From Candidatus Acidiferrales bacterium (lineage in GTDB: Bacteria > Acidobacteriota > Terriglobia > Acidiferrales > UBA7541), in the NCBI GenBank assembly GCA_035934015.1, contig DASYYH010000003.1, positions 186,001-250,000 of the forward strand: a stretch of DNA of 64,000 nucleotides. The letters are read 5' to 3'. Shown here one piece after another: positions 1 to 64,000 of this stretch. Numbering within the stretch: the first letter of the stretch is position 1; each line of letters begins with the position of its first letter. Both the position numbers and the translations under genes were made by a program. The notes below the pieces were generated by a model. That model did no database searches and was not told the DNA's origin. It saw nothing but the letters and a program-made list of their open reading frames with translations.

Positions 1-122
1 ACGCGATCGTTGAGGGCCTTGGCGCGTGCGTCCGGTGAATTTTGCGCAACGGCAGGGAAAGCCAGAGAACCGGCAAAAAAAAGTCCCGCTGCGAACGCGG
101 CGAATTTGCGAGGCAGGGACAT
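1..122 (-). CDS. Probable CcmH-type cytochrome c maturation protein, N-terminal part (runs off the left edge)
   Basis: Only about 40 codons are visible. ATG is at 122 on the minus strand and begins MSLPRKFAAF, followed by an alanine/phenylalanine-rich hydrophobic stretch and a likely signal peptidase site after PAVAQ, so the product is exported. It begins four bases after the ccmF stop codon. In system I operons this place is usually held by ccmH, which keeps the apocytochrome cysteines reduced, and the segment ending in ARAKALNDR resembles the stretch ahead of the CcmH cysteine motif. The cysteines themselves lie outside the window. The identity is therefore inferred from position and signal peptide. 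Confidence 0.5.
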   Translation of the reverse strand, partial: MSLPRKFAAFAAGLFFAGSLAFPAVAQNSPDARAKALNDR

Positions 123-126
123 GGCG

Positions 127-2178
127 TCAGTCATCTCCTGGGTGCACAACAGCAACAGGTACGCGGCGCGACTCTGCCGGCGACATTTCCGGCGCCGCGT
201 GCAAGGCAATCTGGAGCTGGCGGCTGGGAATCAGGGCAAGGACGGTTCCCAAGACCAAGACGAGGCCGCCGAGCCAAATCCATTTGACGAGCGGATTCAA
301 GTATACGTGGAGAACGGGCGTATTGTCCTGCGGACTCGTGCCCGCGTAAACGACATACAGATCGCGTGCGAGAGTCGAATGCAGAGCGACAACCGTTTGC
401 GTGATACCGCTTGCCGTGTAAAGGCGGCGCTCTGGGTAAAGCATCATGATGGATTTGCCATTTTCGAGGACTTCGACCGTGGCGCGATCAGCGGTGTAAT
501 TTGCGTTGGAAGTTTCGTCGAAATTCTGGGCGACGAGTTGATAGGGACCAATCGTCAAAGAGGAACCGACTTTCATTTCCTGCTGAACGTCGCGGTTAAA
601 AGCCTGGCCGGAAATGCCCACAAAAATCATAACCATCGCGAGATGCACGATATAGCCGCCGTAGCGGCGCGTATTGCGCATGGTCAATTGACCGACGGAG
701 ACAAAAAGGTTTTCGCCGCTGCGAACGGAAAGGACGCGCGCGCCACGGAAAAACTCCGAGAAAATCGTAAGCGTCACGAAAACGCCGAGGATAAGGCAGA
801 TGAGGGCGTAGAAATTGTTGTCACCGAACGCAAACGCAACGATGCCTGCGAGAAGGCCGCCAGCGAGGGGCCAGGCGAAATTGCGTTTGAGGCTCGAAAG
901 CGACGTTCTGCGCCAGGCGAGGAGCGGGCCTACACCAGTCAGGAATAGCAGGAAAAGGGCGATGGGGATGTTCACTTTGTTGAAGAAAGGCGGGCCGACG
1001 GTGATCTTGCTACCCTCAATCCACTCGGAGAGGACCGGGAAAAGCGTGCCCCAGAGTACGGCGAAGCAGGCGGCGAGAAGAATCAGATTATTGAACAGGA
1101 AGCTCGATTCGCGGGAAACCACGGAATCGAGCTGATTGTCGGTCCGCAGATAGTCGCGATTTTTCCAATAAGCAACGAAGCAGACGACGAAAATCAACGC
1201 AAGGAAGCTGAAAAACCAAGAGCCAATCGACGATTGAGCAAAAGCGTGGACCGAACTGACGATGCCGGAGCGCGTCAGCGATGTTCCAAGGATGCTCAGC
1301 ATGAAGGTGATGAAAACGAGCCAGACATTCCAGACGCGCATCATGCCGCGTTTTTCCTGCATCATGACGGAATGCAAGAAGGCGGTTTCCGTGATCCACG
1401 GCAGAAGCGAAGCGTTTTCGACGGGATCCCACGCCCAATAACCGCCCCAGCCGAGCACTTGATAGGCCCAGTGACCACCAAGCAGGATGCCGACGCTCAG
1501 AAAAGCCCAACCGACCATGGTCCAGCGGCGCGTAATGTGAATCCACTTTTCGCCGGGATAGCGGCCGAGCAGAGCGGCCAGCGCGAACGCAAAAGGAACC
1601 GTGCAGCCCGTGTAACCGAGATACAGCATTGGCGGATGGATGACCATCTCGGAGTACTGAAGCAGCGGCGTCAGACCGTGGCCGTCGGCCAGGGTGACAA
1701 CATGCGTGGCCCCGGCAGCGCTGACCGTCCCCACAAGGCTGAAGGGGCTGGCCACGAAATTGTTCAAAATCAGGAAAAACAATTGAATGCCGCCGAGAAT
1801 GACGCCGACGAACGGCATCAGCTCGGGATGCTTTTTGCGGTTGGAGAAAATTGCGATGAAGGCATAGATTGAGAGCAGCCAGCTCCAGAACAGCATGGAG
1901 CCTTCCTGCCCGGCCCATAAGGCCGCAAATTTATAGAAAAGCGGAAGAGCACGATTGCTGTGCTCGGCTACGTAAGCGCTGGAAAAGTCGTTGCGGAAAA
2001 AAAGTGTGAGGAGAGCCGCAACGCCGACGGTCACCAGCGGAAATGTGACCATTCCCGCATTGAGCGCGCTCCTTGTGACGAGAGCGCGGCGCGTCCGTAT
2101 GCCAACGATTCCGGCGGCAAATGCGTATCCGGCCGCGAGAAGCGCAAGGACTAACGCAAAGGAACCGATGATATCCAC
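127..2178 (-). CDS. ccmF: Cytochrome c haem lyase subunit CcmF
   Basis: 683-residue polytopic membrane protein, the normal size for CcmF/NrfE. CcmF takes haem from CcmE and attaches it to the CXXCH motifs of apocytochromes in the periplasm. The tryptophan-rich haem-handling loop is at about 244-254 (WGGYWAWDP). Conserved histidines are seen in HPPMLYLGY (His181) and TETAFLH (His269). Many transmembrane segments flank these, with a periplasmic domain at about 530-640 and a final helix near 645. ATG at 2178 lies 18 bases after the ccmE stop and the next gene starts four bases downstream, so ccmE-ccmF-ccmH is one operon. Confidence 0.97.
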   Translation of the reverse strand: MDIIGSFALVLALLAAGYAFAAGIVGIRTRRALVTRSALNAGMVTFPLVTVGVAALLTLFFRNDFSSAYVAEHSNRALPLFYKFAALWAGQEGSMLFWSWLLSIYAFIAIFSNRKKHPELMPFVGVILGGIQLFFLILNNFVASPFSLVGTVSAAGATHVVTLADGHGLTPLLQYSEMVIHPPMLYLGYTGCTVPFAFALAALLGRYPGEKWIHITRRWTMVGWAFLSVGILLGGHWAYQVLGWGGYWAWDPVENASLLPWITETAFLHSVMMQEKRGMMRVWNVWLVFITFMLSILGTSLTRSGIVSSVHAFAQSSIGSWFFSFLALIFVVCFVAYWKNRDYLRTDNQLDSVVSRESSFLFNNLILLAACFAVLWGTLFPVLSEWIEGSKITVGPPFFNKVNIPIALFLLFLTGVGPLLAWRRTSLSSLKRNFAWPLAGGLLAGIVAFAFGDNNFYALICLILGVFVTLTIFSEFFRGARVLSVRSGENLFVSVGQLTMRNTRRYGGYIVHLAMVMIFVGISGQAFNRDVQQEMKVGSSLTIGPYQLVAQNFDETSNANYTADRATVEVLENGKSIMMLYPERRLYTASGITQTVVALHSTLARDLYVVYAGTSPQDNTPVLHVYLNPLVKWIWLGGLVLVLGTVLALIPSRQLQIALHAAPEMSPAESRRVPVAVVHPGDD

Positions 2179-2196
2179 TGAATTTTGTTGCTCCCG

Positions 2197-2664
2197 TTAA
2201 CTACGCGGGCCTGCCGTGCCCGCTGGCTGAGCCTGAGTGGTTGACTTGGCTGGCGAAGATTCCGCAGGCTGGCCGCCTGGAGTTGCCTGATATTTCGAGG
2301 CGCACTTCGCCTGGATTTGTTCGGCGACAAAGCGGCCATCGGGCATCAGTTTACCTTCGGCCAACGCCTGCGCGCCATCCTTGAACGTGTCCGGCAGAGG
2401 TGCATCGCCGACATAACTTACCGGAAGCGTCTTGCCCTCCTCGGTGAGCACGAAATCGATGCGACCAGGCAGGCGCTTGATGGAACCTTCCTCGACATTG
2501 CCACTGACGCGCATGCGCTGGTGCAGAGCCGATCCTTGCAAAGATTGCAGCTCCCTAATCGTGTGGTAATAAGTCTTACTTTGCGAGGCGCCGACCCATC
2601 CGAGCCACACCAACGTACCCACGATGATGACGGCACCGATGGAAAACTTTGTACGGGCGTTCAT
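2197..2664 (-). CDS. ccmE: Cytochrome c maturation haem chaperone CcmE, C-x3-Y variant
   Basis: 155 residues from ATG at 2664 (MNARTKFSIG). Longer in-frame starts exist, but they only add a poor leader. A single N-terminal helix (about 8-27) anchors an OB-fold domain: VSGNVEEGSIKRLPG, then FVLTEEG and LPVSYVGDAPLPDTFKDG, all typical of CcmE. The protein covalently holds haem in the periplasm and delivers it to CcmF. The haem site reads AKCASKY, with Cys121 and Tyr125, in place of the His-x3-Tyr of the E. coli protein. C-x3-Y CcmE forms are known from archaea and some sulfate reducers. The C-terminal 30 residues are Pro/Ala/Thr/Gln-rich and look disordered. Confidence 0.95.
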   Translation of the reverse strand: MNARTKFSIGAVIIVGTLVWLGWVGASQSKTYYHTIRELQSLQGSALHQRMRVSGNVEEGSIKRLPGRIDFVLTEEGKTLPVSYVGDAPLPDTFKDGAQALAEGKLMPDGRFVAEQIQAKCASKYQATPGGQPAESSPAKSTTQAQPAGTAGPRS

Positions 2665-2779
2665 AATTATGAGGGCCCCCATAAAAGAGACTATGACTCT
2701 TATAAAGGAGCAGTCTACCACAGTCGGTGACGGGGGACACAAAGACCCGTGTCAGAGATCACACGCGCGTCACAAGGCG

Positions 2780-3412
2780 CTATGACCGACCCGCGGCCTT
2801 TTCACGGGGAGTACCTTTTACGAGCAATGCAGTCAAATCCGCTTGAAAGCGCGCGACCGCAACGGAGTCGCTGAAGTCCGGGAAGTCCAGCGGCTCTGCG
2901 CCTTGGAGGACGAGGCTTTCTCCCAATGAGGATTCACGAAGCGCGGACAGATGAGGGGAAAGGCGGTGCGAAAGAGGGATGATGCGCTTTGGTCGGTACG
3001 AAAATCTGATTCGACGAACGACGGAGGGCAAGAGATTGCGCAACGTGCCGTCGGCGACGATGTGCGCGCTCTCCGGCGGACACTCCGACCAATCCGCAAG
3101 AAAACAGCCGGCTCGCTGGAATTCTTCCAGCAGGGTCTTCTCGTCCCGACACGGCGAGGCATCAATGCTCGCAGCGGAAAGCACCGCGCGGAAAAAACCT
3201 CGCGATTCCACGCCGCGGTCATCAGAAGACTTGGAAGGTCTGTAGAAGTAATCTTCAAAACGCGCTGGCGGCGAAGGAATCAGAATCAGCGCATCGATGT
3301 GAATTGGCCGGAAGCGCGTGGCAAATTCGAGGCGAGAGACACGGAGGCGCAGGTGATCGCCAGTGACAAGCGCACCACAGCCATCGCAGCAAATCTCCTT
3401 ATTCGGATTCAT
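2780..3412 (-). CDS. Conserved-looking hypothetical protein with N-terminal Cys cluster
   Basis: 210 residues from ATG 3412; I do not recognise the family. The N-terminus has ICCDGCG (Cys8, Cys9, Cys12), which could be half of a metal site, followed by mixed alpha/beta sequence rich in Arg and Pro (RFRPIHIDALILIPSPPARF; FYRPSK; FLADWSECP). There is no signal peptide or membrane helix, so it is probably cytosolic. It lies in the same direction as the ccm genes upstream and the 2Fe-2S protein gene downstream, but spacings of 46 and 115 bases make operon membership uncertain. Codon use looks like that of its neighbours. Confidence 0.7.
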   Translation of the reverse strand: MNPNKEICCDGCGALVTGDHLRLRVSRLEFATRFRPIHIDALILIPSPPARFEDYFYRPSKSSDDRGVESRGFFRAVLSAASIDASPCRDEKTLLEEFQRAGCFLADWSECPPESAHIVADGTLRNLLPSVVRRIRFSYRPKRIIPLSHRLSPHLSALRESSLGESLVLQGAEPLDFPDFSDSVAVARFQADLTALLVKGTPREKAAGRS

Positions 3413-3458
3413 CGCGGCAAGAATCGCACGCGAAACACGCGGAAAGCAAGCTCGCCCG

Positions 3459-3788
3459 TCAGGCGCCCAATTTGTTTTTCAGACAGGCGTGCAATTCGGG
3501 AGCGAGTTCGGTGATATTCATGCCGGGAGAAACCATGAACTTGCAGCTTAGAATCGGACGCGGAGCATCTTCGTCAGGGAGCTGGCACATGACGCGGCAA
3601 TACTGGCACTCCTGATTCCAGCAGAAGCGGCCGTAGGGAATCGTCTCAGGACTGATGAACTGGAAGCAGCGCAGGAGAGAGTTTTTTTCCGGAACGAGAA
3701 AAGTCTTCCCCAGAACGGTGATTTCAACCAACCGCTCATACGGCCGAAACACTTCCCCTGACGCCATCGCCCCCGCCTCGCCTTCCAT
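3459..3788 (-). CDS. 2Fe-2S ferredoxin-like protein
   Basis: 109 residues. The start chosen is ATG 3788 (MEGEAGAM) because GGAGGGG lies six bases upstream; a GTG at 3803 reads through that ribosome-binding site. After a short beta-strand segment (ERLVEITVLGKTFLVPEKNS) come GRFCWNQECQYCRV and then ILSC, a C-x4-C-x2-C...C arrangement as in the plant-type 2Fe-2S fold. Such small proteins carry electrons in the cytosol; no partner is visible here. The next gene upstream encodes a zinc-ribbon membrane protein. The fold is well supported; the physiological role is unknown. Confidence 0.8.
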   Translation of the reverse strand: MEGEAGAMASGEVFRPYERLVEITVLGKTFLVPEKNSLLRCFQFISPETIPYGRFCWNQECQYCRVMCQLPDEDAPRPILSCKFMVSPGMNITELAPELHACLKNKLGA

Positions 3789-3898
3789 GTGAGTCCCCTC
3801 CACCGCCTCACGCTATGTCAGGCGAAAGCCATGAGCAACTGGCGCCTGCGGTAAAGTGTCCAAGTCGCAAACACCAACTGCTGCCGGATGGGAACTGC

Positions 3899-4450
3899 TC
3901 AGGCGCGGGCCATGTTGCGATACTCGATTTCGGAAGACGCCGGCAGCAAAACCCAGAGCGTATAAATCCCCAGAGCCGTACCCAAGGGGAAGCGCAGAAG
4001 CGACAGAATGCCGGCGATGATGCCCACAATACGCCCCCAGTTTTGGCGTTCAAGAAGTCCCCAGGCTGTAATGAACGCGAGGGCTGCCTGCAAAACGAAC
4101 AGCGCCGACGCAAATGCGATTCCTCCCATAACAACGCGATCAAGCGGAGATCCCTGCGTAAATCCGGGAAGCACGGAACCGAGTACGGACGGTACGATCA
4201 TTCTTCCCGCAAACCAAATCCATCCGACTTCCAGCAAACGCAATAGTGCAGCGACTACCCAAAGGATTCCCAAAGTACGGATGTGCGCATCGACGCGACG
4301 CTCAGGCGCCGACGCAACGTAACCATACTGCACCGGCGCGCCAGCAAAACGCGCAGGCTGACCGACCGTTTGGACGGCCATAGCACGGCCGCAGTTGGTG
4401 CAGAAATGTGCATCCAGCGCCGCTTCCCTGCCACACTGGTCACAGAACAC
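3899..4450 (-). CDS. Zinc-ribbon membrane protein of unknown function
   Basis: 183 residues from a GTG at 4450, preceded by a strong GGGAGGTGA ribosome-binding site. The N-terminus is a zinc ribbon with two CxxC pairs (FCDQCG and FCTNCG) that should bind one Zn in the cytosol. It is followed by a linker and about four hydrophobic helices (ILWVVAALLRLL, IAFASALFVLQAALAFITAW, IVGIIAGILSLLRFPLG and a shorter one). This architecture is common in soil bacteria but has no assigned role. A 235-base spacer with paired hairpins separates it from accA. Confidence 0.75.
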   Translation of the reverse strand: MFCDQCGREAALDAHFCTNCGRAMAVQTVGQPARFAGAPVQYGYVASAPERRVDAHIRTLGILWVVAALLRLLEVGWIWFAGRMIVPSVLGSVLPGFTQGSPLDRVVMGGIAFASALFVLQAALAFITAWGLLERQNWGRIVGIIAGILSLLRFPLGTALGIYTLWVLLPASSEIEYRNMARA

Positions 4451-4588
4451 GGGTCACCTCCCGGGCTTATTGCAAGCCCAACTAAATACAGGTACGCAAC
4501 GGGTTGCGAAAAAGTTTCGAGCCGCGATCGGTCGCGGAGGGTTAAAAGTCAGCTCCTATATATCAAAAGCGATCAACGGCTTTGCTTC

Positions 4589-4638
4589 AAGGGCTAAAGT
4601 CCCCATTTTTTGCCGATTTATGCAGAGCTAAAGTCTGC
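4589..4638. repeat. Pair of short hairpin repeats sharing GCTAAAGT
   Basis: Two copies of GCTAAAGT (4593-4600 and 4627-4634) lie 34 bases apart, each inside a small hairpin. The first is GGG/CCC (4591-4593 with 4601-4603); the second is GCAGA/TCTGC (4622-4626 with 4634-4638). The loop is kept while the stem bases differ, as in dispersed hairpin repeats. They occupy the spacer between the zinc-ribbon gene and accA, where they may also act in mRNA 3' processing. No other gene was seen in this 235-base spacer. Confidence 0.5.
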
Positions 4639-4685
4639 CTGTGCGGGCGGGCTCCAACCTTCTGAAACTATTTGTGAGGTGACTT

Positions 4686-5630
4686 CTAGAAAAACAGACC
4701 CATTTTGCGGAACTTCACGTAACGAGCTTCCAGAAGATCTTTCGGCGGAAGCTTGGAAACTTCGTCCAAGGCGCGCGTCAGGGCAACATCGAGGAGTTTC
4801 GCGGCAGCGTCGTGGTCCAGATGGGCGCCGCCTTCGGGCTCGGGGACAATTTCATCAATCAATTTCAAGGTCAGCAAATCGGTGCCAGTAATTTTCAAGG
4901 CTTCTGCAGCAACTTCAGCTTTGGAGGCATCTCTCCACGTGATGGAAGCGCAGCCCTCCGGTGAAATTACGGAATACACGGAGTTCTCCAGCATCAGAAT
5001 GCGATCGCCAATAGCGACGGCGAGCGCTCCGCCGGAGCCGCCCTCGCCTGTAATTGTAACGATGATAGGAACGGGCAGGCGCACCATTTCGCGCAGGTTG
5101 AGCGCGATTGCCTCCGCCTGTCCGCGCTCTTCCGCATCGACGCCGGGATATGCACCGGGCGTATCGACGAAAACTACGATTGGACGGCCGAACTTCGCGG
5201 CCAGCCGCATCGCGCGGAGAGCCTTGCGGTAACCCTCGGGCTTGGCCTGGCCGAAATTGCGCTCGACGCGCTGCTTCGTATCGTGGCCCTTCTGATGGCC
5301 GATCACCATCACGGGGCGGCCATGATAGTCCGCCATGCCGCAGACAATGGCAGGGTCGTCGGCGAAGCTGCGGTCACCGTGAATCTCGTTGAAATTTTCG
5401 AAAAGACGCGGGACCAAGTCGAGCAGATACGGGCGCTGGGGATGTCGCGCAATCTGGAGCCGCTGCCAGGCGCTCATGTGCGAATAAAACTCAGCCTTCA
5501 GCTCAGCGATTTCGCGGCGGAGCCGATCGAGTTCCTGGCTGGCCTTGACGTCACTGGGCGCCAGAGGAGCGAGATGCTCGACATCGCGCTCGAGTTCGTC
5601 AATTTCGCGTTTGCGTTGTCTATCTTTCAA
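4686..5630 (-). CDS. accA: Acetyl-CoA carboxylase carboxyltransferase subunit alpha
   Basis: AccA pairs with AccD to transfer the carboxyl group from carboxybiotin to acetyl-CoA, the first step of fatty acid synthesis. Family signatures include RLQIARHPQRPYLLDLV, DDPAIVCGMA, VIGHQKGHDTK, FVDTPGAYPG, GEGGSGGALA and the C-terminal EGGAHLDHD. I place the start at TTG 5630, which overlaps the dnaE stop as TTGA and gives 314 residues, close to the usual 315-320. The open frame continues upstream inside dnaE to 5705, but that stretch is out-of-frame dnaE sequence. Translation is probably coupled to dnaE. No accD is in the window. Confidence 0.96.
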   Translation of the reverse strand: MKDRQRKREIDELERDVEHLAPLAPSDVKASQELDRLRREIAELKAEFYSHMSAWQRLQIARHPQRPYLLDLVPRLFENFNEIHGDRSFADDPAIVCGMADYHGRPVMVIGHQKGHDTKQRVERNFGQAKPEGYRKALRAMRLAAKFGRPIVVFVDTPGAYPGVDAEERGQAEAIALNLREMVRLPVPIIVTITGEGGSGGALAVAIGDRILMLENSVYSVISPEGCASITWRDASKAEVAAEALKITGTDLLTLKLIDEIVPEPEGGAHLDHDAAAKLLDVALTRALDEVSKLPPKDLLEARYVKFRKMGLFF

Positions 5631-8600
5631 AATGGAATTCCCGCAGCAGCGGCCGTGGCCATCGCGCCATTTGCGCTCACAAGCGTTACCGAATCCGCGC
5701 CGCAAATCTCGCGTACACGCGCCAATACCTCTGGCGTTGGCTCAATTCTCTTCTCGGCATCCAGCGTGGCCACCGTCCCATCGTCCGACAGAAGATCGAA
5801 TGCAACATGGCATTTGCCCGGACACTCAGCGAGCACCCGCTGCAACTGATCGAGCACGCCAGTGTCCACGGCCATGAGGTTGACGCGAATGCGCATTAGG
5901 CCTGGAGGGCGGTTGCCGTTCATTTGCCCAATTTTTTCGATGAGGCGCACGTCCAAAGCGACGAAGCGAGTTCCGGCTTCTTCGACGTTGACGCGCCCAC
6001 GGACCAAGATCGGCGTCGCGCTTTTGAGAAGATTCTCGTACCGCTGAAAGGTCTCTGGGAAAACGAGCACCTCCACGCCACCTGTGCGATCCTGCAAGCT
6101 GCAAATGGCCCAGCGCGCTCCGCGCCGCGAGCGCATCGAGCGTGTCTGCACGACGATTCCAGCGACCGTCAACTCTTCGCCATTGCGCCGGCCCTCCAAT
6201 GCGCCAAGCTCGATGGCGCCCAAATCTTTCAACTGGCCTGCGTATTTGTCGAGAGGATGGCCGGAAACATAGAATCCAAGGACAGAATGCTCTCCCGAAA
6301 GCATTTGTTCTTCGGTCCAATCTTCGGCAGGCAACAAAGTGTTTTGTGGCTGGTCTCCCGGAGCGGCCGCAGCGCCGCCCAAAAACAAACCATGCTGGCC
6401 AACGCTGCGCTGCCGGTCCATTTTCTGCGCGTGACTCATCGCACCTTCAATAGCGGCCCAAAGGCGCGAGCGCGGAACGGCGAAACAATCCATCGCGCCG
6501 GCTTTCACCAAACTTTCCAAAACACGGCGATTCAAGAAGCGTGGCTCAATGGCGGCACAAAAACCGTAAAGATCAGCGAAGTTTCCGTGCGTGGCGCGCA
6601 CATCGCAGATGGCCTTTGCGGTGTTTTCGCCGACATTTTTGATCGCAGCCAAGCCAAAGCGTACATCTTCGCCAATGGGCGTGAAATACAAGCTGCTTTG
6701 ATGCACGTCGGGAGGCAGGACGCGAATGCCCATCCCGCGGCACTCATTGATGTACTTGACCACTTTTTCCGTGTTGCCCGTCTCCGAAGTCAGCATCGCC
6801 GCCATGAATTCGACAGGAAAATGCGCCTTCAAATAGGCGGTCTGATAGGCGAGGAGCGCATACGCGCAGGAATGCGACTTATTAAATCCGTATCCGGCAA
6901 ACTCAGCCATGAGATCGAAAATCTTTTCGGCCTTTTTCGCGGGGACTTTTCGCGCGGCGCATCCCGCCAGGAACTTTTCGCGTTGCGCGGCCATTTCTTC
7001 GCGTTTTTTCTTGCCCATAGCGCGCCGCAGAATGTCGGCTTCGCCAAGCGAGAAACCCGCAAGGCGATTGGCGATTTGCATGACCTGTTCTTGATACAGG
7101 ATGACTCCATAGGTTTCCGAGAGGATCGCCTCAAGCTCCGGCAGATCATAAGACACTTTCTTTTTACCGTGCTTGCGGGCAATGAAATCGTCGATCATCC
7201 CGCCCTGAATCGGCCCGGGGCGATATAGAGCGTTGAGCGCGGTCAAGTCTTCGAGACGCGCGGGCTGATAGCGACGCAGAATTTCGCGCATTCCGTGCGA
7301 TTCAAACTGGAAGATTCCGGTCGTGTCGGCCTTGCCGAAAATCGCGTAGGTATCTTTGTCGTCCAGCGGCAATTCAGAGAGCTTCAATTCCAAACCACGA
7401 TTTTGCTTAATGAGCCCAACTGTATCTTCAAGCACGGTAAGCGTCGTCAGGCCCAGAAAATCCATTTTCAGCAGGCCGATGCGCTCGAGCGCGTTCATGT
7501 CGTACTGCGTGGTGATTTCATCGCGCGTTGACCGATAGAGCGGGACAATCTCTGTAAGCGGACGCGGAGAAATTACCACGCCGGCGGCGTGTGTAGATGC
7601 GTGCCGCGCCAGTCCCTCGAGGCGCATCGCGACTTCGACCAATTCCTTGACGCGCTCGTCGCTATCCCGCTGAGCAGCGAGCGGCGAAGCCCCGGACAAC
7701 GCATCCTCGAGCGTGATATTGAGCTGATTCGGCACGAGTTTGGCGAGACGGTCAACCTCGCCGTAGGGCATGTCGAGTGCACGACCGACGTCTTTCAAGG
7801 CAGCCTTCGCCGCCATTGTTCCAAACGTAATGATCTGAGCGACATTTTCCTGGCCATATTTCTGGCGCACGTAATCGATCACTTCGCCGCGACGGCGCAT
7901 GCAGAAATCGATATCAATATCCGGCATGGAAATGCGCTCAGGATTCAGAAAACGCTCGAAGAGAAGATCGTACTGCAGAGGATCGACGTCCGTGATGCGC
8001 AGCGCGTAACTAACCAGACTGCCCGCAGCTGAACCACGGCCAGGCCCGACGGGCACTCCCTGCGCGCGGGCGTAGCGAATAAAGTCCCAAACAATCAAGA
8101 AATAGCCGGAAAATTGCATTTTCTTGATCATCTCGATTTCGCTGGCCAAGCGCTGTTCGTAGACAGCGAGCGGATAGCGCAGGCGATTTTCTTTCGCCTG
8201 CTTTTCGAGTTGCGGGGCGTGTTGCGCGAAGCCTTCGCGCACGACGCGCTCAAAATAGGAATCCGTTGAGTCGCCTTCTGGAACGCGGAAAACCGGAAAC
8301 GGATCCTGCACACGCTCAATTTTGACGTGACAACGTTCGGCAATCGCGAGGGTTCGGGAGAGTGCGTCAGGCAACTCGCGAAATACCTGCGCCATCTCCT
8401 GCGCGGTTTTGAAATAAAACTGGTCAGTGGCGAAACGCATGCGACTCGTGTCGCTCATCGTCTTGCCGGTCTGAATGCACAGGAGAACTTCCTGCGCGTG
8501 TGCGTCGGATTTGGTCAGATAATGGCAGTCATTCGTTGCCACGAGCGGGATGCCCGTTTCTTTTGCCAGGCGCACTACACCCTGATTGACGCGCTTATCG

Positions 8601-9148
8601 ACATCGAGACCTTGATCTTGAACTTCGAGAAAAAAGTTCTGTTTACCGAAGATTTCCTGGAGGCGGTAGGCTGAAGTTCGTGCCTGTTCGTGGCGCTCTT
8701 CGAGAATGTGTTCGGTCACTTCACCGCGCAAACATGCGGAAAGCGCAATCAGGCCGCGGCTATGTTTCGCCAAAAGTTCGTGGTCGATGCGCGGCTTGTA
8801 ATAGAAGCCTTCGAGGAACCCTGTGGAGACCAGACGAATCAGATTGCGATAGCCTTCGTCATTTTCACAGAGAAGGACAAGATGATTGGAGCGCTCGGCA
8901 TCAGCGCCTTTATTCTTGTGGCTGTCTGGCGCTACGTAGACCTCGCAGCCGATGATCGGCTTCACGCCGTGCGTGGCCGCTTCGTGAAAAAAATTGGCTG
9001 CGGCAAAAAGATTGCCGTGATCCGTGACGGCGACGGCAGGCATCTTCTGACGCGCAGCCTCGGCCGTTAATTCCCCAATCTCGCAGGCACCATCCAGGAG
9101 CGAGTAGTCCGTGTGCAGATGTAAGTGAACAAACTCTGCAGAACCCAT
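5627..9148 (-). CDS. dnaE: DNA polymerase III alpha subunit
   Basis: 1173 residues, full length for DnaE1. The replicative polymerase catalytic subunit acts with the sliding clamp and clamp loader. The N-terminal PHP domain has its metal-site start intact (HLHLHTDYSLLDG at 8-20), so PHP exonuclease activity is possible. The palm carries PDIDIDF, about residue 400-410, with the catalytic aspartates, after the GPGRGSAAGSLV motif. Helix-hairpin-helix and OB-fold regions follow (EELTVAGIVVQTR, about residue 1000). ATG 9148 lies just after the tRNA nucleotidyltransferase-like gene on the same strand. The stop codon is shared with the accA start. Confidence 0.98.
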   Translation of the reverse strand: MGSAEFVHLHLHTDYSLLDGACEIGELTAEAARQKMPAVAVTDHGNLFAAANFFHEAATHGVKPIIGCEVYVAPDSHKNKGADAERSNHLVLLCENDEGYRNLIRLVSTGFLEGFYYKPRIDHELLAKHSRGLIALSACLRGEVTEHILEERHEQARTSAYRLQEIFGKQNFFLEVQDQGLDVDKRVNQGVVRLAKETGIPLVATNDCHYLTKSDAHAQEVLLCIQTGKTMSDTSRMRFATDQFYFKTAQEMAQVFRELPDALSRTLAIAERCHVKIERVQDPFPVFRVPEGDSTDSYFERVVREGFAQHAPQLEKQAKENRLRYPLAVYEQRLASEIEMIKKMQFSGYFLIVWDFIRYARAQGVPVGPGRGSAAGSLVSYALRITDVDPLQYDLLFERFLNPERISMPDIDIDFCMRRRGEVIDYVRQKYGQENVAQIITFGTMAAKAALKDVGRALDMPYGEVDRLAKLVPNQLNITLEDALSGASPLAAQRDSDERVKELVEVAMRLEGLARHASTHAAGVVISPRPLTEIVPLYRSTRDEITTQYDMNALERIGLLKMDFLGLTTLTVLEDTVGLIKQNRGLELKLSELPLDDKDTYAIFGKADTTGIFQFESHGMREILRRYQPARLEDLTALNALYRPGPIQGGMIDDFIARKHGKKKVSYDLPELEAILSETYGVILYQEQVMQIANRLAGFSLGEADILRRAMGKKKREEMAAQREKFLAGCAARKVPAKKAEKIFDLMAEFAGYGFNKSHSCAYALLAYQTAYLKAHFPVEFMAAMLTSETGNTEKVVKYINECRGMGIRVLPPDVHQSSLYFTPIGEDVRFGLAAIKNVGENTAKAICDVRATHGNFADLYGFCAAIEPRFLNRRVLESLVKAGAMDCFAVPRSRLWAAIEGAMSHAQKMDRQRSVGQHGLFLGGAAAAPGDQPQNTLLPAEDWTEEQMLSGEHSVLGFYVSGHPLDKYAGQLKDLGAIELGALEGRRNGEELTVAGIVVQTRSMRSRRGARWAICSLQDRTGGVEVLVFPETFQRYENLLKSATPILVRGRVNVEEAGTRFVALDVRLIEKIGQMNGNRPPGLMRIRVNLMAVDTGVLDQLQRVLAECPGKCHVAFDLLSDDGTVATLDAEKRIEPTPEVLARVREICGADSVTLVSANGAMATAAAAGIPF

Positions 9149-9219
9149 GCTGGCCTTCTTTCTAAACCGATGAATGCGACTTGGCTACGAGCGATAGCCT
9201 ACCGCCGCGATTCCGCCGT

Positions 9220-10746
9220 TCATCGTCGTGCGTGCTTTTTAGTCTTTCGCGACGGCTTCGTGCGTTTTCGAACCGCTGGACGCGGAGCATGCTTGTGCGC
9301 TGCCGCCGCGGGCGCTTTGGCGCTGGCGGCAACCTTCGCCGGAGCTTGCCCAGCGACTTCGCCGGCTGTCTCGTTTTCCGCCGCATGTTTCGCGGCGTGC
9401 TTCTGGCGCACAGCGTGAAGTTCTCTGCCGCGCTTCTTTCTCTCCTCCTTAGCCGACTTCTTAGGCTCTTCCTTGATTCCGGCAAACTGCTTTAGGAGTT
9501 TGGTGACATCCTCAGGCGTACGACCTTTTCCGCGAAGTTGGGCTTCAAAAAGCTGTTCGATGACTTTATCAAAATTCGCTCCGCGCGGCACTCCGAGGTT
9601 GCCTAATTCCGTTATGGGCAAATTCAAACGCAGCGGGCGCCACTTCTGCAAGTAATTGCGAATCTTGCTCGCCGCTCTTGGATTTCTGAACTCTGCTTGC
9701 ATAAATACCAATCGCTCGTTAGGAGTCCGTAAAATCAAGTCATAGGCTTCCCGGGGTGTTTTGGTTTTGTTTCCACGAAGTAATTGCAGCAATTTCCTGG
9801 CTTCGCTCGGAAGATGTTGGACGCTTGCCACGGTCGCGGCGGGAATATCCAGACCTTTCATTACGGAGGCCATGCGCGGTTCGAGCTTTCGAAACATGTA
9901 ATAGAGGGAGGCCGTCACGGGACGAACTTTCAACCCAACAGACGTAAAGTCTTCTTTTGCCTTCGTAAGCCTTGCCAATCCGTCATAATCCGGGCGCCGC
10001 CTTTGTAACTTCGGATGAATAACTTCGAGAAAATCATGTTCTTCGAATTGTTTCAGTATCGCGGCTGGATTTTCGTCACGCGCCACGTCCATCGCTTCCT
10101 GACCAATGGCGTGCCGCTCGATGGTTTCGTTCAAACGGCGCTCGATCGCCAAGTCGAACCATTCCTGCGTCCGCTGCTCCATTTTGAAACCCATCCGTGC
10201 GCAGAATCGCAACGCCCGCATAAGGCGGATAGGTTGATTTGTGAAAGCATGGATGGAAAGCGCACGAACTTCGCGGCGCTCCAAATCCGCGAGGCCATTC
10301 GTGGGATCGAGGAGCAAGCCGCGCGAATTGGGATTCAAGGAGATGGCCACTGCATTGATGGAAAAATCGCGTCGCCGCAAATCTTCCATTGCCGTAGACC
10401 AGCGCATCTCCGGCTTGGCGCCGGGACGCGCATAGAATTCGTCGCGAGCCGCGGAAATCGATCCATCAACGTCTCCCACGAAAATCAGCTCGTAATGGCG
10501 GAGACGTTCATCCTCGGACACTATATGCGCACCGCCCTTTTCCAGTTCGCGCACCATGCGCACGGGATTTCCTTCCACAGTGAAATCCAGATCGCGCAAC
10601 GGCATGCCGCAAAGCAGATCGCGGACCGCCCCACCCGTCAAATAGATATTCGAATCCTGAGCCCGTGCCAATTCCTGAACACGCAAAAGAAGCGCGCGCT
10701 GTTCAGGCGAAAGCCGGCTTTCCAGTAAATACATGTAATCAGGCAT
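9220..10746 (-). CDS. tRNA nucleotidyltransferase / poly(A) polymerase family protein with basic tail
   Basis: 508 residues. The class II nucleotidyltransferase head is clear: LTGGAVRDLL (36-45) and the metal-binding RDLDFTVEG (Asp52, Asp54), then RRDFSINAVA and RLMRALRFCARMGFK. Proteins of this family add CCA to tRNA 3' ends or tail RNA, and sequence alone does not settle which. The last 80 or so residues, from EEPKKSAKEERKK onward, are Lys/Ala/Arg-rich, low complexity and probably disordered, suited to nucleic-acid contact. That tail is longer than in typical family members. It lies 71 bases upstream of dnaE on the same strand. Confidence 0.9.
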   Translation of the reverse strand: MPDYMYLLESRLSPEQRALLLRVQELARAQDSNIYLTGGAVRDLLCGMPLRDLDFTVEGNPVRMVRELEKGGAHIVSEDERLRHYELIFVGDVDGSISAARDEFYARPGAKPEMRWSTAMEDLRRRDFSINAVAISLNPNSRGLLLDPTNGLADLERREVRALSIHAFTNQPIRLMRALRFCARMGFKMEQRTQEWFDLAIERRLNETIERHAIGQEAMDVARDENPAAILKQFEEHDFLEVIHPKLQRRRPDYDGLARLTKAKEDFTSVGLKVRPVTASLYYMFRKLEPRMASVMKGLDIPAATVASVQHLPSEARKLLQLLRGNKTKTPREAYDLILRTPNERLVFMQAEFRNPRAASKIRNYLQKWRPLRLNLPITELGNLGVPRGANFDKVIEQLFEAQLRGKGRTPEDVTKLLKQFAGIKEEPKKSAKEERKKRGRELHAVRQKHAAKHAAENETAGEVAGQAPAKVAASAKAPAAAAHKHAPRPAVRKRTKPSRKTKKHARR

Positions 10747-10825
10747 CGAAGATTCTGCCTCCCGCAGAGCATACCCATGTATGCACTAAAGCATGATGTT
10801 GCCCCAGTCTGAACGCGCCCCGCGC

Positions 10826-11755
10826 TCAGGCTCGAGGATGATGCTGCTTATAAACTTCCTTCAGACGATCCTTCACCACGTGCGTATAAATCTGGGTCGT
10901 TGAAATGTCTGCGTGCCCAAGCATCAATTGTACCGAGCGCAAATCCGCACCTCTTTCGAGCAGATGCGTCGCGAAACTGTGCCGCAACGTGTGCGGTTTC
11001 AGTTTGATCCGAAGTCCTGCGGACCGGCCATATTCTGAAAGCTTCTTCCAAAATGCGATTCGGCCCATTTTCCCGCCGAAACGATTTAAAAAAACGTACG
11101 GCGAAGTCTTGCTTCCCAGAAGCTTCGGCCGCGATCGCGTTAAATATTCTTCAAGAACGCTGACCGCTGAACGACCCATCGGCACGAGCCGTTCTTTGTT
11201 TCCTTTGCCGATGCAACGCAGACGGCCCGCTTCCAGATGAATGTCGCTGGCCTGCAGATTCATAAGTTCGGAGACTCGCAATCCTGTCGAGTAAAGCATC
11301 TCGATCATGGCTCGATCTCGCATCCCTCCGACAGCCTTCGTGTTCGGCTGCGCAAGCAGACGATTTACTTCTTCGCTTGTCAAATGTACCGGCAGTCGCA
11401 TGCGAAACCGAGGCGCTTCCACATTAGCGGCGGGGTCCTCTACGATTAAACCTTCTATTTCTGCAAATCGAAAAAAGTTTCTTAACGAAACCAAATGCCG
11501 GGCGACAGAGCGGCTATCGAGTCCCGCGCGATAGAGTGTGCGAAGGAAATCAACCACATCGTCGCGACTGATTTCTTTGAGATCACGACCTCGCTTCTCA
11601 GCAAAATGGTCGAATTTCTTCAAGTCACGCCCGTAGGCCAGGATCGTATTCTTCGACAAACCCTTCTCAATTCGCAGGTAGTTGAGGAAACTGCGAATCA
11701 GACCCTCGATCGAGGTTCGAGGGTGCGCCTGAGTGGCGATAGCCTCTTTCATCAT
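10826..11755 (-). CDS. xerD: Tyrosine recombinase XerD
   Basis: 309 residues when started at ATG 11755, which overlaps the murJ stop as ATGA; a longer frame to 11833 would run through the end of murJ. Xer recombinases resolve chromosome dimers at dif, usually as a XerC-XerD pair. An N-terminal SAM-like core-binding domain (SIEGLIRSFLNYL) is followed by the catalytic domain with Arg160 (STGLRVSEL), Lys184, His255 and Arg258 (HTLRHS), His281 (LGHADIS) and nucleophile Tyr290 (TQIYTHV). All catalytic residues are present. Spacing and motifs fit XerD better than XerC, but the distinction is provisional. No attachment sites are seen nearby. Confidence 0.93.
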   Translation of the reverse strand: MMKEAIATQAHPRTSIEGLIRSFLNYLRIEKGLSKNTILAYGRDLKKFDHFAEKRGRDLKEISRDDVVDFLRTLYRAGLDSRSVARHLVSLRNFFRFAEIEGLIVEDPAANVEAPRFRMRLPVHLTSEEVNRLLAQPNTKAVGGMRDRAMIEMLYSTGLRVSELMNLQASDIHLEAGRLRCIGKGNKERLVPMGRSAVSVLEEYLTRSRPKLLGSKTSPYVFLNRFGGKMGRIAFWKKLSEYGRSAGLRIKLKPHTLRHSFATHLLERGADLRSVQLMLGHADISTTQIYTHVVKDRLKEVYKQHHPRA

Positions 11756-13365
11756 GCCGCTGCCCCCGCCGGCCTGCGCCAAACTTTTTGCAATTCGCGC
11801 AACTCCTCGCATCGGAATAGCCAGGCCAGACAAAGATACAACGCGACCGCTCCCACGATGCCGGCGGACAGCAGCCCGACTCTCGGCAACAAGTGCCCCT
11901 CAGGACTGAAATGGACGTACCGCAAGAAAGCCGCGCATGCAAAGCCCATGGCCGTGGATGCAGCCACCACACGCCCCAGGGACGCCATGACTTTCTTGAA
12001 ACCCAACCGTCCAAAACGCTTTCGGAAAATCCAGAGCAACACAAAAAAATTGACATAAGCCGCCAAGGATGTGGCCAGGGCGGGACTTCCGTTGTAGAAC
12101 GTGCGGAAAAAGAGCCCCAGGAAAAGCGCGTTCAATATCACATTAATGAGCAAGACGAATCCCGCAACTTGTACCGGCGTTCTGGTGTCTTGCGCGGAGT
12201 AAAACAGCGGCACCACCATTTTCACGGCGGCAAAAGCAGGCAGCCCCAAACCGTAATAAAGGAGGGCGCGCGCGGCGAGCGAAGTGGACTCCGCGACGAA
12301 TTTTCCATGCTGGAAAAGCACCTGAACGATGGGTGCGCGCAACAAAACTAGCCCCACCGCAGCCGGAATCGTGATGAATGAAACCAAACGCAGCGCGAAG
12401 GTGAATGTTTTCTTCATTTCCTCGTGCTTCTGCGCAGCCGCCTGGTGGGACATCATCGGCAATATCACGGTTGACATGGCAATTGCGTAACTTCCAAGAA
12501 CCAATTCCATAATGCGTTCCGCCACGTAGAGCGAGGTAACGCTACCGCGCGGCATTCGAGATGCGGTAGCAAAAATTGTGTCCACAAAAAAATTGATTTG
12601 GTAAATTCCAATGCCGAAAAAGCCGGGCCCCATGAGCTTCCCTACCTGGCGCACACCTGGATCTTTGAAGCTGATTCCAAAATCGAAATGCATTCCGCGC
12701 CGAACCAATGCCGGCACCTGCGCAAGAAACTGCAGCGCGCCGCCCACTAGGATTCCCACAGCCAGCGCGACCGCCGGAGTGCGATATGCCTGGGGCGCCC
12801 ATTTCATGATGGGCCGATATAAAGCGCCGACGGAAAACAGAATGACCGAAAGATTGAACAGAATTGGCATAGCCGCGGGCAGGGCGAATATCTGAAAGGA
12901 GTTGAGGATGCCGATGGCTAGTGCGGCCAGGGAAACGAAAAAAATGTAAGGAAAAATGATGCGATTCAGATATACGGCAAGGCCCCAGTGACCACTGGAA
13001 TAGCCAAATATCGTGAAGATGTGAATGAGCTGGGAGGAAAAAATCATCCCCAGAATTGCTAACGCCCCCGCGAGGAGGGCAAGCGTCCAAAAAACGCGAT
13101 TGGCAAACTGCCAGATGGCCTTTTCGTCTTGGGTCTTGAGGTAGCGAGCAAAGACTGGGATGAAAGATGCGGATAACGAGCCTTCTCCTACTAACCGCCT
13201 CAAAAGATTAGGGATACGGAATGTCAGAATAAACGAATCCGCCGCAACCGACGTACCCAACAAAAGGGTGATTCGCTGGTCCCTGAGATATCCGCAAATA
13301 CGGCTAATCAGGGTTACCGCTGTGACAACGGAGGCCGATCTGAGAATCTGCCTATGTTCGGTCAA
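11752..13365 (-). CDS. murJ: Lipid II flippase MurJ (MviN)
   Basis: 537 residues with the many transmembrane segments expected for the MOP-superfamily lipid II flippase, which moves peptidoglycan precursor across the inner membrane. Family motifs include the N-terminal SRICGYLRDQRIT, DSFILTFRIPNLLRRLVGEGSLS, FIPVFARYL and VLLRAPIVQVLFQHGKF. ATG 13365 starts after the non-coding interval that holds the divergent promoter of the next gene. The stop overlaps the xerD start, so the two are probably translated in series. Confidence 0.97.
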   Translation of the reverse strand: MTEHRQILRSASVVTAVTLISRICGYLRDQRITLLLGTSVAADSFILTFRIPNLLRRLVGEGSLSASFIPVFARYLKTQDEKAIWQFANRVFWTLALLAGALAILGMIFSSQLIHIFTIFGYSSGHWGLAVYLNRIIFPYIFFVSLAALAIGILNSFQIFALPAAMPILFNLSVILFSVGALYRPIMKWAPQAYRTPAVALAVGILVGGALQFLAQVPALVRRGMHFDFGISFKDPGVRQVGKLMGPGFFGIGIYQINFFVDTIFATASRMPRGSVTSLYVAERIMELVLGSYAIAMSTVILPMMSHQAAAQKHEEMKKTFTFALRLVSFITIPAAVGLVLLRAPIVQVLFQHGKFVAESTSLAARALLYYGLGLPAFAAVKMVVPLFYSAQDTRTPVQVAGFVLLINVILNALFLGLFFRTFYNGSPALATSLAAYVNFFVLLWIFRKRFGRLGFKKVMASLGRVVAASTAMGFACAAFLRYVHFSPEGHLLPRVGLLSAGIVGAVALYLCLAWLFRCEELRELQKVWRRPAGAAA

Positions 13366-13406
13366 TCGGCAGCCGCTCCGTTCCTAACCCATTGAAAAAC
13401 AATAGG

Positions 13407-13435
13407 TTGACAACAGGCGATGGCAACAATAACAT
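13407..13435 (+). promoter_or_regulatory. Sigma70-type promoter for the unknown gene ahead of lpxD
   Basis: Perfect -35 TTGACA (13407-13412), 17-base spacer and -10 TAACAT (13430-13435, four of six consensus bases). It sits in the 123-base interval between divergent murJ and the rightward gene, about 50 bases before that gene's start. Confidence 0.55.
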
Positions 13436-13488
13436 AGCTCTGTTCCTTTCGCAACATCTTTCCAGCTTTCCAGCGAGGCCCGGCTCTA

Positions 13489-13977
13489 GTGATGAAGCGC
13501 GCGGCGAGCACAACGCACAAGAAAGTGGTGCTACTGCTACTGGATCTCTCGCGCGAGCAGGGTTTTCTTAATCCTACCGGACTTGGAAGGACGGAAACCG
13601 TCGAGATTTTGTCTCGCGAAGGCGAATATCACACTCTGGACCTCGCCAAAATCAAGTCCATTCACTTTGTCCGCGATTTTGCAGAGGATTTTCAGTTGGA
13701 GAGAAAGACATTCCTGAGCCGCCCAAAACTCGATGGACTATGGGTGCGCCTTCGGTTCCGCGACGGTGATGAGCTGGAAGGCATTATCTCCAATGACTTG
13801 CTCGATCTGCTCGAAAACGGTGTCCGGCTGACGCCTCCTGACCTTCATGGCAATAGCCTCTGGGTTTTCATTCCGCGAACCGCACTTGCGGAAATGAACG
13901 TTCTTGGAGTGGTAGGAGTGGCTCGCCGCCGTCCTGCGGTCGCGGTACCTTCACAGCCAAAGCTTTTCAGCGAATAG
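13489..13977 (+). CDS. Conserved-looking hypothetical protein upstream of lpxD
   Basis: 162 residues from GTG 13489, or ATG three bases later. I do not recognise a named family. The sequence is beta-rich: HKKVVLLLLDLSREQGFLNP, VEILSREGEYHTLDL, then LWVRLRFRDGDELEGIIS and LWVFIPRTALAEM, resembling a small barrel with two related halves. There is no signal peptide or membrane helix. It has a good promoter of its own and lies 135 bases upstream of lpxD on the same strand, so co-transcription is possible. Function unknown. Confidence 0.75.
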   Translation: MMKRAASTTHKKVVLLLLDLSREQGFLNPTGLGRTETVEILSREGEYHTLDLAKIKSIHFVRDFAEDFQLERKTFLSRPKLDGLWVRLRFRDGDELEGIISNDLLDLLENGVRLTPPDLHGNSLWVFIPRTALAEMNVLGVVGVARRRPAVAVPSQPKLFSE

Positions 13978-14112
13978 CCGCGCTTCTTCCGCTGCAACTG
14001 CACGCTCGTTTCCGGGCATCACTTTGATGTACATTTTCCGCGCGCCTTTGCGCGGCGGCTCGGCGACATTTCCCAGGTGCATGGACGCGAAAGCGCGGTG
14101 ATGGAGGAAATT

Positions 14113-15144
14113 ATGAAGCTCGGAGAAATTGCGGACCGGCTCCAGTGCCACCTTGATGGAGACCCGGAGATAGAGATTCAGGGCGTCGGCGCAATTGAGG
14201 ACGCTACACCGGGTCAGTTGACATTTCTCGCCAACCGGCGTTATCGCTCGGCGGTCTCGACGACTCGCGCATCCGCCATCATCGTCCCTAAGAACGAGCA
14301 AGACATACCGATTCCCGCGCTACGCGCTGACGATGCCTACCTGGCGTTCGCGCATGCCATCGAGTTTTTTTACAAAGCGCCGACATATGAGCCAGGACTT
14401 CACCCAACGGCCGTCATTTCCAAATCAGCACGAATCGGCACGGAGGCACATATCGGACCCTATTGCTTCGTTGACGACGACGTGGTGATCGGGAGACATG
14501 CTGTTTTACACAGCTTTGTCAGCATTTACCGCGGGGCGTGCATCGGGGACGATTTCTTCGCGCATAGCCACGTGGCGGTGCGCGAGAACTGCCAGATCGG
14601 CAATCGTGTCATTTTGCAAAATGGCTGCGTCATTGGTGGAGATGGTTTCGGCTTTGCGCGCCGGGCAAACGGTTCGTGGCACAAAATTCAGCAATCCGGA
14701 AGCACTGTCATCGGCGATGACGTGGAAATCCAAGTGAATAGCGCCATTGACCGCGCCACCGTTGGAGAGACGGTCATCAAACGCGGAGCGAAAATTGACA
14801 ATCTCGTGCAAGTAGGACATGCCTGCGTTGTTGGCGAGGACACCCTTCTCTGCGGACAAGTAGGGCTCGCAGGATCGTCCGTGATTGGCAATGGCTGCAT
14901 CATGGCTGGGCAATCCGCTGCCGCCGGGCATCTGAAGATCGGCGACCGTGCCATCCTTACCGCGCAGAGCGCTGTGTCGCATGATGTTCCGGCCGGTGCC
15001 ACTTATTCTGGTTCACCCGGGCTCGAAAACAAGACATGGCTGCGTTGCGTTGGTGTGTTCAACCGGCTTCCCGATTTACAGCACGAAGTACGCGCCCTGG
15101 AAAAAGAAGTGGCACGCCTTCGCGCGGCTTTCAAAGAATCCTGA
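14113..15144 (+). CDS. lpxD: UDP-3-O-acylglucosamine N-acyltransferase
   Basis: 343 residues from ATG 14113, chosen because GGAGG lies seven bases upstream and the protein then begins MKLGEIADRL like the family. LpxD adds the second acyl chain in lipid A synthesis in the cytosol, using acyl-ACP. The N-terminal uridine-binding domain is followed by a left-handed beta-helix of hexapeptide repeats (IGTEAHIGPYCFV, VIGRHAVL, IGNRVIL, IGDDVEI). DGFGFA, the following Gln/Ser region and VQVGHACVVGEDTLL include the catalytic His region. A C-terminal coiled helix ends the chain. The gene implies a Gram-negative outer membrane. Other lpx genes are not in this window. Confidence 0.97.
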   Translation: MKLGEIADRLQCHLDGDPEIEIQGVGAIEDATPGQLTFLANRRYRSAVSTTRASAIIVPKNEQDIPIPALRADDAYLAFAHAIEFFYKAPTYEPGLHPTAVISKSARIGTEAHIGPYCFVDDDVVIGRHAVLHSFVSIYRGACIGDDFFAHSHVAVRENCQIGNRVILQNGCVIGGDGFGFARRANGSWHKIQQSGSTVIGDDVEIQVNSAIDRATVGETVIKRGAKIDNLVQVGHACVVGEDTLLCGQVGLAGSSVIGNGCIMAGQSAAAGHLKIGDRAILTAQSAVSHDVPAGATYSGSPGLENKTWLRCVGVFNRLPDLQHEVRALEKEVARLRAAFKES

Positions 15145-15177
15145 TTGCTCTTTGCGTTTCCTGGGACGATTACAGCG

Positions 15178-15888
15178 TCATTCTGGCGCGCGATCTTGCA
15201 ATCCCGCAGCGACAGCGTCGCGCACACGGCGCATCAGCTCATCGCGGTCATCGAGGCCGTAGCGGCCGATTTCGATCGGCGGTCCGAAGCGAAGCAGGAT
15301 TTCTCCCGGAATCGTAGCGAGTTTTCCCTTTGGCATGCGCTCCCGGCTACCGAGAATGGACACAGGCACAACCGGCACGCCGGCTTGAATGGCCATCACA
15401 AATGTGCCTTTTTTGAATGTCATTAGACTCCCATCGTTGCTGCGGGTGCCTTCGGGAAACACGAAGAACGAAATACCTTCGCGAAGAATAGCGATGGCCT
15501 GATCGATGCTCGCCATTGCCGCCTCCCTATCTGCGCGATCCACGGGAACAATCTTCCCTAGGCGCAACGCCGTGCGCACGACCGGGATTTTGAAAACTTC
15601 CTTCTTTGCAAGGAAAGAGATACGCCGGGGAACACCAATAAGTGCGGCTGGCGGATCCAGGTTGCTTACGTGGTTTGCCGCAAAGATACATACGCCAGAC
15701 GGGATATGCTCAGCGCCCTCCGCACGGACACGCACTCCAGACAGCCGCATCGCAAAGCCAATTCCCCATTTTCCAGCCCGATAGAGCAAACTGCTGCTCT
15801 GCCTCAGAATCGAGTACGCGATTACAGGCAATCCGACGACGACAATATAAACTGCGAGGAAACTTGCGCCTGCCAGGGTTCGAATCAT
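15178..15888 (-). CDS. plsC: 1-acyl-sn-glycerol-3-phosphate acyltransferase
   Basis: 236 residues. PlsC-type enzymes acylate lysophosphatidate to phosphatidate at the inner membrane. The N-terminal hydrophobic segment (FLAVYIVVVGLPVIAYSIL) anchors it. The catalytic NHVSNLD box (His73, Asp78) and the substrate-binding FPEGTRS box (144-150) are intact, as are RISFLAKKEVFKIP and GVPVVPVSI. It converges on lpxD with a 33-base gap and follows the M61 peptidase gene by 24 bases, so it is probably the last gene of the ldcA-mpl-M61 run. Confidence 0.94.
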   Translation of the reverse strand: MIRTLAGASFLAVYIVVVGLPVIAYSILRQSSSLLYRAGKWGIGFAMRLSGVRVRAEGAEHIPSGVCIFAANHVSNLDPPAALIGVPRRISFLAKKEVFKIPVVRTALRLGKIVPVDRADREAAMASIDQAIAILREGISFFVFPEGTRSNDGSLMTFKKGTFVMAIQAGVPVVPVSILGSRERMPKGKLATIPGEILLRFGPPIEIGRYGLDDRDELMRRVRDAVAAGLQDRAPE

Positions 15889-15912
15889 TGTGAACGTGAG
15901 CTGAATAAGATT

Positions 15913-17715
15913 CTAATTTGTGACGCCGCGCAGCATGCCGTCGCGAATTCGCTTTTGGCGCGCGTTCGCGGTGGGAATCTCGGATATCGAATACAACAGG
16001 ACGACTCGCTTTCCGAGTGGATAGGAAATATCCCTCTCGATTCCATTTCTTTCAATGCGCAACCTGACTTCATTCCCCGGTGAGCCCTGAAGGGCATATT
16101 GCAAGGCCTGACGTCCAAAAGGCCGGCCATCGACTTGTAATATGGCATCACCAGAGCGGAGTCCCGCTTTTTCCGCGCTGCTTCCCTGGGTCACAGAGGA
16201 AATCGCTCCGGTGGCGAAGGAGCCACGCGAAATCTGGAAACCCAAATCGGCTACGGCGCGCTGTTGCGCTTGAGCCTGCAACCCGGCCGCGTGGAGAAAG
16301 TCGTTGTACGGAATTTCCTCCGTACCAGCGACGTACTCTTCGAAAAACTCCTTGAAGTTCCTGCCTGTAATCTTCTCGACTTCTTCCTCGACCCCTGCGC
16401 TATCGTTATAAAAGTGGCCCTGGCGCGCGTAATCATCATTCATAGCGCGCATCACGTCGTCGAGAGACCTATGATTATCCGTTGCGTCGCGAATGGCCAA
16501 ATCAAGCATCACACCCAAGATTTGGCCTTTGGTGTAATACGAAATGCTCACCTCCGGACGATTGTAATAGTCGTAGAGGTCCAGCCATGTATCCAGACTC
16601 GACTCCTCGGCGCTCTGCCATTTGTGAGCGGGACGAGTTTCCAGCCCCGTGAACTGCTGCGCAAGGTCGGAGTAAAACTGCTTGCGATCCCAGAGGCCGC
16701 TCCGAACCATCGTAAAGGATGCGTACGTGCTCGTCACGCCCTCGGCGAACCATAACGCGCGCGTCCACATTTCTTTCGTGTAATCCACGGGCTGAAGTGT
16801 CTGTGGGCGAATGCGCTTCACATTCCACAGATGGAAAAACTCGTGCGCTGCGACGTCAGCGACCGCGTCTCCTGACGAAACTGCGATCGCTGTGCAATTC
16901 GAATGTTCCATTCCGCCGCCGCCCATCTCGGCATACGGCCCAAAGTGAAAAACGAACATATATTCGCGAAAAGGAATGTCGTGCATCATTCCGGTCTCGT
17001 AGGAGACGATTTTCCGCAAAGTGTCGCTCAAATCACCCTGATTCCAGTCTTCGCCATCGACTACGACTCGCAGATGGGCGCTTCCCGCGTCGATTTGGAA
17101 TTCGCGAAATGCGCCGATTTCCGCCGGCGCATCCACAAGCGCATCGTAACTTGCCGCCGTGAAGCTCTGTGGAGCCTGAGCCGCGGCAAGTTCCTGCGCG
17201 ACATGCCAATTTGCCGGCAGATCCGTGTATTGGACGACGGTCTCTTCCGTGCGCCGAGCCGGAACGTAGAACAATACTTCGGCGAGATTCATATACGCGT
17301 GGTGTTCGTTGAGCTGCGAGGAGAATGGCCCGACATCATCCCAGTAATCATCGTACTGAATTGTGACATCGCCAAGATTTGATGCAGAATTCGCACTCGT
17401 CGCGGTAATCCGCCAGGTTTGCTTGTCGAGTTTTTCCGCATGCAACGGTGCGGAATCACTTCCACCGGCCGCCCGCACTTGCGTTACACGGTAGGCAAAA
17501 TCGCGGATGTCGTATGTCGCGTTCCACGCGGGCATGGCGACCACGAGTTCATGGCCAACGGCTGGAACGCTCATGGTGACGTGAAATATGTGCTGGCCTG
17601 GTTGCGCCAAAGAAACCGTATAGCGAATCGTCGCATTCGCCCGCATGGCAATGCACGAGATGAGCAAAGCGAAGTCGATAAACGTACGCAATGAAATTCC
17701 CAAGCGCTTCTTCAC
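15913..17715 (-). CDS. M61-family glycyl aminopeptidase-like metalloprotease with PDZ domain
   Basis: 600 residues from GTG 17715, overlapping the mpl stop as GTGA. An N-terminal hydrophobic segment (LRTFIDFALLISCIAMRANA) suggests export. The zinc motif HEFFH (His291, Glu292, His295) is followed by WNVKRIRP and the third ligand region WFAEGVTSTYASF. A PDZ domain lies near 500-590 (GFQISRG, SVTQGSSAEKAGLRSGDAIL). M61 enzymes cleave N-terminal Gly or Ala from peptides. Its coupling to mpl and ldcA suggests a periplasmic role in cell-wall or general peptide turnover, but that is inference. Confidence 0.92.
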   Translation of the reverse strand: MKKRLGISLRTFIDFALLISCIAMRANATIRYTVSLAQPGQHIFHVTMSVPAVGHELVVAMPAWNATYDIRDFAYRVTQVRAAGGSDSAPLHAEKLDKQTWRITATSANSASNLGDVTIQYDDYWDDVGPFSSQLNEHHAYMNLAEVLFYVPARRTEETVVQYTDLPANWHVAQELAAAQAPQSFTAASYDALVDAPAEIGAFREFQIDAGSAHLRVVVDGEDWNQGDLSDTLRKIVSYETGMMHDIPFREYMFVFHFGPYAEMGGGGMEHSNCTAIAVSSGDAVADVAAHEFFHLWNVKRIRPQTLQPVDYTKEMWTRALWFAEGVTSTYASFTMVRSGLWDRKQFYSDLAQQFTGLETRPAHKWQSAEESSLDTWLDLYDYYNRPEVSISYYTKGQILGVMLDLAIRDATDNHRSLDDVMRAMNDDYARQGHFYNDSAGVEEEVEKITGRNFKEFFEEYVAGTEEIPYNDFLHAAGLQAQAQQRAVADLGFQISRGSFATGAISSVTQGSSAEKAGLRSGDAILQVDGRPFGRQALQYALQGSPGNEVRLRIERNGIERDISYPLGKRVVLLYSISEIPTANARQKRIRDGMLRGVTN

Positions 17716-19115
17716 GATTTGTGAGCCGCAAGTCCTTTCTCGATCGCCTCAACCAGTTTTGCGCAGAGACCGTCGAAACTGCCGTTCGACATCACCAGAA
17801 CCAAATCGCCCGGCGCCAACTGCGGTCCAACAAATTCGGCAATTTCTGCCGCGGAGCGGAAGGAATGCGCTGATTTCCCCTGTTCTCGAATCGCAGCTAC
17901 GACACGCTGGGTATCCATGCGCTCGGCATCGGAAAGCAGATGCGGACGGTTCACGGGGCCGAGGACAACGCAGTCTGATGTTGCAAGCGCCTCGGCCAAT
18001 TCACCTTCGAAAATTCTGCGGCGCATGGTGTTCGATCTGGGTTCAAAAGCTACCCATATCCGGCGGCCTGGCCAGCGCGCACGAGCAGCTTCGATTGTCG
18101 CGCGAATGGCCGTCGGGTGGTGCGCAAAATCTTCAACGATCGTCACGCCATTCGCTTCGCCTTTGATCTCCAGCCGCCGGCGAACGCCGTGAAATTTCTC
18201 GAGCGCGGCTTCAATCGCTTCGCATTGCACGGAGCGGCCAAAAGCCAGAGCCACGCACGCCACGGCATTCATGACATTATGACGGCCAACGAGCGGTAGG
18301 CGAATTCGAGCAACTTCCTCCCGATGGTAGACGACGCGAAAATGAGTCATCCCGTCGCGCCACTCAATATCGCCCGCATGCCAATCCATTTCGGACGACA
18401 AACCGTATGTTTCTACAGGGCAAAAAGCCTTTTTCGTGCACGCAACTAGATTCTGAGCTTTGCCCCAAACTAAAATCTTGCCGCGCCGGGGGATGAGATT
18501 CACGAGCCGCTCGAACTGCAACTCAATCGCGGCGAGATCGGAGTAGATATCCGCGTGATCAAATTCCAGAGACGTCAGGATGAGTTCGTCGGGATGATAG
18601 TGCAGAAATTTCGGAGCTTTGTCAAAATAGGCTGAGTCGTATTCATCGCCTTCGATGATGAATTCCTCTCCGCCCCCAAGGCCGTAGCTGCGATCCCCGA
18701 AATTGGGTACGACGCCGCCGATCAAAAAATCCGGCCGCCGACCCGCGACGTGAAAAATCCATGCAAGCATGGAAGTCGTTGTGGTCTTTCCGTGCGTGCC
18801 GGCGATCACAATCGACGTGTGCCCCGGCAAAAAAAGCTCTTCGATTATCTGCGGCATCGACCAATATGGAATGCGTCCGTCGAGGACTGCTTCGAGTTCC
18901 GGGTTGCCGCGTGAGATCGCGTTCCCAACGACAACCAAGTCAGGAGTCGGCCGCAAATTTTCTGCGCGAAAGCCTTCATTCCAGCGGATCCCAAGGGAAG
19001 CGAGCAGTGTTGACGCCGGCGGATATACACCCGTATCGGAACCCGTCACCGTGTAGCCACGTTCCTTCAGCATGCCGGCGACTGGTGCCATCGCCGCGCC
19101 GCCGATGCCGAGCAA
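17712..19115 (-). CDS. mpl: UDP-N-acetylmuramate: murein tripeptide ligase Mpl
   Basis: Mpl joins recycled L-Ala-gamma-D-Glu-meso-DAP to UDP-MurNAc, saving de novo Mur ligase steps. The Mur-ligase ATP loop is GTHGKTTTTSML, followed by EGDEYDSAYFDK and LEFDHADIYSD, then VEDFAHHPTAIRATI in the C-terminal domain, a pattern specific to Mpl. The first conventional start is TTG 19115 (467 residues), but it cuts off the first beta strand, because the codons just before read LEHIHLLGIGG, the normal Mpl N-terminus. The real start is therefore likely a CTG at 19130 or 19142; the latter overlaps the ldcA stop as CTGA. The stop overlaps the M61 gene. Confidence 0.94.
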   Translation of the reverse strand: MLGIGGAAMAPVAGMLKERGYTVTGSDTGVYPPASTLLASLGIRWNEGFRAENLRPTPDLVVVGNAISRGNPELEAVLDGRIPYWSMPQIIEELFLPGHTSIVIAGTHGKTTTTSMLAWIFHVAGRRPDFLIGGVVPNFGDRSYGLGGGEEFIIEGDEYDSAYFDKAPKFLHYHPDELILTSLEFDHADIYSDLAAIELQFERLVNLIPRRGKILVWGKAQNLVACTKKAFCPVETYGLSSEMDWHAGDIEWRDGMTHFRVVYHREEVARIRLPLVGRHNVMNAVACVALAFGRSVQCEAIEAALEKFHGVRRRLEIKGEANGVTIVEDFAHHPTAIRATIEAARARWPGRRIWVAFEPRSNTMRRRIFEGELAEALATSDCVVLGPVNRPHLLSDAERMDTQRVVAAIREQGKSAHSFRSAAEIAEFVGPQLAPGDLVLVMSNGSFDGLCAKLVEAIEKGLAAHKS

Positions 19116-19138
19116 ATGGATATGTTCCAGAGAGCGAT

Positions 19139-20119
19139 TCAGAAGCGCCGTGGCGTTTTCCCTCGAATGTTTTTTTCTTCCGAAGAGCCCACGCAGGCTG
19201 GCTCCAGTATGTCCAGGCGGCCGCTGCCCTGCGCCACAAGCCGCGCCTTAACGCCAAGAGGAATCGTCAGCATGGCTCTTGCCGTGTGACCCACAGGCGC
19301 GCCCCAAACTACAGGAATCCCAAGCGGCTTCAGGATGCGCTCGCAGACGTCGCGGACGGTCGCACCGTCCGGCGGCACCTGACACTCCGGAAATTCCCCG
19401 AGCAAAATTCCCCGAACGCCTCTGAATTTTCCCGCCTGTTGCAAGTGCACCAAGGCGCGATCCACCTGATACGGCTTCATGGCGACATCTTCCAGCAGAA
19501 GTATCGCGCCAGACGTTTGAATTTCCCACGGCGTGCCCAAAGTAGCCGCGACGAGCGTGAGGCATCCGCCAAGAACCGTACCTTCGGCACGTCCAAAAAA
19601 CAGCGTCTCGCCTTCCAGGTTGAGCACCCAGCCGCGACTTGCTTGCGTCAGAGCCTGCTGAAATGAAGCAAGATCATAACCGCCAGCGACGTCCGCTCCT
19701 TTATCGAAACCCGAAGCAACCATAGGACCATAGAAACTCACCCATCGTTTCTTCCGCCACAGGAAAAGTTGCAACAGCGTGACATCGCTATAGCCCAGCA
19801 GTGCTTTTGGCTGCTTCAATCTTCGCGGCTCGATGCGATCCAGCAAATATCCCGATCCGTATCCGCCGCGCGCGCAAAAAACCGCCCGCGATGAATTTTC
19901 CTCAAACGCCAGCGTCAACTTTGCCAGCCGCTCTTCCGCTGAACCTGCGAAATATCCTTGACGGGCCAATACTCGCGGGTCCCATCGCGGCTCGTATCTT
20001 AGCCGCTCCAGCTCCGCGCATCCTTTGCGTAATACAGTCTCGTCCACGGGACTCGCCGGCGCAATAATACGCACCTGGTTTCCTTTTTCGAGCGCGGGTG
20101 CCTTAATTGTTTTCGGCAT
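19139..20119 (-). CDS. ldcA: Muramoyltetrapeptide LD-carboxypeptidase (S66)
   Basis: 326 residues from ATG 20119; a TTG three codons earlier is possible. LdcA removes terminal D-Ala from murein tetrapeptides in the cytosol, giving the tripeptide that Mpl reuses. Family blocks are VRIIAPASPVDE, ARGGYGSGYLLD, GYSDVTLL (catalytic Ser), LLLEDVAMKPYQVDR (catalytic Glu) and GAPVGHT (catalytic His). It sits immediately upstream of mpl with overlapping or near-overlapping ends, so the pair forms a compact peptidoglycan-recycling module. Confidence 0.94.
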   Translation of the reverse strand: MPKTIKAPALEKGNQVRIIAPASPVDETVLRKGCAELERLRYEPRWDPRVLARQGYFAGSAEERLAKLTLAFEENSSRAVFCARGGYGSGYLLDRIEPRRLKQPKALLGYSDVTLLQLFLWRKKRWVSFYGPMVASGFDKGADVAGGYDLASFQQALTQASRGWVLNLEGETLFFGRAEGTVLGGCLTLVAATLGTPWEIQTSGAILLLEDVAMKPYQVDRALVHLQQAGKFRGVRGILLGEFPECQVPPDGATVRDVCERILKPLGIPVVWGAPVGHTARAMLTIPLGVKARLVAQGSGRLDILEPACVGSSEEKNIRGKTPRRF

Positions 20120-20241
20120 GTACCGCAAACGAGCATAGAAAACTTTGGCAGGTGAGTCCAGTGACGCGACGGCACACGCATCCGATTAGTTCATAAGGCC
20201 TGAAAAAATCATTCGTTTAGGCGGAAGCATTCGGCCGACAA

Positions 20242-21150
20242 CTACAGACGAATGTGCGTCATTTTGACGAGTTCGCGCGCCCTGTTTTCCACATCTCGCC
20301 GCTTCAATGTTCGCAAACGCTCAACTCCTAGCTTCTCGACGGCGAAACTTCCCAGAACCGACCCGTAGACCATCGCTTTGCGCATAAACTCGTAACTGCT
20401 CTTTCCCTGACTCGCGAGGTATCCCATGAAGCCGCCGGCAAAACTGTCGCCCGCACCCGTGGGATCGTAAACCTTCTCGAGCGGATAGGCAGGGACTGCC
20501 GCAATTGTGTCGCCTTGAAATAGCATCGCGCCGTATTCCCCGCGTTTGATGATCACTGCGCTTGGGCCCATCGACATCACTCTCCTTGCTGCGCGGAGAA
20601 TATTGTGTTCGCCCGCCAGTTGGGAGGCTTCTTCGTCGTTAATCAACAAGGCATCGATCATTCGGAGCGTCTTTGCCAACTCCTCGGAGGAGCCAGCAAT
20701 CCAATAATTCATCGTATCGAGTGCCACGAGTTTTGGCCGGCGCCGCATCTGCGCAAGAACGTGCCGTTGCAGCACAGGATCAATGTTCCCCAAAAAAACA
20801 TATTCTGAATCCTGATAAGCTGCTGGCAGCTTCGGCTCAAATGCCGCAAAAACGTTCAATTCTGTCGTCACCGTTTGGCGGGTTCTTAAATCGTCACTAT
20901 ACCGGCCCGACCAGAAAAAACTCTTTCCCGGGGCGCGCTCCAAGCCATCCAAGTCGATTTTTCTGCCGCGAAACGTGGCTTCATCGGCCGCGCTGAAATC
21001 ATCTCCCACGACACCCACTAACCTGACCGGCGCCATCAGGGATGCCGCCAGCGAAAAATACGTCGCGGCGCCGCCGAGCGTGCGGTCCGTGCTTCCAAAA
21101 GGAGTTTGCAAGGCGTCGAATGCAACTGAACCCACGACGAGAAGTGACAT
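20242..21150 (-). CDS. PfkB-family carbohydrate/nucleoside kinase
   Basis: 302 residues. The ribokinase fold is shown by the N-terminal GSVAFDAL with GGAATYFSLAASL, and by the C-terminal DPTGAGDSFAGGFMGYL that holds the anion hole and catalytic Asp. The substrate is not set by these motifs; sugars, adenosine and methylthioribose-like nucleoside breakdown products are all phosphorylated by relatives. It lies 18 bases downstream of mtnP, which suggests a role in salvage of the ribose or adenine part of methylthioadenosine. It is followed by a 122-base gap before ldcA. Confidence 0.88.
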   Translation of the reverse strand: MSLLVVGSVAFDALQTPFGSTDRTLGGAATYFSLAASLMAPVRLVGVVGDDFSAADEATFRGRKIDLDGLERAPGKSFFWSGRYSDDLRTRQTVTTELNVFAAFEPKLPAAYQDSEYVFLGNIDPVLQRHVLAQMRRRPKLVALDTMNYWIAGSSEELAKTLRMIDALLINDEEASQLAGEHNILRAARRVMSMGPSAVIIKRGEYGAMLFQGDTIAAVPAYPLEKVYDPTGAGDSFAGGFMGYLASQGKSSYEFMRKAMVYGSVLGSFAVEKLGVERLRTLKRRDVENRARELVKMTHIRL

Positions 21151-21168
21151 TTGATGTATTTCTCCTGA

Positions 21169-22071
21169 TCAGGAAATATATTTCCTGATGATCGGGGCGA
21201 GACGCCGCTTTGTTGCAGTTGGGATCAGCTTACGATCCGTTAACAGCGCGTGTGCCAGGGCTGATCCGCACTTGCAATCTCGCGCATCGGGAAGGCTGCG
21301 GATCGCTTCGCGCAGGACACGCTGCACATTCTCGGCATTTCGATTGAGATTGTTGATGATGTCCGGCACGGAAACTGTGTCGTGCTGCGGATGCCAGCAG
21401 TCATAATCGGTGATCATCGCGACGGTTGCGTAACAGATTTCCGCCTCGCGCGCCAGCTTCGCCTCGGTCAAATTGGTCATGCCGATCACATCGAATTTCA
21501 AATGCCTGTAGGTGTGAGATTCGGCGAGAGTCGAAAACTGCGGCCCTTCCATGCATACATAGGTCCCCTTCGCGTGTACCTTCACACTAGCTCTCTCACA
21601 CGCAGCGGTGAGCAATTTGCCCAGCTCGAGGCATGTCGGCTTGTCGAATCCCACGTGCGCGACAAGCCCGCTGCCGAAGAACGTTGCGATGCGACGATGC
21701 GTGCGGTCAAAAAACTGATCCGGGATCAAGAATTCCAGTGGATGCAAATCCTCCCGCAAGGAGCCCACGGCGCTCACCGACAAAATGCGCTCGACGCCAA
21801 GAGTTTTCATTGCGTAGATGTTCGCACGATAATTAATTTCACTTGGCATGATGCGGTGACCGCGTCCATGACGCGCGAGAAATGCTACGCGGCGCCCTTC
21901 CAAGTCCCCGAGCACAAAAGCATCCGAGGGCTCTCCGTACGGGGTTTTCACCCGCGCTTCCCGCACGACACTAAGGCCTTGCATCATATAAAGACCGCTC
22001 CCGCCAATGATGCCGAGCGTGGCGCGCTCTTTTGCCGCGAATTTTCCAGGACTCTTTTTTCCCTTTGCCAC
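21169..22071 (-). CDS. mtnP: S-methyl-5'-thioadenosine phosphorylase
   Basis: 300 residues from GTG 22071. The enzyme splits methylthioadenosine, a by-product of S-adenosylmethionine use, into adenine and 5-methylthioribose-1-phosphate. Phosphate-site GIIGGSGLY, ARHGRGHRIMPSEINYRANIYA, the nucleoside site MEGPQFSTLAES and GMTNLTEAKLAREAEICYA, and TDYDCWH match MTAP rather than inosine/guanosine phosphorylases. The basic first 15 residues (KGKKSPGKFAAKER) precede the usual family start. It pairs closely with the downstream PfkB kinase. The other Mtn salvage enzymes are not in this window. Confidence 0.95.
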   Translation of the reverse strand: MAKGKKSPGKFAAKERATLGIIGGSGLYMMQGLSVVREARVKTPYGEPSDAFVLGDLEGRRVAFLARHGRGHRIMPSEINYRANIYAMKTLGVERILSVSAVGSLREDLHPLEFLIPDQFFDRTHRRIATFFGSGLVAHVGFDKPTCLELGKLLTAACERASVKVHAKGTYVCMEGPQFSTLAESHTYRHLKFDVIGMTNLTEAKLAREAEICYATVAMITDYDCWHPQHDTVSVPDIINNLNRNAENVQRVLREAIRSLPDARDCKCGSALAHALLTDRKLIPTATKRRLAPIIRKYIS

Positions 22072-22113
22072 TTTTGTCGCCTTACTTGTTGCTATTGGGA
22101 ATTGCCGGCCAGT

Positions 22114-22953
22114 CTAATCAATAGAAACGGGTTCGGCTTCGTAATTGTCTTTGTTTTTGCGAAGGTATGCCGCTCGCACCTTCGTATCGTGTGCGAATAA
22201 GGCGAGCCAGCCATATTTCGCAATCTGCGGCAGCCATTTCTGCTTTTCTTCAAGCGTCGTCAATGGAAAAAGATCAAAACCCATGATCCATGCCATCGGC
22301 AAATGTGCCGTTGTCGGCACAAGGTCCGCCAGAAAAATCGCCGTCTTTCCGCCGCCCTCGAGCTTCACGCACTGCATCGCCGGCGTATGGCCAGGCACTG
22401 GAAAAACAGTCACTCCAGGGACAATCACTTTTTCACCTTCGAGCAGATTCCATTGCCGCGCCTCTTCCACCGGGAGGTAATTCTCGAAGAGGTAGCTTGC
22501 GCGGTCGCGCAGCGTCGGGTTCTTTGCGTGCGCGAAATCGCCTTTCTGGATGATGTACTGTGCATTCGGAAACGCCGGGCGCGCTTTTCCATCAACGATA
22601 CGCGTGTTCCATCCGCAATGATCGAAGTGCAGGTGCGTGTTGATGACAAAATCCACGTCGCCGGGCTTGACGCCATGTTGCGCGAGTTGCTCCGGCAAAC
22701 GCGGCGCGCCTTCGAGTGCGTAAATGTCGCGCAACTTCGCGTCCCATTTGTCTCCCGCGCCGGTTTCCACCAGGATTGTCTTCCCGCCCACGCGAATCAG
22801 GAGACAATTCATTCCGAGCACGATGCGATTTCGCTCGTCGCCCGGAATTTTCTTCTCCCACATCGTTTTTGGCACAACCCCGAACATGGCCCCACCATCC
22901 AGCCGCAGGGTGCCGTCGGTCAGCACCAGAAATTCCAAGTCGCCGAGTCTCAA
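22114..22953 (-). CDS. MBL-fold metallo-hydrolase (lactonase-like)
   Basis: 279 residues from TTG 22953, overlapping the meaB stop as TTGA. The two-metal motif HLHFDHCG follows DVDFVINT, with FPVPGHTPAMQCV and LADLVPTTAHLP supplying further ligands. The arrangement resembles quorum-quenching lactonases and other small metallo-beta-lactamase-fold hydrolases. The substrate cannot be assigned from sequence. Its coupling to meaB and an acyl-CoA dehydrogenase suggests a thioester or hydroxyacyl substrate, but this is only context. Confidence 0.9.
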   Translation of the reverse strand: MRLGDLEFLVLTDGTLRLDGGAMFGVVPKTMWEKKIPGDERNRIVLGMNCLLIRVGGKTILVETGAGDKWDAKLRDIYALEGAPRLPEQLAQHGVKPGDVDFVINTHLHFDHCGWNTRIVDGKARPAFPNAQYIIQKGDFAHAKNPTLRDRASYLFENYLPVEEARQWNLLEGEKVIVPGVTVFPVPGHTPAMQCVKLEGGGKTAIFLADLVPTTAHLPMAWIMGFDLFPLTTLEEKQKWLPQIAKYGWLALFAHDTKVRAAYLRKNKDNYEAEPVSID

Positions 22954-23942
22954 TGTTTCTCCCTCGAGGCAGATTTTTCCATAATTTCATTCACCGCAGA
23001 ATACGGGTCACGCTTCCGTTCCGCCACTTCCGCTGCGAGCCTTTCCAAAAGGTTTTCGCTTGAAACGTGCGCCAAAGCCAGCCGCACCAACTGCTCTTGC
23101 AACAGATTGAGCAAGCGTTCCTTCCACAAGGAGATTTCCTTTGCTCTCTTTTCCGCTTTGCCGCCGAAATGTTCACGAAAGCGGTCGATTTGCCTTGCCA
23201 GCTCCGCGACTCCCTCGTTTTGCGTGGCAACGGTCAATACAATTGGAGGCCTCCAACCGTCGCGTTCTGGAATGAGTTGAAGAATCGCACGAAGCTGCTG
23301 CTCGAATCGATCGGCGCCCTCGCGATCGGCCTTGTTCAGGACAAATACATCTCCGATTTCCATTAGGCCAGCCTTTAGGTTCTGTACGTCGTCGCCCATC
23401 CCCGGAACGAGAACGACCAACGTACAATCGGCCAAGCGTGCGATCTCGACTTCCCCCTGACCGACGCCAACCGTCTCAATCAGTACCAACTGCTTTCCGG
23501 CCGCATCGAGGAGCAAGGCTGCATCGCTTGTCGCCTGCGATAATCCACCAAGGGAGCCGCGCGTAGCCATCGACCGGATGAAAACGCCGCTGTCGGATGC
23601 ATGCCCTTGCATTCGAATCCGGTCGCCAAGTATCGCCCCGCCCGTGAATGGACTCGAAGGATCGACTGCGATTACGCCAACCGTTTGAAGCTGCGATCGA
23701 TAGTATGCGGCCAGCCGATCGACAAGAGTGCTCTTGCCCGTCCCCGGCGCACCGGTGATTCCGATGCAATACGATTTGCCCGTGTAGGGAAACAATTCGC
23801 GCAAAAGATTTTCCGCGCCCCGCGTCCGGTTCTCAATCCCCGTCATCGCACGCGAAATAGCGCGCACGTCGCCCGCGCGCACTTGCTTTGCCAACTCTTG
23901 AATGTTCTGCGTCATGGGCTGGACCGGGAGCGCAGCAGGCAT
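22950..23942 (-). CDS. meaB: Methylmalonyl-CoA mutase-associated GTPase MeaB (ArgK)
   Basis: 330 residues from ATG 23942; ATG 23915 is an alternative. MeaB is a G3E GTPase that protects and reloads adenosylcobalamin-dependent methylmalonyl-CoA mutase. P-loop GITGAPGTGKSTLVD, the switch regions VDPSSPFTGGAILGDRIRM and IETVGVGQGE, and the NKAD base-recognition motif are all present. It starts 11 bases after the acyl-CoA dehydrogenase stop. No mutase subunit is in the window, so the partner must be encoded elsewhere. Confidence 0.95.
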   Translation of the reverse strand: MPAALPVQPMTQNIQELAKQVRAGDVRAISRAMTGIENRTRGAENLLRELFPYTGKSYCIGITGAPGTGKSTLVDRLAAYYRSQLQTVGVIAVDPSSPFTGGAILGDRIRMQGHASDSGVFIRSMATRGSLGGLSQATSDAALLLDAAGKQLVLIETVGVGQGEVEIARLADCTLVVLVPGMGDDVQNLKAGLMEIGDVFVLNKADREGADRFEQQLRAILQLIPERDGWRPPIVLTVATQNEGVAELARQIDRFREHFGGKAEKRAKEISLWKERLLNLLQEQLVRLALAHVSSENLLERLAAEVAERKRDPYSAVNEIMEKSASREKH

Positions 23943-23952
23943 TCTTGTGCGC

Positions 23953-25119
23953 CTAGCCCTTTCCGAGAAGCTGCCGCGCAATCACGAGGCGCTGAATTTC
24001 GCTCGTGCCTTCGCCAATCGTGCAGAGCTTCACATCGCGGTAGTATTTTTCTGCCGGATAATCCTTCACGAAACCGTAGCCGCCAAAAATTTGGACCGCC
24101 TCGTTGGCCACGCGTACAGCCACTTCCGCCGCAAACAGTTTGGCCATGCTCGATTCGCGTGTGAATCTTGTTCCTCCGCCCCCCTGCCGCAGTGATTTGT
24201 CCGCCAAGTAGGCTGCTTCCCAAACGAGCAGTCGCGCGGCCTCGATCTCCGTAGCCATGTCCGCGAGCTTGAATTGAATGGCCTGAAACTCGCTAATTGC
24301 TTTGCCGAATTGCTTGCGCTGCTTCGCGTACTTCACCGCCGCTTCATACGCGCCTTGCGCCATACCTAATGCCAGCGCCGCTATGGAAATTCTGCCACCA
24401 TCCAGGATTTGCAGGCTATTGATGAAACCCTCGCCTTCTTTGCCCAGCAAATTTTCGGCCGAGACGCGGCAGTCGCTGAAAATCACTTCCGAGGTGTCGC
24501 TCGCGCGCATTCCCAGCTTGTTTTCCTTTTTCCCTGGATGAAATCCTTGTGTCCCTTTTTCCACGATAAAGGCCGAAATACCGTGCTGCTTCTGCTCCGC
24601 GGCGGTTACAGCCATTCCCACGCACACATCCGCATAGTGGCCGTTCGTGGTGAATGTTTTCGCACCGTTCAGTATCCAGCCACCGTCTTTCTTGACCGCG
24701 ATTGTGCGCGTCCCGCCGGCATCCGAGCCCGCGCCTGGCTCCGTCAACGACCAGCAGCCCAGTTTTTTGCCTTGCGTGAGCTGCGAGAGGTATTTTTCTT
24801 TTTGATTTTCGCTTCCGAACTTGTAAATGTGATTGGAGCACAGCGAATTGTGGGCAGCGACAATCAGACCCACGGACCCATCCACGCGCGCCAGTTCCTC
24901 AATTACAATCGAATACTCAAGGTAGCCCAGGCCCGCGCCGCCATATTTTTCCGGAAAGATAACGCCGAGCAGCCCCATGTCTCCGAGCTGCGGAATGATT
25001 TCCTGAGGGAAATGCGAAGCTTCGTCCCACTCCATCACGTGCGGCGCGATTTCGCCTTCCGCGAATTCGCGGACGGTGCGCTGTAGCTGCTGCTGTTCCT
25101 CAGTTAGTGAAAAATCCAC
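23953..25119 (-). CDS. Acyl-CoA dehydrogenase
   Basis: 388 residues from GTG 25119, behind a GAGGTGGT ribosome-binding site. This FAD enzyme makes the 2,3-double bond of acyl-CoA in beta-oxidation or branched amino acid breakdown, passing electrons to ETF. N-terminal helical part, middle beta domain with [12 protein letters not shown] and [10 protein letters not shown], and C-terminal [20 protein letters not shown] followed by [10 protein letters not shown], where the catalytic Glu lies. It resembles short/branched-chain members. It heads a run with meaB and a metallo-hydrolase, which fits propionyl-generating catabolism (inference). Confidence 0.93.
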
Positions 25120-25196
25120 ACCACCTCACTCTGGCCGTAACTCCGCCGCGCGCAAAAACTTTACCACATCGCGCATCGCCTCCAAACGACGGAAGA

Positions 25197-26282
25197 CTAT
25201 GCGTGTGTTTTGACGGCGGCGCTGCAAACCTCGCTCAATATTTCAATGGCGCGGTCCATGCCCGCGCGGTCCACATCGTAGTGCGTGACCATGCGGACCA
25301 AGTATTTGTCCGTCGCTGCGCAAAGTACGTTGCGCTTTCCAAGTTCTCGGCAAATCTCCGCGCCTGTCCTGCCGGTCCCGCCCACATCAAAGATCAGGAT
25401 ATTCGTCACAACTTTCTTTGGGTCAACCGCGATGCCCGCAATCCTCGCCAGCCCCTCGGCCAAGCGCCGTGCATTTTCATGGTCTCGATGAAGGTTTTTC
25501 GGTGATTCCTCGAGCGCAACCAGTCCGGCTGCCGCGAGCACGCCTGCCTGGCGCATTCCGCCGCCAAGCATCTTGCGATTCACGTGCGCTTTCTCAATGA
25601 ACTCTTTGGAGCCCACGAGCATCGATCCTACCGGCGCGCCAAGCCCCTTCGACAAGCAGAACATCACCGAATCACACTTGCGGGTTAGTTCCTTAACACT
25701 TTTGCCCAAGGCAACAGAGGCATTGAAAATCCTGGCACCGTCCATATGCACACGCAGCCCCGCCTCATGCGCGCAGTCGCAAATTTCCTCGACGACTTGC
25801 GTCGGGTAGAGCGTTCCACCAGCCATATTGTGCGTGTTTTCCAGCGTAACCAGTCCGGTTTGGGAATAGTTCGGATTCTTGGCACGAATCAGTGACTCGA
25901 CGACAGGCCAGGTCAAAATTCCATCCTGCGCGAAAGCCGCTCGCGGAAAGCACCCCGCCACGGCAGACATAGAAGCCAGCTCGTATTGATTCACATGCGC
26001 GCGCTGCTCACAAATCACTTCCATCCCGGGCTGTGTCCACGTCTTTATCGCGACGAGATTTCCCATGGAACCGCTCGGCACAAAGAGTGCAGCCTCGCGA
26101 TCAAAGATTTCTGCGGCACGCGCTTGCAGATGGTTGACCGTCGGGTCCTCGCCGTAAACGTCATCACCCACTTCCGCTTCCGCCATAGCACGACGCATGG
26201 CCGGCGTAGGCCGCGTCACTGTATCGCTGCGCAGGTCAACGGTCGCTTTGCCCCTTTCGTCTGGTCCTTTGGAGTCATACAT
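25197..26282 (-). CDS. ltaE: Low-specificity L-threonine aldolase
   Basis: 361 residues. The PLP enzyme cleaves L-threonine or allo-threonine to glycine and acetaldehyde. Signatures are DLRSDTVTRPTPAMRRAM, GDDVYGEDPTVN, FVPSGSMGNLVA, LENTHNMAGG, HMDGARIFNA and FCLSKGLGAPVGS, which holds the PLP lysine. Start ATG 26282 is 12 bases after the hemW stop and has a GGGAGA ribosome-binding site, so it belongs to the aldolase-YjbQ-hemW-ltaE run. Confidence 0.95.
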   Translation of the reverse strand: MYDSKGPDERGKATVDLRSDTVTRPTPAMRRAMAEAEVGDDVYGEDPTVNHLQARAAEIFDREAALFVPSGSMGNLVAIKTWTQPGMEVICEQRAHVNQYELASMSAVAGCFPRAAFAQDGILTWPVVESLIRAKNPNYSQTGLVTLENTHNMAGGTLYPTQVVEEICDCAHEAGLRVHMDGARIFNASVALGKSVKELTRKCDSVMFCLSKGLGAPVGSMLVGSKEFIEKAHVNRKMLGGGMRQAGVLAAAGLVALEESPKNLHRDHENARRLAEGLARIAGIAVDPKKVVTNILIFDVGGTGRTGAEICRELGKRNVLCAATDKYLVRMVTHYDVDRAGMDRAIEILSEVCSAAVKTHA

Positions 26283-26294
26283 TGGCGTCTCCCG

Positions 26295-27437
26295 CTACCC
26301 CAGCAATTCAACAAACGCTTCATTCGAGATCGTGAGCTTCCCCGGGCTCAGGCGAATTCTCTCGGAGTTGCGCTCAATCAAACCATTATTGATCAATTTG
26401 GTCACACGCGCAGTCAGATCGGCACCGTACTGCTTTTCGATGCGCGTCAGGTCAACGCCCTTCAACTCGCGGAGTCCCAAAAACAATTCTTCTTCGAGCG
26501 CCTGTTTTTGTGTCACCGTCTCTTCCTGCTCGCGCACCGATGCTCCGGTCTTTATTGCCGCGGTATAGGCCGAAGGGTCGTGAACATTCGCCCAGCGCCG
26601 TTTACCATCAAAAGAATGCGCGCCCGCTCCGAAACCAATGTATGGCTCTCGTCGCCAGTATTTCAGATTGTGTTTCGACGAGCGCGCTGGCTGCGCCCAA
26701 TTTGAAATCTCGTAATGCTCGTATCCTTCCGCGGTGAGCCTGGCGCAGCCTTCATCATAGAAAGATGCCATTTCATCGTCGCTTGGCACCGCGTTCGCTC
26801 CATATCGCGTCCCACCCGCAAGGATTTCTCTTCCGAGCCTGCTCGCTTCGTCCACTTCCAAGAGATAAATCGATATGTGCTCGGGGCGCAACACAATCAG
26901 TTCATCCAGCGACGATTTCCAGCTGGCGCTTGTTTGATGCGGCAATCCCGCAATCAAATCCATGCTAATGTTTTCGATTCCTGCGCCGCGGCATATCTCA
27001 TTCGCGAAGTGAATATCCGCTCGCCGGTGCATCCGCCCGGCTGCGCGCAGTTCCTCATCACAAAACGACTGTGCTCCCATGCTGATGCGATTAATGCCGG
27101 CGGCGAGCCACGCTTCGGCCCTTTCAGACATGATCGTTTCCGGGTCGGCTTCGAGCGTGACTTCCTGCAAGTCATGCGGGTACGCCAAACGAATCGTGCC
27201 AAGAATTCGCGCTAGATCGGACGGCTCGAGCAGGCTGGGAGTCCCACCGCCGAGATACACGGTGTCGACGGTCAGATCGCGCAAATCACGAGACTCGCAA
27301 ATTTCACGGCAGACGGCGTCTACGTATGGGCGGTACAAACCGCGTGAAAAGGCTCCCGTGTGGAAATTGCAGTAGGTGCATTTCGTCTGGCAAAAGGGCA
27401 CCTGCACATAGATTCCGAGTCTGGAAGATGTCGTCAT
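26295..27437 (-). CDS. hemW: Radical SAM haem chaperone HemW (coproporphyrinogen oxidase-like)
   Basis: 380 residues; ATG 27437 overlaps the preceding stop as ATGA. The radical-SAM cluster motif C-x3-C-x2-C reads [13 protein letters not shown] near residue 16. Next come [35 protein letters not shown] and [13 protein letters not shown], then [20 protein letters not shown] and the HemW C-terminal wing. HemW binds haem and inserts it into target proteins; true HemN oxidases have extra N-terminal residues absent here. The link to nearby cytochrome maturation genes is functional at most, since they lie 24 kb away. Confidence 0.94.
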
Positions 27438-27880
27438 TGCGTTGTATCCGGTACAACTTTCACGCGCACTTCTCTCCGCCGCGGCCCATCAAATTCGCAA
27501 AAAAAAATTCCCTGCCAGCGGCCAAGTTCAAGTTTGCCATCCGCGATGAAGATGGTCGCAGTTGTCCCGGTAATGGCCGCCTTGATGTGCGAATCTGAGT
27601 TCCCTTCTGCGTGACGATAGCTACCCGCCGTCGGAACAAGCCGGTCTAGCGTCGCACCGATATCCCTGGCCACATCCGGATCGTCTCCTTCATTGACGAT
27701 CACACCCGCCGTTGTATGCGGGACATAGACGTAACAAACGCCACTTTGACAGCCTGACTCTGCGACAACACTTTCGACTTCATCTGTAATCTTCTTGAGC
27801 TGCGTGTGCTGCGACGTCTGCACGCCGATTGTGCCCGTCATCGTTCGAGAGGAACGGGCGTGCTCGGCGTCGTTCTTCAT
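27434..27880 (-). CDS. YjbQ/UPF0047 family protein
   Basis: 148 residues when started at ATG 27880; ATG 27841 gives 135, the usual family length. Both lie after the aldolase stop at 27892, whereas the longer open frame would run through the end of the aldolase gene. Family blocks are [36 protein letters not shown] and [20 protein letters not shown]. coli YjbQ has weak thiamine-phosphate synthase activity, but the biological role is unsettled. It is coupled to hemW by ATGA. Confidence 0.9.
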
Positions 27881-27891
27881 CACAGGCTCGC

Positions 27892-28908
27892 TCAAGCCAA
27901 TGCCGCCGCAGAGGCCGCGCCATAAAATCCATACCACGGCTTGGCCGCTCGTAGTCCGCGATTGACGTTCTCGATGTTTTTCACGCCCTGGTCCGCCAGC
28001 CAATCCTGAAAGGCACTCAATCCCTGCTTCGCATAAATCGGGACGCCATCCTTCCACGTCGCCCGCCCGCACAACACGCCAGAGAAATTCACCCCCGCTT
28101 CGCCCGCCAATTGCAGCGTCTCAATGAACGTATCGTTGCTAACCCCCGCCGAAAGATAAATGAACGGCTTCTTCGCCGCTGCCGCTGCGCGTAGAAAATG
28201 CTCTTCGGCTTCTTCCTTCGTATAGGCGGCTTCTCCTTTGCAAGAGCGCGCACCAGCGACGTATGCCATGTTCACCGGTACTTCCACTTTCAGAATGTCG
28301 ATTCCATATTGTGGTTTCGAAAACTCTTCCATGCTGCGCGTTACGATCTCCGGCTTTTTCCTGGCGAAGTCGATGCCCTTCTCGTCCGCGCCTTCCTGAT
28401 ACCCGACAAACTCCGCGAACAGCGGAATGTCTTCACCGGCGCACTCTGCGCCGACGCGCTCCATCCACGCATGCTTTACTTCATTAATAGGCGCCGGATC
28501 GAACGGCGTGTAGTACATCAAAATCTTAATGCAGTCCGCCCCGGCTTCCTTCAGGCGGTGCACCGACCAATTCTCAAGCAAATCCGGTAATCGTCCTGCG
28601 CGCGTGTTGTCATACCCACTATTTTCGTAGGCCATCAGCAGACCGGCATTGTTGGAACGCCACCGCGCAGGCTGCAAGCCGTATTCAGGATCGAGCAGAA
28701 TTGCGCTAGCGTGGGGCGTCAAGACCCGCACAACCGCTTGTTTGAATTCGCTCAGCATCTCCGGCGTCACGCCGTGGGGGTCAATGCCTTTTTCCTTGGC
28801 AATCGCCTTCCTTAAGGAGCCGCGCTGATCCATCGCCGCAGCGGCAATCACCCCTGCGGAATTCGAAACTTTTTCGAGTCCCTTCAGCTTGCCCGGTGTC
28901 ATTTTCAT
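27892..28908 (-). CDS. Tagatose-1,6-bisphosphate aldolase-like class I aldolase
   Basis: 338 residues from ATG 28908, with an AGGAGG ribosome-binding site seven bases upstream. Blocks resemble LacD-type aldolases: [69 protein letters not shown] and [14 protein letters not shown] class I aldolase uses a Schiff-base lysine, probably the one in DILKVEVP. The natural substrate in this organism, which shows no galactose/tagatose genes nearby, is uncertain. It heads a four-gene run with yjbQ, hemW and ltaE. The 161-base interval upstream of it has no gene. Confidence 0.88.
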
Positions 28909-29069
28909 CTTATCGCCTCCTCAAATCGCCACACACCGCGTTGGCAGCACATTTCGTCCGAATGGACGGCCAGCAACTCTGCAAGTCAGTCGATTTTATC
29001 ATGGGGCTTCATCAGGAGGCAGTCATCGTTAACTTGTTACGAAATCCAGCAAAACCCCAGGTGCATAAT

Positions 29070-30680
29070 TTACAGCATCACAACCCTATGCCCTGCGCAC
29101 TGTTTCTCCATCTCTTTGGCGAGGCGGTCCAGTAGTTCCATTCCTTGGCTCGCCAGAAAAGGCAGCAGGCACATACTACGTTCTTGCAGGCCCCGATGCG
29201 GATACAGCGAGCTCAGAATCTGGCGTTCATGGCGGTCGAGGATCCCCGTTCGCAGGTTTTCCGCATTCCCCGTTTTTCCCTGCAGCTTCGTAAATTGGTG
29301 GAGCATTTTTCGCTCGGCCGTATCCAGCGCCCCGATGAGAGTCTTGTCCAACTTGCCGAGCGGTTTGCGATAGCCAACCAAGATCCGACGCAGCGTTTTT
29401 TCGTCGCGCGCGAATCGCGCCGCCAATCCTCGGGGAACGTGCTGCAGTCTCATTTTTCGAAGCAGCGATTGCCGGCCACCAAGGACTTCGCGAAAGTCCA
29501 ATCCATATCTTTCCAGCGTGCGCTTCACTTCGGAGGGGATCAGCGTAAAGCTTGTGCGAGGAAGGATCGCCGGCATTCGCCCCAGAATGCGCTGGTACGT
29601 AACCTGCGCTTGCGCCATGTATGCGACTTCCGCCGGACCGCCGATGTAAGCCGCCGTCGGCAAAATCGCATCTTGCAAAACAGGCCGCAGGAGTACGCTC
29701 GCCGTCAGCGATTCCGGCTGTTTGTCAACTTTCTCGACCATCTCTGACGGGCTCAACTTCATATCGCCGGCAACGAAATCGCCATTCCGCCGCCGCACGG
29801 CTACGCGCTTACCATTCACATCGAAGAACAAAAGCGTTCCCTGCGGCGTCACTTTTACCTGTGCGTGAAAACCTCGCCGGTCCAACAATTTGCTGCGCGC
29901 CATCAACGCTTCATCAAGTTTTTGCGAATCCTCCACGGCTTGGCGATACACCGCGCGTGCAAGTTCGTGAAATCGCTCGTCAAGCGGATCGAGCAGAATC
30001 AGTCCGCGTCCTTTGAAAAGACGCGCGGACAATTTTCCGAATGCGGAACCAAATGTTTCATTGGAACCGTATGATTTCTGGAGCGCGTCCGCAATCGTTT
30101 TTGCGTCCGGCCCTTCGAGAAGCTCAGCCGCATGTGCAACGGCTGTCTCTGCCATCGGACCGAGACCAATTCGACCGACGCTCGCTCCCACTATGTCTTT
30201 CGGAAGTGGCAGCTCAATCCGCGCAACTCCCTCGCGCTGCCCGAAGTTTGCTTGATTGACTTCGGCCAAGTCGTGGTCTTCTGTCGCCATCCAAAAAATA
30301 GGCACGGCATCGACGCCGGCTTTCGTCAATTTCGCTGCCCACCGAATCGCGTCGAGCGCTTTGTAGATGCTATACGCAGGGCCGCTGAACAACCCCACCT
30401 GCTGACCGGTAACAATCGCCACCGCGCCACCCGCAAGCCGGTCGAGATTCGCATCCGTTTCTTGCGTTGAGCCAAACAGCCGATTTTGCTCGCGCAGAAC
30501 TTGTGCCACGGCGGCGCGCGTTTTAGGGGCGAGGTGAACTTCGTTCGCCGCCGCACGCACACCAGCTTCATCCGGGGTGTGCGCATAGAATTCCTTCACG
30601 CGATTAAAATCACTGAGATAGGTTGAGAATAATTTCGTGGTTCCCGGAATTTCGTCGAACTGAAGACAGTGGCACTCCAT
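29070..30680 (-). CDS. bshC: Bacillithiol biosynthesis cysteine-adding enzyme BshC
   Basis: 536 residues from ATG 30680 (MECHCLQFDEIPGT), matching the usual 530-545; a TTG at 30719 adds 13 unlikely residues. BshC joins cysteine to glucosaminyl-malate in the last step of bacillithiol synthesis. Signatures are VTGQQVGLFSGPAYSIYKA, FWMATEDHDLAEVN, AFGKLSARLFKGRGLILLDP, LRPVLQDAILPTAAYIGGPAEVAYMAQ and the C-terminal coiled coil. No bshA or bshB is in this window. Confidence 0.95.
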   Translation of the reverse strand: MECHCLQFDEIPGTTKLFSTYLSDFNRVKEFYAHTPDEAGVRAAANEVHLAPKTRAAVAQVLREQNRLFGSTQETDANLDRLAGGAVAIVTGQQVGLFSGPAYSIYKALDAIRWAAKLTKAGVDAVPIFWMATEDHDLAEVNQANFGQREGVARIELPLPKDIVGASVGRIGLGPMAETAVAHAAELLEGPDAKTIADALQKSYGSNETFGSAFGKLSARLFKGRGLILLDPLDERFHELARAVYRQAVEDSQKLDEALMARSKLLDRRGFHAQVKVTPQGTLLFFDVNGKRVAVRRRNGDFVAGDMKLSPSEMVEKVDKQPESLTASVLLRPVLQDAILPTAAYIGGPAEVAYMAQAQVTYQRILGRMPAILPRTSFTLIPSEVKRTLERYGLDFREVLGGRQSLLRKMRLQHVPRGLAARFARDEKTLRRILVGYRKPLGKLDKTLIGALDTAERKMLHQFTKLQGKTGNAENLRTGILDRHERQILSSLYPHRGLQERSMCLLPFLASQGMELLDRLAKEMEKQCAGHRVVML

Positions 30681-30821
30681 GGAGGATGTGATGATACACG
30701 GCGCTTTCGGTCGCAGCAAGAAGCACAGCTTCTGCGGACAAGGCTAGAGTTATGCGGCGGAAATAGCTCATCGAAAAGCGCAACGGATTTGAATGATGCC
30801 GCGAATTGCTGAAGGAAAGGC

Positions 30822-31718
30822 CTAGCTCAGCACGTCCTCGGTTTTCATGGAAATGAGCAGCGTATCGATTTCCCTTTTCGCGTCTTCCGACAAGGGAAGC
30901 AACGGTGCGCGCGGTTGTCCACCAAAATAACCCACTCGGTCCATAGCGAATTTGAGTCCCGCAACTCCAAATTTTGTCGTAATCGTCCCCGCTGGATTGA
31001 TCGCGCGCTTCTTGATCTGCTCGACTCGGCGCACATCGCCGGTTTTCGCCGCGTCGTATAATTCGACGCACGCTTCCGGAACAACACAGGCAATGGCCAG
31101 AATTGCACCCGACGCACCTTCGTTCAGCGCCTCTTCCAAAGTCAATGCAGACCCGGTCAGCGCGCTGAAAGTCTTTGGGACGGAAGCCACGATTTCTTTC
31201 ATTCTCTGCACGTTCCCTGAACTGTCTTTGATTCCGACGATGTTCGGATGCGCGGCCAGCTTTGCGGCCAGAGGAGCTTCGACGGTATAGTTCGTGAAGA
31301 CGGGAACCGAGTAAATCAGCACCGGGATCGGCGAAGCGTCCGCAACGCGCAAGAAATGCGCTGCTTCTGCCTCGAATGTCATGAATGGCTTGTAATAGCT
31401 TGGCGTGCGCACGAGCGCAGCTTGATATCCGAGGGCTGCGGCGTGCTTTGTGTGGCGGATCGTCTCATTTGTCGCTTCCGCGCCAGTGCCCGCGATCATG
31501 GCTTTTCCTTCTGCAGCGGCCTCTCGTGCGACAGCCCAGGTGCGCTCGATTTCCTCCCAGGTCAGAAGCACGGACTCGCTGGTGGAGCCATTCATTACAT
31601 ATCCGGCCAGACCGATCCTGTTATAGCGGCTGATGTTTTCCTTTAACCGTGACAAATCGACTTCACCATCCGGAGCGAATGGTGTCGTGACTGGCGGAAA
31701 AATTCCCTGGAGTTTCAT
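30822..31718 (-). CDS. DapA-superfamily lyase (not a canonical dihydrodipicolinate synthase)
   Basis: 298 residues with the (beta/alpha)8 N-acetylneuraminate lyase fold. The Schiff-base lysine is in IVGIKDSSGN and the tyrosine in VLIYSVPVFTNY. In true DapA the latter segment reads YNVPGRT and its Arg binds the substrate carboxylate; here that position is Phe. The GTTGES loop reads GSTSES. It is therefore more likely another pyruvate- or keto-acid aldolase of the superfamily than the lysine-pathway enzyme. It lies downstream of carB after a short spacer with a hairpin. Confidence 0.86.
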   Translation of the reverse strand: MKLQGIFPPVTTPFAPDGEVDLSRLKENISRYNRIGLAGYVMNGSTSESVLLTWEEIERTWAVAREAAAEGKAMIAGTGAEATNETIRHTKHAAALGYQAALVRTPSYYKPFMTFEAEAAHFLRVADASPIPVLIYSVPVFTNYTVEAPLAAKLAAHPNIVGIKDSSGNVQRMKEIVASVPKTFSALTGSALTLEEALNEGASGAILAIACVVPEACVELYDAAKTGDVRRVEQIKKRAINPAGTITTKFGVAGLKFAMDRVGYFGGQPRAPLLPLSEDAKREIDTLLISMKTEDVLS

Positions 31719-31746
31719 TGCCTGCGGATTTTACCAGAATCGCGCT

Positions 31747-31765
31747 CTACTATCCCAGATAGTAG
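31747..31765 (-). terminator. Stem-loop just after carB
   Basis: Perfect 8-base inverted repeat CTACTATC / GATAGTAG with a 3-base loop, starting eight bases after the carB stop codon. There is no U-tract, so it may be an mRNA 3' stabiliser or a Rho-assisted end rather than a strong intrinsic terminator. Confidence 0.4.
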
Positions 31766-31772
31766 TTGCGCT

Positions 31773-35057
<3,285 letters not shown>

Positions 35058-35061
35058 GTGC

Positions 35062-35346
35062 CTATGATTTCTTGAATGCCAGTAAAATCGTGAATCCGGC
35101 GATAACAAGTGTCAGAACCACCAGAACAATCGTCAGGCCGATGAGCCAACACGTAAGCGTTCGGCTCGATTTGTCAAACTGCCTTATGGCGTGTAGCAAA
35201 CGGCGGGTCAGTTCCAAATCCAGCATGTGCCGGTGGTAGTCGCCGGCACCGGCCATCCACGTATACAACTCCCGACGTTCGTCGTTAGACAGACGCTCCG
35301 CGCGGTCCAGACGACCGAGCACTTCCTCTAGGTCCCTAAAGTTCAT
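35062..35346 (-). CDS. Small single-helix membrane protein between carA and carB
   Basis: 94 residues from ATG 35346, overlapping the carA stop as ATGA and ending four bases before the carB start. The first 60 residues are a charged helical, possibly coiled-coil, cytosolic part ([20 protein letters not shown], then [16 protein letters not shown]). The C-terminus is one strong transmembrane helix ([20 protein letters not shown]) with a KKS tail, so it is likely tail-anchored with the N-terminus inside. I do not recognise the family. Its exact placement suggests it is co-translated with the carbamoyl-phosphate synthase subunits. Confidence 0.82.
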
Positions 35347-36566
35347 GTCCGGTGCTGCTTCATCAAAGTAACGAACTGTTCAAACAAATAGCGCGCGTCG
35401 TGCGGACCGGGCGACGCCTCCGGATGGTACTGCACGCTGAACATCGGCAAATTCCTGTGCCGCATGCCTTCATTCGTGTGGTCGTTCAAATTTACGTGCG
35501 TAATTTCCACGTCGCTCGACGGCAGCGAATCCGGGTCCACACAAAATCCGTGATTCTGCGCGGTAATCTCCACTTTTTCCGTCAGCAAATTCTTCACTGG
35601 GTGATTCGACCCGTGATGGCCGAATTTCAGCTTGAATGTTTTCCCGCCGAGCGCCAGCCCGCACAACTGATGCCCGAGGCAAATTCCAAAAATCGGCACA
35701 CGCCCCATCAGCTTGCGAATATTCCGGATGGCAAAAACGGCCGGCTCGGGATCACCAGGGCCGTTGGACAGAAACACGCCATCGGGCTTCATGGCCAAGA
35801 CGTCTTCCGCTGCAGTTGCCGCCGGAACCACCGTCACGTCACAGCCGTGGTCGACCAAGAGGCGCAAAATGTTTCGCTTAATGCCAAAATCGTAGGCCAC
35901 CACTTTGTGCTGCCGCCCTGCAGCCTCATCTCGCACTTTTGCCGAAACCGCTGCTGCTTGCCACAGCGGACCTGCTCCCACCGCCGCTTGTGCCGCGAAG
36001 CCCGCCGCCAGAGGAATCGAGCCGCGCTCCCAGCGATACTCCTTCGCACACGTCACTCGGCTCGCCAGTTCTTGACCGGCCATCGAAGGCAGCGCTCGCG
36101 CCTCCGCGACAAGAGCCTCCACGTCGCTTCCATCCGTGGACACCACACCGCGCAGCGCTCCGGTGATTCGCAAATGGCGCACCAGCGCACGCGTGTCAAC
36201 ATCCCAGATGACGGGAATTTTGTGCCGTTCCAGATAAGTATTCGCGGTTTCGCTCGCACGCCAGTTCGATGCCACTTGAGAAAAATCGCGCACCACGAGC
36301 GATTCGATGTAAGGGCGCGGCGATTCCTCATCGTCGAGGTTCGCGCCAACATTTCCTATGTGGGGATACGTGAGGCAAACAATCTGGCCTGCATAACTAG
36401 GGTCAGTGAAAACTTCCTGATAACCGGTAAGACTGGTATTGAAAACGACTTCGCCGCCGCGACGGCAACGTGCGCCCGCCGCGCGGCCCTTAAATACTCT
36501 TCCGTCTTCGAGCGCGAGTATCGCGCTCTCTTCGTGCGACCGCTTCAGTGTGTCCTCCGGTTGCAC
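35343..36566 (-). CDS. carA: Carbamoyl-phosphate synthase small (glutaminase) subunit
   Basis: 407 residues. CarA hydrolyses glutamine and passes ammonia to CarB. The N-terminal half has [32 protein letters not shown] and [12 protein letters not shown]. The C-terminal class I glutamine amidotransferase has [25 protein letters not shown], the nucleophile in GICLGHQL, and [12 protein letters not shown] with the His and Glu. All catalytic residues are intact. It is the first gene of the carA-small membrane protein-carB operon and lies 41 bases downstream of lepB. Confidence 0.97.
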
Positions 36567-36607
36567 TCATCTTATATCAGCTTCTCGCACTATCTCGTGT
36601 CACAAAA

Positions 36608-37186
36608 TTAAGGTGCGGAAATTTCCCCGAACCGCCGGAAGGGCCAGTACGCGAACACAGCCTTTCCATAAATATATTTTCTCGATACCGGCCCGAAAAT
36701 CCGAGAATCGTTCGAACTATCTCGATGGTCACCCATAACAAAGTATTGGTTCCGCGGAATCGTCACCGGTCCGTAGCTCGAATCATCAAAATATCGCCTT
36801 GGAACATAAGGCTCGTTCACTTTCTGGCCATTGATGTAAAGCTTGCCCTCGCGGATCTCGATGGTATCTCCCGGCAAGCCAATCACGCGCTTGATGAACG
36901 ATTCCGATCGGTCCAGCGGATACCAGAAGACGATTACATCGTCTCGATGAATTGGCTCAAATCGATAGACGAACTTGTTGATAAAAATTCTTTCTTGGTC
37001 GCTGAGCAACGGCGCCATGCTCGTGCCTTCGACCTTCACAGGCTGGTACAGAAATACGATGATGACGAGCGCCAGAGCTACGGCGAACGCAACGTCGCGC
37101 AACCATACCCACATTTCCGCTTTCAAAGAAGGATGATGCTGCTGGTCTATTGGGGAGGTGAAATTAGGGCTTTTTTCGTCAGCCAT
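36608..37186 (-). CDS. lepB: Signal peptidase I
   Basis: 192 residues. Type I signal peptidase removes signal peptides from exported proteins at the inner-membrane surface. One N-terminal transmembrane helix (VAFAVALALVIIVFLYQPV, 32-50) precedes the catalytic serine in EGTSMAP (Ser56). The catalytic lysine is in FIKRVIGLPGD (Lys99), and box E GDHRDSSNDSR is present. The size is compact, as in many Gram-positive and acidobacterial enzymes. It could be transcribed with carA, which begins 41 bases further on. Confidence 0.96.
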   Translation of the reverse strand: MADEKSPNFTSPIDQQHHPSLKAEMWVWLRDVAFAVALALVIIVFLYQPVKVEGTSMAPLLSDQERIFINKFVYRFEPIHRDDVIVFWYPLDRSESFIKRVIGLPGDTIEIREGKLYINGQKVNEPYVPRRYFDDSSYGPVTIPRNQYFVMGDHRDSSNDSRIFGPVSRKYIYGKAVFAYWPFRRFGEISAP

Positions 37187-37201
37187 TCTTTGCTTCCATC
37201 C

Positions 37202-37230
37202 AATATAACATCCGAGAGTTAGCTCGCCAA
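37202..37230 (-). promoter_or_regulatory. Possible promoter for lepB
   Basis: On the minus strand TTGGCG (37225-37230) is followed, after 17 bases, by TATATT (37202-37207, five of six consensus bases). The leader before the lepB ATG would be only about nine bases, so this is tentative. Confidence 0.3.
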
Positions 37231-37273
37231 CCTAAATCTCGCATGAAGCGAGCCACCGGATTCTGGGTGCTCG

Positions 37274-37289
37274 CAGCACGTTAGTGCTG
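37274..37289. repeat. Small perfect hairpin between pgl and lepB
   Basis: CAGCAC / GTGCTG stem with GTTA loop, preceded by TGGGTGCTCGC. A near-identical TGGGTGCTCAC occurs inside the hairpin at 41001-41033, so both may belong to one dispersed repeat family. It lies in the 167-base interval downstream of zwf-pgl and could end that transcript. Confidence 0.4.
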
Positions 37290-37353
37290 TAAGATGCGCT
37301 TTACCCCATCCGCGTTCACGGCGTCAAACAGCGAAAACCTGCAACCGAACTAC

Positions 37354-38106
37354 CTATGAAGAGATCCGTTCAGTTCCCGTGTCAGCAGCACTATCGAGAA
37401 ACCAGATCTCTTCGCCTTCCGGGCGCAGCATCGCAACGGGGAGCCCCTCAATTTCCTCGGCCAAATTCCGCTGAAGCGTGGCGACGATTCCTCGCTTATC
37501 GGCGCCAGCCACCAAAAAATACGTAGCTCGCGCGCGACGCAGCACCGGAAAAGTCAAGGTAATGCGGAGTGGCGGATCAGCCGGCGCGCGGACACCCACG
37601 ACCCATCGCTTCTGTTCTGCAAGTGCAGGAGAACCTGGAAACAGCGAGGCAGTGTGCCCCTCAACCCCTACACCAAGAAACAACACGTCGAAGGATGGAC
37701 CTGTGTCCCCGATAAAGGTTCGCAGCACTTGCTCATATTCTTTCGCGGCGACCTCGGGCTGGCTCGCGCCTGTCTGTATTGGATGAATGTTTTCTGGAGG
37801 AACAGGCACATTTTTGAACAGCGTCTCGCGCGCCATGTGATAGTTGCTCTTCGGGTCGTCCGGTCCGACAAATCTTTCGTCACCCCAGAAAAAATGCGTC
37901 TTCGCCCACGGCATCTTGTTGCGGTATTCGTCTGCCCAAATTTGATTCGCCCGCTCAGGGGTGTGACCGCCAGAAAGGGCAATCAAGCATCTTCCCCTGA
38001 TGCTCACAGCTTCGTTCGCCACTCGAACGCATTCTTCAATCGCCGCGTGACTTAAAGCGTCTATATCAGGAAAAATCCTCGCGCATTGCTTCAGGCCTTT
38101 GTCCAC
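37354..38106 (-). CDS. pgl: 6-phosphogluconolactonase
   Basis: 250 residues from GTG 38106, overlapping the zwf 3' end by 16 bases. It hydrolyses 6-phosphogluconolactone, the product of Zwf, in the oxidative pentose-phosphate pathway. DevB/Pgl motifs are IALSGGHTPERANQIW, THFFWGDERFVGPDDPKSNY, LFLGVGVEGHTASLFPGSPA and the C-terminal YFLVAGADKRGIV. Gene order and overlap with zwf support the assignment. Confidence 0.95.
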   Translation of the reverse strand: MDKGLKQCARIFPDIDALSHAAIEECVRVANEAVSIRGRCLIALSGGHTPERANQIWADEYRNKMPWAKTHFFWGDERFVGPDDPKSNYHMARETLFKNVPVPPENIHPIQTGASQPEVAAKEYEQVLRTFIGDTGPSFDVLFLGVGVEGHTASLFPGSPALAEQKRWVVGVRAPADPPLRITLTFPVLRRARATYFLVAGADKRGIVATLQRNLAEEIEGLPVAMLRPEGEEIWFLDSAADTGTERISS

Positions 38107-39548
38107 GTTCGTCCCAGATCCTTCAACAAGTTATCTGCCTCCGCCGGGCCCCAACTCCCCGCCGCATACGGCACAACCTTCGGCTTCTCCTCGAGCAGCG
38201 GCGTATAGAGTTTCCACGACGCCTCGACCCAATCGTCGCTGACAAACAACGTCGAATCGCCGCGGAACACATCGAGCAGCAAGGTTTCGTACGCCTCTGG
38301 CAGAGGCCCAAATTCCTCTGAATACCGGAAATGCAAATCGCTTCGCTGTATCTTAACGTCCTGCCCCGGGGCCTTGATTTCGAAATAAAGATCGAACCCC
38401 TCGTCGGGCTGGATTGTGATGACCAGTGAATTCGATTGAATATCATCGGCTCCAAACGGTTTGAAAATCCAGACCGGCGGCCGTCGAAAATTCACCACAA
38501 TCTGGCTCGCGTGCGCCGCTAATCGTTTCCCCGTGCGAAGAAAAAACGGCACGCCGTGCCAGCGCCAGTTTTCGATTTCCAGGCGCATGGCGACAAAAGT
38601 CTCCGTTTGCGAATCATTCGCCACGCCAGGCTCCTCGCGGTATCCCGGCACAGGTTTTCCGCCAATCGTTCCAGCCGTGTACTGGCCCAGAATCACATCT
38701 TCCACGCGAACGGGTAACACCGAATGCAAGACCTTCACTTTCTCCCGCCGAATGGACTCTGCGTGAAACGCCTCTGGCACTTCCATGGCCGCAAGAGTCG
38801 CGAGTTGCGTCAAATGGTTTTGCACCATATCTCGCAGCGCGCCAGCGGTCTCGTAATATCCGGCGCGATGCTCCACGCCCAACGACTCCGCGACGGTGAT
38901 CTCCACACTCTCGACTCGATCACGATTCCATTGCGGCTCGAAAAGTGCATTTGCAAAACGGAAAACCAATAAATTCTGCACCGTCTCTTTGCCAAGATAA
39001 TGATCGATGCGATAGACCTGTTCTTCCTCGAAATGTGCGTGCACCACGCGGTTTAAATCCTGCGCGGACTTCAAATCCCTTCCAAACGGCTTCTCGATCA
39101 CCAGCCGAATCCAGCCGTTGCTTTTGTTCAAACCTGCTTTTCCCAGCCCGGCAATCGCCAAAGGAAAAACCTTTGGTGGCAGGGCCAAATAAAAAACGCG
39201 ATTCCCTGGCAAGCCAAATTGCTTCTCGATGTTTGCAACGCGACTGGAAAGTGTCTTGTATTCCTCATCGGTTCCCTTTCCGATCGTTTGATAAAACAAG
39301 CGATTCTCCGAAGTTACGTTTGCAATCTGATCCTTCGGAATGTTTTCTCCTTCCAGGTCACCACGGCATTTCGCCCGAAAGCTTGCATCGTCCAAATCCG
39401 TCTCGATACCAACGCCAAGAATCACACTTTTGGGACCCAGGGCGTTCCGCGCGATCAAGTTATTTAATGAAGGCAAAAGTTTCCGCCCGACCAAATCACC
39501 GGTTGCGCCCATAATCACGAATAAATGCGGATCAATTTGCGCTTCCAT
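38091..39548 (-). CDS. zwf: Glucose-6-phosphate 1-dehydrogenase
   Basis: 485 residues. It oxidises glucose-6-phosphate to the lactone and makes NADPH. The nucleotide fold begins FVIMGATGDLVGRKLLPSL. RLVIEKPFGRD and the active-site RIDHYLGKETVQNLLVFRFA, with the catalytic His-Asp region, are intact. YYETAGALRDMVQNHL and the C-terminal beta-sheet with TGKRL follow. ATG 39548 has a GGGG-type ribosome-binding site and lies 41 bases after the HAD hydrolase gene. Confidence 0.97.
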   Translation of the reverse strand: MEAQIDPHLFVIMGATGDLVGRKLLPSLNNLIARNALGPKSVILGVGIETDLDDASFRAKCRGDLEGENIPKDQIANVTSENRLFYQTIGKGTDEEYKTLSSRVANIEKQFGLPGNRVFYLALPPKVFPLAIAGLGKAGLNKSNGWIRLVIEKPFGRDLKSAQDLNRVVHAHFEEEQVYRIDHYLGKETVQNLLVFRFANALFEPQWNRDRVESVEITVAESLGVEHRAGYYETAGALRDMVQNHLTQLATLAAMEVPEAFHAESIRREKVKVLHSVLPVRVEDVILGQYTAGTIGGKPVPGYREEPGVANDSQTETFVAMRLEIENWRWHGVPFFLRTGKRLAAHASQIVVNFRRPPVWIFKPFGADDIQSNSLVITIQPDEGFDLYFEIKAPGQDVKIQRSDLHFRYSEEFGPLPEAYETLLLDVFRGDSTLFVSDDWVEASWKLYTPLLEEKPKVVPYAAGSWGPAEADNLLKDLGRTWTKA

Positions 39549-39589
39549 TTGTGTCCCCTTTTCCCAGGCCGTACTGCGCCAACATTTCT

Positions 39590-40204
39590 CTACGCGAACT
39601 CCACACCGTATTTCCTCAACTCTTCCTCCATCTGCGTCGCGTGACGAAAGTGAATTGTGCGCATTCCCATTTCACGTGCGCACTCAAGATTCAGCCCGCG
39701 GTCGTCGATGAACACACATTCCTCGGCCACACGCTGCGTAATACTCAGCGCCAGATGGTAAATGGCCGCGTCCGGCTTACGCACACCTAAGTAACACGAA
39801 CTTAAAAACACATCGAAATATTTCCTCAAATTGAACCGGCGGATGCGATATTCATTCAAATCGCGCGACTCATTATTCAGCGAACCCAACAAATAATTCC
39901 CAGTTGCTGCTAAACGCCGCAGTACCTCCAATGTTTCTGGAATCGGCTGCGACTGTGCATAAATAAAATCTGCGAAATCTTTCTTGGTAAACGACCGGTC
40001 GCGATAAAAAACGACCCGGTCCAAATAGGCATCGAGGCTTGCTTCCCCAATCTCGAATGCGTTCAGCATCAGCTCGTGCCGGTCTTCAAAATCCTCCCAA
40101 TCCAAATGGAATTTTACCGCCGCCTCGCGCCGCGCAGCTCTGTCCCAACCATTCGAGAGAATTACCCCGCCGACATCCGAAAATACCGCTGTTACTGGCG
40201 TCAT
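39590..40204 (-). CDS. HAD-family hydrolase
   Basis: 204 residues from ATG 40204 (MTPVTAVFSDVGGVIL), chosen because GCGAGGT lies five bases upstream. HAD motifs: the nucleophile Asp in FSDVGGVI, motif II SLNNES, the lysine in GVRKPDAAIY and acidic motif IV FIDDRGLN. The second Asp of DxD is replaced by Gly, as often happens in phosphatase/dehalogenase-like HADs of the type-IA group. The substrate is unknown; proximity to zwf-pgl hints at sugar-phosphate housekeeping, but weakly. Confidence 0.88.
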   Translation of the reverse strand: MTPVTAVFSDVGGVILSNGWDRAARREAAVKFHLDWEDFEDRHELMLNAFEIGEASLDAYLDRVVFYRDRSFTKKDFADFIYAQSQPIPETLEVLRRLAATGNYLLGSLNNESRDLNEYRIRRFNLRKYFDVFLSSCYLGVRKPDAAIYHLALSITQRVAEECVFIDDRGLNLECAREMGMRTIHFRHATQMEEELRKYGVEFA

Positions 40205-40342
40205 TTCTACCTCGCGCTTGCACAACAAGTCCGGCTTCCGTGCCACCTCAATGCAATTCAGTCTTGCAATCGGTTTGAAACAGGGTAAATCATACCAAAC
40301 GCGGCATCAGTTCAGAGAGTCGAGTGCTCTGTGCGGTCTCTT

Positions 40343-40987
40343 ATGAAGCCTCTCATTTTCACCATCGGCCATTCGAACCGTTCCGGAGGCGACTTCCTCG
40401 CGCTTCTGCGCGCCCACAAGATTCAACGCCTCGTCGATGTGCGGACAATCCCGAAGTCCCGTCACAATCCACAATTCGACGGCGAAGCACTGGCCGCGGC
40501 GCTTCGCGCGCAGCAGATCGCTTACACGCATCTGTTTAAGCTCGGCGGCTTGCGGCGCGCCGACCCCAATTCTGTAAACACAGGCTGGATCAACTCAAGT
40601 TTTCGCGGCTTTGCCGATTACATGCAGACTCGCGAATTCGCCACGGCGCTCGCCCGCCTGGAAAAATATGCCGCTCATAAAACCTGCGCCATTATGTGCG
40701 CGGAGGCCATCCCCTGGCGTTGCCACCGTTCTCTCATCGCGGACGCACTCAGTGTGCGCGGCCATGCTGTCAGACACATTATGACTGCCCTGCGCGCCGA
40801 CCTCCACGAGTTGACGCCTTTCGCGCGCGTCCGCGGAATGCAAATCACTTATCCGCCGAACAAAACTACGCTCGCCTATGCCGCCAAGAGGCTTCGGTTG
40901 AACAAAGGAAAAGTTTTCCAGCGTAAAAGCTCGCATGCTTCAGCTGAAAGAAGAATCCTAAGGACAATTACGAAGAAAAATAAGTAA
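40343..40987 (+). CDS. DUF488 family protein
   Basis: 214 residues from ATG 40343; GTG 40331 is the alternative. The N-terminus FTIGHSNRSGGDFLALL, the DVRTIPKSRHNPQFD block and CAEAIPWRCHRSLIADAL, with a conserved Cys-x-Glu and Cys-His-Arg, define DUF488. The fold has been likened to nucleic-acid-associated proteins, but the role is unknown. The C-terminal 30 residues are Lys/Arg/Ser-rich. It is the only rightward gene in this stretch and converges on the GH20 gene across a hairpin. Confidence 0.9.
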   Translation: MKPLIFTIGHSNRSGGDFLALLRAHKIQRLVDVRTIPKSRHNPQFDGEALAAALRAQQIAYTHLFKLGGLRRADPNSVNTGWINSSFRGFADYMQTREFATALARLEKYAAHKTCAIMCAEAIPWRCHRSLIADALSVRGHAVRHIMTALRADLHELTPFARVRGMQITYPPNKTTLAYAAKRLRLNKGKVFQRKSSHASAERRILRTITKKNK

Positions 40988-41000
40988 TGGACAATGGCTT

Positions 41001-41033
41001 CGTGAGCAACCCGCATCGCTGTGGGTGCTCACG
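41001..41033. terminator. Hairpin between convergent DUF488 and GH20 genes
   Basis: CGTGAGCA pairs with TGCTCACG (8 bases), then CCC with GGG after one bulged A, leaving a 10-base loop. It sits between the two stop codons and could act as a bidirectional transcript end. There is no U-tract. It shares TGGGTGCTC with the hairpin region at 37264-37289. Confidence 0.45.
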
Positions 41034-41039
41034 CGGCAA

Positions 41040-43184
41040 CTAATGAATTCCACTTCCCGCGTTGGGTCGCGCGTAGAACCCCATGCTCTCCGGAGAAGGA
41101 AGCTCTCCCAAGACCGAGAAGTTTTCTTCCAAGCCATCGATGCTTTCGATTTTTTTCTGAATGTTTTCTGCCGCACTATCGTAACGAACCAAAACGTTTT
41201 CCAGCCAGCCTTCGTTGTTTTCCGCGAGCCAACGCTTGCTGTATTCACGACGCAATTCCATCAGGCTCTCGCGCAAGTCTTGCAAATCTCCGTTGATCGA
41301 ACTGAGAACCTCTAGGTTTCTCATCACATTGCTTTTTTCCTTCATGTCCAAGAACGCAGTCCAGTACGCCTCACTCATTTCCTGTGTGTACTCGAATTTC
41401 ATTCCCAGCATATCCAGACGTTTCGCAGCAAAAAACAAGTCGTCTAAGGTGCTGGCGTTCATCTTTGCCTTGCTACGATTTTCAAGAAGCGATTCCCATG
41501 CCCGCTCTGCATCCACGCGCAATTCATGCGTTACCGGCTCGGCCGTCGTCGCGTCGTTGGCTCCGATTTGCGAAAAAGGGTCGCTCCAGAAATACCGGAC
41601 GTGCGTCGCATCCATCTTCAAACTATTCAGAAGTGTGTTCGTAGCTGCAAGTTTGTTTAGAATGTCCTCGAACGTATGGTCTTCGTTGCGGTAAAACGCC
41701 CAGTCATAGTTGTCGCGAAATTGCTCGATGGATGACTCGCCCGCCTGCCATCCACAGGCGGCGCCAAATACCAGACCTGGCCAATCCATCCCACCGAGTT
41801 CTTCGCCGCGATCCTTCCATTCTGTATTTAGGATTCCGATCGCGCCGAACTTCTGACCATCACGCGTTAAATTCGCGATATTCCGGAAAGCCGCGTTGAA
41901 ATCAGGATACAGTCGTCGCCAGTTGGAAATCCCCGGCGAAACAAAAATCGGCAGCCCGGCTTTTTGAAACGGTGCGAGCCGATTGTCGTACGAATCCTCC
42001 GGCTCGTACGCCCAAACTACGGCAATCAAGTCCTTCGGCAAAGTCGGCAGAAGGTCGGAAAACTTTTCGGCGATGTCCGCCCAAAACATGGTCTGCTTCT
42101 GGTACGGCTTCAGCATCGCATCTAGCTTCGCGATGTGCGCGAGATACACTTGGCCGAGGCCTTTTTCTGCAATGAGTTGTTTGGTTTGCCCTTGGCCAAG
42201 TTCAAATGTTTCATCCGCACCGATGTGAAAAAACGGTCCAGTGAATAACTTTGCCATCGGCTCGACTAACTTCTGAATCAAGTCGTACGTTCCCGGTTGA
42301 GTCGGCGTCAGCACCGAGCCGTGAGGGATCTCGGCCAGGTCGCTATAAATGTCGTAACGCAAAATATTATGTACATGACCAAAGGTTTCGAGCTCCGGCA
42401 CAATCGCGACGTAATATTTTTTTGCGTATGCGACGAGTTCTGTGATTTCTTGCGCCGACAAGGCGTCCGGTGGCGCAAATAATTCGTTCCCCTCAACCTT
42501 AAACACATCCTCCATGTACAACCCATAGAGGTTGAGCTTATATCCCGCGAGCACGCGAATTTGGTTTTCCATGAACGCCAGCGTCGGGATCGGCCCGCGG
42601 CTGATGTCGATGCTCACACCGCGCCATTTCATTGCCGGCCAATCGCGAATCGTCACAGCAGGACAATTTAAGTTTTCTTCCGCACGCTTTCCATCTGCTG
42701 CCGCCGGATGGAGCAACTGCCGCAAGGTTTGCACACCATAAAAAGCACCTTGCTCGCTCGCGCCTGCAACGAGAATACGGTGACTGTCGGCTGATATCGC
42801 ATACCCCTGCGTATCGAATTCTTTGTGCATCGCCAAACCTGATGTTCGCAGCGCGTTGCGCAACTTCGCGTCTTCCATCGCATCGCCGATGTAAATAAAA
42901 TCGGATCCGCCGGGCATTTCTTTTGCATCCGTTATTCTTGGCTTCCAGCCTGTCCATCGTGTGATTTCTTCGGCTAACATTTGCGCGCCCTGGGAATTTG
43001 CTCCGCCCATGGACCTCTCAACTACAACGCGTGTGTGCCGGGTCACTGTGAAGGCGGCGCCGCCCATTTCTTTCACTTCTCTAGGCTGTGGTATCAACTT
43101 CAAATCTGCGGCGCGCGCCGACTGCGCACAAATTGCGCCTGCTAAAATCGCCACGCTGCAAATCCATGCGTTTCGAAGCTTCAT
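41040..43184 (-). CDS. Secreted GH20 beta-N-acetylhexosaminidase
   Basis: 714 residues with an N-terminal signal peptide (WICSVAILAGAICAQSARA). The glycoside hydrolase 20 domain starts with LKLIPQPREVKEMGG and continues with DWPAMKWRGVSIDISRGPIP and LYMEDVF. The catalytic pair lies in FHIGADETFELG (Asp324, Glu325), with ADIAEKFSDLL and IAVVWAYEPE after it. It should release terminal GlcNAc or GalNAc from chitin fragments, glycans or murein, outside the cytosol. The C-terminal 200 residues are helical and not recognised as a carbohydrate-binding module. Confidence 0.93.
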   Translation of the reverse strand: MKLRNAWICSVAILAGAICAQSARAADLKLIPQPREVKEMGGAAFTVTRHTRVVVERSMGGANSQGAQMLAEEITRWTGWKPRITDAKEMPGGSDFIYIGDAMEDAKLRNALRTSGLAMHKEFDTQGYAISADSHRILVAGASEQGAFYGVQTLRQLLHPAAADGKRAEENLNCPAVTIRDWPAMKWRGVSIDISRGPIPTLAFMENQIRVLAGYKLNLYGLYMEDVFKVEGNELFAPPDALSAQEITELVAYAKKYYVAIVPELETFGHVHNILRYDIYSDLAEIPHGSVLTPTQPGTYDLIQKLVEPMAKLFTGPFFHIGADETFELGQGQTKQLIAEKGLGQVYLAHIAKLDAMLKPYQKQTMFWADIAEKFSDLLPTLPKDLIAVVWAYEPEDSYDNRLAPFQKAGLPIFVSPGISNWRRLYPDFNAAFRNIANLTRDGQKFGAIGILNTEWKDRGEELGGMDWPGLVFGAACGWQAGESSIEQFRDNYDWAFYRNEDHTFEDILNKLAATNTLLNSLKMDATHVRYFWSDPFSQIGANDATTAEPVTHELRVDAERAWESLLENRSKAKMNASTLDDLFFAAKRLDMLGMKFEYTQEMSEAYWTAFLDMKEKSNVMRNLEVLSSINGDLQDLRESLMELRREYSKRWLAENNEGWLENVLVRYDSAAENIQKKIESIDGLEENFSVLGELPSPESMGFYARPNAGSGIH

Positions 43185-43799
43185 TCTCTCGTCCTTATTT
43201 CGTTATTCATCTGGCGTCGCAGCCATGACAGTCTCCGGCGCTTGCCAGAATTTTGTTGCGCTTTCCCGCCACGCTCGGAAGTTGCGTAGTATACCTGCGA
43301 CAGGCAACGCGCCACAGAAATCTCTTGGCCGATTCGCCTCCTAGCGCTCGCCGCAGGACGCAAAAAAAGGTGTGAAATGTGGCGATTAGAAATGCACCGG
43401 TCCTGTGTTTTGTGTAAGTTACGGGCAATTCTAATTTCAGATGTGTGGCGATTAGAAATTATGCATTTTCGGGGGATTCTCTCTGCAGAAGGGCTGCTCT
43501 GGGCCTGCCTTCCGCCGCAGCGGGCAAGCAGCAGGCAGAGCGGGTTTTGCTTGGCGTATGGCCTGCTCACCCGGCTCCTTAACCGATTCAATTAACGACA
43601 CAACTAGCAAAGCATAGATGCCACGAAAATGCCAGAGGCAGCGGGTGTGGATACGGTGTCGCGCAATGCGGGGCGGCCCCAACAAACTGGCCCACTGCGA
43701 CAGTGTGAATTAGCGCGACGCGACCAGAAGCACACCGGTTTATCGCATCAAAAAATCGCCTCGCGGAAAGCCCAAAGTGCGCGCGATGGTTTCAGTACA
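43185..43799. other. 615-base interval without a supportable gene
   Basis: It holds the upstream region of the GH20 gene and a 16-base direct repeat. Open frames exist on both strands, but they are Arg/Ser/Pro-rich and match no family. I see no rRNA, tRNA or transposase remnant and no confident promoter. Confidence 0.5.
43378..43459. repeat. 16-base direct repeat, two copies
   Basis: TGTGGCGATTAGAAAT occurs at 43378-43393 and again at 43444-43459, with starts 66 bases apart. Between them lies AATTCTAATTTC, which can partly pair with the ATTAGAAAT end. This could be a duplicated regulator site in the GH20 upstream region or the remains of a repeat element. Confidence 0.45.
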
Positions 43800-44330
43800 C
43801 TACGTCTTAGGAAAAAGCCAGTACGACAGATGCAGCAGCCCCGTGCGGGCAAAGAGCGCTTCGCCATCACGGCGAAATCCCAGCTTTTCGAGAACGCGAT
43901 GCGACCCAGCATTCTCGGGATGACGCCCGGCGAAAAGCTTCCGCGCGCCGAGCGTGCCGAAAGAATAGTCAATGATTGTGCGGCCTGCCTCTTCTGCCAG
44001 GCCCCTACCCCAAAAAGCAGGACGAAAATGAAATCCCAACGTGAAGATCTTTTCGTCGAGATGATAAGGACGCAATCCGCAACAACCCGCGAATTCGCTG
44101 CCCTCGAGGAGAAAGACCGGCCAATATTGAAATCCGTTTGCCTGCTGGCAAGCCATTTCGCGCGCCACCCTCTCCTGCACTTCGGCGCGCGAATACGGGC
44201 CGCCGATGAAGCGCATCACATCGGGATCGCAGCAAAGAGAAATCGCAAGGGGAAGGTCGTCAGGCGACCAGCATCGAAAACCCAACCGTACTGACTTCAG
44301 GAAATAACCGGTCCCGGGCGCAGCAGGCAC
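43800..44330 (-). CDS. GNAT-family N-acetyltransferase (RimJ/RimL-like)
   Basis: 176 residues from GTG 44330. The N-terminus LGFRCWSPDDLPLAISL and DVMRFIGGP match the RimJ/RimL group. The acetyl-CoA site is at FHFRPAFWGRGLAEEAGRTI, followed by the typical ENAGSHRVLEKLGFRRDG. Such enzymes acetylate protein N-termini or small amines; the substrate is not predictable. It begins 9 bases after the stop of a small membrane protein gene, with which it is probably co-transcribed. Confidence 0.88.
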   Translation of the reverse strand: MPAAPGTGYFLKSVRLGFRCWSPDDLPLAISLCCDPDVMRFIGGPYSRAEVQERVAREMACQQANGFQYWPVFLLEGSEFAGCCGLRPYHLDEKIFTLGFHFRPAFWGRGLAEEAGRTIIDYSFGTLGARKLFAGRHPENAGSHRVLEKLGFRRDGEALFARTGLLHLSYWLFPKT

Positions 44331-44339
44331 ACAAAAAGT

Positions 44340-44543
44340 TTATTGCGACGGCGATTCGTGAACAAGCACGAAAATGCCAGCCAGCGCCACGCCGTAGCAC
44401 ATCCCTGTGGCCAAAAGCTGAATTACGTCGACGGTATGAAACGCTTGAAAGCGCGGGCGCGCCGTGAGATTGATAAAACCGATCGACCCGACCACGACAG
44501 GAAGCAGGATGGAAGAAACAACGGCCTTGGAACGGGCCAACAT
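44340..44543 (-). CDS. Small two-helix membrane protein
   Basis: 67 residues from ATG 44543, supported by a strong AAGGAGGG ribosome-binding site just upstream. Two hydrophobic segments (VVSSILLPVVVGSIGFINLT and LLATGMCYGVALAGIFVLVH) make it a probable inner-membrane hairpin protein. No family is recognised. It precedes the GNAT gene by 9 bases on the same strand. Confidence 0.65.
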   Translation of the reverse strand: MLARSKAVVSSILLPVVVGSIGFINLTARPRFQAFHTVDVIQLLATGMCYGVALAGIFVLVHESPSQ

Positions 44544-44822
44544 AGACCCTCCTTGGAAGCACGCAAGCTAAGTGAGGTGACACTACGCTTGAACTCCAAG
44601 GGCGTCAAGTAATCACCTGCTGCAATGCTCGCAAGCCGCGCCGTTGGAGAAGAGTCACGACGACAGACCAACCCATGATGAATGCGATGCGTCGAAATAA
44701 CGTGGCTTGAAAGTCGCGCGGAAAATTGTCACCCTTAGTCCTCCAGCCATTTGCTTTCACTGTTTGTTGGGCGAGCATTGCAAAAATGAATTTGGGCTCA
44801 ACGCCCGGGGAGAGGTCCCATT

Positions 44823-45401
44823 ATGTTGAGGCGGCTTGTGATGGCGTGGGTGATGTTTTTCGCGGTGACTCCCGCCTGGGCACAAGCTCCAGCGCACGGG
44901 ATGCACCGAGGGTTGACCATTGAGGTCGGAGGCGGCTATGCCTTCACGCAATTCAATGCGGGTCCAGGATGGCCGAATGTGATCGGAGTGTATGGCTCCC
45001 TCGCCGTGAACGTCACACCCTGGATGCAGATTTATGGCGATGGTGTCGCGCAATTCCGCTCCTATTCGAACACGAGTACGAAAATCTACACGAACGATTT
45101 TGGGCCGCGCTTCTTTATTCACCGAAAGTCTCTCCCTCTGACGCCCTTTGCCGAGTTCTTTGTCGGCGGAGCGCGCTTGGACTTCAACGTCACAAGCTCG
45201 GGCACGACAACAAAATATTCTCAGAACGGATTTTCTTTCAAAACCGGTGGTGGATTCGATATTCCGCTCACGCCGCATTGGACCTTTCGTGCGATTGACG
45301 TCGATTACTTCAGCACTCCTTTTTTGAATACACGGCAGTCGAACGTCTATTTCGCTACGGGTATCGTTTATACCTTTGGACGTCGAAACTATCCGCGCTA
45401 G
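44823..45401 (+). CDS. Outer-membrane beta-barrel protein (porin/OmpA-like)
   Basis: 192 residues from ATG 44823, with GGAGAGG eight bases upstream. A signal peptide (LVMAWVMFFAVTPAWAQ) is followed by alternating beta-strand sequence such as LTIEVGGGYAFTQFNAGPGW, FAEFFVGGARLDF and WTFRAIDVDYFSTPF. It ends in NVYFATGIVYTFGRR. The pattern fits an eight-stranded barrel of the OmpA/OmpW type. No OmpA peptidoglycan-binding domain follows. Role unknown. The 279 bases upstream hold no other gene I can support. Confidence 0.85.
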   Translation: MLRRLVMAWVMFFAVTPAWAQAPAHGMHRGLTIEVGGGYAFTQFNAGPGWPNVIGVYGSLAVNVTPWMQIYGDGVAQFRSYSNTSTKIYTNDFGPRFFIHRKSLPLTPFAEFFVGGARLDFNVTSSGTTTKYSQNGFSFKTGGGFDIPLTPHWTFRAIDVDYFSTPFLNTRQSNVYFATGIVYTFGRRNYPR

Positions 45402-45445
45402 GCATTACCGCTAGCGGCTCCAGTCCAAGCCCGATTTATCCCCTC

Positions 45446-45496
45446 GTATAAAGAATTCCATTGCGCGCGGCAATCAAACTCGATAATTCTTTATAC
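45446..45496. promoter_or_regulatory. Nested inverted repeat directly upstream of tRNA-Arg
   Basis: GTATAAAGAATT (45446-45457) and AATTCTTTATAC (45485-45496) are perfect 12-base inverted copies. The 27-base spacer between them holds a second inverted repeat, ATTGC / GCAAT (45460-45464 and 45470-45474). The right arm ends three bases before the tRNA and contains its likely -10 region (TTTATAC), so the element could be part of the tRNA promoter or an operator. Confidence 0.5.
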
Positions 45497-45499
45497 CTC

Positions 45500-45576
45500 G
45501 CGCCCGTAGCTCAGCTGGATAGAGCATCTGCCTTCGAAGCAGAGGGTCGGGAGTTCGAATCTCTCCGGGCGCGCCA
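45500..45576 (+). tRNA. tRNA-Arg (anticodon TCG)
   Basis: Full cloverleaf of 77 bases. The acceptor GCGCCCG pairs with CGGGCGC, the D arm is GCTC...GAGC, the anticodon stem TCTGC/GCAGA has a CTTCGAA loop (anticodon TCG at 45534-45536), and the T arm is GGGAG-TTCGAAT-CTCTC. Discriminator G is followed by an encoded CCA. It decodes CGA and, with wobble modification, other CGN codons. No integrase or repeat of its 3' end is seen downstream. Confidence 0.97.
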
Positions 45577-45810
45577 CTTTATCGCGCACCATGTTGGCAC
45601 TCTTTCGCGATTTTTTCTCGTTTCGCTTTTTATCTAGGGTAATCAAATAGGTCTTCCCTTCAGGGCCACAGGAAACGACGCCGCCACTCGTTCGGCCTCC
45701 GCTGACGTTCACGAGCATTCGACTTTGGGCAAATGCATGGCAGGCCCAGGATTATAACTGCCGCATTTTAAACACGTACGCTAAGTTCGACTTTACGTAA
45801 TTACGAATCA
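45577..45810. other. Interval after tRNA-Arg with no supportable gene
   Basis: AT-richer spacer between the tRNA and the promoter of the decayed Ig-like gene. A minus-strand open frame that crosses the tRNA is a tRNA-derived artefact. Nothing else was recognised. Confidence 0.5.
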
Positions 45811-45839
45811 TTGACATAGCCAAGTGGGGATGTTATAGG
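45811..45839 (+). promoter_or_regulatory. Sigma70-type promoter ahead of the Ig-like remnant
   Basis: Perfect -35 TTGACA (45811-45816), 17-base spacer and -10 TATAGG (45834-45839). It lies about 28 bases before GTG 45867, the apparent start of the decayed gene. An ATG at 45841 would encode only nine residues before a stop. Confidence 0.55.
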
Positions 45840-45866
45840 AATGAAGCTCCCTTACAGAGAATTACG

Positions 45867-46332
45867 GTGACCCAGCTCAGGCCTAGAACAACCGTTCCTC
45901 GGCATATGCGTACCTTCAGCCAGACCTCATTGCTCTGCGCAAGAGGCGCTTTTCTGCTCTTTTCGCGTGGGGCCCCCCACGCCGACCACAACGGTGCTCT
46001 CTGTACCAGCTGTGAAAATACCTCAGGCTTCCACCCTGCCGCTTACAGCCACGATCAGTCCGGGAAAAACTGCCACGGGACTTGTAACTTTCACGTTGGG
46101 ATATGACCACTTTGCACAGGTGCCCGTAGCTGGTGAGGTGGCGCAGACGGGTGTGCAGACAGATGAAATTGGTACATATGTCCTCAGTACACAGTACAGC
46201 GGCGACGTGAATGACCTGGCCTCTCAGAGCGGGAACCTAAGCGTCGCTTTCACTGGAACAACCCAGCAGCAAATCGTGGCGCAAACCGGCACGCTTGCCC
46301 ACTCGATTACCGTGAATGTCACGGTCCAATAG
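45867..46332 (+). pseudogene. Frameshifted remnant of a secreted Ig-like repeat protein
   Basis: From GTG 45867 a leader-like segment is read (SLLCARGAFLLFSRGA). The coding frame then shifts by one near 45965-45982. Beyond it one bacterial Ig-like domain is read: TTTVLSVPAVKIPQAS, GLVTFTLGYDHFA, GTYVLSTQYSGDVNDLAS, ending ITVNVTVQ at 46332. Related acidobacterial proteins carry many such domains after a long N-terminal region, which is missing here. The joint coincides with an 8-base palindrome around a CCCCCC run, which suggests deletion plus frameshift. Alternatively, translation could start at GTG 45967 to give a 121-residue protein without a signal peptide. Confidence 0.6.
45965..45982. 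repeat. GC-rich palindrome at the break in the Ig-like gene
   Basis: GCGTGGGG and CCCCACGC are perfect inverted copies separated by CC. The six-C run they contain is a plausible slippage site and lies where the frame changes. Confidence 0.5.
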
Positions 46333-46474
46333 GCGCCCGGGACCGGCGTTTTAACGGACAAAGACATCTTGCATAACTTACAATAATCTCAAGCCGCCGA
46401 CGTGTAATCGAGAGCTCACGAGTGTGGCGCTTCAGTGATTGCCGCGAACGCCATTCGCACCGCTGAGTTGCGCG

Positions 46475-47515
46475 TCAGCGGCTTGCCGCATCGTGCTTGC
46501 GGGCGGAAGGAGTCAGTTTTTTGATGAGAAATTCCTGGAGGAGATTATCCGCGGCTGTTAGGGCAATACCGACGCCTGTGACTTCAAATGTCAATGCAAC
46601 GCCATTTTGACTCTGGGGCGGGTAGTAGAGATTTGAAAGGCCGCCGGACGCGAGGTTCCCCAGAACGCCCGAATAATTCGGCTGCCAATGCCCATTGTCG
46701 CCTTTGCAGATGACCGCGTTGGCGATGGCATATAGAATCCGCGAGCGCTTGCTGCCTGTTCCCTTATAGAAATAACGCGGATCCTGCTTGAGAATCGCGG
46801 GAAATATAACGCTTCCGAAAAGCGTACCGGTGGCGAAGTCAGCATAGGAAGCGCCGTAGCGTTTGCCATAGCCTTGCGCGCCTTGGCCGTACCCGGGAAA
46901 CTGATCATCCGATTGTTGAATTCCGGCGATAGCTCCAATGAGGACGAACGTGACCGGATCTACGGCGTCTTTCCAGGAAAGCTCGGCCTTCTGTTTAGCA
47001 TCCAGCGGAGCCGCATTAGGAATATAACTGACATAAAAATTCGGAATCACTTTGAGGACGCGCTGCTGTTCTTCCACTTTAATTTGACGTTCGGCGACTA
47101 CGTTCGTTGGCTCCACATGTATGACCGTCGTGACTGTTGCGAGCGTCACTATGATGGGCGGCACCATGAAATTCTGCCCCGAAATCATCGTCCCGGAGTA
47201 TGTTTCCGTAGCGTAGGCTGGCGCTTCAATGCTCAAATGGAATGGCCCGGGAGCAACGTTAAAAAAAACGAACCCCCCGTCATCGCCCGACTGGACGACT
47301 TGTTTGGGCGATTGATCATCTCGCGTGAGCGTCACTTGAGCGCCGGAGATGACGTTTCCATCCTTGTCGGTCACCCTACCACTGATGTTAGTCGGCTCTG
47401 GTTGACTGGTTTGCTGCTGCCCGAAGGCGGTCGGCACAAACGAGCACAGAACCGCGGCAATAGCAACGAAAGCAATCCCAAGCACAAGCCGGCTGACAGC
47501 GCTCATTTTATTCAC
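46475..47515 (-). CDS. Secreted protein with carboxypeptidase-regulatory-like domain
   Basis: 346 residues from GTG 47515; ATG three codons later is possible. A signal peptide (LVLGIAFVAIAAVLCSF...AFG) is followed by a transthyretin-like carboxypeptidase-regulatory domain (ISGRVTDKDGNVISGAQVTL, FVFFNVAPGPFHLSIEA). A conserved C-terminal part of unknown function includes VIPNFYVSYIPNAAPLDAKQ, DAVDPVTFVLIGAIAGIQQ and DPRYFYKGTGSKRSRILYAI. The combination recurs in acidobacteria, and the C-terminal half looks membrane-associated. The intervals around it (142 bases after it, 278 before it) hold no other gene I can support. Confidence 0.85.
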   Translation of the reverse strand: MNKMSAVSRLVLGIAFVAIAAVLCSFVPTAFGQQQTSQPEPTNISGRVTDKDGNVISGAQVTLTRDDQSPKQVVQSGDDGGFVFFNVAPGPFHLSIEAPAYATETYSGTMISGQNFMVPPIIVTLATVTTVIHVEPTNVVAERQIKVEEQQRVLKVIPNFYVSYIPNAAPLDAKQKAELSWKDAVDPVTFVLIGAIAGIQQSDDQFPGYGQGAQGYGKRYGASYADFATGTLFGSVIFPAILKQDPRYFYKGTGSKRSRILYAIANAVICKGDNGHWQPNYSGVLGNLASGGLSNLYYPPQSQNGVALTFEVTGVGIALTAADNLLQEFLIKKLTPSARKHDAASR

Positions 47516-47793
47516 TATGCCAAAACTCTCTCGCCATATCGAGCGAACGATCCAGCGTCCTCACAGTAATAGTTACGGCCGTTTTGATTCGCGAAATCGA
47601 ACAATGGTTTTGTCGATTGCGTTTCGCTATGCCTACCGGCTGTGGATTATGCGCAATTACTCCCGTGAACATGCCGGCTCCTATTTGAGCCTCATCTCCG
47701 CCGACCGGTGTATACTCCCGGACATCTGACAATGTTGCGAGAACATCATTATTTTTAAATCTTTAGGCGAAATTTTTTGTGGAGGACACCGTC

Positions 47794-48216
47794 ATGAATG
47801 CCAAGAAAGCCCTGGGTGCAATCGTTGTAGCTTATCTCGTGCGCATCGGTCTGCAGTATTTTGTCTATAGCGTTCTCATGAGGCCAGAATTTGCGGCCAG
47901 TGCCGACGTTTGGCGCTCCCAGGACGACCTCATGCACCGCATGTGGATCATGCTGCTGGCCCAGTTTATTTTCACCGTCGGAGCGGTGCTCATCTATCAG
48001 CGTGGAATCGAGAAGAAGCCTTGGCTCGGCCAGGGAATTCGCTTCGGCATACTGCTTTCGTTCGTGAGTGCTTTTCCCTTCGCGATGTCACAGTATGTGG
48101 CCGTACCGATACATCACCGCGTCGCTCTGCACGAAATCATCGCTGAGACATGCATTTCAATTCTCATGGGACTGGTTATCGCCGCGATCTGCAAGAAAGA
48201 AACCAGCACAAACTAG
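47794..48216 (+). CDS. Four-helix membrane protein of unknown function
   Basis: 140 residues from ATG 47794 (MNAKKALGAI); GGAGG lies ten bases upstream, so the longer GTG reading frame from 47779 is rejected because it runs through the ribosome-binding site. Four hydrophobic segments: AIVVAYLVRIGLQYFVYSVL, MLLAQFIFTVGAVLIYQRGI, GILLSFVSAFPFAMSQYVAV and ISILMGLVIAAICKKE. The layout resembles a widespread unnamed membrane family with a DLMHRMW segment between helices. It is divergent from the preceding gene. Confidence 0.75.
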   Translation: MNAKKALGAIVVAYLVRIGLQYFVYSVLMRPEFAASADVWRSQDDLMHRMWIMLLAQFIFTVGAVLIYQRGIEKKPWLGQGIRFGILLSFVSAFPFAMSQYVAVPIHHRVALHEIIAETCISILMGLVIAAICKKETSTN

Positions 48217-48393
48217 CTTCCAGATTCGTGCGATATTCATTGGTTCAAGCAAGCAGTGAAGTGATCTTTTTCGACGACGAAAAGCCGCCGTCAACATAAC
48301 CGAAAGGTCCGCAGATAACCAACTTCCCGGCACGCTACATTCCTGCCACAGTTCCACAATAGAATGCATCCTTACATATCGTATAGAATCGTC

Positions 48394-48423
48394 TTGTACT
48401 GACGCTTCTAGACGCATTAATAT
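48394..48423 (+). promoter_or_regulatory. Possible promoter for the TonB receptor gene
   Basis: TTGTAC (48394-48399), 18-base spacer and TAATAT (48418-48423), about 36 bases before ATG 48460. The -10 is good and the -35 is partial. The 243-base interval holds no other recognisable feature. Confidence 0.4.
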
Positions 48424-48459
48424 GCGCACTCCGTTTGCGGATGGATTGGAGATGTGATT

Positions 48460-51400
48460 ATGCGTAGGGGCATCTTGGGCTTGGGTATTGTTTTTGCATT
48501 TGTTTGTTGGGGGCCGCGCGGTTTCGCACAAACAGGCGCACAAATCTCTGGAATGGTAATCGACCAAACCGGGGCTGTGGTTGCACATGCGGCTGTGACG
48601 GCGACAAATTTGGAAACTGGCGAAGTTCGCACGGCAGAGACGGACAGCACCGGCAGGTTTCAGTTATCGGCCCTGCCGGTCGGCGTGTATGAAGTCCAGT
48701 CTTCCAAGGCTGGATTCGAAAGAGAAATTCGAAAGGAAATTCACCTTGTTGTGGGACAAGACGCGACGATCAACTTTCGCTTGAATGTCGGCGAGGTAAG
48801 CCAGCAAGTCACAGTCAATGGAGAGCCGCCGGCCGTGGCCGTTACGACCGCGGACATTTCCGGTCTGGTGGGTGAGCGCCAAGTGAAAGTTCTTCCGCTC
48901 AACGGCCGCAGCTACGATGAATTGATGACACTCGATCCGGGGGTGGTGAATTTTACGTGGGAGAAAACGGGCGGCGTAGGAGTATCAAATTCCACAGTCG
49001 GAAATATGTTCTCTGTCTCCGGGAATCGTCCGCAGCAGAATTTGTTTTTATTGAACGGAATCGAGTTTACTGGCGCTGCGGAAAATAATATGCAGCCCGG
49101 TGGGACCAGTGGCTTGCTGCTCGGCGTGGACGCGGTGAGAGAATTTAACGTCCTGCGTGATTCCTACGGCGCAGAGTACGGCAAACGCCCCGGAGCGCAG
49201 GTGGTGATGGTCACGCAATCCGGCACGAATGCACGGCACGGTTCCACATATGAATTTTTCCGCAATAATGCCCTGGATGCAGCGAATTACTTCGATCACG
49301 GAGGGACCCCGCCCCTGTTCCAGCGCAACCAGTTTGGCGCCTCTCTGGGAGGTCCAATCAAAACGAATAAGACGTTCGTTTTCTCGAATTACGAGGGCTT
49401 TCGGCAGCACTTGCATGAGACGAACGTGACCCTCGTCCCCGACACGAATGCGCGGAATGGCATGTTGCCATGTGCGCTTGTGACGCCAGCGCCCAACCCA
49501 TGCCCCGGCAACGGGCTATACGACGTCGGCGTTGCGCCGGGAGTAGCGCCTCTGTTTAACCTCTGGCCCGCGCAAAGCTCGACGGCTCCGGACTTTGGGG
49601 GCATTGCCGAGACCTTCAGCAATCCCCTGCAGACAATTCGCCAAGATTTTGGAACCACACGTCTCGACCATATTTTTTCGGAGACCGATTCTCTGAGCGG
49701 CGTCTACACGATCGACGATAGCGCGGATACGACTCCGACGAGCAACCCCTTCAGCACGGATATCGAAAGCTTGCGCGAGCAGGTTTTGAGCTTCGAAGAA
49801 ACGCACGTGTTCAATTCGAACTTGATCAATACAGCCCGCTTCGGCTTCTCCCGCGCCAGCTATTTTTACACTGGTGAGCCCACGCCAGGCACCTTGGCCG
49901 CAAGCGTACCCACATTTTTGACCGGCGATCCTGTCGGCGCGGTGGTTGTGGGAGGCAGTGCGGCCTCGAATCCCGCAGCCCAGCTCAGCCTTGCCGGCAG
50001 CAACAATGGCAGCAATCTGGACGTCAATCGAAATATCTTTACTTACGAAGATCAGGTTTCCTTCACCAAGGGACGGCATCAATTCTCCTTTGGCGCATCA
50101 TTTCAACGCTTACAATCAAACGAGAATCTAGCGTTGAGCCAATACGGTCAGGCGACATTCACCGGTTTGCAGGGTTTCTTGCAAGGCAACGCCAATTTTC
50201 TCTTTGACCCCACATCTACGCCGCTCGGATGGCGGACACTTCTCGGAGCGTTTTATGCGGAAGACATAATCCGCGTGAACTCAGAACTTACGCTTTCTCT
50301 CGGGCTGCGCGACGAATTCACCACCGGCTGGAACGAGGCATCCGGCCGAGCGTCGACATTTGTCTTCACCAACGGCGTGATGCAAACGCAGCCACGGATC
50401 GGAGATTCGGCGTTCACGACAAACAACGCCACGCATCTCTTCCAACCGCGCATCGGCATGGCATGGAGCCCGTTCAGTTCGAAAACAGTGATCCGAGCGG
50501 GATTTGGGATGTATAACGACCTGCAGGACGCACTCGGCTATCGCATGGATCAAAACGCGCCCTTTAATCCGACCTATAGCGTCGCGTTGCCAGTATCGCA
50601 GTTCCCTCTTACACCGAGCGCGCCCGTACCGGCAGGAACTAAAATTCTCCCCGGCGGAGTTCAGCCGGATTTGAACACGCCGACGCTGGTTTCGTACTCA
50701 CTGCGAATCGAGCAGGCCTTGGGAGCTAATACGTCCGTGAGCGCAGGCTACGTGGGATCGCACGGCTATCACGAAATCGTCAGCTTGGATGCCAACGAAC
50801 CGATCCCCAAGATTTGCCCGGCGGCCGCATGCCCCGCAACCTTGCCGACTGGCCAGCCTGTTCCTGCCGGAACGTTTTACATCCCCGCAGGAACGCCAAA
50901 AGCAAATCCGGCGCTCGGAAACTCGTGGGGCTGGCATTCGGAAGGATCGAGCTCGTATAACGCACTGCAATTGGACATGAATCATCGTTTCAGCGAAGGG
51001 CTTGCGTTTCGCGTCGCGTACACCTGGTCAAAGGCGCTTGATGACGGCGATTCTCTAAACGCCACGGCCGCGGGCAATGCGCCTGGGCTGGTGATGAATC
51101 CGTACGACATTCGGGCCGATTGGGGACCGGCGACTTACGACGCGCGCAATGTTGGCGTAGGAAACGTAACTTACGCACTGCCCTTTGGCCAATCGCAGCG
51201 ATGGCTTGGCAACTGGAATGGATGGCGCGGTACGATGGTGAGCGGGTGGTCGGTTAACAGCATCATCACGCTTCAGGGCGGCTTTCCTTTTACTCCGCAG
51301 CTCAGCTACAACCCGTCGAACAACGGCGACACACGAAATCCTGTGCGGCCATTCGTCAATCCCGCGTTTACCGGCAACGCGATCGAAGGAGGAGTCACCC

Positions 51401-51711
51401 AGTATTTCAACCCCGCGGCGTTCATCGCTCCGCCGCTGAATAGCGGATTCTATGGGAACCTTGGCCGCGATGCGCTCACCGGACCCGGCCTGGCAACCTG
51501 GGATTTCTCTGCAATGAAGGACACGCAAGTGGCCGAACGAATACGGCTCGAATTTCGCGCGGAAATTTTCAACCTTCTCAATCGCGCGAACTTCAATACG
51601 CCGAATCCCATCGTGTTTACCCCATCTGGAGTGTCGCCAACGGCAGGCGTGATCACGAGTACTTCGACTACCGCCCGGCAAGTGCAATTCGGCCTCAAGC
51701 TCCTATGGTGA
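48460..51711 (+). CDS. Oar-like TonB-dependent outer-membrane receptor
   Basis: 1083 residues from ATG 48460, with GGAG upstream. A signal peptide (LGLGIVFAFVCWGPRGFAQ) is followed by a carboxypeptidase-regulatory domain (ISGMVIDQTGAVVAHAAVTA, DSTGRFQLSALPVGVYEVQS; about 27-110). A plug domain follows (ERQVKVLPLNGRSYDELMTL, VDAVREFNVLRDSYGAEYGK). A large beta-barrel (GSTYEFFRNNALDAANYF, LGGPIKTNKTFVFSNYEGFR) ends in VQFGLKLLW with the terminal aromatic residue. Such receptors are amplified in acidobacteria and are thought to import oligosaccharides or peptides. Downstream secreted peptidases suggest a peptide ligand (inference). Confidence 0.92.
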   Translation: MRRGILGLGIVFAFVCWGPRGFAQTGAQISGMVIDQTGAVVAHAAVTATNLETGEVRTAETDSTGRFQLSALPVGVYEVQSSKAGFEREIRKEIHLVVGQDATINFRLNVGEVSQQVTVNGEPPAVAVTTADISGLVGERQVKVLPLNGRSYDELMTLDPGVVNFTWEKTGGVGVSNSTVGNMFSVSGNRPQQNLFLLNGIEFTGAAENNMQPGGTSGLLLGVDAVREFNVLRDSYGAEYGKRPGAQVVMVTQSGTNARHGSTYEFFRNNALDAANYFDHGGTPPLFQRNQFGASLGGPIKTNKTFVFSNYEGFRQHLHETNVTLVPDTNARNGMLPCALVTPAPNPCPGNGLYDVGVAPGVAPLFNLWPAQSSTAPDFGGIAETFSNPLQTIRQDFGTTRLDHIFSETDSLSGVYTIDDSADTTPTSNPFSTDIESLREQVLSFEETHVFNSNLINTARFGFSRASYFYTGEPTPGTLAASVPTFLTGDPVGAVVVGGSAASNPAAQLSLAGSNNGSNLDVNRNIFTYEDQVSFTKGRHQFSFGASFQRLQSNENLALSQYGQATFTGLQGFLQGNANFLFDPTSTPLGWRTLLGAFYAEDIIRVNSELTLSLGLRDEFTTGWNEASGRASTFVFTNGVMQTQPRIGDSAFTTNNATHLFQPRIGMAWSPFSSKTVIRAGFGMYNDLQDALGYRMDQNAPFNPTYSVALPVSQFPLTPSAPVPAGTKILPGGVQPDLNTPTLVSYSLRIEQALGANTSVSAGYVGSHGYHEIVSLDANEPIPKICPAAACPATLPTGQPVPAGTFYIPAGTPKANPALGNSWGWHSEGSSSYNALQLDMNHRFSEGLAFRVAYTWSKALDDGDSLNATAAGNAPGLVMNPYDIRADWGPATYDARNVGVGNVTYALPFGQSQRWLGNWNGWRGTMVSGWSVNSIITLQGGFPFTPQLSYNPSNNGDTRNPVRPFVNPAFTGNAIEGGVTQYFNPAAFIAPPLNSGFYGNLGRDALTGPGLATWDFSAMKDTQVAERIRLEFRAEIFNLLNRANFNTPNPIVFTPSGVSPTAGVITSTSTTARQVQFGLKLLW

Positions 51712-51785
51712 GCGGCGCATAGGGTATACTCTGCGGGCGGCAGACAGCGAATGGTGGCCGAAACCGCCCTTCCGGAGGCGCTCCG

Positions 51786-52880
51786 ATGCGACGATCAGAG
51801 ATTGCCCTGACTTGCGTGATATTTATTTTCGCACTTCCCTTTCTTGCTCAGCTTGCCCATGCCCAAGAAACATCCGTACCGGAAATCCAGTACGAATCAG
51901 TTCCGAATTTCCTGAAGCTTCCACCGAATTTGTATCTTGGGGAGGTTTCTGGCGTTGCCGTGAACTCCAAGGGGCACGTGTTCGTCTTTTCGCGCGGCAA
52001 TACAACTGGCCCGGCGTACGGCGCGACGGCCGCACAACTGCTCGAATTCGACGCGAATGGAAATTTCGTGCGCGAGATTGGCCACAATCTGTACGCGTGG
52101 TCCTTTGCGCACACCGTAAAGATCGATTCGGAAGACAACATTTGGGCGACGGATAAAGGCTCGGACATGGTTATTAAGTTCGATCCGCAAGGCCGCGTGG
52201 TGATGGTCTTTGGTCGCAAACAAGAAGCAGCCGATGAACACACCGGCCCACTCGCCCATCCGAATCCGCCTTTGCCCCCAGTCGATGGGCTTTTCCGCCA
52301 AGTCACAGACGTCGCTTGGGACGCCGCAGGCAATACTTACATCAGCGATGGCTACATCAATTCACGCGTGGCGAAGGTAGACAAGGACGGCAACTGGCTC
52401 ATGTCCTGGGGCGGGCCGGGCGATAAGCCGGGCCAGTTCAATACTCCGCATAGCATTGCCGTTGACGCCGCGGGCCGTGTTTACGTCGCAGATCGCGGCA
52501 ATCGCCGCATTCAAGTCTTCGACGGCAATGGAAAATTCCTGCGCCAAATCACCATTGACGCCCCGGCGCCGCCCGATGCCCGCCCCCCGATTGGAAACAA
52601 GGCGGCGAATCCCCGCGGTACGATGGCGCCGGGCGCGCCCTGGGCCATTTGCATCACGCCGGGCCCGCATCAGGTGCTATACAGCGCCGATGCATTTCCA
52701 GGGCGCATCTATAAGCTGAGCCTCGACGGGAAAATTCTCGGAATGTTTGGCAAATCAGGCAAACAGCCCAAGGAATTCGGCTGGATTCATGAAATCGCGT
52801 GCCCTTCCGAAAACGAACTTTACGTCGCGGAAATACTCAACTGGCGTGTGCAGAAACTGATTCTTCGGCCGAACCAATAA
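51786..52880 (+). CDS. Secreted NHL-repeat six-bladed beta-propeller protein
   Basis: 364 residues from ATG 51786, with CGGAGGC upstream. A signal peptide (LTCVIFIFALPFLAQLAHAQ) is followed by NHL repeats: LGEVSGVAVNSKGHVFVFSR, FAHTVKIDSEDNIWATDKGS, DVAWDAAGNTYISDGYINSR, PHSIAVDAAGRVYVADRGNR and the last near HEIACPSENELYVAEI. Propellers of this type resemble the peptidyl-alpha-hydroxyglycine lyase fold, but its catalytic residues cannot be checked here. It lies 74 bases after the TonB receptor gene on the same strand, so joint transcription is likely. Confidence 0.88.
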   Translation: MRRSEIALTCVIFIFALPFLAQLAHAQETSVPEIQYESVPNFLKLPPNLYLGEVSGVAVNSKGHVFVFSRGNTTGPAYGATAAQLLEFDANGNFVREIGHNLYAWSFAHTVKIDSEDNIWATDKGSDMVIKFDPQGRVVMVFGRKQEAADEHTGPLAHPNPPLPPVDGLFRQVTDVAWDAAGNTYISDGYINSRVAKVDKDGNWLMSWGGPGDKPGQFNTPHSIAVDAAGRVYVADRGNRRIQVFDGNGKFLRQITIDAPAPPDARPPIGNKAANPRGTMAPGAPWAICITPGPHQVLYSADAFPGRIYKLSLDGKILGMFGKSGKQPKEFGWIHEIACPSENELYVAEILNWRVQKLILRPNQ

Positions 52881-53040
52881 CGTGCGTTCAATGACGCTTC
52901 GAGTGGGAACTCCGAGAATTCAACTTTGAGACTTTTGCGATTTGTATTATAGAGGGCTGCTCACTGGCGCGCGGTCCTGAAAACTGCCGCGCTTATGCGA
53001 CCTAGTATAAAGTGAACGACTGCAATCTTGGGGGTGTGAA

Positions 53041-55110
53041 TTGAAAGCTACAGAACCGTCATTAATCACGTCTGGAAATCTTGCCGCCGGTGTCTTGCTG
53101 ATTCTGTTTGCCATCCTCTCGTGCGTTCCTGCTCGCGCGCAGCAGAAGCGCCCTCTTAGCCTTGACGACCTCGCGCGCATGCGCGATGTTCGTGATCCGC
53201 AATGTTCGCCTGAGGGCAAGCAAGTCGCCTACGTCGTGAGTACTATCGACGTAAAAGGCGACAAACATAGTTCGCACATCTGGATGGTCAGCACCGACGG
53301 TTCGAGCGATCGCCAGATTACGGAGAGTCAGGAGTCCGAGAGCAGCCCGCGGTGGTCTCCCGACGGGAAATACTTGGCGTTCACTTCTGGACGCCCGGGC
53401 GAAACTAAGGGAAGCCAGGTCTGGCTTCTCAATCGCGATGGTGGCGAGGCAATGCAGATCACAAATGTCACCAAAGGCCATTTGCAATCCTACGAATGGT
53501 CGCCCGATTCAAAGCGCCTTGCGCTCGTGATCAAGGATCCGAATCCACAGCAGCCCGAGCAAGAGGAAGAAAACGGCAAGCCGCAACCTCCCAAACCCAT
53601 CGTCATCACGCGCTATCATTTCCGGCAGGACGTCGTCGGCTATGTGCTCGCCGATCAGCGCACGCACATCTATCTCTTCGATATCGCCACGAAGAAAATG
53701 GAACGCCTGACAACGGACAATTCGCATGACGAATTGGGCCCCGTGTGGTCTCCGGACGGAGCGCGCATCGCATTCTTGAGCAATCACGAGCCAGATCCTG
53801 ATCGCGATCCTGTCCCGCAGATTTTCGTCGCCGAAGCACGACCCGGCGCGCCGGAAACTCAAGTCACCCACTACGCGACGCGCGGAACACGCGGGCGCCT
53901 CGCGTGGAGCCCGGATGGAAAATGGATCGCTTTCTTGCTTGGCGATGAAAAGAAGTGGGACGCGTATGGCATGAGCCGTCTGGCCATTGTCTCCTCCGAC
54001 GGCTCCGCCGAGCCGGCCGTCCTCACTGAGAAGCTTGATCGCTCCGTTTCCGCACCCTATTTCAGCACCGATGGAAAATCGATCATCGTTGATGAAGAGG
54101 ACGATCGCTCGGAATATCCGATCTCCGTGAATATCGCTGACCACAGTGTCCAGCGGCTTCTCCAACCGCCCATTGTCATTGGCAGCATCTCGCATTCCAA
54201 AGGATGTCTTGCTGGCCTTACAGGCGGCGACTACAAAGCGACTGAAGTCTACTCATGGGATGGCGGTACGCTTCGGCAACTGTCCCATCAAAACGACGCG
54301 CTCTTCTCTCAGCTCGAACTGGCAAAGACCGAGGACGTCAACTACAAGTCTCCCGATGGAACGGAAGTCCACGGCTTATTGACCTATCCCTTGGGATACA
54401 CCCAGGGCACGAAAGTCCCACTGCTCCTGCGCATTCACGGCGGCCCGAATGGACAGGATGCACATTACTTCAGCTTCGAGCGCCAGATTTTTGCTGCCAG
54501 TGGATACGCCGTGCTCAACGTGAATTATCGCGGCAGCTCTGGACGAGGGCAGAAGTTCCAGCGCGCGATTTTCGCCGACTGGGGACACTACGAAGTCGAA
54601 GATCTGAAAGCCGGAATTCAGCGCGTCATTTCGATGGGCGTTGCCGACCCAGACCACATCGGCGTGGGCGGCTGGAGCTACGGCTGCATACTCACCGACT
54701 ACATGATCGCGAGCGATCCTACGCTGAAAGCCGCAACGTGCGGCGCCGGCACGGGCTTCACCGTGGCGCTTTACGGAGTGGATCAATACATCATTCAGTA
54801 CGACAATGAAATCGGCCCGCCCTGGGAGCCGAAGGCCTGGGACACCTATCAGAAAATTTCGTATCCGTTTCTGCATGCCGATCGCATCAAGACGCCCACG
54901 ATCTATTTCAGCGGCGATAAAGACGCCAACGTTCCAATGATCGGCAATATGGAAATGTATCAGGCGCTTCGCAGCCTGGGCATCCCCACCGAATTCATTA
55001 TTTACCCGAACGAGTTTCACGGCATTCAGCGGCCCAGCTTCCAGCGCGACCGCTACGAGCGCTATCTGGCGTGGTACGCGAAATACATTAAAAATGGCAA
55101 CGCACAGTAA
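53041..55110 (+). CDS. Secreted S9-family prolyl oligopeptidase / acylaminoacyl peptidase
   Basis: 689 residues from TTG 53041 behind GGGGGTG. The N-terminal hydrophobic segment (LAAGVLLILFAILSCVPARA) is a signal peptide or anchor. A WD40-like beta-propeller follows (SPRWSPDGKYLAFTSG, GPVWSPDGARIAFLSN, GRLAWSPDGKWIAFLL). The C-terminal alpha/beta hydrolase has RIHGGPNGQD, nucleophile Ser546 in GGWSYG, Asp628 in SGDKDANVP and His660 in EFHGIQRP. The triad is complete. It should cleave short peptides in the periplasm, fitting the receptor and M1-like protein around it. The 160 bases before it are non-coding. Confidence 0.95.
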   Translation: MKATEPSLITSGNLAAGVLLILFAILSCVPARAQQKRPLSLDDLARMRDVRDPQCSPEGKQVAYVVSTIDVKGDKHSSHIWMVSTDGSSDRQITESQESESSPRWSPDGKYLAFTSGRPGETKGSQVWLLNRDGGEAMQITNVTKGHLQSYEWSPDSKRLALVIKDPNPQQPEQEEENGKPQPPKPIVITRYHFRQDVVGYVLADQRTHIYLFDIATKKMERLTTDNSHDELGPVWSPDGARIAFLSNHEPDPDRDPVPQIFVAEARPGAPETQVTHYATRGTRGRLAWSPDGKWIAFLLGDEKKWDAYGMSRLAIVSSDGSAEPAVLTEKLDRSVSAPYFSTDGKSIIVDEEDDRSEYPISVNIADHSVQRLLQPPIVIGSISHSKGCLAGLTGGDYKATEVYSWDGGTLRQLSHQNDALFSQLELAKTEDVNYKSPDGTEVHGLLTYPLGYTQGTKVPLLLRIHGGPNGQDAHYFSFERQIFAASGYAVLNVNYRGSSGRGQKFQRAIFADWGHYEVEDLKAGIQRVISMGVADPDHIGVGGWSYGCILTDYMIASDPTLKAATCGAGTGFTVALYGVDQYIIQYDNEIGPPWEPKAWDTYQKISYPFLHADRIKTPTIYFSGDKDANVPMIGNMEMYQALRSLGIPTEFIIYPNEFHGIQRPSFQRDRYERYLAWYAKYIKNGNAQ

Positions 55111-55405
55111 TAAAATCGGCGGCAAGCGACTCTTTTTGCGCCAACGAGCTGATTTCATTTGCGGCATAAGACGGCAGTGATGCTTTTGCGCGCAGTTTAG
55201 GACTATCGGGACTTTTCGTCCGCATCTGCTCGCCACTGTCTGAATCTGCGCGACATTCCAGTCTGAGTCTCCTTACGATGAATTGGCCCCCGCACAATTG
55301 TGGTGGAGGCCGGCGCATGCGCGGAGAGAGCCTTCGGCTAATGCATCTTGACGCGTAGCCGGAGAATCTAATGCGGACATTTGTGCCAGTTTTACGGGAG
55401 GAGCC

Positions 55406-58087
55406 TTGATCGATCGTGCCGATCATGTTGTTGCGGTGATTTTTGTTTTGAGCGTCGTGCGTGGGAACGAGACCATAGGGAAGCCGCAACCGAATGAACC
55501 GCTGGGTTCGTTTCGCCGGCGCTTTGCCGGAGCGGCGATGCTGGCCTTACTCTGTCTTGCCGCGGCGATCGGCGGCGGAATATTCACGCGACAGACTGCC
55601 CACGCGGCTGCTCCTCCGCAAGGGCAGATGAAATCGCATATCTTCGGCAATCCGGACGTCTGGCATTGGGCGCCCAGCCGGACGTACCACGTGGAGAACT
55701 ATAAATTGGCATTTCATTTTGATGAACCGAAGGGCAAAGTCTTTGGCGACGAGGTCATCACACTCCGTCCATTCGATCAGCATTTTCACAAATTTTATTT
55801 GAACAGTGCGGGACTGCGGATTGAATCGGTGACCTTGGAGCCTGCGCAGGGCGCCGCCGTGAGGCTCGCCTATGACGCTGACGGTAAAGATTCGCGCCTG
55901 TGGATTACACTCAATCGCGAATACAACCCTGCGGACTCGCTGCGTGTGCGCATCGTCTACCACGGCCTTCCGCGCACCGGCCTTTTTTTTGTGAATCCCA
56001 CAAGGGACTATCCGAATTTGCCGCGCGAGGTCTATTCACAAGGCGAGCCGGAGTTCAATCAATACTGGTTTCCGTGTTGGGATTATCCGAATGACATGGC
56101 CACGAGCGAAACGATTACGACCGTTCCCGAGGGACAAGTCGTCGTTTCCAATGGCAAACTCGTGAAAGTCACTCGCGCAGCCGGACAAGTGACCTACGAC
56201 TGGGTGGAAAGCATTCCCCACAGTTCCTATTTGACTTCGCTCGCCATTGGCCCATGGCATAAAATCTCAGATAAGTACGAAAACAAGCCCGTCGATTATT
56301 ATGTCCCGCCGTATATTGATGACGCCACGACGCGTCGCTCCCTGCATCTGACGCCGGACATGATTGCATTTTTCTCGCGCGCTACCGGCGTCGATTACCC
56401 CTACGAGCAGTATGCACAAACCATGGTGCACAATTACGTTTTCGGCGGTCAGGAGAACGTTAGCGCGACCACGCTCACCGATTTCCTTTTGCACGATGCT
56501 CGTGCCGAGCAGGATTACCCGAGCACGGACGTTGTCTCCCATGAACTCGGCCAGCACTGGTTCGGCGATTATGTGCAGGGGTACGACTGGCCGGATATCT
56601 GGCTGAATGAAGGATTTGCCACGTACATGGAGGCACTTTACACTCAGCACCACGAAGACTATGACGCCTATCGCTTCGCTATTTACAACGATCAAATGAC
56701 GGAGCAGACGGAAGGCCGCGAAAATTACTCGCGCCCGATCGTGGACCGTCACTATAACGATCCCCTCGATATGTTTGACGCGACAACGCACGAAAAGGGC
56801 GCGGCAATCCTCGACATGCTTCGGTATCTGATCGATGGCCCCGAGGCAGCCTCTCACGAGCCGTCGCAAAATGAACTATTTTTTCGCGCTTTGCATCACT
56901 ATCTCGTAGCACACCACGAGCAAGTTGCGGACACTGCGGGTCTGATCTCCGCGTTCCGTGACACAACCGGACAGGAACTCGGCTGGTTCTTCCACGAATG
57001 GGTCTACATGGCCGGTCATCCGGCGTATCGTGTGCAAGCGACATACGACGCCGCGGAAAAAATGGAAAAGATCAGCGTCGCGCAGACTCAGCACGTGGAC
57101 GCAGAGACGCCTGTCTTCGACATGCCCATTGAGCTTGCCTTCTACGGCGCAAACGGCGAACACAAGCAGATTCAAGTTCGCGATAATTTGCAGCAGCAAG
57201 AGTTTTTTGACGTTTCGCTGGACTTTACGCCTCAGTGGGTGGACTTCGACCCCGATGACTTCATAGACAAAATCGTGGACTTTGAAAAGCCGGCGGCCAT
57301 GCTGGCAGCAGAGGTGCAAAAAGACCCCTCGATGATGAGCCGCCTCTGGGCAGCGCAGCAGCTCGGCAACGAAAAGAGCGCTGATGCAGATGCCGCCGTC
57401 GCAGCGTTGGCTTGGACGCTGGCCAACGACAAATTTTACGCCGTACGAGCTGCCGCAGCTTCCAGCCTTGGAAATCTTCGAACCGATCAAGCGAAAGCCG
57501 CGCTCCTCGCTGCCTTGCGCCAGCCTGACAGCCGCGTCCGCACGGCAGTCGTCGAAGCGCTTGGTAATTTTTCGCAGGACAAGACAGTTTACGACGCCTT
57601 CGTTAACGAACTTCACAGTGACGATAGCTATGCAGCCGAAGCTGCAGCAGCCGAGGCTATCGGCGCATCGGGCAATGCACAAGCATTTGAAGTCCTGCAA
57701 GCTGAAAGCGCGTCGCATCTGGAAGTTCACGTGATGCAAGCCACGCTCGCTGGACTGGCGGAGACAAAAGATCCCCGCGCTCTTTCAATACTGCTTGCGC
57801 AATCGCGTGCGGGCGTGGAAGAACGCGTCCGCATGACCGCGCTCGCGCTCTTGCCAACGTTTAAGGACGCAATGAAACGCGAGCACGCGCAGGAACTTGT
57901 TAACCTTGTCCGCACGGCGCTTGACGATCCTTATGTTCCCGTGCGCATGGGCGGTGAACGCCTCGCGGCGTCGTTTGACTTGACACAGTTCCGGACCGAT
58001 ATTCAGGCCGATGTCGATGCCCCGCTCGTATTTCGACGCGAACTCGCGCGCAAAGTTCTTGAGGAATTAAAGACATCCAAACAATAA
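55406..58087 (+). CDS. M1-family aminopeptidase-like protein with altered active site and HEAT repeats
   Basis: 893 residues from TTG 55406, behind a strong GGGAGGAG site. An N-terminal segment at about 40-66 (AGAAMLALLCLAAAIGGGIF) is a signal or anchor. The M1 beta domain and the thermolysin-like domain follow, then a C-terminal HEAT/Armadillo region from about 640 (VRAAAASSLGNLRTDQAKAA). Active-site changes: the canonical HExxH is HELGQHWFG, with Gln383 at the second zinc His position and His384 next to it. The third ligand, Glu402 in WLNEGFATY, is kept at the normal distance. The catalytic Tyr of YxKG is His462 (THEKG). The exopeptidase loop is GGQEN. It may be inactive or use a shifted zinc ligand. 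The 295 bases before it hold no gene. Confidence 0.9.
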   Translation: MIDRADHVVAVIFVLSVVRGNETIGKPQPNEPLGSFRRRFAGAAMLALLCLAAAIGGGIFTRQTAHAAAPPQGQMKSHIFGNPDVWHWAPSRTYHVENYKLAFHFDEPKGKVFGDEVITLRPFDQHFHKFYLNSAGLRIESVTLEPAQGAAVRLAYDADGKDSRLWITLNREYNPADSLRVRIVYHGLPRTGLFFVNPTRDYPNLPREVYSQGEPEFNQYWFPCWDYPNDMATSETITTVPEGQVVVSNGKLVKVTRAAGQVTYDWVESIPHSSYLTSLAIGPWHKISDKYENKPVDYYVPPYIDDATTRRSLHLTPDMIAFFSRATGVDYPYEQYAQTMVHNYVFGGQENVSATTLTDFLLHDARAEQDYPSTDVVSHELGQHWFGDYVQGYDWPDIWLNEGFATYMEALYTQHHEDYDAYRFAIYNDQMTEQTEGRENYSRPIVDRHYNDPLDMFDATTHEKGAAILDMLRYLIDGPEAASHEPSQNELFFRALHHYLVAHHEQVADTAGLISAFRDTTGQELGWFFHEWVYMAGHPAYRVQATYDAAEKMEKISVAQTQHVDAETPVFDMPIELAFYGANGEHKQIQVRDNLQQQEFFDVSLDFTPQWVDFDPDDFIDKIVDFEKPAAMLAAEVQKDPSMMSRLWAAQQLGNEKSADADAAVAALAWTLANDKFYAVRAAAASSLGNLRTDQAKAALLAALRQPDSRVRTAVVEALGNFSQDKTVYDAFVNELHSDDSYAAEAAAAEAIGASGNAQAFEVLQAESASHLEVHVMQATLAGLAETKDPRALSILLAQSRAGVEERVRMTALALLPTFKDAMKREHAQELVNLVRTALDDPYVPVRMGGERLAASFDLTQFRTDIQADVDAPLVFRRELARKVLEELKTSKQ

Positions 58088-58100
58088 ACCGAGGATATGC

Positions 58101-58574
58101 TTGGAAACGAAATATGAATTCGGCCGCGGCCCAACGCAAGAAGGATGCACCGTTCGCCGCTCTGGCCCAGCCGATAGCCAACGAATGGCGAATTTTTCCG
58201 GCCAGCTCGGTTATCCTTCCACTGCCAAGGAAGTCCGCGCTCGGCTGGCGGAAATTCGGCGATCAGATGATTGCGCCGTCTTCGTCGCGGAACTCGCCGA
58301 TGGTCAAATCGCAGGATGGATTGGCGTGTATATTTTTCGAAGCGTTGAAATGAATAAGCTCGTAGAGATCAGCGGCCTTGTCGTGGGAGAGGGGTACCGC
58401 TCTCGTGGTATTGGGAAGGTTCTTCTGGATGCCGCCGAAGAATGGGCGCGAAGTCGCGATTGCAAAGTGATCTCCGTGCATTCAAACGTCAAGCGCCAGC
58501 GAGCCCACGGATTTTACAAGAAAAACGGCTACGGGTGGTGCAAAACTCAGGAATTGTTTACGAAAGACCTTTGA
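58101..58574 (+). CDS. GNAT-family N-acetyltransferase
   Basis: 157 residues from TTG 58101, with GAGG about six bases upstream, 13 bases after the M1-like gene. GNAT blocks: QIAGWIGVYIFRSVE, then LVEISGLVVGEGYRSRGIGK with the acetyl-CoA pyrophosphate loop, LLDAAEEWARSRDCKVISVH and HGFYKKNGYGWCKTQELF. The aminoglycoside-type C-terminus (GFYKKNGY) resembles AAC(6')-like enzymes, but resistance cannot be inferred. Probably co-transcribed with the M1-like gene. Confidence 0.88.
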   Translation: METKYEFGRGPTQEGCTVRRSGPADSQRMANFSGQLGYPSTAKEVRARLAEIRRSDDCAVFVAELADGQIAGWIGVYIFRSVEMNKLVEISGLVVGEGYRSRGIGKVLLDAAEEWARSRDCKVISVHSNVKRQRAHGFYKKNGYGWCKTQELFTKDL

Positions 58575-58672
58575 ATTAAACGGTCGATGTCGCAACCACG
58601 TTTCTGCAAAACATTTTCGAGTCGCCGCGAGCGCCTTCGCCGCAGGCTGCGGAAAAGCGATCTTGTCCTATT

Positions 58673-60112
58673 TTGCGAAATCAGCTTGGCCCAGGGACTG
58701 CGTTGAGGTCCGGCAAGCAACCACCAGACGTCGCCTCCTCCCAGCAAGCCAAAAGCACGTCCACTTCCCCTCATAACCTGCGGAAAGAACTCAATCTTTT
58801 CGATGCCGTGGCTATCGTCGTCGGGACAACGATTGGATCTGGAATTTTTCTCATTCCCAGTTCCATTGCCTCGGAATTGAATTCCCTTGGCATTGTTCTT
58901 CTCGTCTGGATTATCGGCGGGGTTTTGACCATTTTTGGAGCTTTGTCTCTGGCCGAACTCGGCTCGATCTATCCCGGAACCGGCGGACTCTGCACGTACT
59001 TGCGTCAGGCGTATGGCCCATTCGTCGCATTTCTCTATGCTTGGGGTCTGCTTTTCATGATTCACTCCGGCAGCATCGCGGCGCTTGCGGTTGGATTTAG
59101 TCTGTATGCCGGGCAAATTTTCCCACTGACATTAATTGACGAAAAACTTTTGAGTGCCGCTCTAATCCTGATCTTCACGTTCATCAGTTGCCTTGGAATC
59201 CGCGGCGGCAAACTCACGCAGAATCTCATTGCCACGGCGAAAATCACTGGCCTTGCGGGAATCATCCTCCTTCTATGCTTTAAAGGCACGCGCCCGATTC
59301 ATCTTTTCAACGCGCTGGCGGACCCGGGCGCTCCGGCGTTTTCTTTCGCAGAATTTGGTATTGCATTGGTCGCAGTGCTCTTCGCCTACGAGGGTTGGCA
59401 TGTCATTTCGTTCGTTGCGGGTGAAATGAAGCGTCCGCAAATTGATCTGCCGCGTGCCCTTTTCTATGGCACCGCCATCATTATGCTGATTTATCTGACG
59501 GCGAATATCGGCTACTACCATTTGCTCTCGCCCGCCGAGATTCGTGGCAGCGCCGCCGTCGCAGCATATTCTGTCGGAAAAATCCTGGGGCCCATTGGCA
59601 GAAACGGTATCTCCGTTCTCATCCTCGTCTCCATTTTGGGCTCCATAAACGGCATGGTGCTTACCGGTCCGCGTGTGTATTACGCAATGGCCCACGACAG
59701 CGCGTTTCCTCGCATCTTCGGCCAGATCAACGATCGGTACCGGACGCCGATGCTCGCTCTGATCGTGCAAGGAATCTGGTCCGCCGTCTTGGCGCTGTCC
59801 GGCACATATCAGCAGCTTTTCACCGACGTGATTTTTGCCGCGTGGATTTTTTATGGCTTGGCCGTCGCCGGAGTTCTGGTTCTCCGTCGCAACCGCCCGC
59901 AACTCGAACGGCCGTTTCACGTTCCCGGATACCCGTGGATCCCGCTTCTATTCTCCATGGCTGCCATTGGAGTCGTGCTCAGCACGATTATCGAGCGGCC
60001 CATTGGGGCGCTCGTGGGGACTGCTCTCGTGGCTAGCGGCGTCCCGGTTTATTTCTTTGTCGTTAAGCGTGCAGCGCTGAAAACGCAGCAGATCGATCGC
60101 GCAGAAACCTGA
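58673..60112 (+). CDS. APC-superfamily amino acid permease
   Basis: 479 residues from TTG 58673; TTG 58703 is an alternative, and neither has a clear ribosome-binding site. Twelve hydrophobic segments are expected. The first carries the APC substrate loop IVVGTTIGSGIFLIPSSIA, followed by FGALSLAELGSIYPGTGGL and FAYEGWHVISFVAGEMKRPQ, then GSINGMVLTGPRVYYAMAHD. These match the LAT/serine-threonine-type permeases. Its position after two exported peptidases suggests uptake of the amino acids they release. Confidence 0.92.
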   Translation: MRNQLGPGTALRSGKQPPDVASSQQAKSTSTSPHNLRKELNLFDAVAIVVGTTIGSGIFLIPSSIASELNSLGIVLLVWIIGGVLTIFGALSLAELGSIYPGTGGLCTYLRQAYGPFVAFLYAWGLLFMIHSGSIAALAVGFSLYAGQIFPLTLIDEKLLSAALILIFTFISCLGIRGGKLTQNLIATAKITGLAGIILLLCFKGTRPIHLFNALADPGAPAFSFAEFGIALVAVLFAYEGWHVISFVAGEMKRPQIDLPRALFYGTAIIMLIYLTANIGYYHLLSPAEIRGSAAVAAYSVGKILGPIGRNGISVLILVSILGSINGMVLTGPRVYYAMAHDSAFPRIFGQINDRYRTPMLALIVQGIWSAVLALSGTYQQLFTDVIFAAWIFYGLAVAGVLVLRRNRPQLERPFHVPGYPWIPLLFSMAAIGVVLSTIIERPIGALVGTALVASGVPVYFFVVKRAALKTQQIDRAET

Positions 60113-60209
60113 AATGAGAGTTTCCGCGGAAATTTTGGAATAAGTGTCCCGCGCAAAGAATGAGGAAAGCGGCGGACAACATCTGCGGCCAGATACCAGT
60201 CTTAATTTA

Positions 60210-60765
60210 GCGGGCGAATCTATAAGCCGGATTTTGTACGTTTCGCGCCGCCTTCGAATTGCTCCGAAGACAAACGAAAAACGCGGCGATCATTCCTCTG
60301 GGCCTTCGATCGCTCGAAAGCTCGATGCGGCCTACCCGAGGGTAAATCCTTTTCGAAGCGGCGAACCGCCTCTCGAGGATGAGGCTCGCGAACTGATTTG
60401 CAGTTCTCGAAGCCTCGTCGGGCCGGGCCAGCCCTTCCCTCCTATTTGGCCTTGCTCCACGCGGGGTTTGCCGTGCCTCCAATGTCGCCATTGGAGCGGT
60501 GGGCTCTTACCCCACCGTTTCACCCTTGCCTGTGCGGCTGCCCAAGAAGGCCAGCGAGAGGTTTTGCCTCATGCCGGCCGCCGAGGCGCGATCCTCACCG
60601 GCGGTTTACTTTCTGTGGCGCTTTCCGTGGCCGGACCCTTGCGAGTCCTGCCCCCTGGCGTTACCAGGCGCGTCGCCCTATCCGTTCCTAAACGGCGGAG
60701 TCCGGACTTTCCTCCAGCGCAGCCATCTTTCGACGGCTGAACCAGCGATCACCCGATCCGCCCGC
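60210..60765 (-). ncRNA. rnpB: RNase P RNA (type A, enlarged)
   Basis: About 556 bases on the minus strand. The ends pair as P1: GCGGGCGGATC at the 5' end with GATTCGCCCGC at the 3' end. Hallmarks in order are GGAGGAAAGTCCGGACTCC (60697-60715), ACAGAAAGTAAACCGCC, AAGGGTGAAACGGTGGGGTA, GAGCAAGGCCAAATAGG (60441-60457), CGGGTAGGC and the 3' ATCCGGCTTATAGA. It is the catalytic RNA that trims tRNA 5' leaders. It is far longer than the 377-base E. coli RNA, with an extra perfect-looking hairpin at 60381-60416 and a second expansion before the 3' end. Reading frames across this region are spurious. Confidence 0.96.
60381..60416 (-). other. Extra hairpin inside RNase P RNA
   Basis: On the RNA strand GAGGCTTCGAGAACTG pairs with CAGTTCGCGAGCCTC around a CAAAT loop. 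It lies between GGCCAAATAGG and CGGGTAGGC, where the E. coli RNA has only the short P16-P17 arm, so it enlarges that arm. Confidence 0.6.
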
Positions 60766-60772
60766 TACTGCA

Positions 60773-60801
60773 ATTATAGGCGCCCGCGCATCATCAGGCA
60801 A
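60773..60801 (-). promoter_or_regulatory. rnpB promoter
   Basis: On the minus strand TTGCCT (60796-60801), 17-base spacer and a perfect TATAAT (60773-60778). Initiation about seven bases later coincides with the 5' end predicted from the P1 helix. Confidence 0.8.
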
Positions 60802-60937
60802 CCTGTCATCATTAATGTTGCCCGTTGCATGATAACTGTGCCGGGGGTACCATCGTCGCAAAGACCCTAGGGACCTGGCGAGCGTCCGGCGCAGAACGTC
60901 TCGAACGTGGCGCTCCCCGCGCAAACAACGGAAAAGC

Positions 60938-63835
60938 GTGAGTAACGCTGCTCATTCCTCGAAATCCACAGCCGAAAGGGATCTCGTTGGAAAGACTGTG
61001 GGCCGCTTCGCCATAGATGCAAAGCTCGGTTCCGGCGGAATGGGCGAAGTTTACCGCGCACGCGACACCAAACTGCGCCGCATTGTGGCGCTCAAGCGCC
61101 TTGCCGCGAATCTCTACACCAATCAAAACTCGCGCGAGCGTTTGTGGAAAGAAGCCGTATTCGCCTCGCGGCTGAATGACCCGCACATTGCGGCGATTCA
61201 TGACGCCTTCGAGGAACAACACGAAATTTTCATCGTAATGGAATACGTCGAGGGCCAAACCTTGCGCGACCGAATGCAGCAACCGATTTCCCTGCGCGAG
61301 TTCTTGCCCATTGCCGTGCAGTGCGTGGCCGGTCTCGAGGCGGCACATCGCGCCGGAATTCAGCATCGCGACGTCAAACCGGAGAATATCCTGCTGACTC
61401 GAAATGGCCACGTGAAGATTCTCGATTTTGGAATCGCCCGTCGTTTGCCCGGCGACACCGAGGGTACGACGGTGGATACGTTGGCAAGCGGCGGCATGAT
61501 TGGCACGGTTACCTACATGGCGCCGGAGATCATCGAACAGCAGCCTGCCGATAGCCGCGCGGATATTTTTTCCCTTGGCGTGGTTTTCTATGAGGCTCTC
61601 ACCGGGCAGCATCCTTTTCGCACTTCCTCATTTTTCGAAATTTGTAACCGCATCCTCAAGCACACTCCGCCTCCGGTCAGCTCGTTAAACGCCGATGTGC
61701 CACAAGCGCTTGACGCCGTTGTCTCCCGCATGCTCGCAAAGCGGCCTGCCGATCGCTACTCAACAGCCGCGGACATTCTCGCGGACCTGGAGCAACTTCA
61801 AGAATCGCTCGATATAACCCGCGAACTGCCGCCATCTCCTCCGCGGCTTGCAAGGGGCTTTGCCTCGAAAAAGACTTGGGCTGGGATTGCAGCCATTGTG
61901 CTGGCGCTGTCCGCCGCATCGTGGTTTGCATACCGCCGCGTTCAAAAGCCGGTGCTGACGGAGCATGCTTCCATCCTCATCGCGGATTTTGAAAACCACA
62001 CCAGCCAGCCGCTTCTGGACCAAACTGCCACCGAGGCGGTGCGCGAATCGTTGGAGCAGTCGCGTTATTTTCGCGTGATTCCACGATCTCAGATCCACGA
62101 AGCGCTGCAACTGATGAGCAAGACCAATACCATGCGAATAGACCGCTCCCTCGGACGCGAGCTATGCCTGCGGGAAAACTGCAGCGCGGTCCTCGCCGGC
62201 TCCATTTCCAATTTCGGCCAGAAGTATGAAATTTCCGAGTATCTGATTGATCCCCAGAAGGACACGCCCGTGCTCGTGGAGAGCGCATCCATGAATTCCG
62301 TTTCGGACCTCTATGCTTCCATTGACGCATTGAGCAGGCAATTCCGTAAACGTGCAGGCGAGTCCATCGCGCAGATCTCCCATGATAGTCAGCCGCTCGC
62401 CCGCGTGACCACGCCCTCTCTCGAAGCTCTGCAACGATATTCTCGCGGGCTTGACCTTTACGCCTCGACAGATCTCAACGGGTTTTTGCCGCTCGGTGAG
62501 AGCGCCGTTCAATTGGACCCCAACTTCGCGATGGCTCATCTTTATCTTGCCCGCGCCTACGATGCGCTCGGAAACGAACCCAGAGCTCTGGAGCATCTCG
62601 CAGCGGCGGAGCGGGGATTGGATCATGTAACGGATCGCGAGCGCGATTTGATTTTGGCTGATGGTTTCGAAATTCAAGAGGACTACGACAAAGCTGCGGA
62701 ACAATTCCGCCTGCTGACGGAAACCTATCCGGATGATATTCAGGGATTCAGCGGGCTGGCGGCGACTTCCATTTGGACGGGCCGCTTGGAGGAGGCTGTT
62801 CCGGCTGAGGAGCATGCACTCGAACTTTCGCCTCACAGCGCAATTGACCATTTTAATTTGATTCTTGATTTGGATCGTTTGAACCGATTCGATGAAGCGC
62901 TCGATGCCCATGCGGACGCCAAAAAAGACGGCGTCGATATTCCCTTGCTGCACTGGGGAACCGGTCTGGCGTATTTGGGTAATGACGATGCTCAGCAGGC
63001 GCAAACGGAATTCGAACTACTGGCTTCTCAGGGAGGGCCTTCGGGCGAAAACCTCGCGTCGTTCTACCTGGCGCGTATCCTGATGTATCAAGGTCGCCTG
63101 CGGAGTGCCGCTAAGGAATTGCGCAGGGGCTTGGTGCTTGACGAAAAGATGAGGAGCGAGTCCTACATGCCAGTGCGGCATTATCTGCTCGCGGAGATAG
63201 CGCTGATGCGCGGCGACACCGCGGGGGCACGAAGCGAAGGCCAACAGATGGCCCGGGAGGCTCTTCGCAATCCTCAGTCGGAGGACCTTCGTCGCGCAGG
63301 TGAGATTTTGGTCCGCATCAAAGATCTATCTGCCGCCCAGACAGTGTTGCGCGGCCTGGGAAAGTTGCGCGCTGAGCACGACAGCGAATTCGTGCAAAGC
63401 TGTTATTACAATCTGGATGGAAGCCTGAAGTTAGCTCAAAATGAAGTTGCGGACTCGATTGAAAGCCAGCGCAAAGCTTCCATTTTCTTCCCGCTGTACG
63501 ATGCCTACCTTGGCTTGGGCGATGCGTTGGCAGCACGGCGTGATTGGAATGGCGCGGCCCAGGCGTACAGCAACTATTTGAACTTCAAAGGTGAGATATT
63601 CGAAGACGACTCACCCGCCACTTGGGTCCTCGCCCATTTGGCCTTGGGCAGAACTCTCGCTCACGAAGGCAAAGATGCGGATGCTCTCAAGTATTACAAC
63701 CAGTTCCTGCAACTATGGGCCAACGCGGATAGCGATTTGCCTCCGCTCCAGGAAGCTCGCTCGGAGCGTAGGCGGCTAAGTACGAATGGAAAGACAGCCC
63801 CAGCACAAGCGTCGGATGTCTTGCAGCACCGCTAA
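60938..63835 (+). CDS. Membrane Ser/Thr protein kinase with TPR repeats
   Basis: 965 residues from GTG 60938. The Hanks-type kinase domain (about 23-290) is complete: GSGGMGEVYRARD, Lys53 in VALKRL, HRDVKPEN with Asp145, DFG 163-165 and APE 195-197. A transmembrane helix follows at about 313-332 (TWAGIAAIVLALSAASWFAY). Next is a domain resembling CsgG/FlgO-like ligand regions (SILIADFENHTSQPLL), then TPR repeats to the C-terminus (AMAHLYLARAYDALGNEPRA, HWGTGLAYLGNDDAQQA). The kinase is cytosolic with the TPR part outside, as in many acidobacterial proteins. Substrates are unknown. It diverges from rnpB. Confidence 0.95.
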   Translation: MSNAAHSSKSTAERDLVGKTVGRFAIDAKLGSGGMGEVYRARDTKLRRIVALKRLAANLYTNQNSRERLWKEAVFASRLNDPHIAAIHDAFEEQHEIFIVMEYVEGQTLRDRMQQPISLREFLPIAVQCVAGLEAAHRAGIQHRDVKPENILLTRNGHVKILDFGIARRLPGDTEGTTVDTLASGGMIGTVTYMAPEIIEQQPADSRADIFSLGVVFYEALTGQHPFRTSSFFEICNRILKHTPPPVSSLNADVPQALDAVVSRMLAKRPADRYSTAADILADLEQLQESLDITRELPPSPPRLARGFASKKTWAGIAAIVLALSAASWFAYRRVQKPVLTEHASILIADFENHTSQPLLDQTATEAVRESLEQSRYFRVIPRSQIHEALQLMSKTNTMRIDRSLGRELCLRENCSAVLAGSISNFGQKYEISEYLIDPQKDTPVLVESASMNSVSDLYASIDALSRQFRKRAGESIAQISHDSQPLARVTTPSLEALQRYSRGLDLYASTDLNGFLPLGESAVQLDPNFAMAHLYLARAYDALGNEPRALEHLAAAERGLDHVTDRERDLILADGFEIQEDYDKAAEQFRLLTETYPDDIQGFSGLAATSIWTGRLEEAVPAEEHALELSPHSAIDHFNLILDLDRLNRFDEALDAHADAKKDGVDIPLLHWGTGLAYLGNDDAQQAQTEFELLASQGGPSGENLASFYLARILMYQGRLRSAAKELRRGLVLDEKMRSESYMPVRHYLLAEIALMRGDTAGARSEGQQMAREALRNPQSEDLRRAGEILVRIKDLSAAQTVLRGLGKLRAEHDSEFVQSCYYNLDGSLKLAQNEVADSIESQRKASIFFPLYDAYLGLGDALAARRDWNGAAQAYSNYLNFKGEIFEDDSPATWVLAHLALGRTLAHEGKDADALKYYNQFLQLWANADSDLPPLQEARSERRRLSTNGKTAPAQASDVLQHR

Positions 63836-63858
63836 ATAAACTTCGCATGGAGGCAGAT

Positions 63859-64000
63859 ATGTCAAGCGCAGATGCAGCCAGAGCAAAAAGCAGGATGCCA
63901 CTGACCGAGGAACAACTCGAACACATGCTGGAATACCATGTTACTGCTCACCTTGAAAAGGACAGGAACATGATGGAAATTGGATGGGCGGTCAGCTGTG
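63859..64000 (+). CDS. Unknown protein, N-terminal part (runs off the right edge)
   Basis: 47 codons from ATG 63859, with GGAGG eight bases upstream, 23 bases after the kinase stop. The visible sequence begins MSSADAARAKSRMPLTEEQ and continues as an acidic/basic helix with no signal peptide. The family cannot be told from this fragment. It is probably co-transcribed with the kinase gene and could be a small regulator or partner. Confidence 0.6.
   Translation, partial: MSSADAARAKSRMPLTEEQLEHMLEYHVTAHLEKDRNMMEIGWAVSC

Follow-up and report, generated by a model that had tools for sequence, protein, structure and literature searches.

An M1/HEAT protein with an altered peptidase active site, conserved in one lineage of Candidatus Acidiferrales

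The window considered here, a 64,000-nucleotide stretch of DNA from a Candidatus Acidiferrales genome, carries a gene for an M1 aminopeptidase homologue in which glutamine stands at the second zinc histidine and histidine at the catalytic tyrosine. Is such a protein a misread or decaying peptidase, a peptidase turned into a binding protein, or a metalloenzyme with changed chemistry? The first-pass annotation had proposed either a pseudo-peptidase, perhaps a binding or chaperone-like partner of the adjoining S9 peptidase, or a site rebuilt around a shifted histidine ligand. By homology the protein belongs to family M1, since its fold matches and both of its M1 domains score above the curated cut-offs (Peptidase_M1, 120.7 bits against 27.7; Peptidase_M1_N, 63.8 bits against 25.8), and the C-terminal HEAT domain noticed earlier is recovered by Pfam as HEAT_2 (Table 1). 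It has the M1_N and M1 domains and a thermolysin-like fold in common with aminopeptidase N (PepN), PSA, ERAP and LTA4H, and it shares with them H379-E380, E402 and the glutamate of the GxxEN loop, but it differs from all of them in that the second zinc histidine and the catalytic tyrosine are replaced.

Table 1. Features of the M1/HEAT gene and its product, in window coordinates
Feature	Position	Strand	Basis
M1/HEAT protein gene, 893 aa from TTG, GGAGG upstream	55406..58087	+	intact ORF; start uncertain
Relic of the region that holds the DoxX_2 membrane domain in G003	55406..~55520	+	blastn pieces
Signal-peptide-like segment, RRRFAGAAMLALLCLAAAIGGGIFTRQTAHA	55514..55609	+	read by eye from sequence
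Peptidase_M1_N domain, residues 97-276	55694..56233	+	Pfam, E 3e-17
Tyr210 in YSQGE; Trp in 32/32 canonical relatives	56033..56035	+	
Peptidase_M1 catalytic domain, residues 313-532	56342..57001	+	Pfam, E 9e-35
GGQEN (347-351), GxMEN with Met349 to Gln, Glu350 and Asn351 kept	56444..56458	+	alignment with relatives
H379-E-L-G-Q383-H384, codons CAT GAA CTC GGC CAG CAC	56540..56557	+	HExxH variant
Y389-V-Q391; LVT in canonical relatives	56570..56578	+	
Glu402, third zinc-ligand position, kept	56609..56611	+	
His462 in THEKG, YxKG tyrosine position	56789..56791	+	
Ala508; Val in 32/32 canonical relatives	56927..56929	+	
HEAT-repeat C-terminal domain, residues ~633-885	57302..58060	+	HEAT_2 in two stretches, E 2e-17; model helices

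The codons bear out the residues first reported. Gln383 occupies the position of the second zinc histidine with His384 one residue on, Glu402 lies the canonical 18 residues past Gln383, His462 stands at the tyrosine of YxKG and the GxMEN loop reads GGQEN. The HExxH-x18-E zinc site is thus broken at its second histidine, and the YxKG tyrosine is missing, in all five known members of the clade; the amine-binding Glu350 of the exopeptidase motif is present together with Asn351, with Met349 changed. An essential catalytic or metal-binding residue has been lost and the loss is conserved across orthologues, which is the pattern expected of a pseudopeptidase. Judged by its sequence, the protein lacks the catalytic features that define an ordinary M1 aminopeptidase. 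The altered positions had been described as nearly invariant in the family; this holds among 32 canonical relatives but not, for the position of Gln384, in M1 at large, where one relative in the PDB reads HEMAHMW.

The altered motif is narrowly distributed. A strict pattern, HE[LMIV]xQHW[FY]G, matches five of the 89 family genomes, which represent five species in three genera of this one family of Acidobacteriota: the host genome (G000) and G003 in one genus, G012 in a second, and G093 and G094 in a third. Searched at the protein level, the same 89 genomes yielded these five and no others at E <= 1e-130; none of the near relatives found within the family therefore has the canonical motif. Among 399 genomes sampled from the class the strict HExxQHW pattern had no further match, and convergent origins elsewhere in Acidobacteriota were rejected on that restriction to five genomes. 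A looser pattern hit 24 of 396 genomes of the phylum, and of the 20 loci read (four were left unread) only the window itself held an M1 protein.

Close homologues with a normal HExxH would have pointed to an error or a private mutation, as was recognized at the outset. Instead, the nearest homologues (61-87% identity) uniformly carry HExxQH, and canonical relatives start at about 53% identity. The altered motif is present in five of five clade members and in none of the 32 canonical relatives; HxKG and GGQEN are likewise found in all five, so the conservation of HExxQH and HxKG as a clade, which the first-pass annotation had suggested checking by alignment, is borne out. An IQ-TREE phylogeny of 37 proteins recovers the five HExxQH proteins as a single clade (100/100), placed with strong support inside the canonical relatives, and under midpoint rooting the change of motif is derived and has a single origin. 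The neighbouring lineages of the tree are Acidobacteriota M1/HEAT aminopeptidases (L034, L035 and L036 at ~50-53% identity, L049 of genome G207 at 51%) with the same domains and the same fold. These read HELAHQW, YxKG and GGMEN where the window clade reads HELGQHW, HxKG and GGQEN and further carries W210Y/F, L389Y, T391Q and V508A. One of these sisters, L049, has the canonical zinc motif and GGTEN for GGMEN, so the loop methionine varies just outside the clade.

That the host genome and its relatives are draft genomes speaks for a sequencing or assembly artefact, a private mutation or a decaying pseudogene. That reading has a negligible chance of being right: the same changes recur in five genomes spread over three genera, where the surrounding synonymous codons differ, and the gene is retained in all five species with intact frames and low dN/dS. 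An artefact is refuted by the independent genomes that bear the same residues, and the earlier view that the gene is not decaying stands on the low dN/dS, the intact frames and the clade-wide residues.

Seventy-three positions between residues 75 and 628 are invariant or nearly so in the 32 canonical relatives; the five clade members, the whole of the known sample, keep 60 of them, are mixed at 5 and replace 8 (W210Y/F, M349Q, H383Q, Q384H, L389Y, T391Q, Y462H and V508A), seven of the eight by a single fixed new residue. H379, E380, E402, E350, N351 and K464 are kept throughout. Replaced positions are concentrated within active-site segments (7 of the 8, compared with 10 of the 65 that are kept or mixed), with a Fisher p of 8e-5 that is optimistic and indicative only, because the reported motif partly guided the choice of segments; with the four positions already named there set aside, three of the other four replaced positions still fall within such segments. 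Pairwise dN/dS of the catalytic domain is 0.046 between the window protein and that of G003 and 0.067-0.12 for other pairs with unsaturated synonymous sites, against ~0.17 for the HEAT domain in usable pairs. Likewise, dN is higher in the HEAT domain than in the catalytic domain, and clade-invariant positions make up 57% of the catalytic domain against 39% of the HEAT domain. Purifying selection acts on the catalytic domain. Since residues that are normally fixed were jointly exchanged for new fixed ones under strong selection, the active site was rebuilt rather than misread or decayed; mere loss of function would be expected to leave a relaxed pocket, and no relaxation is seen here.

How could a rebuilt site bind a metal? 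In one proposal, the shifted His384 directly replaces the lost ligand in an HExxxH arrangement. This histidine is invariant in the clade and adjoins the lost ligand, but geometry speaks against it. In a crude, CB-based model of ideal helices, a histidine pair spaced i/i+5 reaches a common metal at 0 grid points in alpha, 3-10 and pi helices alike, whereas the i/i+4 pair does so at 70 grid points in the alpha helix, with the metal reachable in alpha and pi; His384 is therefore an unlikely direct substitute for a histidine at 383. There is no indel between H379, W385 and E402, and in AlphaFold2 models of both the window protein and its canonical relative L036 the catalytic helix ends at the first histidine + 3, which gives no sign of a register shift. 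On these grounds the shifted-ligand half of the original proposal is disfavoured and seems improbable.

The overall fold is of little help beyond this point. The AlphaFold2 model of the window protein, for which 34 locus proteins were aligned, is an ordinary M1 fold (pLDDT 89.9, pTM 0.90; L036, 91.1 and 0.91), with the GGQEN block less confident (mean 68). Solved M1 peptidases match it at Z of about 41-43 and M1 peptidases make up the matches throughout; because the canonical relative returns much the same matches, the fold cannot separate the hypotheses. TAF2 (7edx_B) ranks 10th for the window model at TM 0.82 and is absent from the best 50 for the canonical model, a difference in rank that we do not take as meaningful.

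Two readings thus carry most of the weight, and the known chemistry of the family bears on both. The first, only a little less probable than the one we favor, is that zinc and catalysis have been lost altogether and the protein serves as a binding, chaperone-like or scaffold protein whose M1 pocket (Glu350, Asn351 and Gln212) would hold the N-termini of peptides or proteins outside the cytoplasm. The zinc histidine and the catalytic tyrosine are both replaced in all five species, mutating a zinc histidine abolishes activity in an M1 peptidase (PMC2241622), and selection on the pocket suits binding as well as catalysis. The M1 fold also serves for binding in the M1-derived proteins Tma108 and TAF2, which have non-enzymatic roles and, unlike the window protein, are eukaryotic; the precedent here is Tma108. 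According to PMC11266112, the Tma108 pocket binds nascent chains, probably non-enzymatically, and all of its active-site residues are kept but one in substrate binding. Against a metal-free binder, all five members keep H379, the general base E380 and E402, which such a binder would not obviously need, and thermolysin offers a catalytic precedent for histidine in place of the tyrosine (PMC10343166). The papers searched described no HExxQ zinc site and no bacterial M1 pseudopeptidase, which does not prove their absence.

The retention of His379, Glu380 and Glu402 suggests instead continued use of a metal, or at least of the site, although residues of this kind may serve a structural role. An altered metal site with changed chemistry, in a derived, clade-specific M1/HEAT protein, is the reading that we tentatively prefer, with a probability of roughly 0.45; from the residues at hand it would rank narrowly above a metal-free pseudopeptidase. 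Beyond the clade, the selection and the residues themselves, the metal, ligands, activity and substrate that we infer are as follows. After a single ancestral lineage had rebuilt the site, and purifying selection had held it, a metal would still be bound: His379 and Glu402 would hold it, the side-chain oxygen of Gln383 (or else His462) would serve as a weaker third ligand, and His384 would be directed away from it. His462 would take the place of thermolysin His231 and stabilize the oxyanion or a bound carbonyl, while the polar Gln349, Tyr389, Gln391 and Tyr210 would reshape the pocket around the first substrate residue. Through the N-terminus-binding Glu350-Asn351 the protein may bind peptide N-termini or another amine, acting as a slow or specialized metallohydrolase rather than as a general aminopeptidase N. 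Glutamine is a poor zinc ligand, which counts against an altered metal site.

That the site is catalytically active, with a His-Gln-Glu metal site (or one involving His462) and a thermolysin-like oxyanion histidine on the M1 scaffold, is more doubtful. None of the zinc-ligand mutants tested in rat aminopeptidase B is active, a set that included Ala, Tyr and Phe but not Gln at the second zinc histidine (PMC2241622), and in PSA the Y438F mutation of the catalytic tyrosine lowers kcat 1000-fold (PMC10343166); both count against catalysis. Yet PSA Tyr438 occupies the position of thermolysin His231 (PMC10343166), and since histidine works at this very place in thermolysin, an M4 endopeptidase that differs in having a complete HExxH site, the exchange at 462 need not be simply a loss. 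The tyrosine described as lost is indeed absent; loss of oxyanion stabilization is only one reading of its absence.

Apart from the active site, the protein had been called intact, which is true of its M1 and HEAT architecture but not fully of its extreme N-terminus. In G003 a single open frame (locus L044, reverse strand, N-terminal part at ~1800-2521) encodes a DoxX_2 domain (PF13564, E 4e-12) in frame upstream of the M1 domain. Just three short collinear pieces of this region are retained in the window at 55213-55674, so most of the DoxX part has apparently been deleted. These relics leave the true start of the M1/HEAT frame uncertain, and the TTG may itself be a relic. Segments resembling RRRFAGAAMLALLCLAAAIGGGIFTRQTAHA are present in other clade members, and the protein is probably exported.

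As for partners, the upstream S9 peptidase gene is a neighbour of the M1 gene in G000 and G003 alone; the proposed partnership finds no support beyond this one genus, and a clade-wide S9 and M1 pair was rejected. Directly downstream in G000 (window 58101-60112) lie genes for a GNAT acetyltransferase and an amino-acid permease. Their place after the M1 gene is conserved in G003 and, outside the genus, in G094, and they may make up a small unit that handles amino acids or peptides. No counterparts of the window neighbours were found in the flanks fetched for G012 and G093, and no partner is conserved across the whole clade. The host genome encodes two further M1-domain proteins, one with a canonical HEVAHQWWG and one degenerate. 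The latter (L003, contig C26, 55409-56194, reverse strand) has HVAAEQWWG for HExxHQWWG, VTDG for LNEG and VVQKG for YxKG, and a protein of the same-genus genome G001 (L093) resembles it with HLSAQQWWG, VTDG and VVDKG.

Taken together, the zinc ligand, the oxyanion tyrosine and the methionine of the exopeptidase loop were jointly exchanged along a single ancestral branch, and selection has since frozen the result. With sister lineages that remain canonical, this clade is a natural experiment in the rebuilding of a metallopeptidase site or its conversion into a binder. If an active His-Gln-Glu site were to prove true, it would show that evolution has found another way to build one of the best-conserved peptidase active sites.
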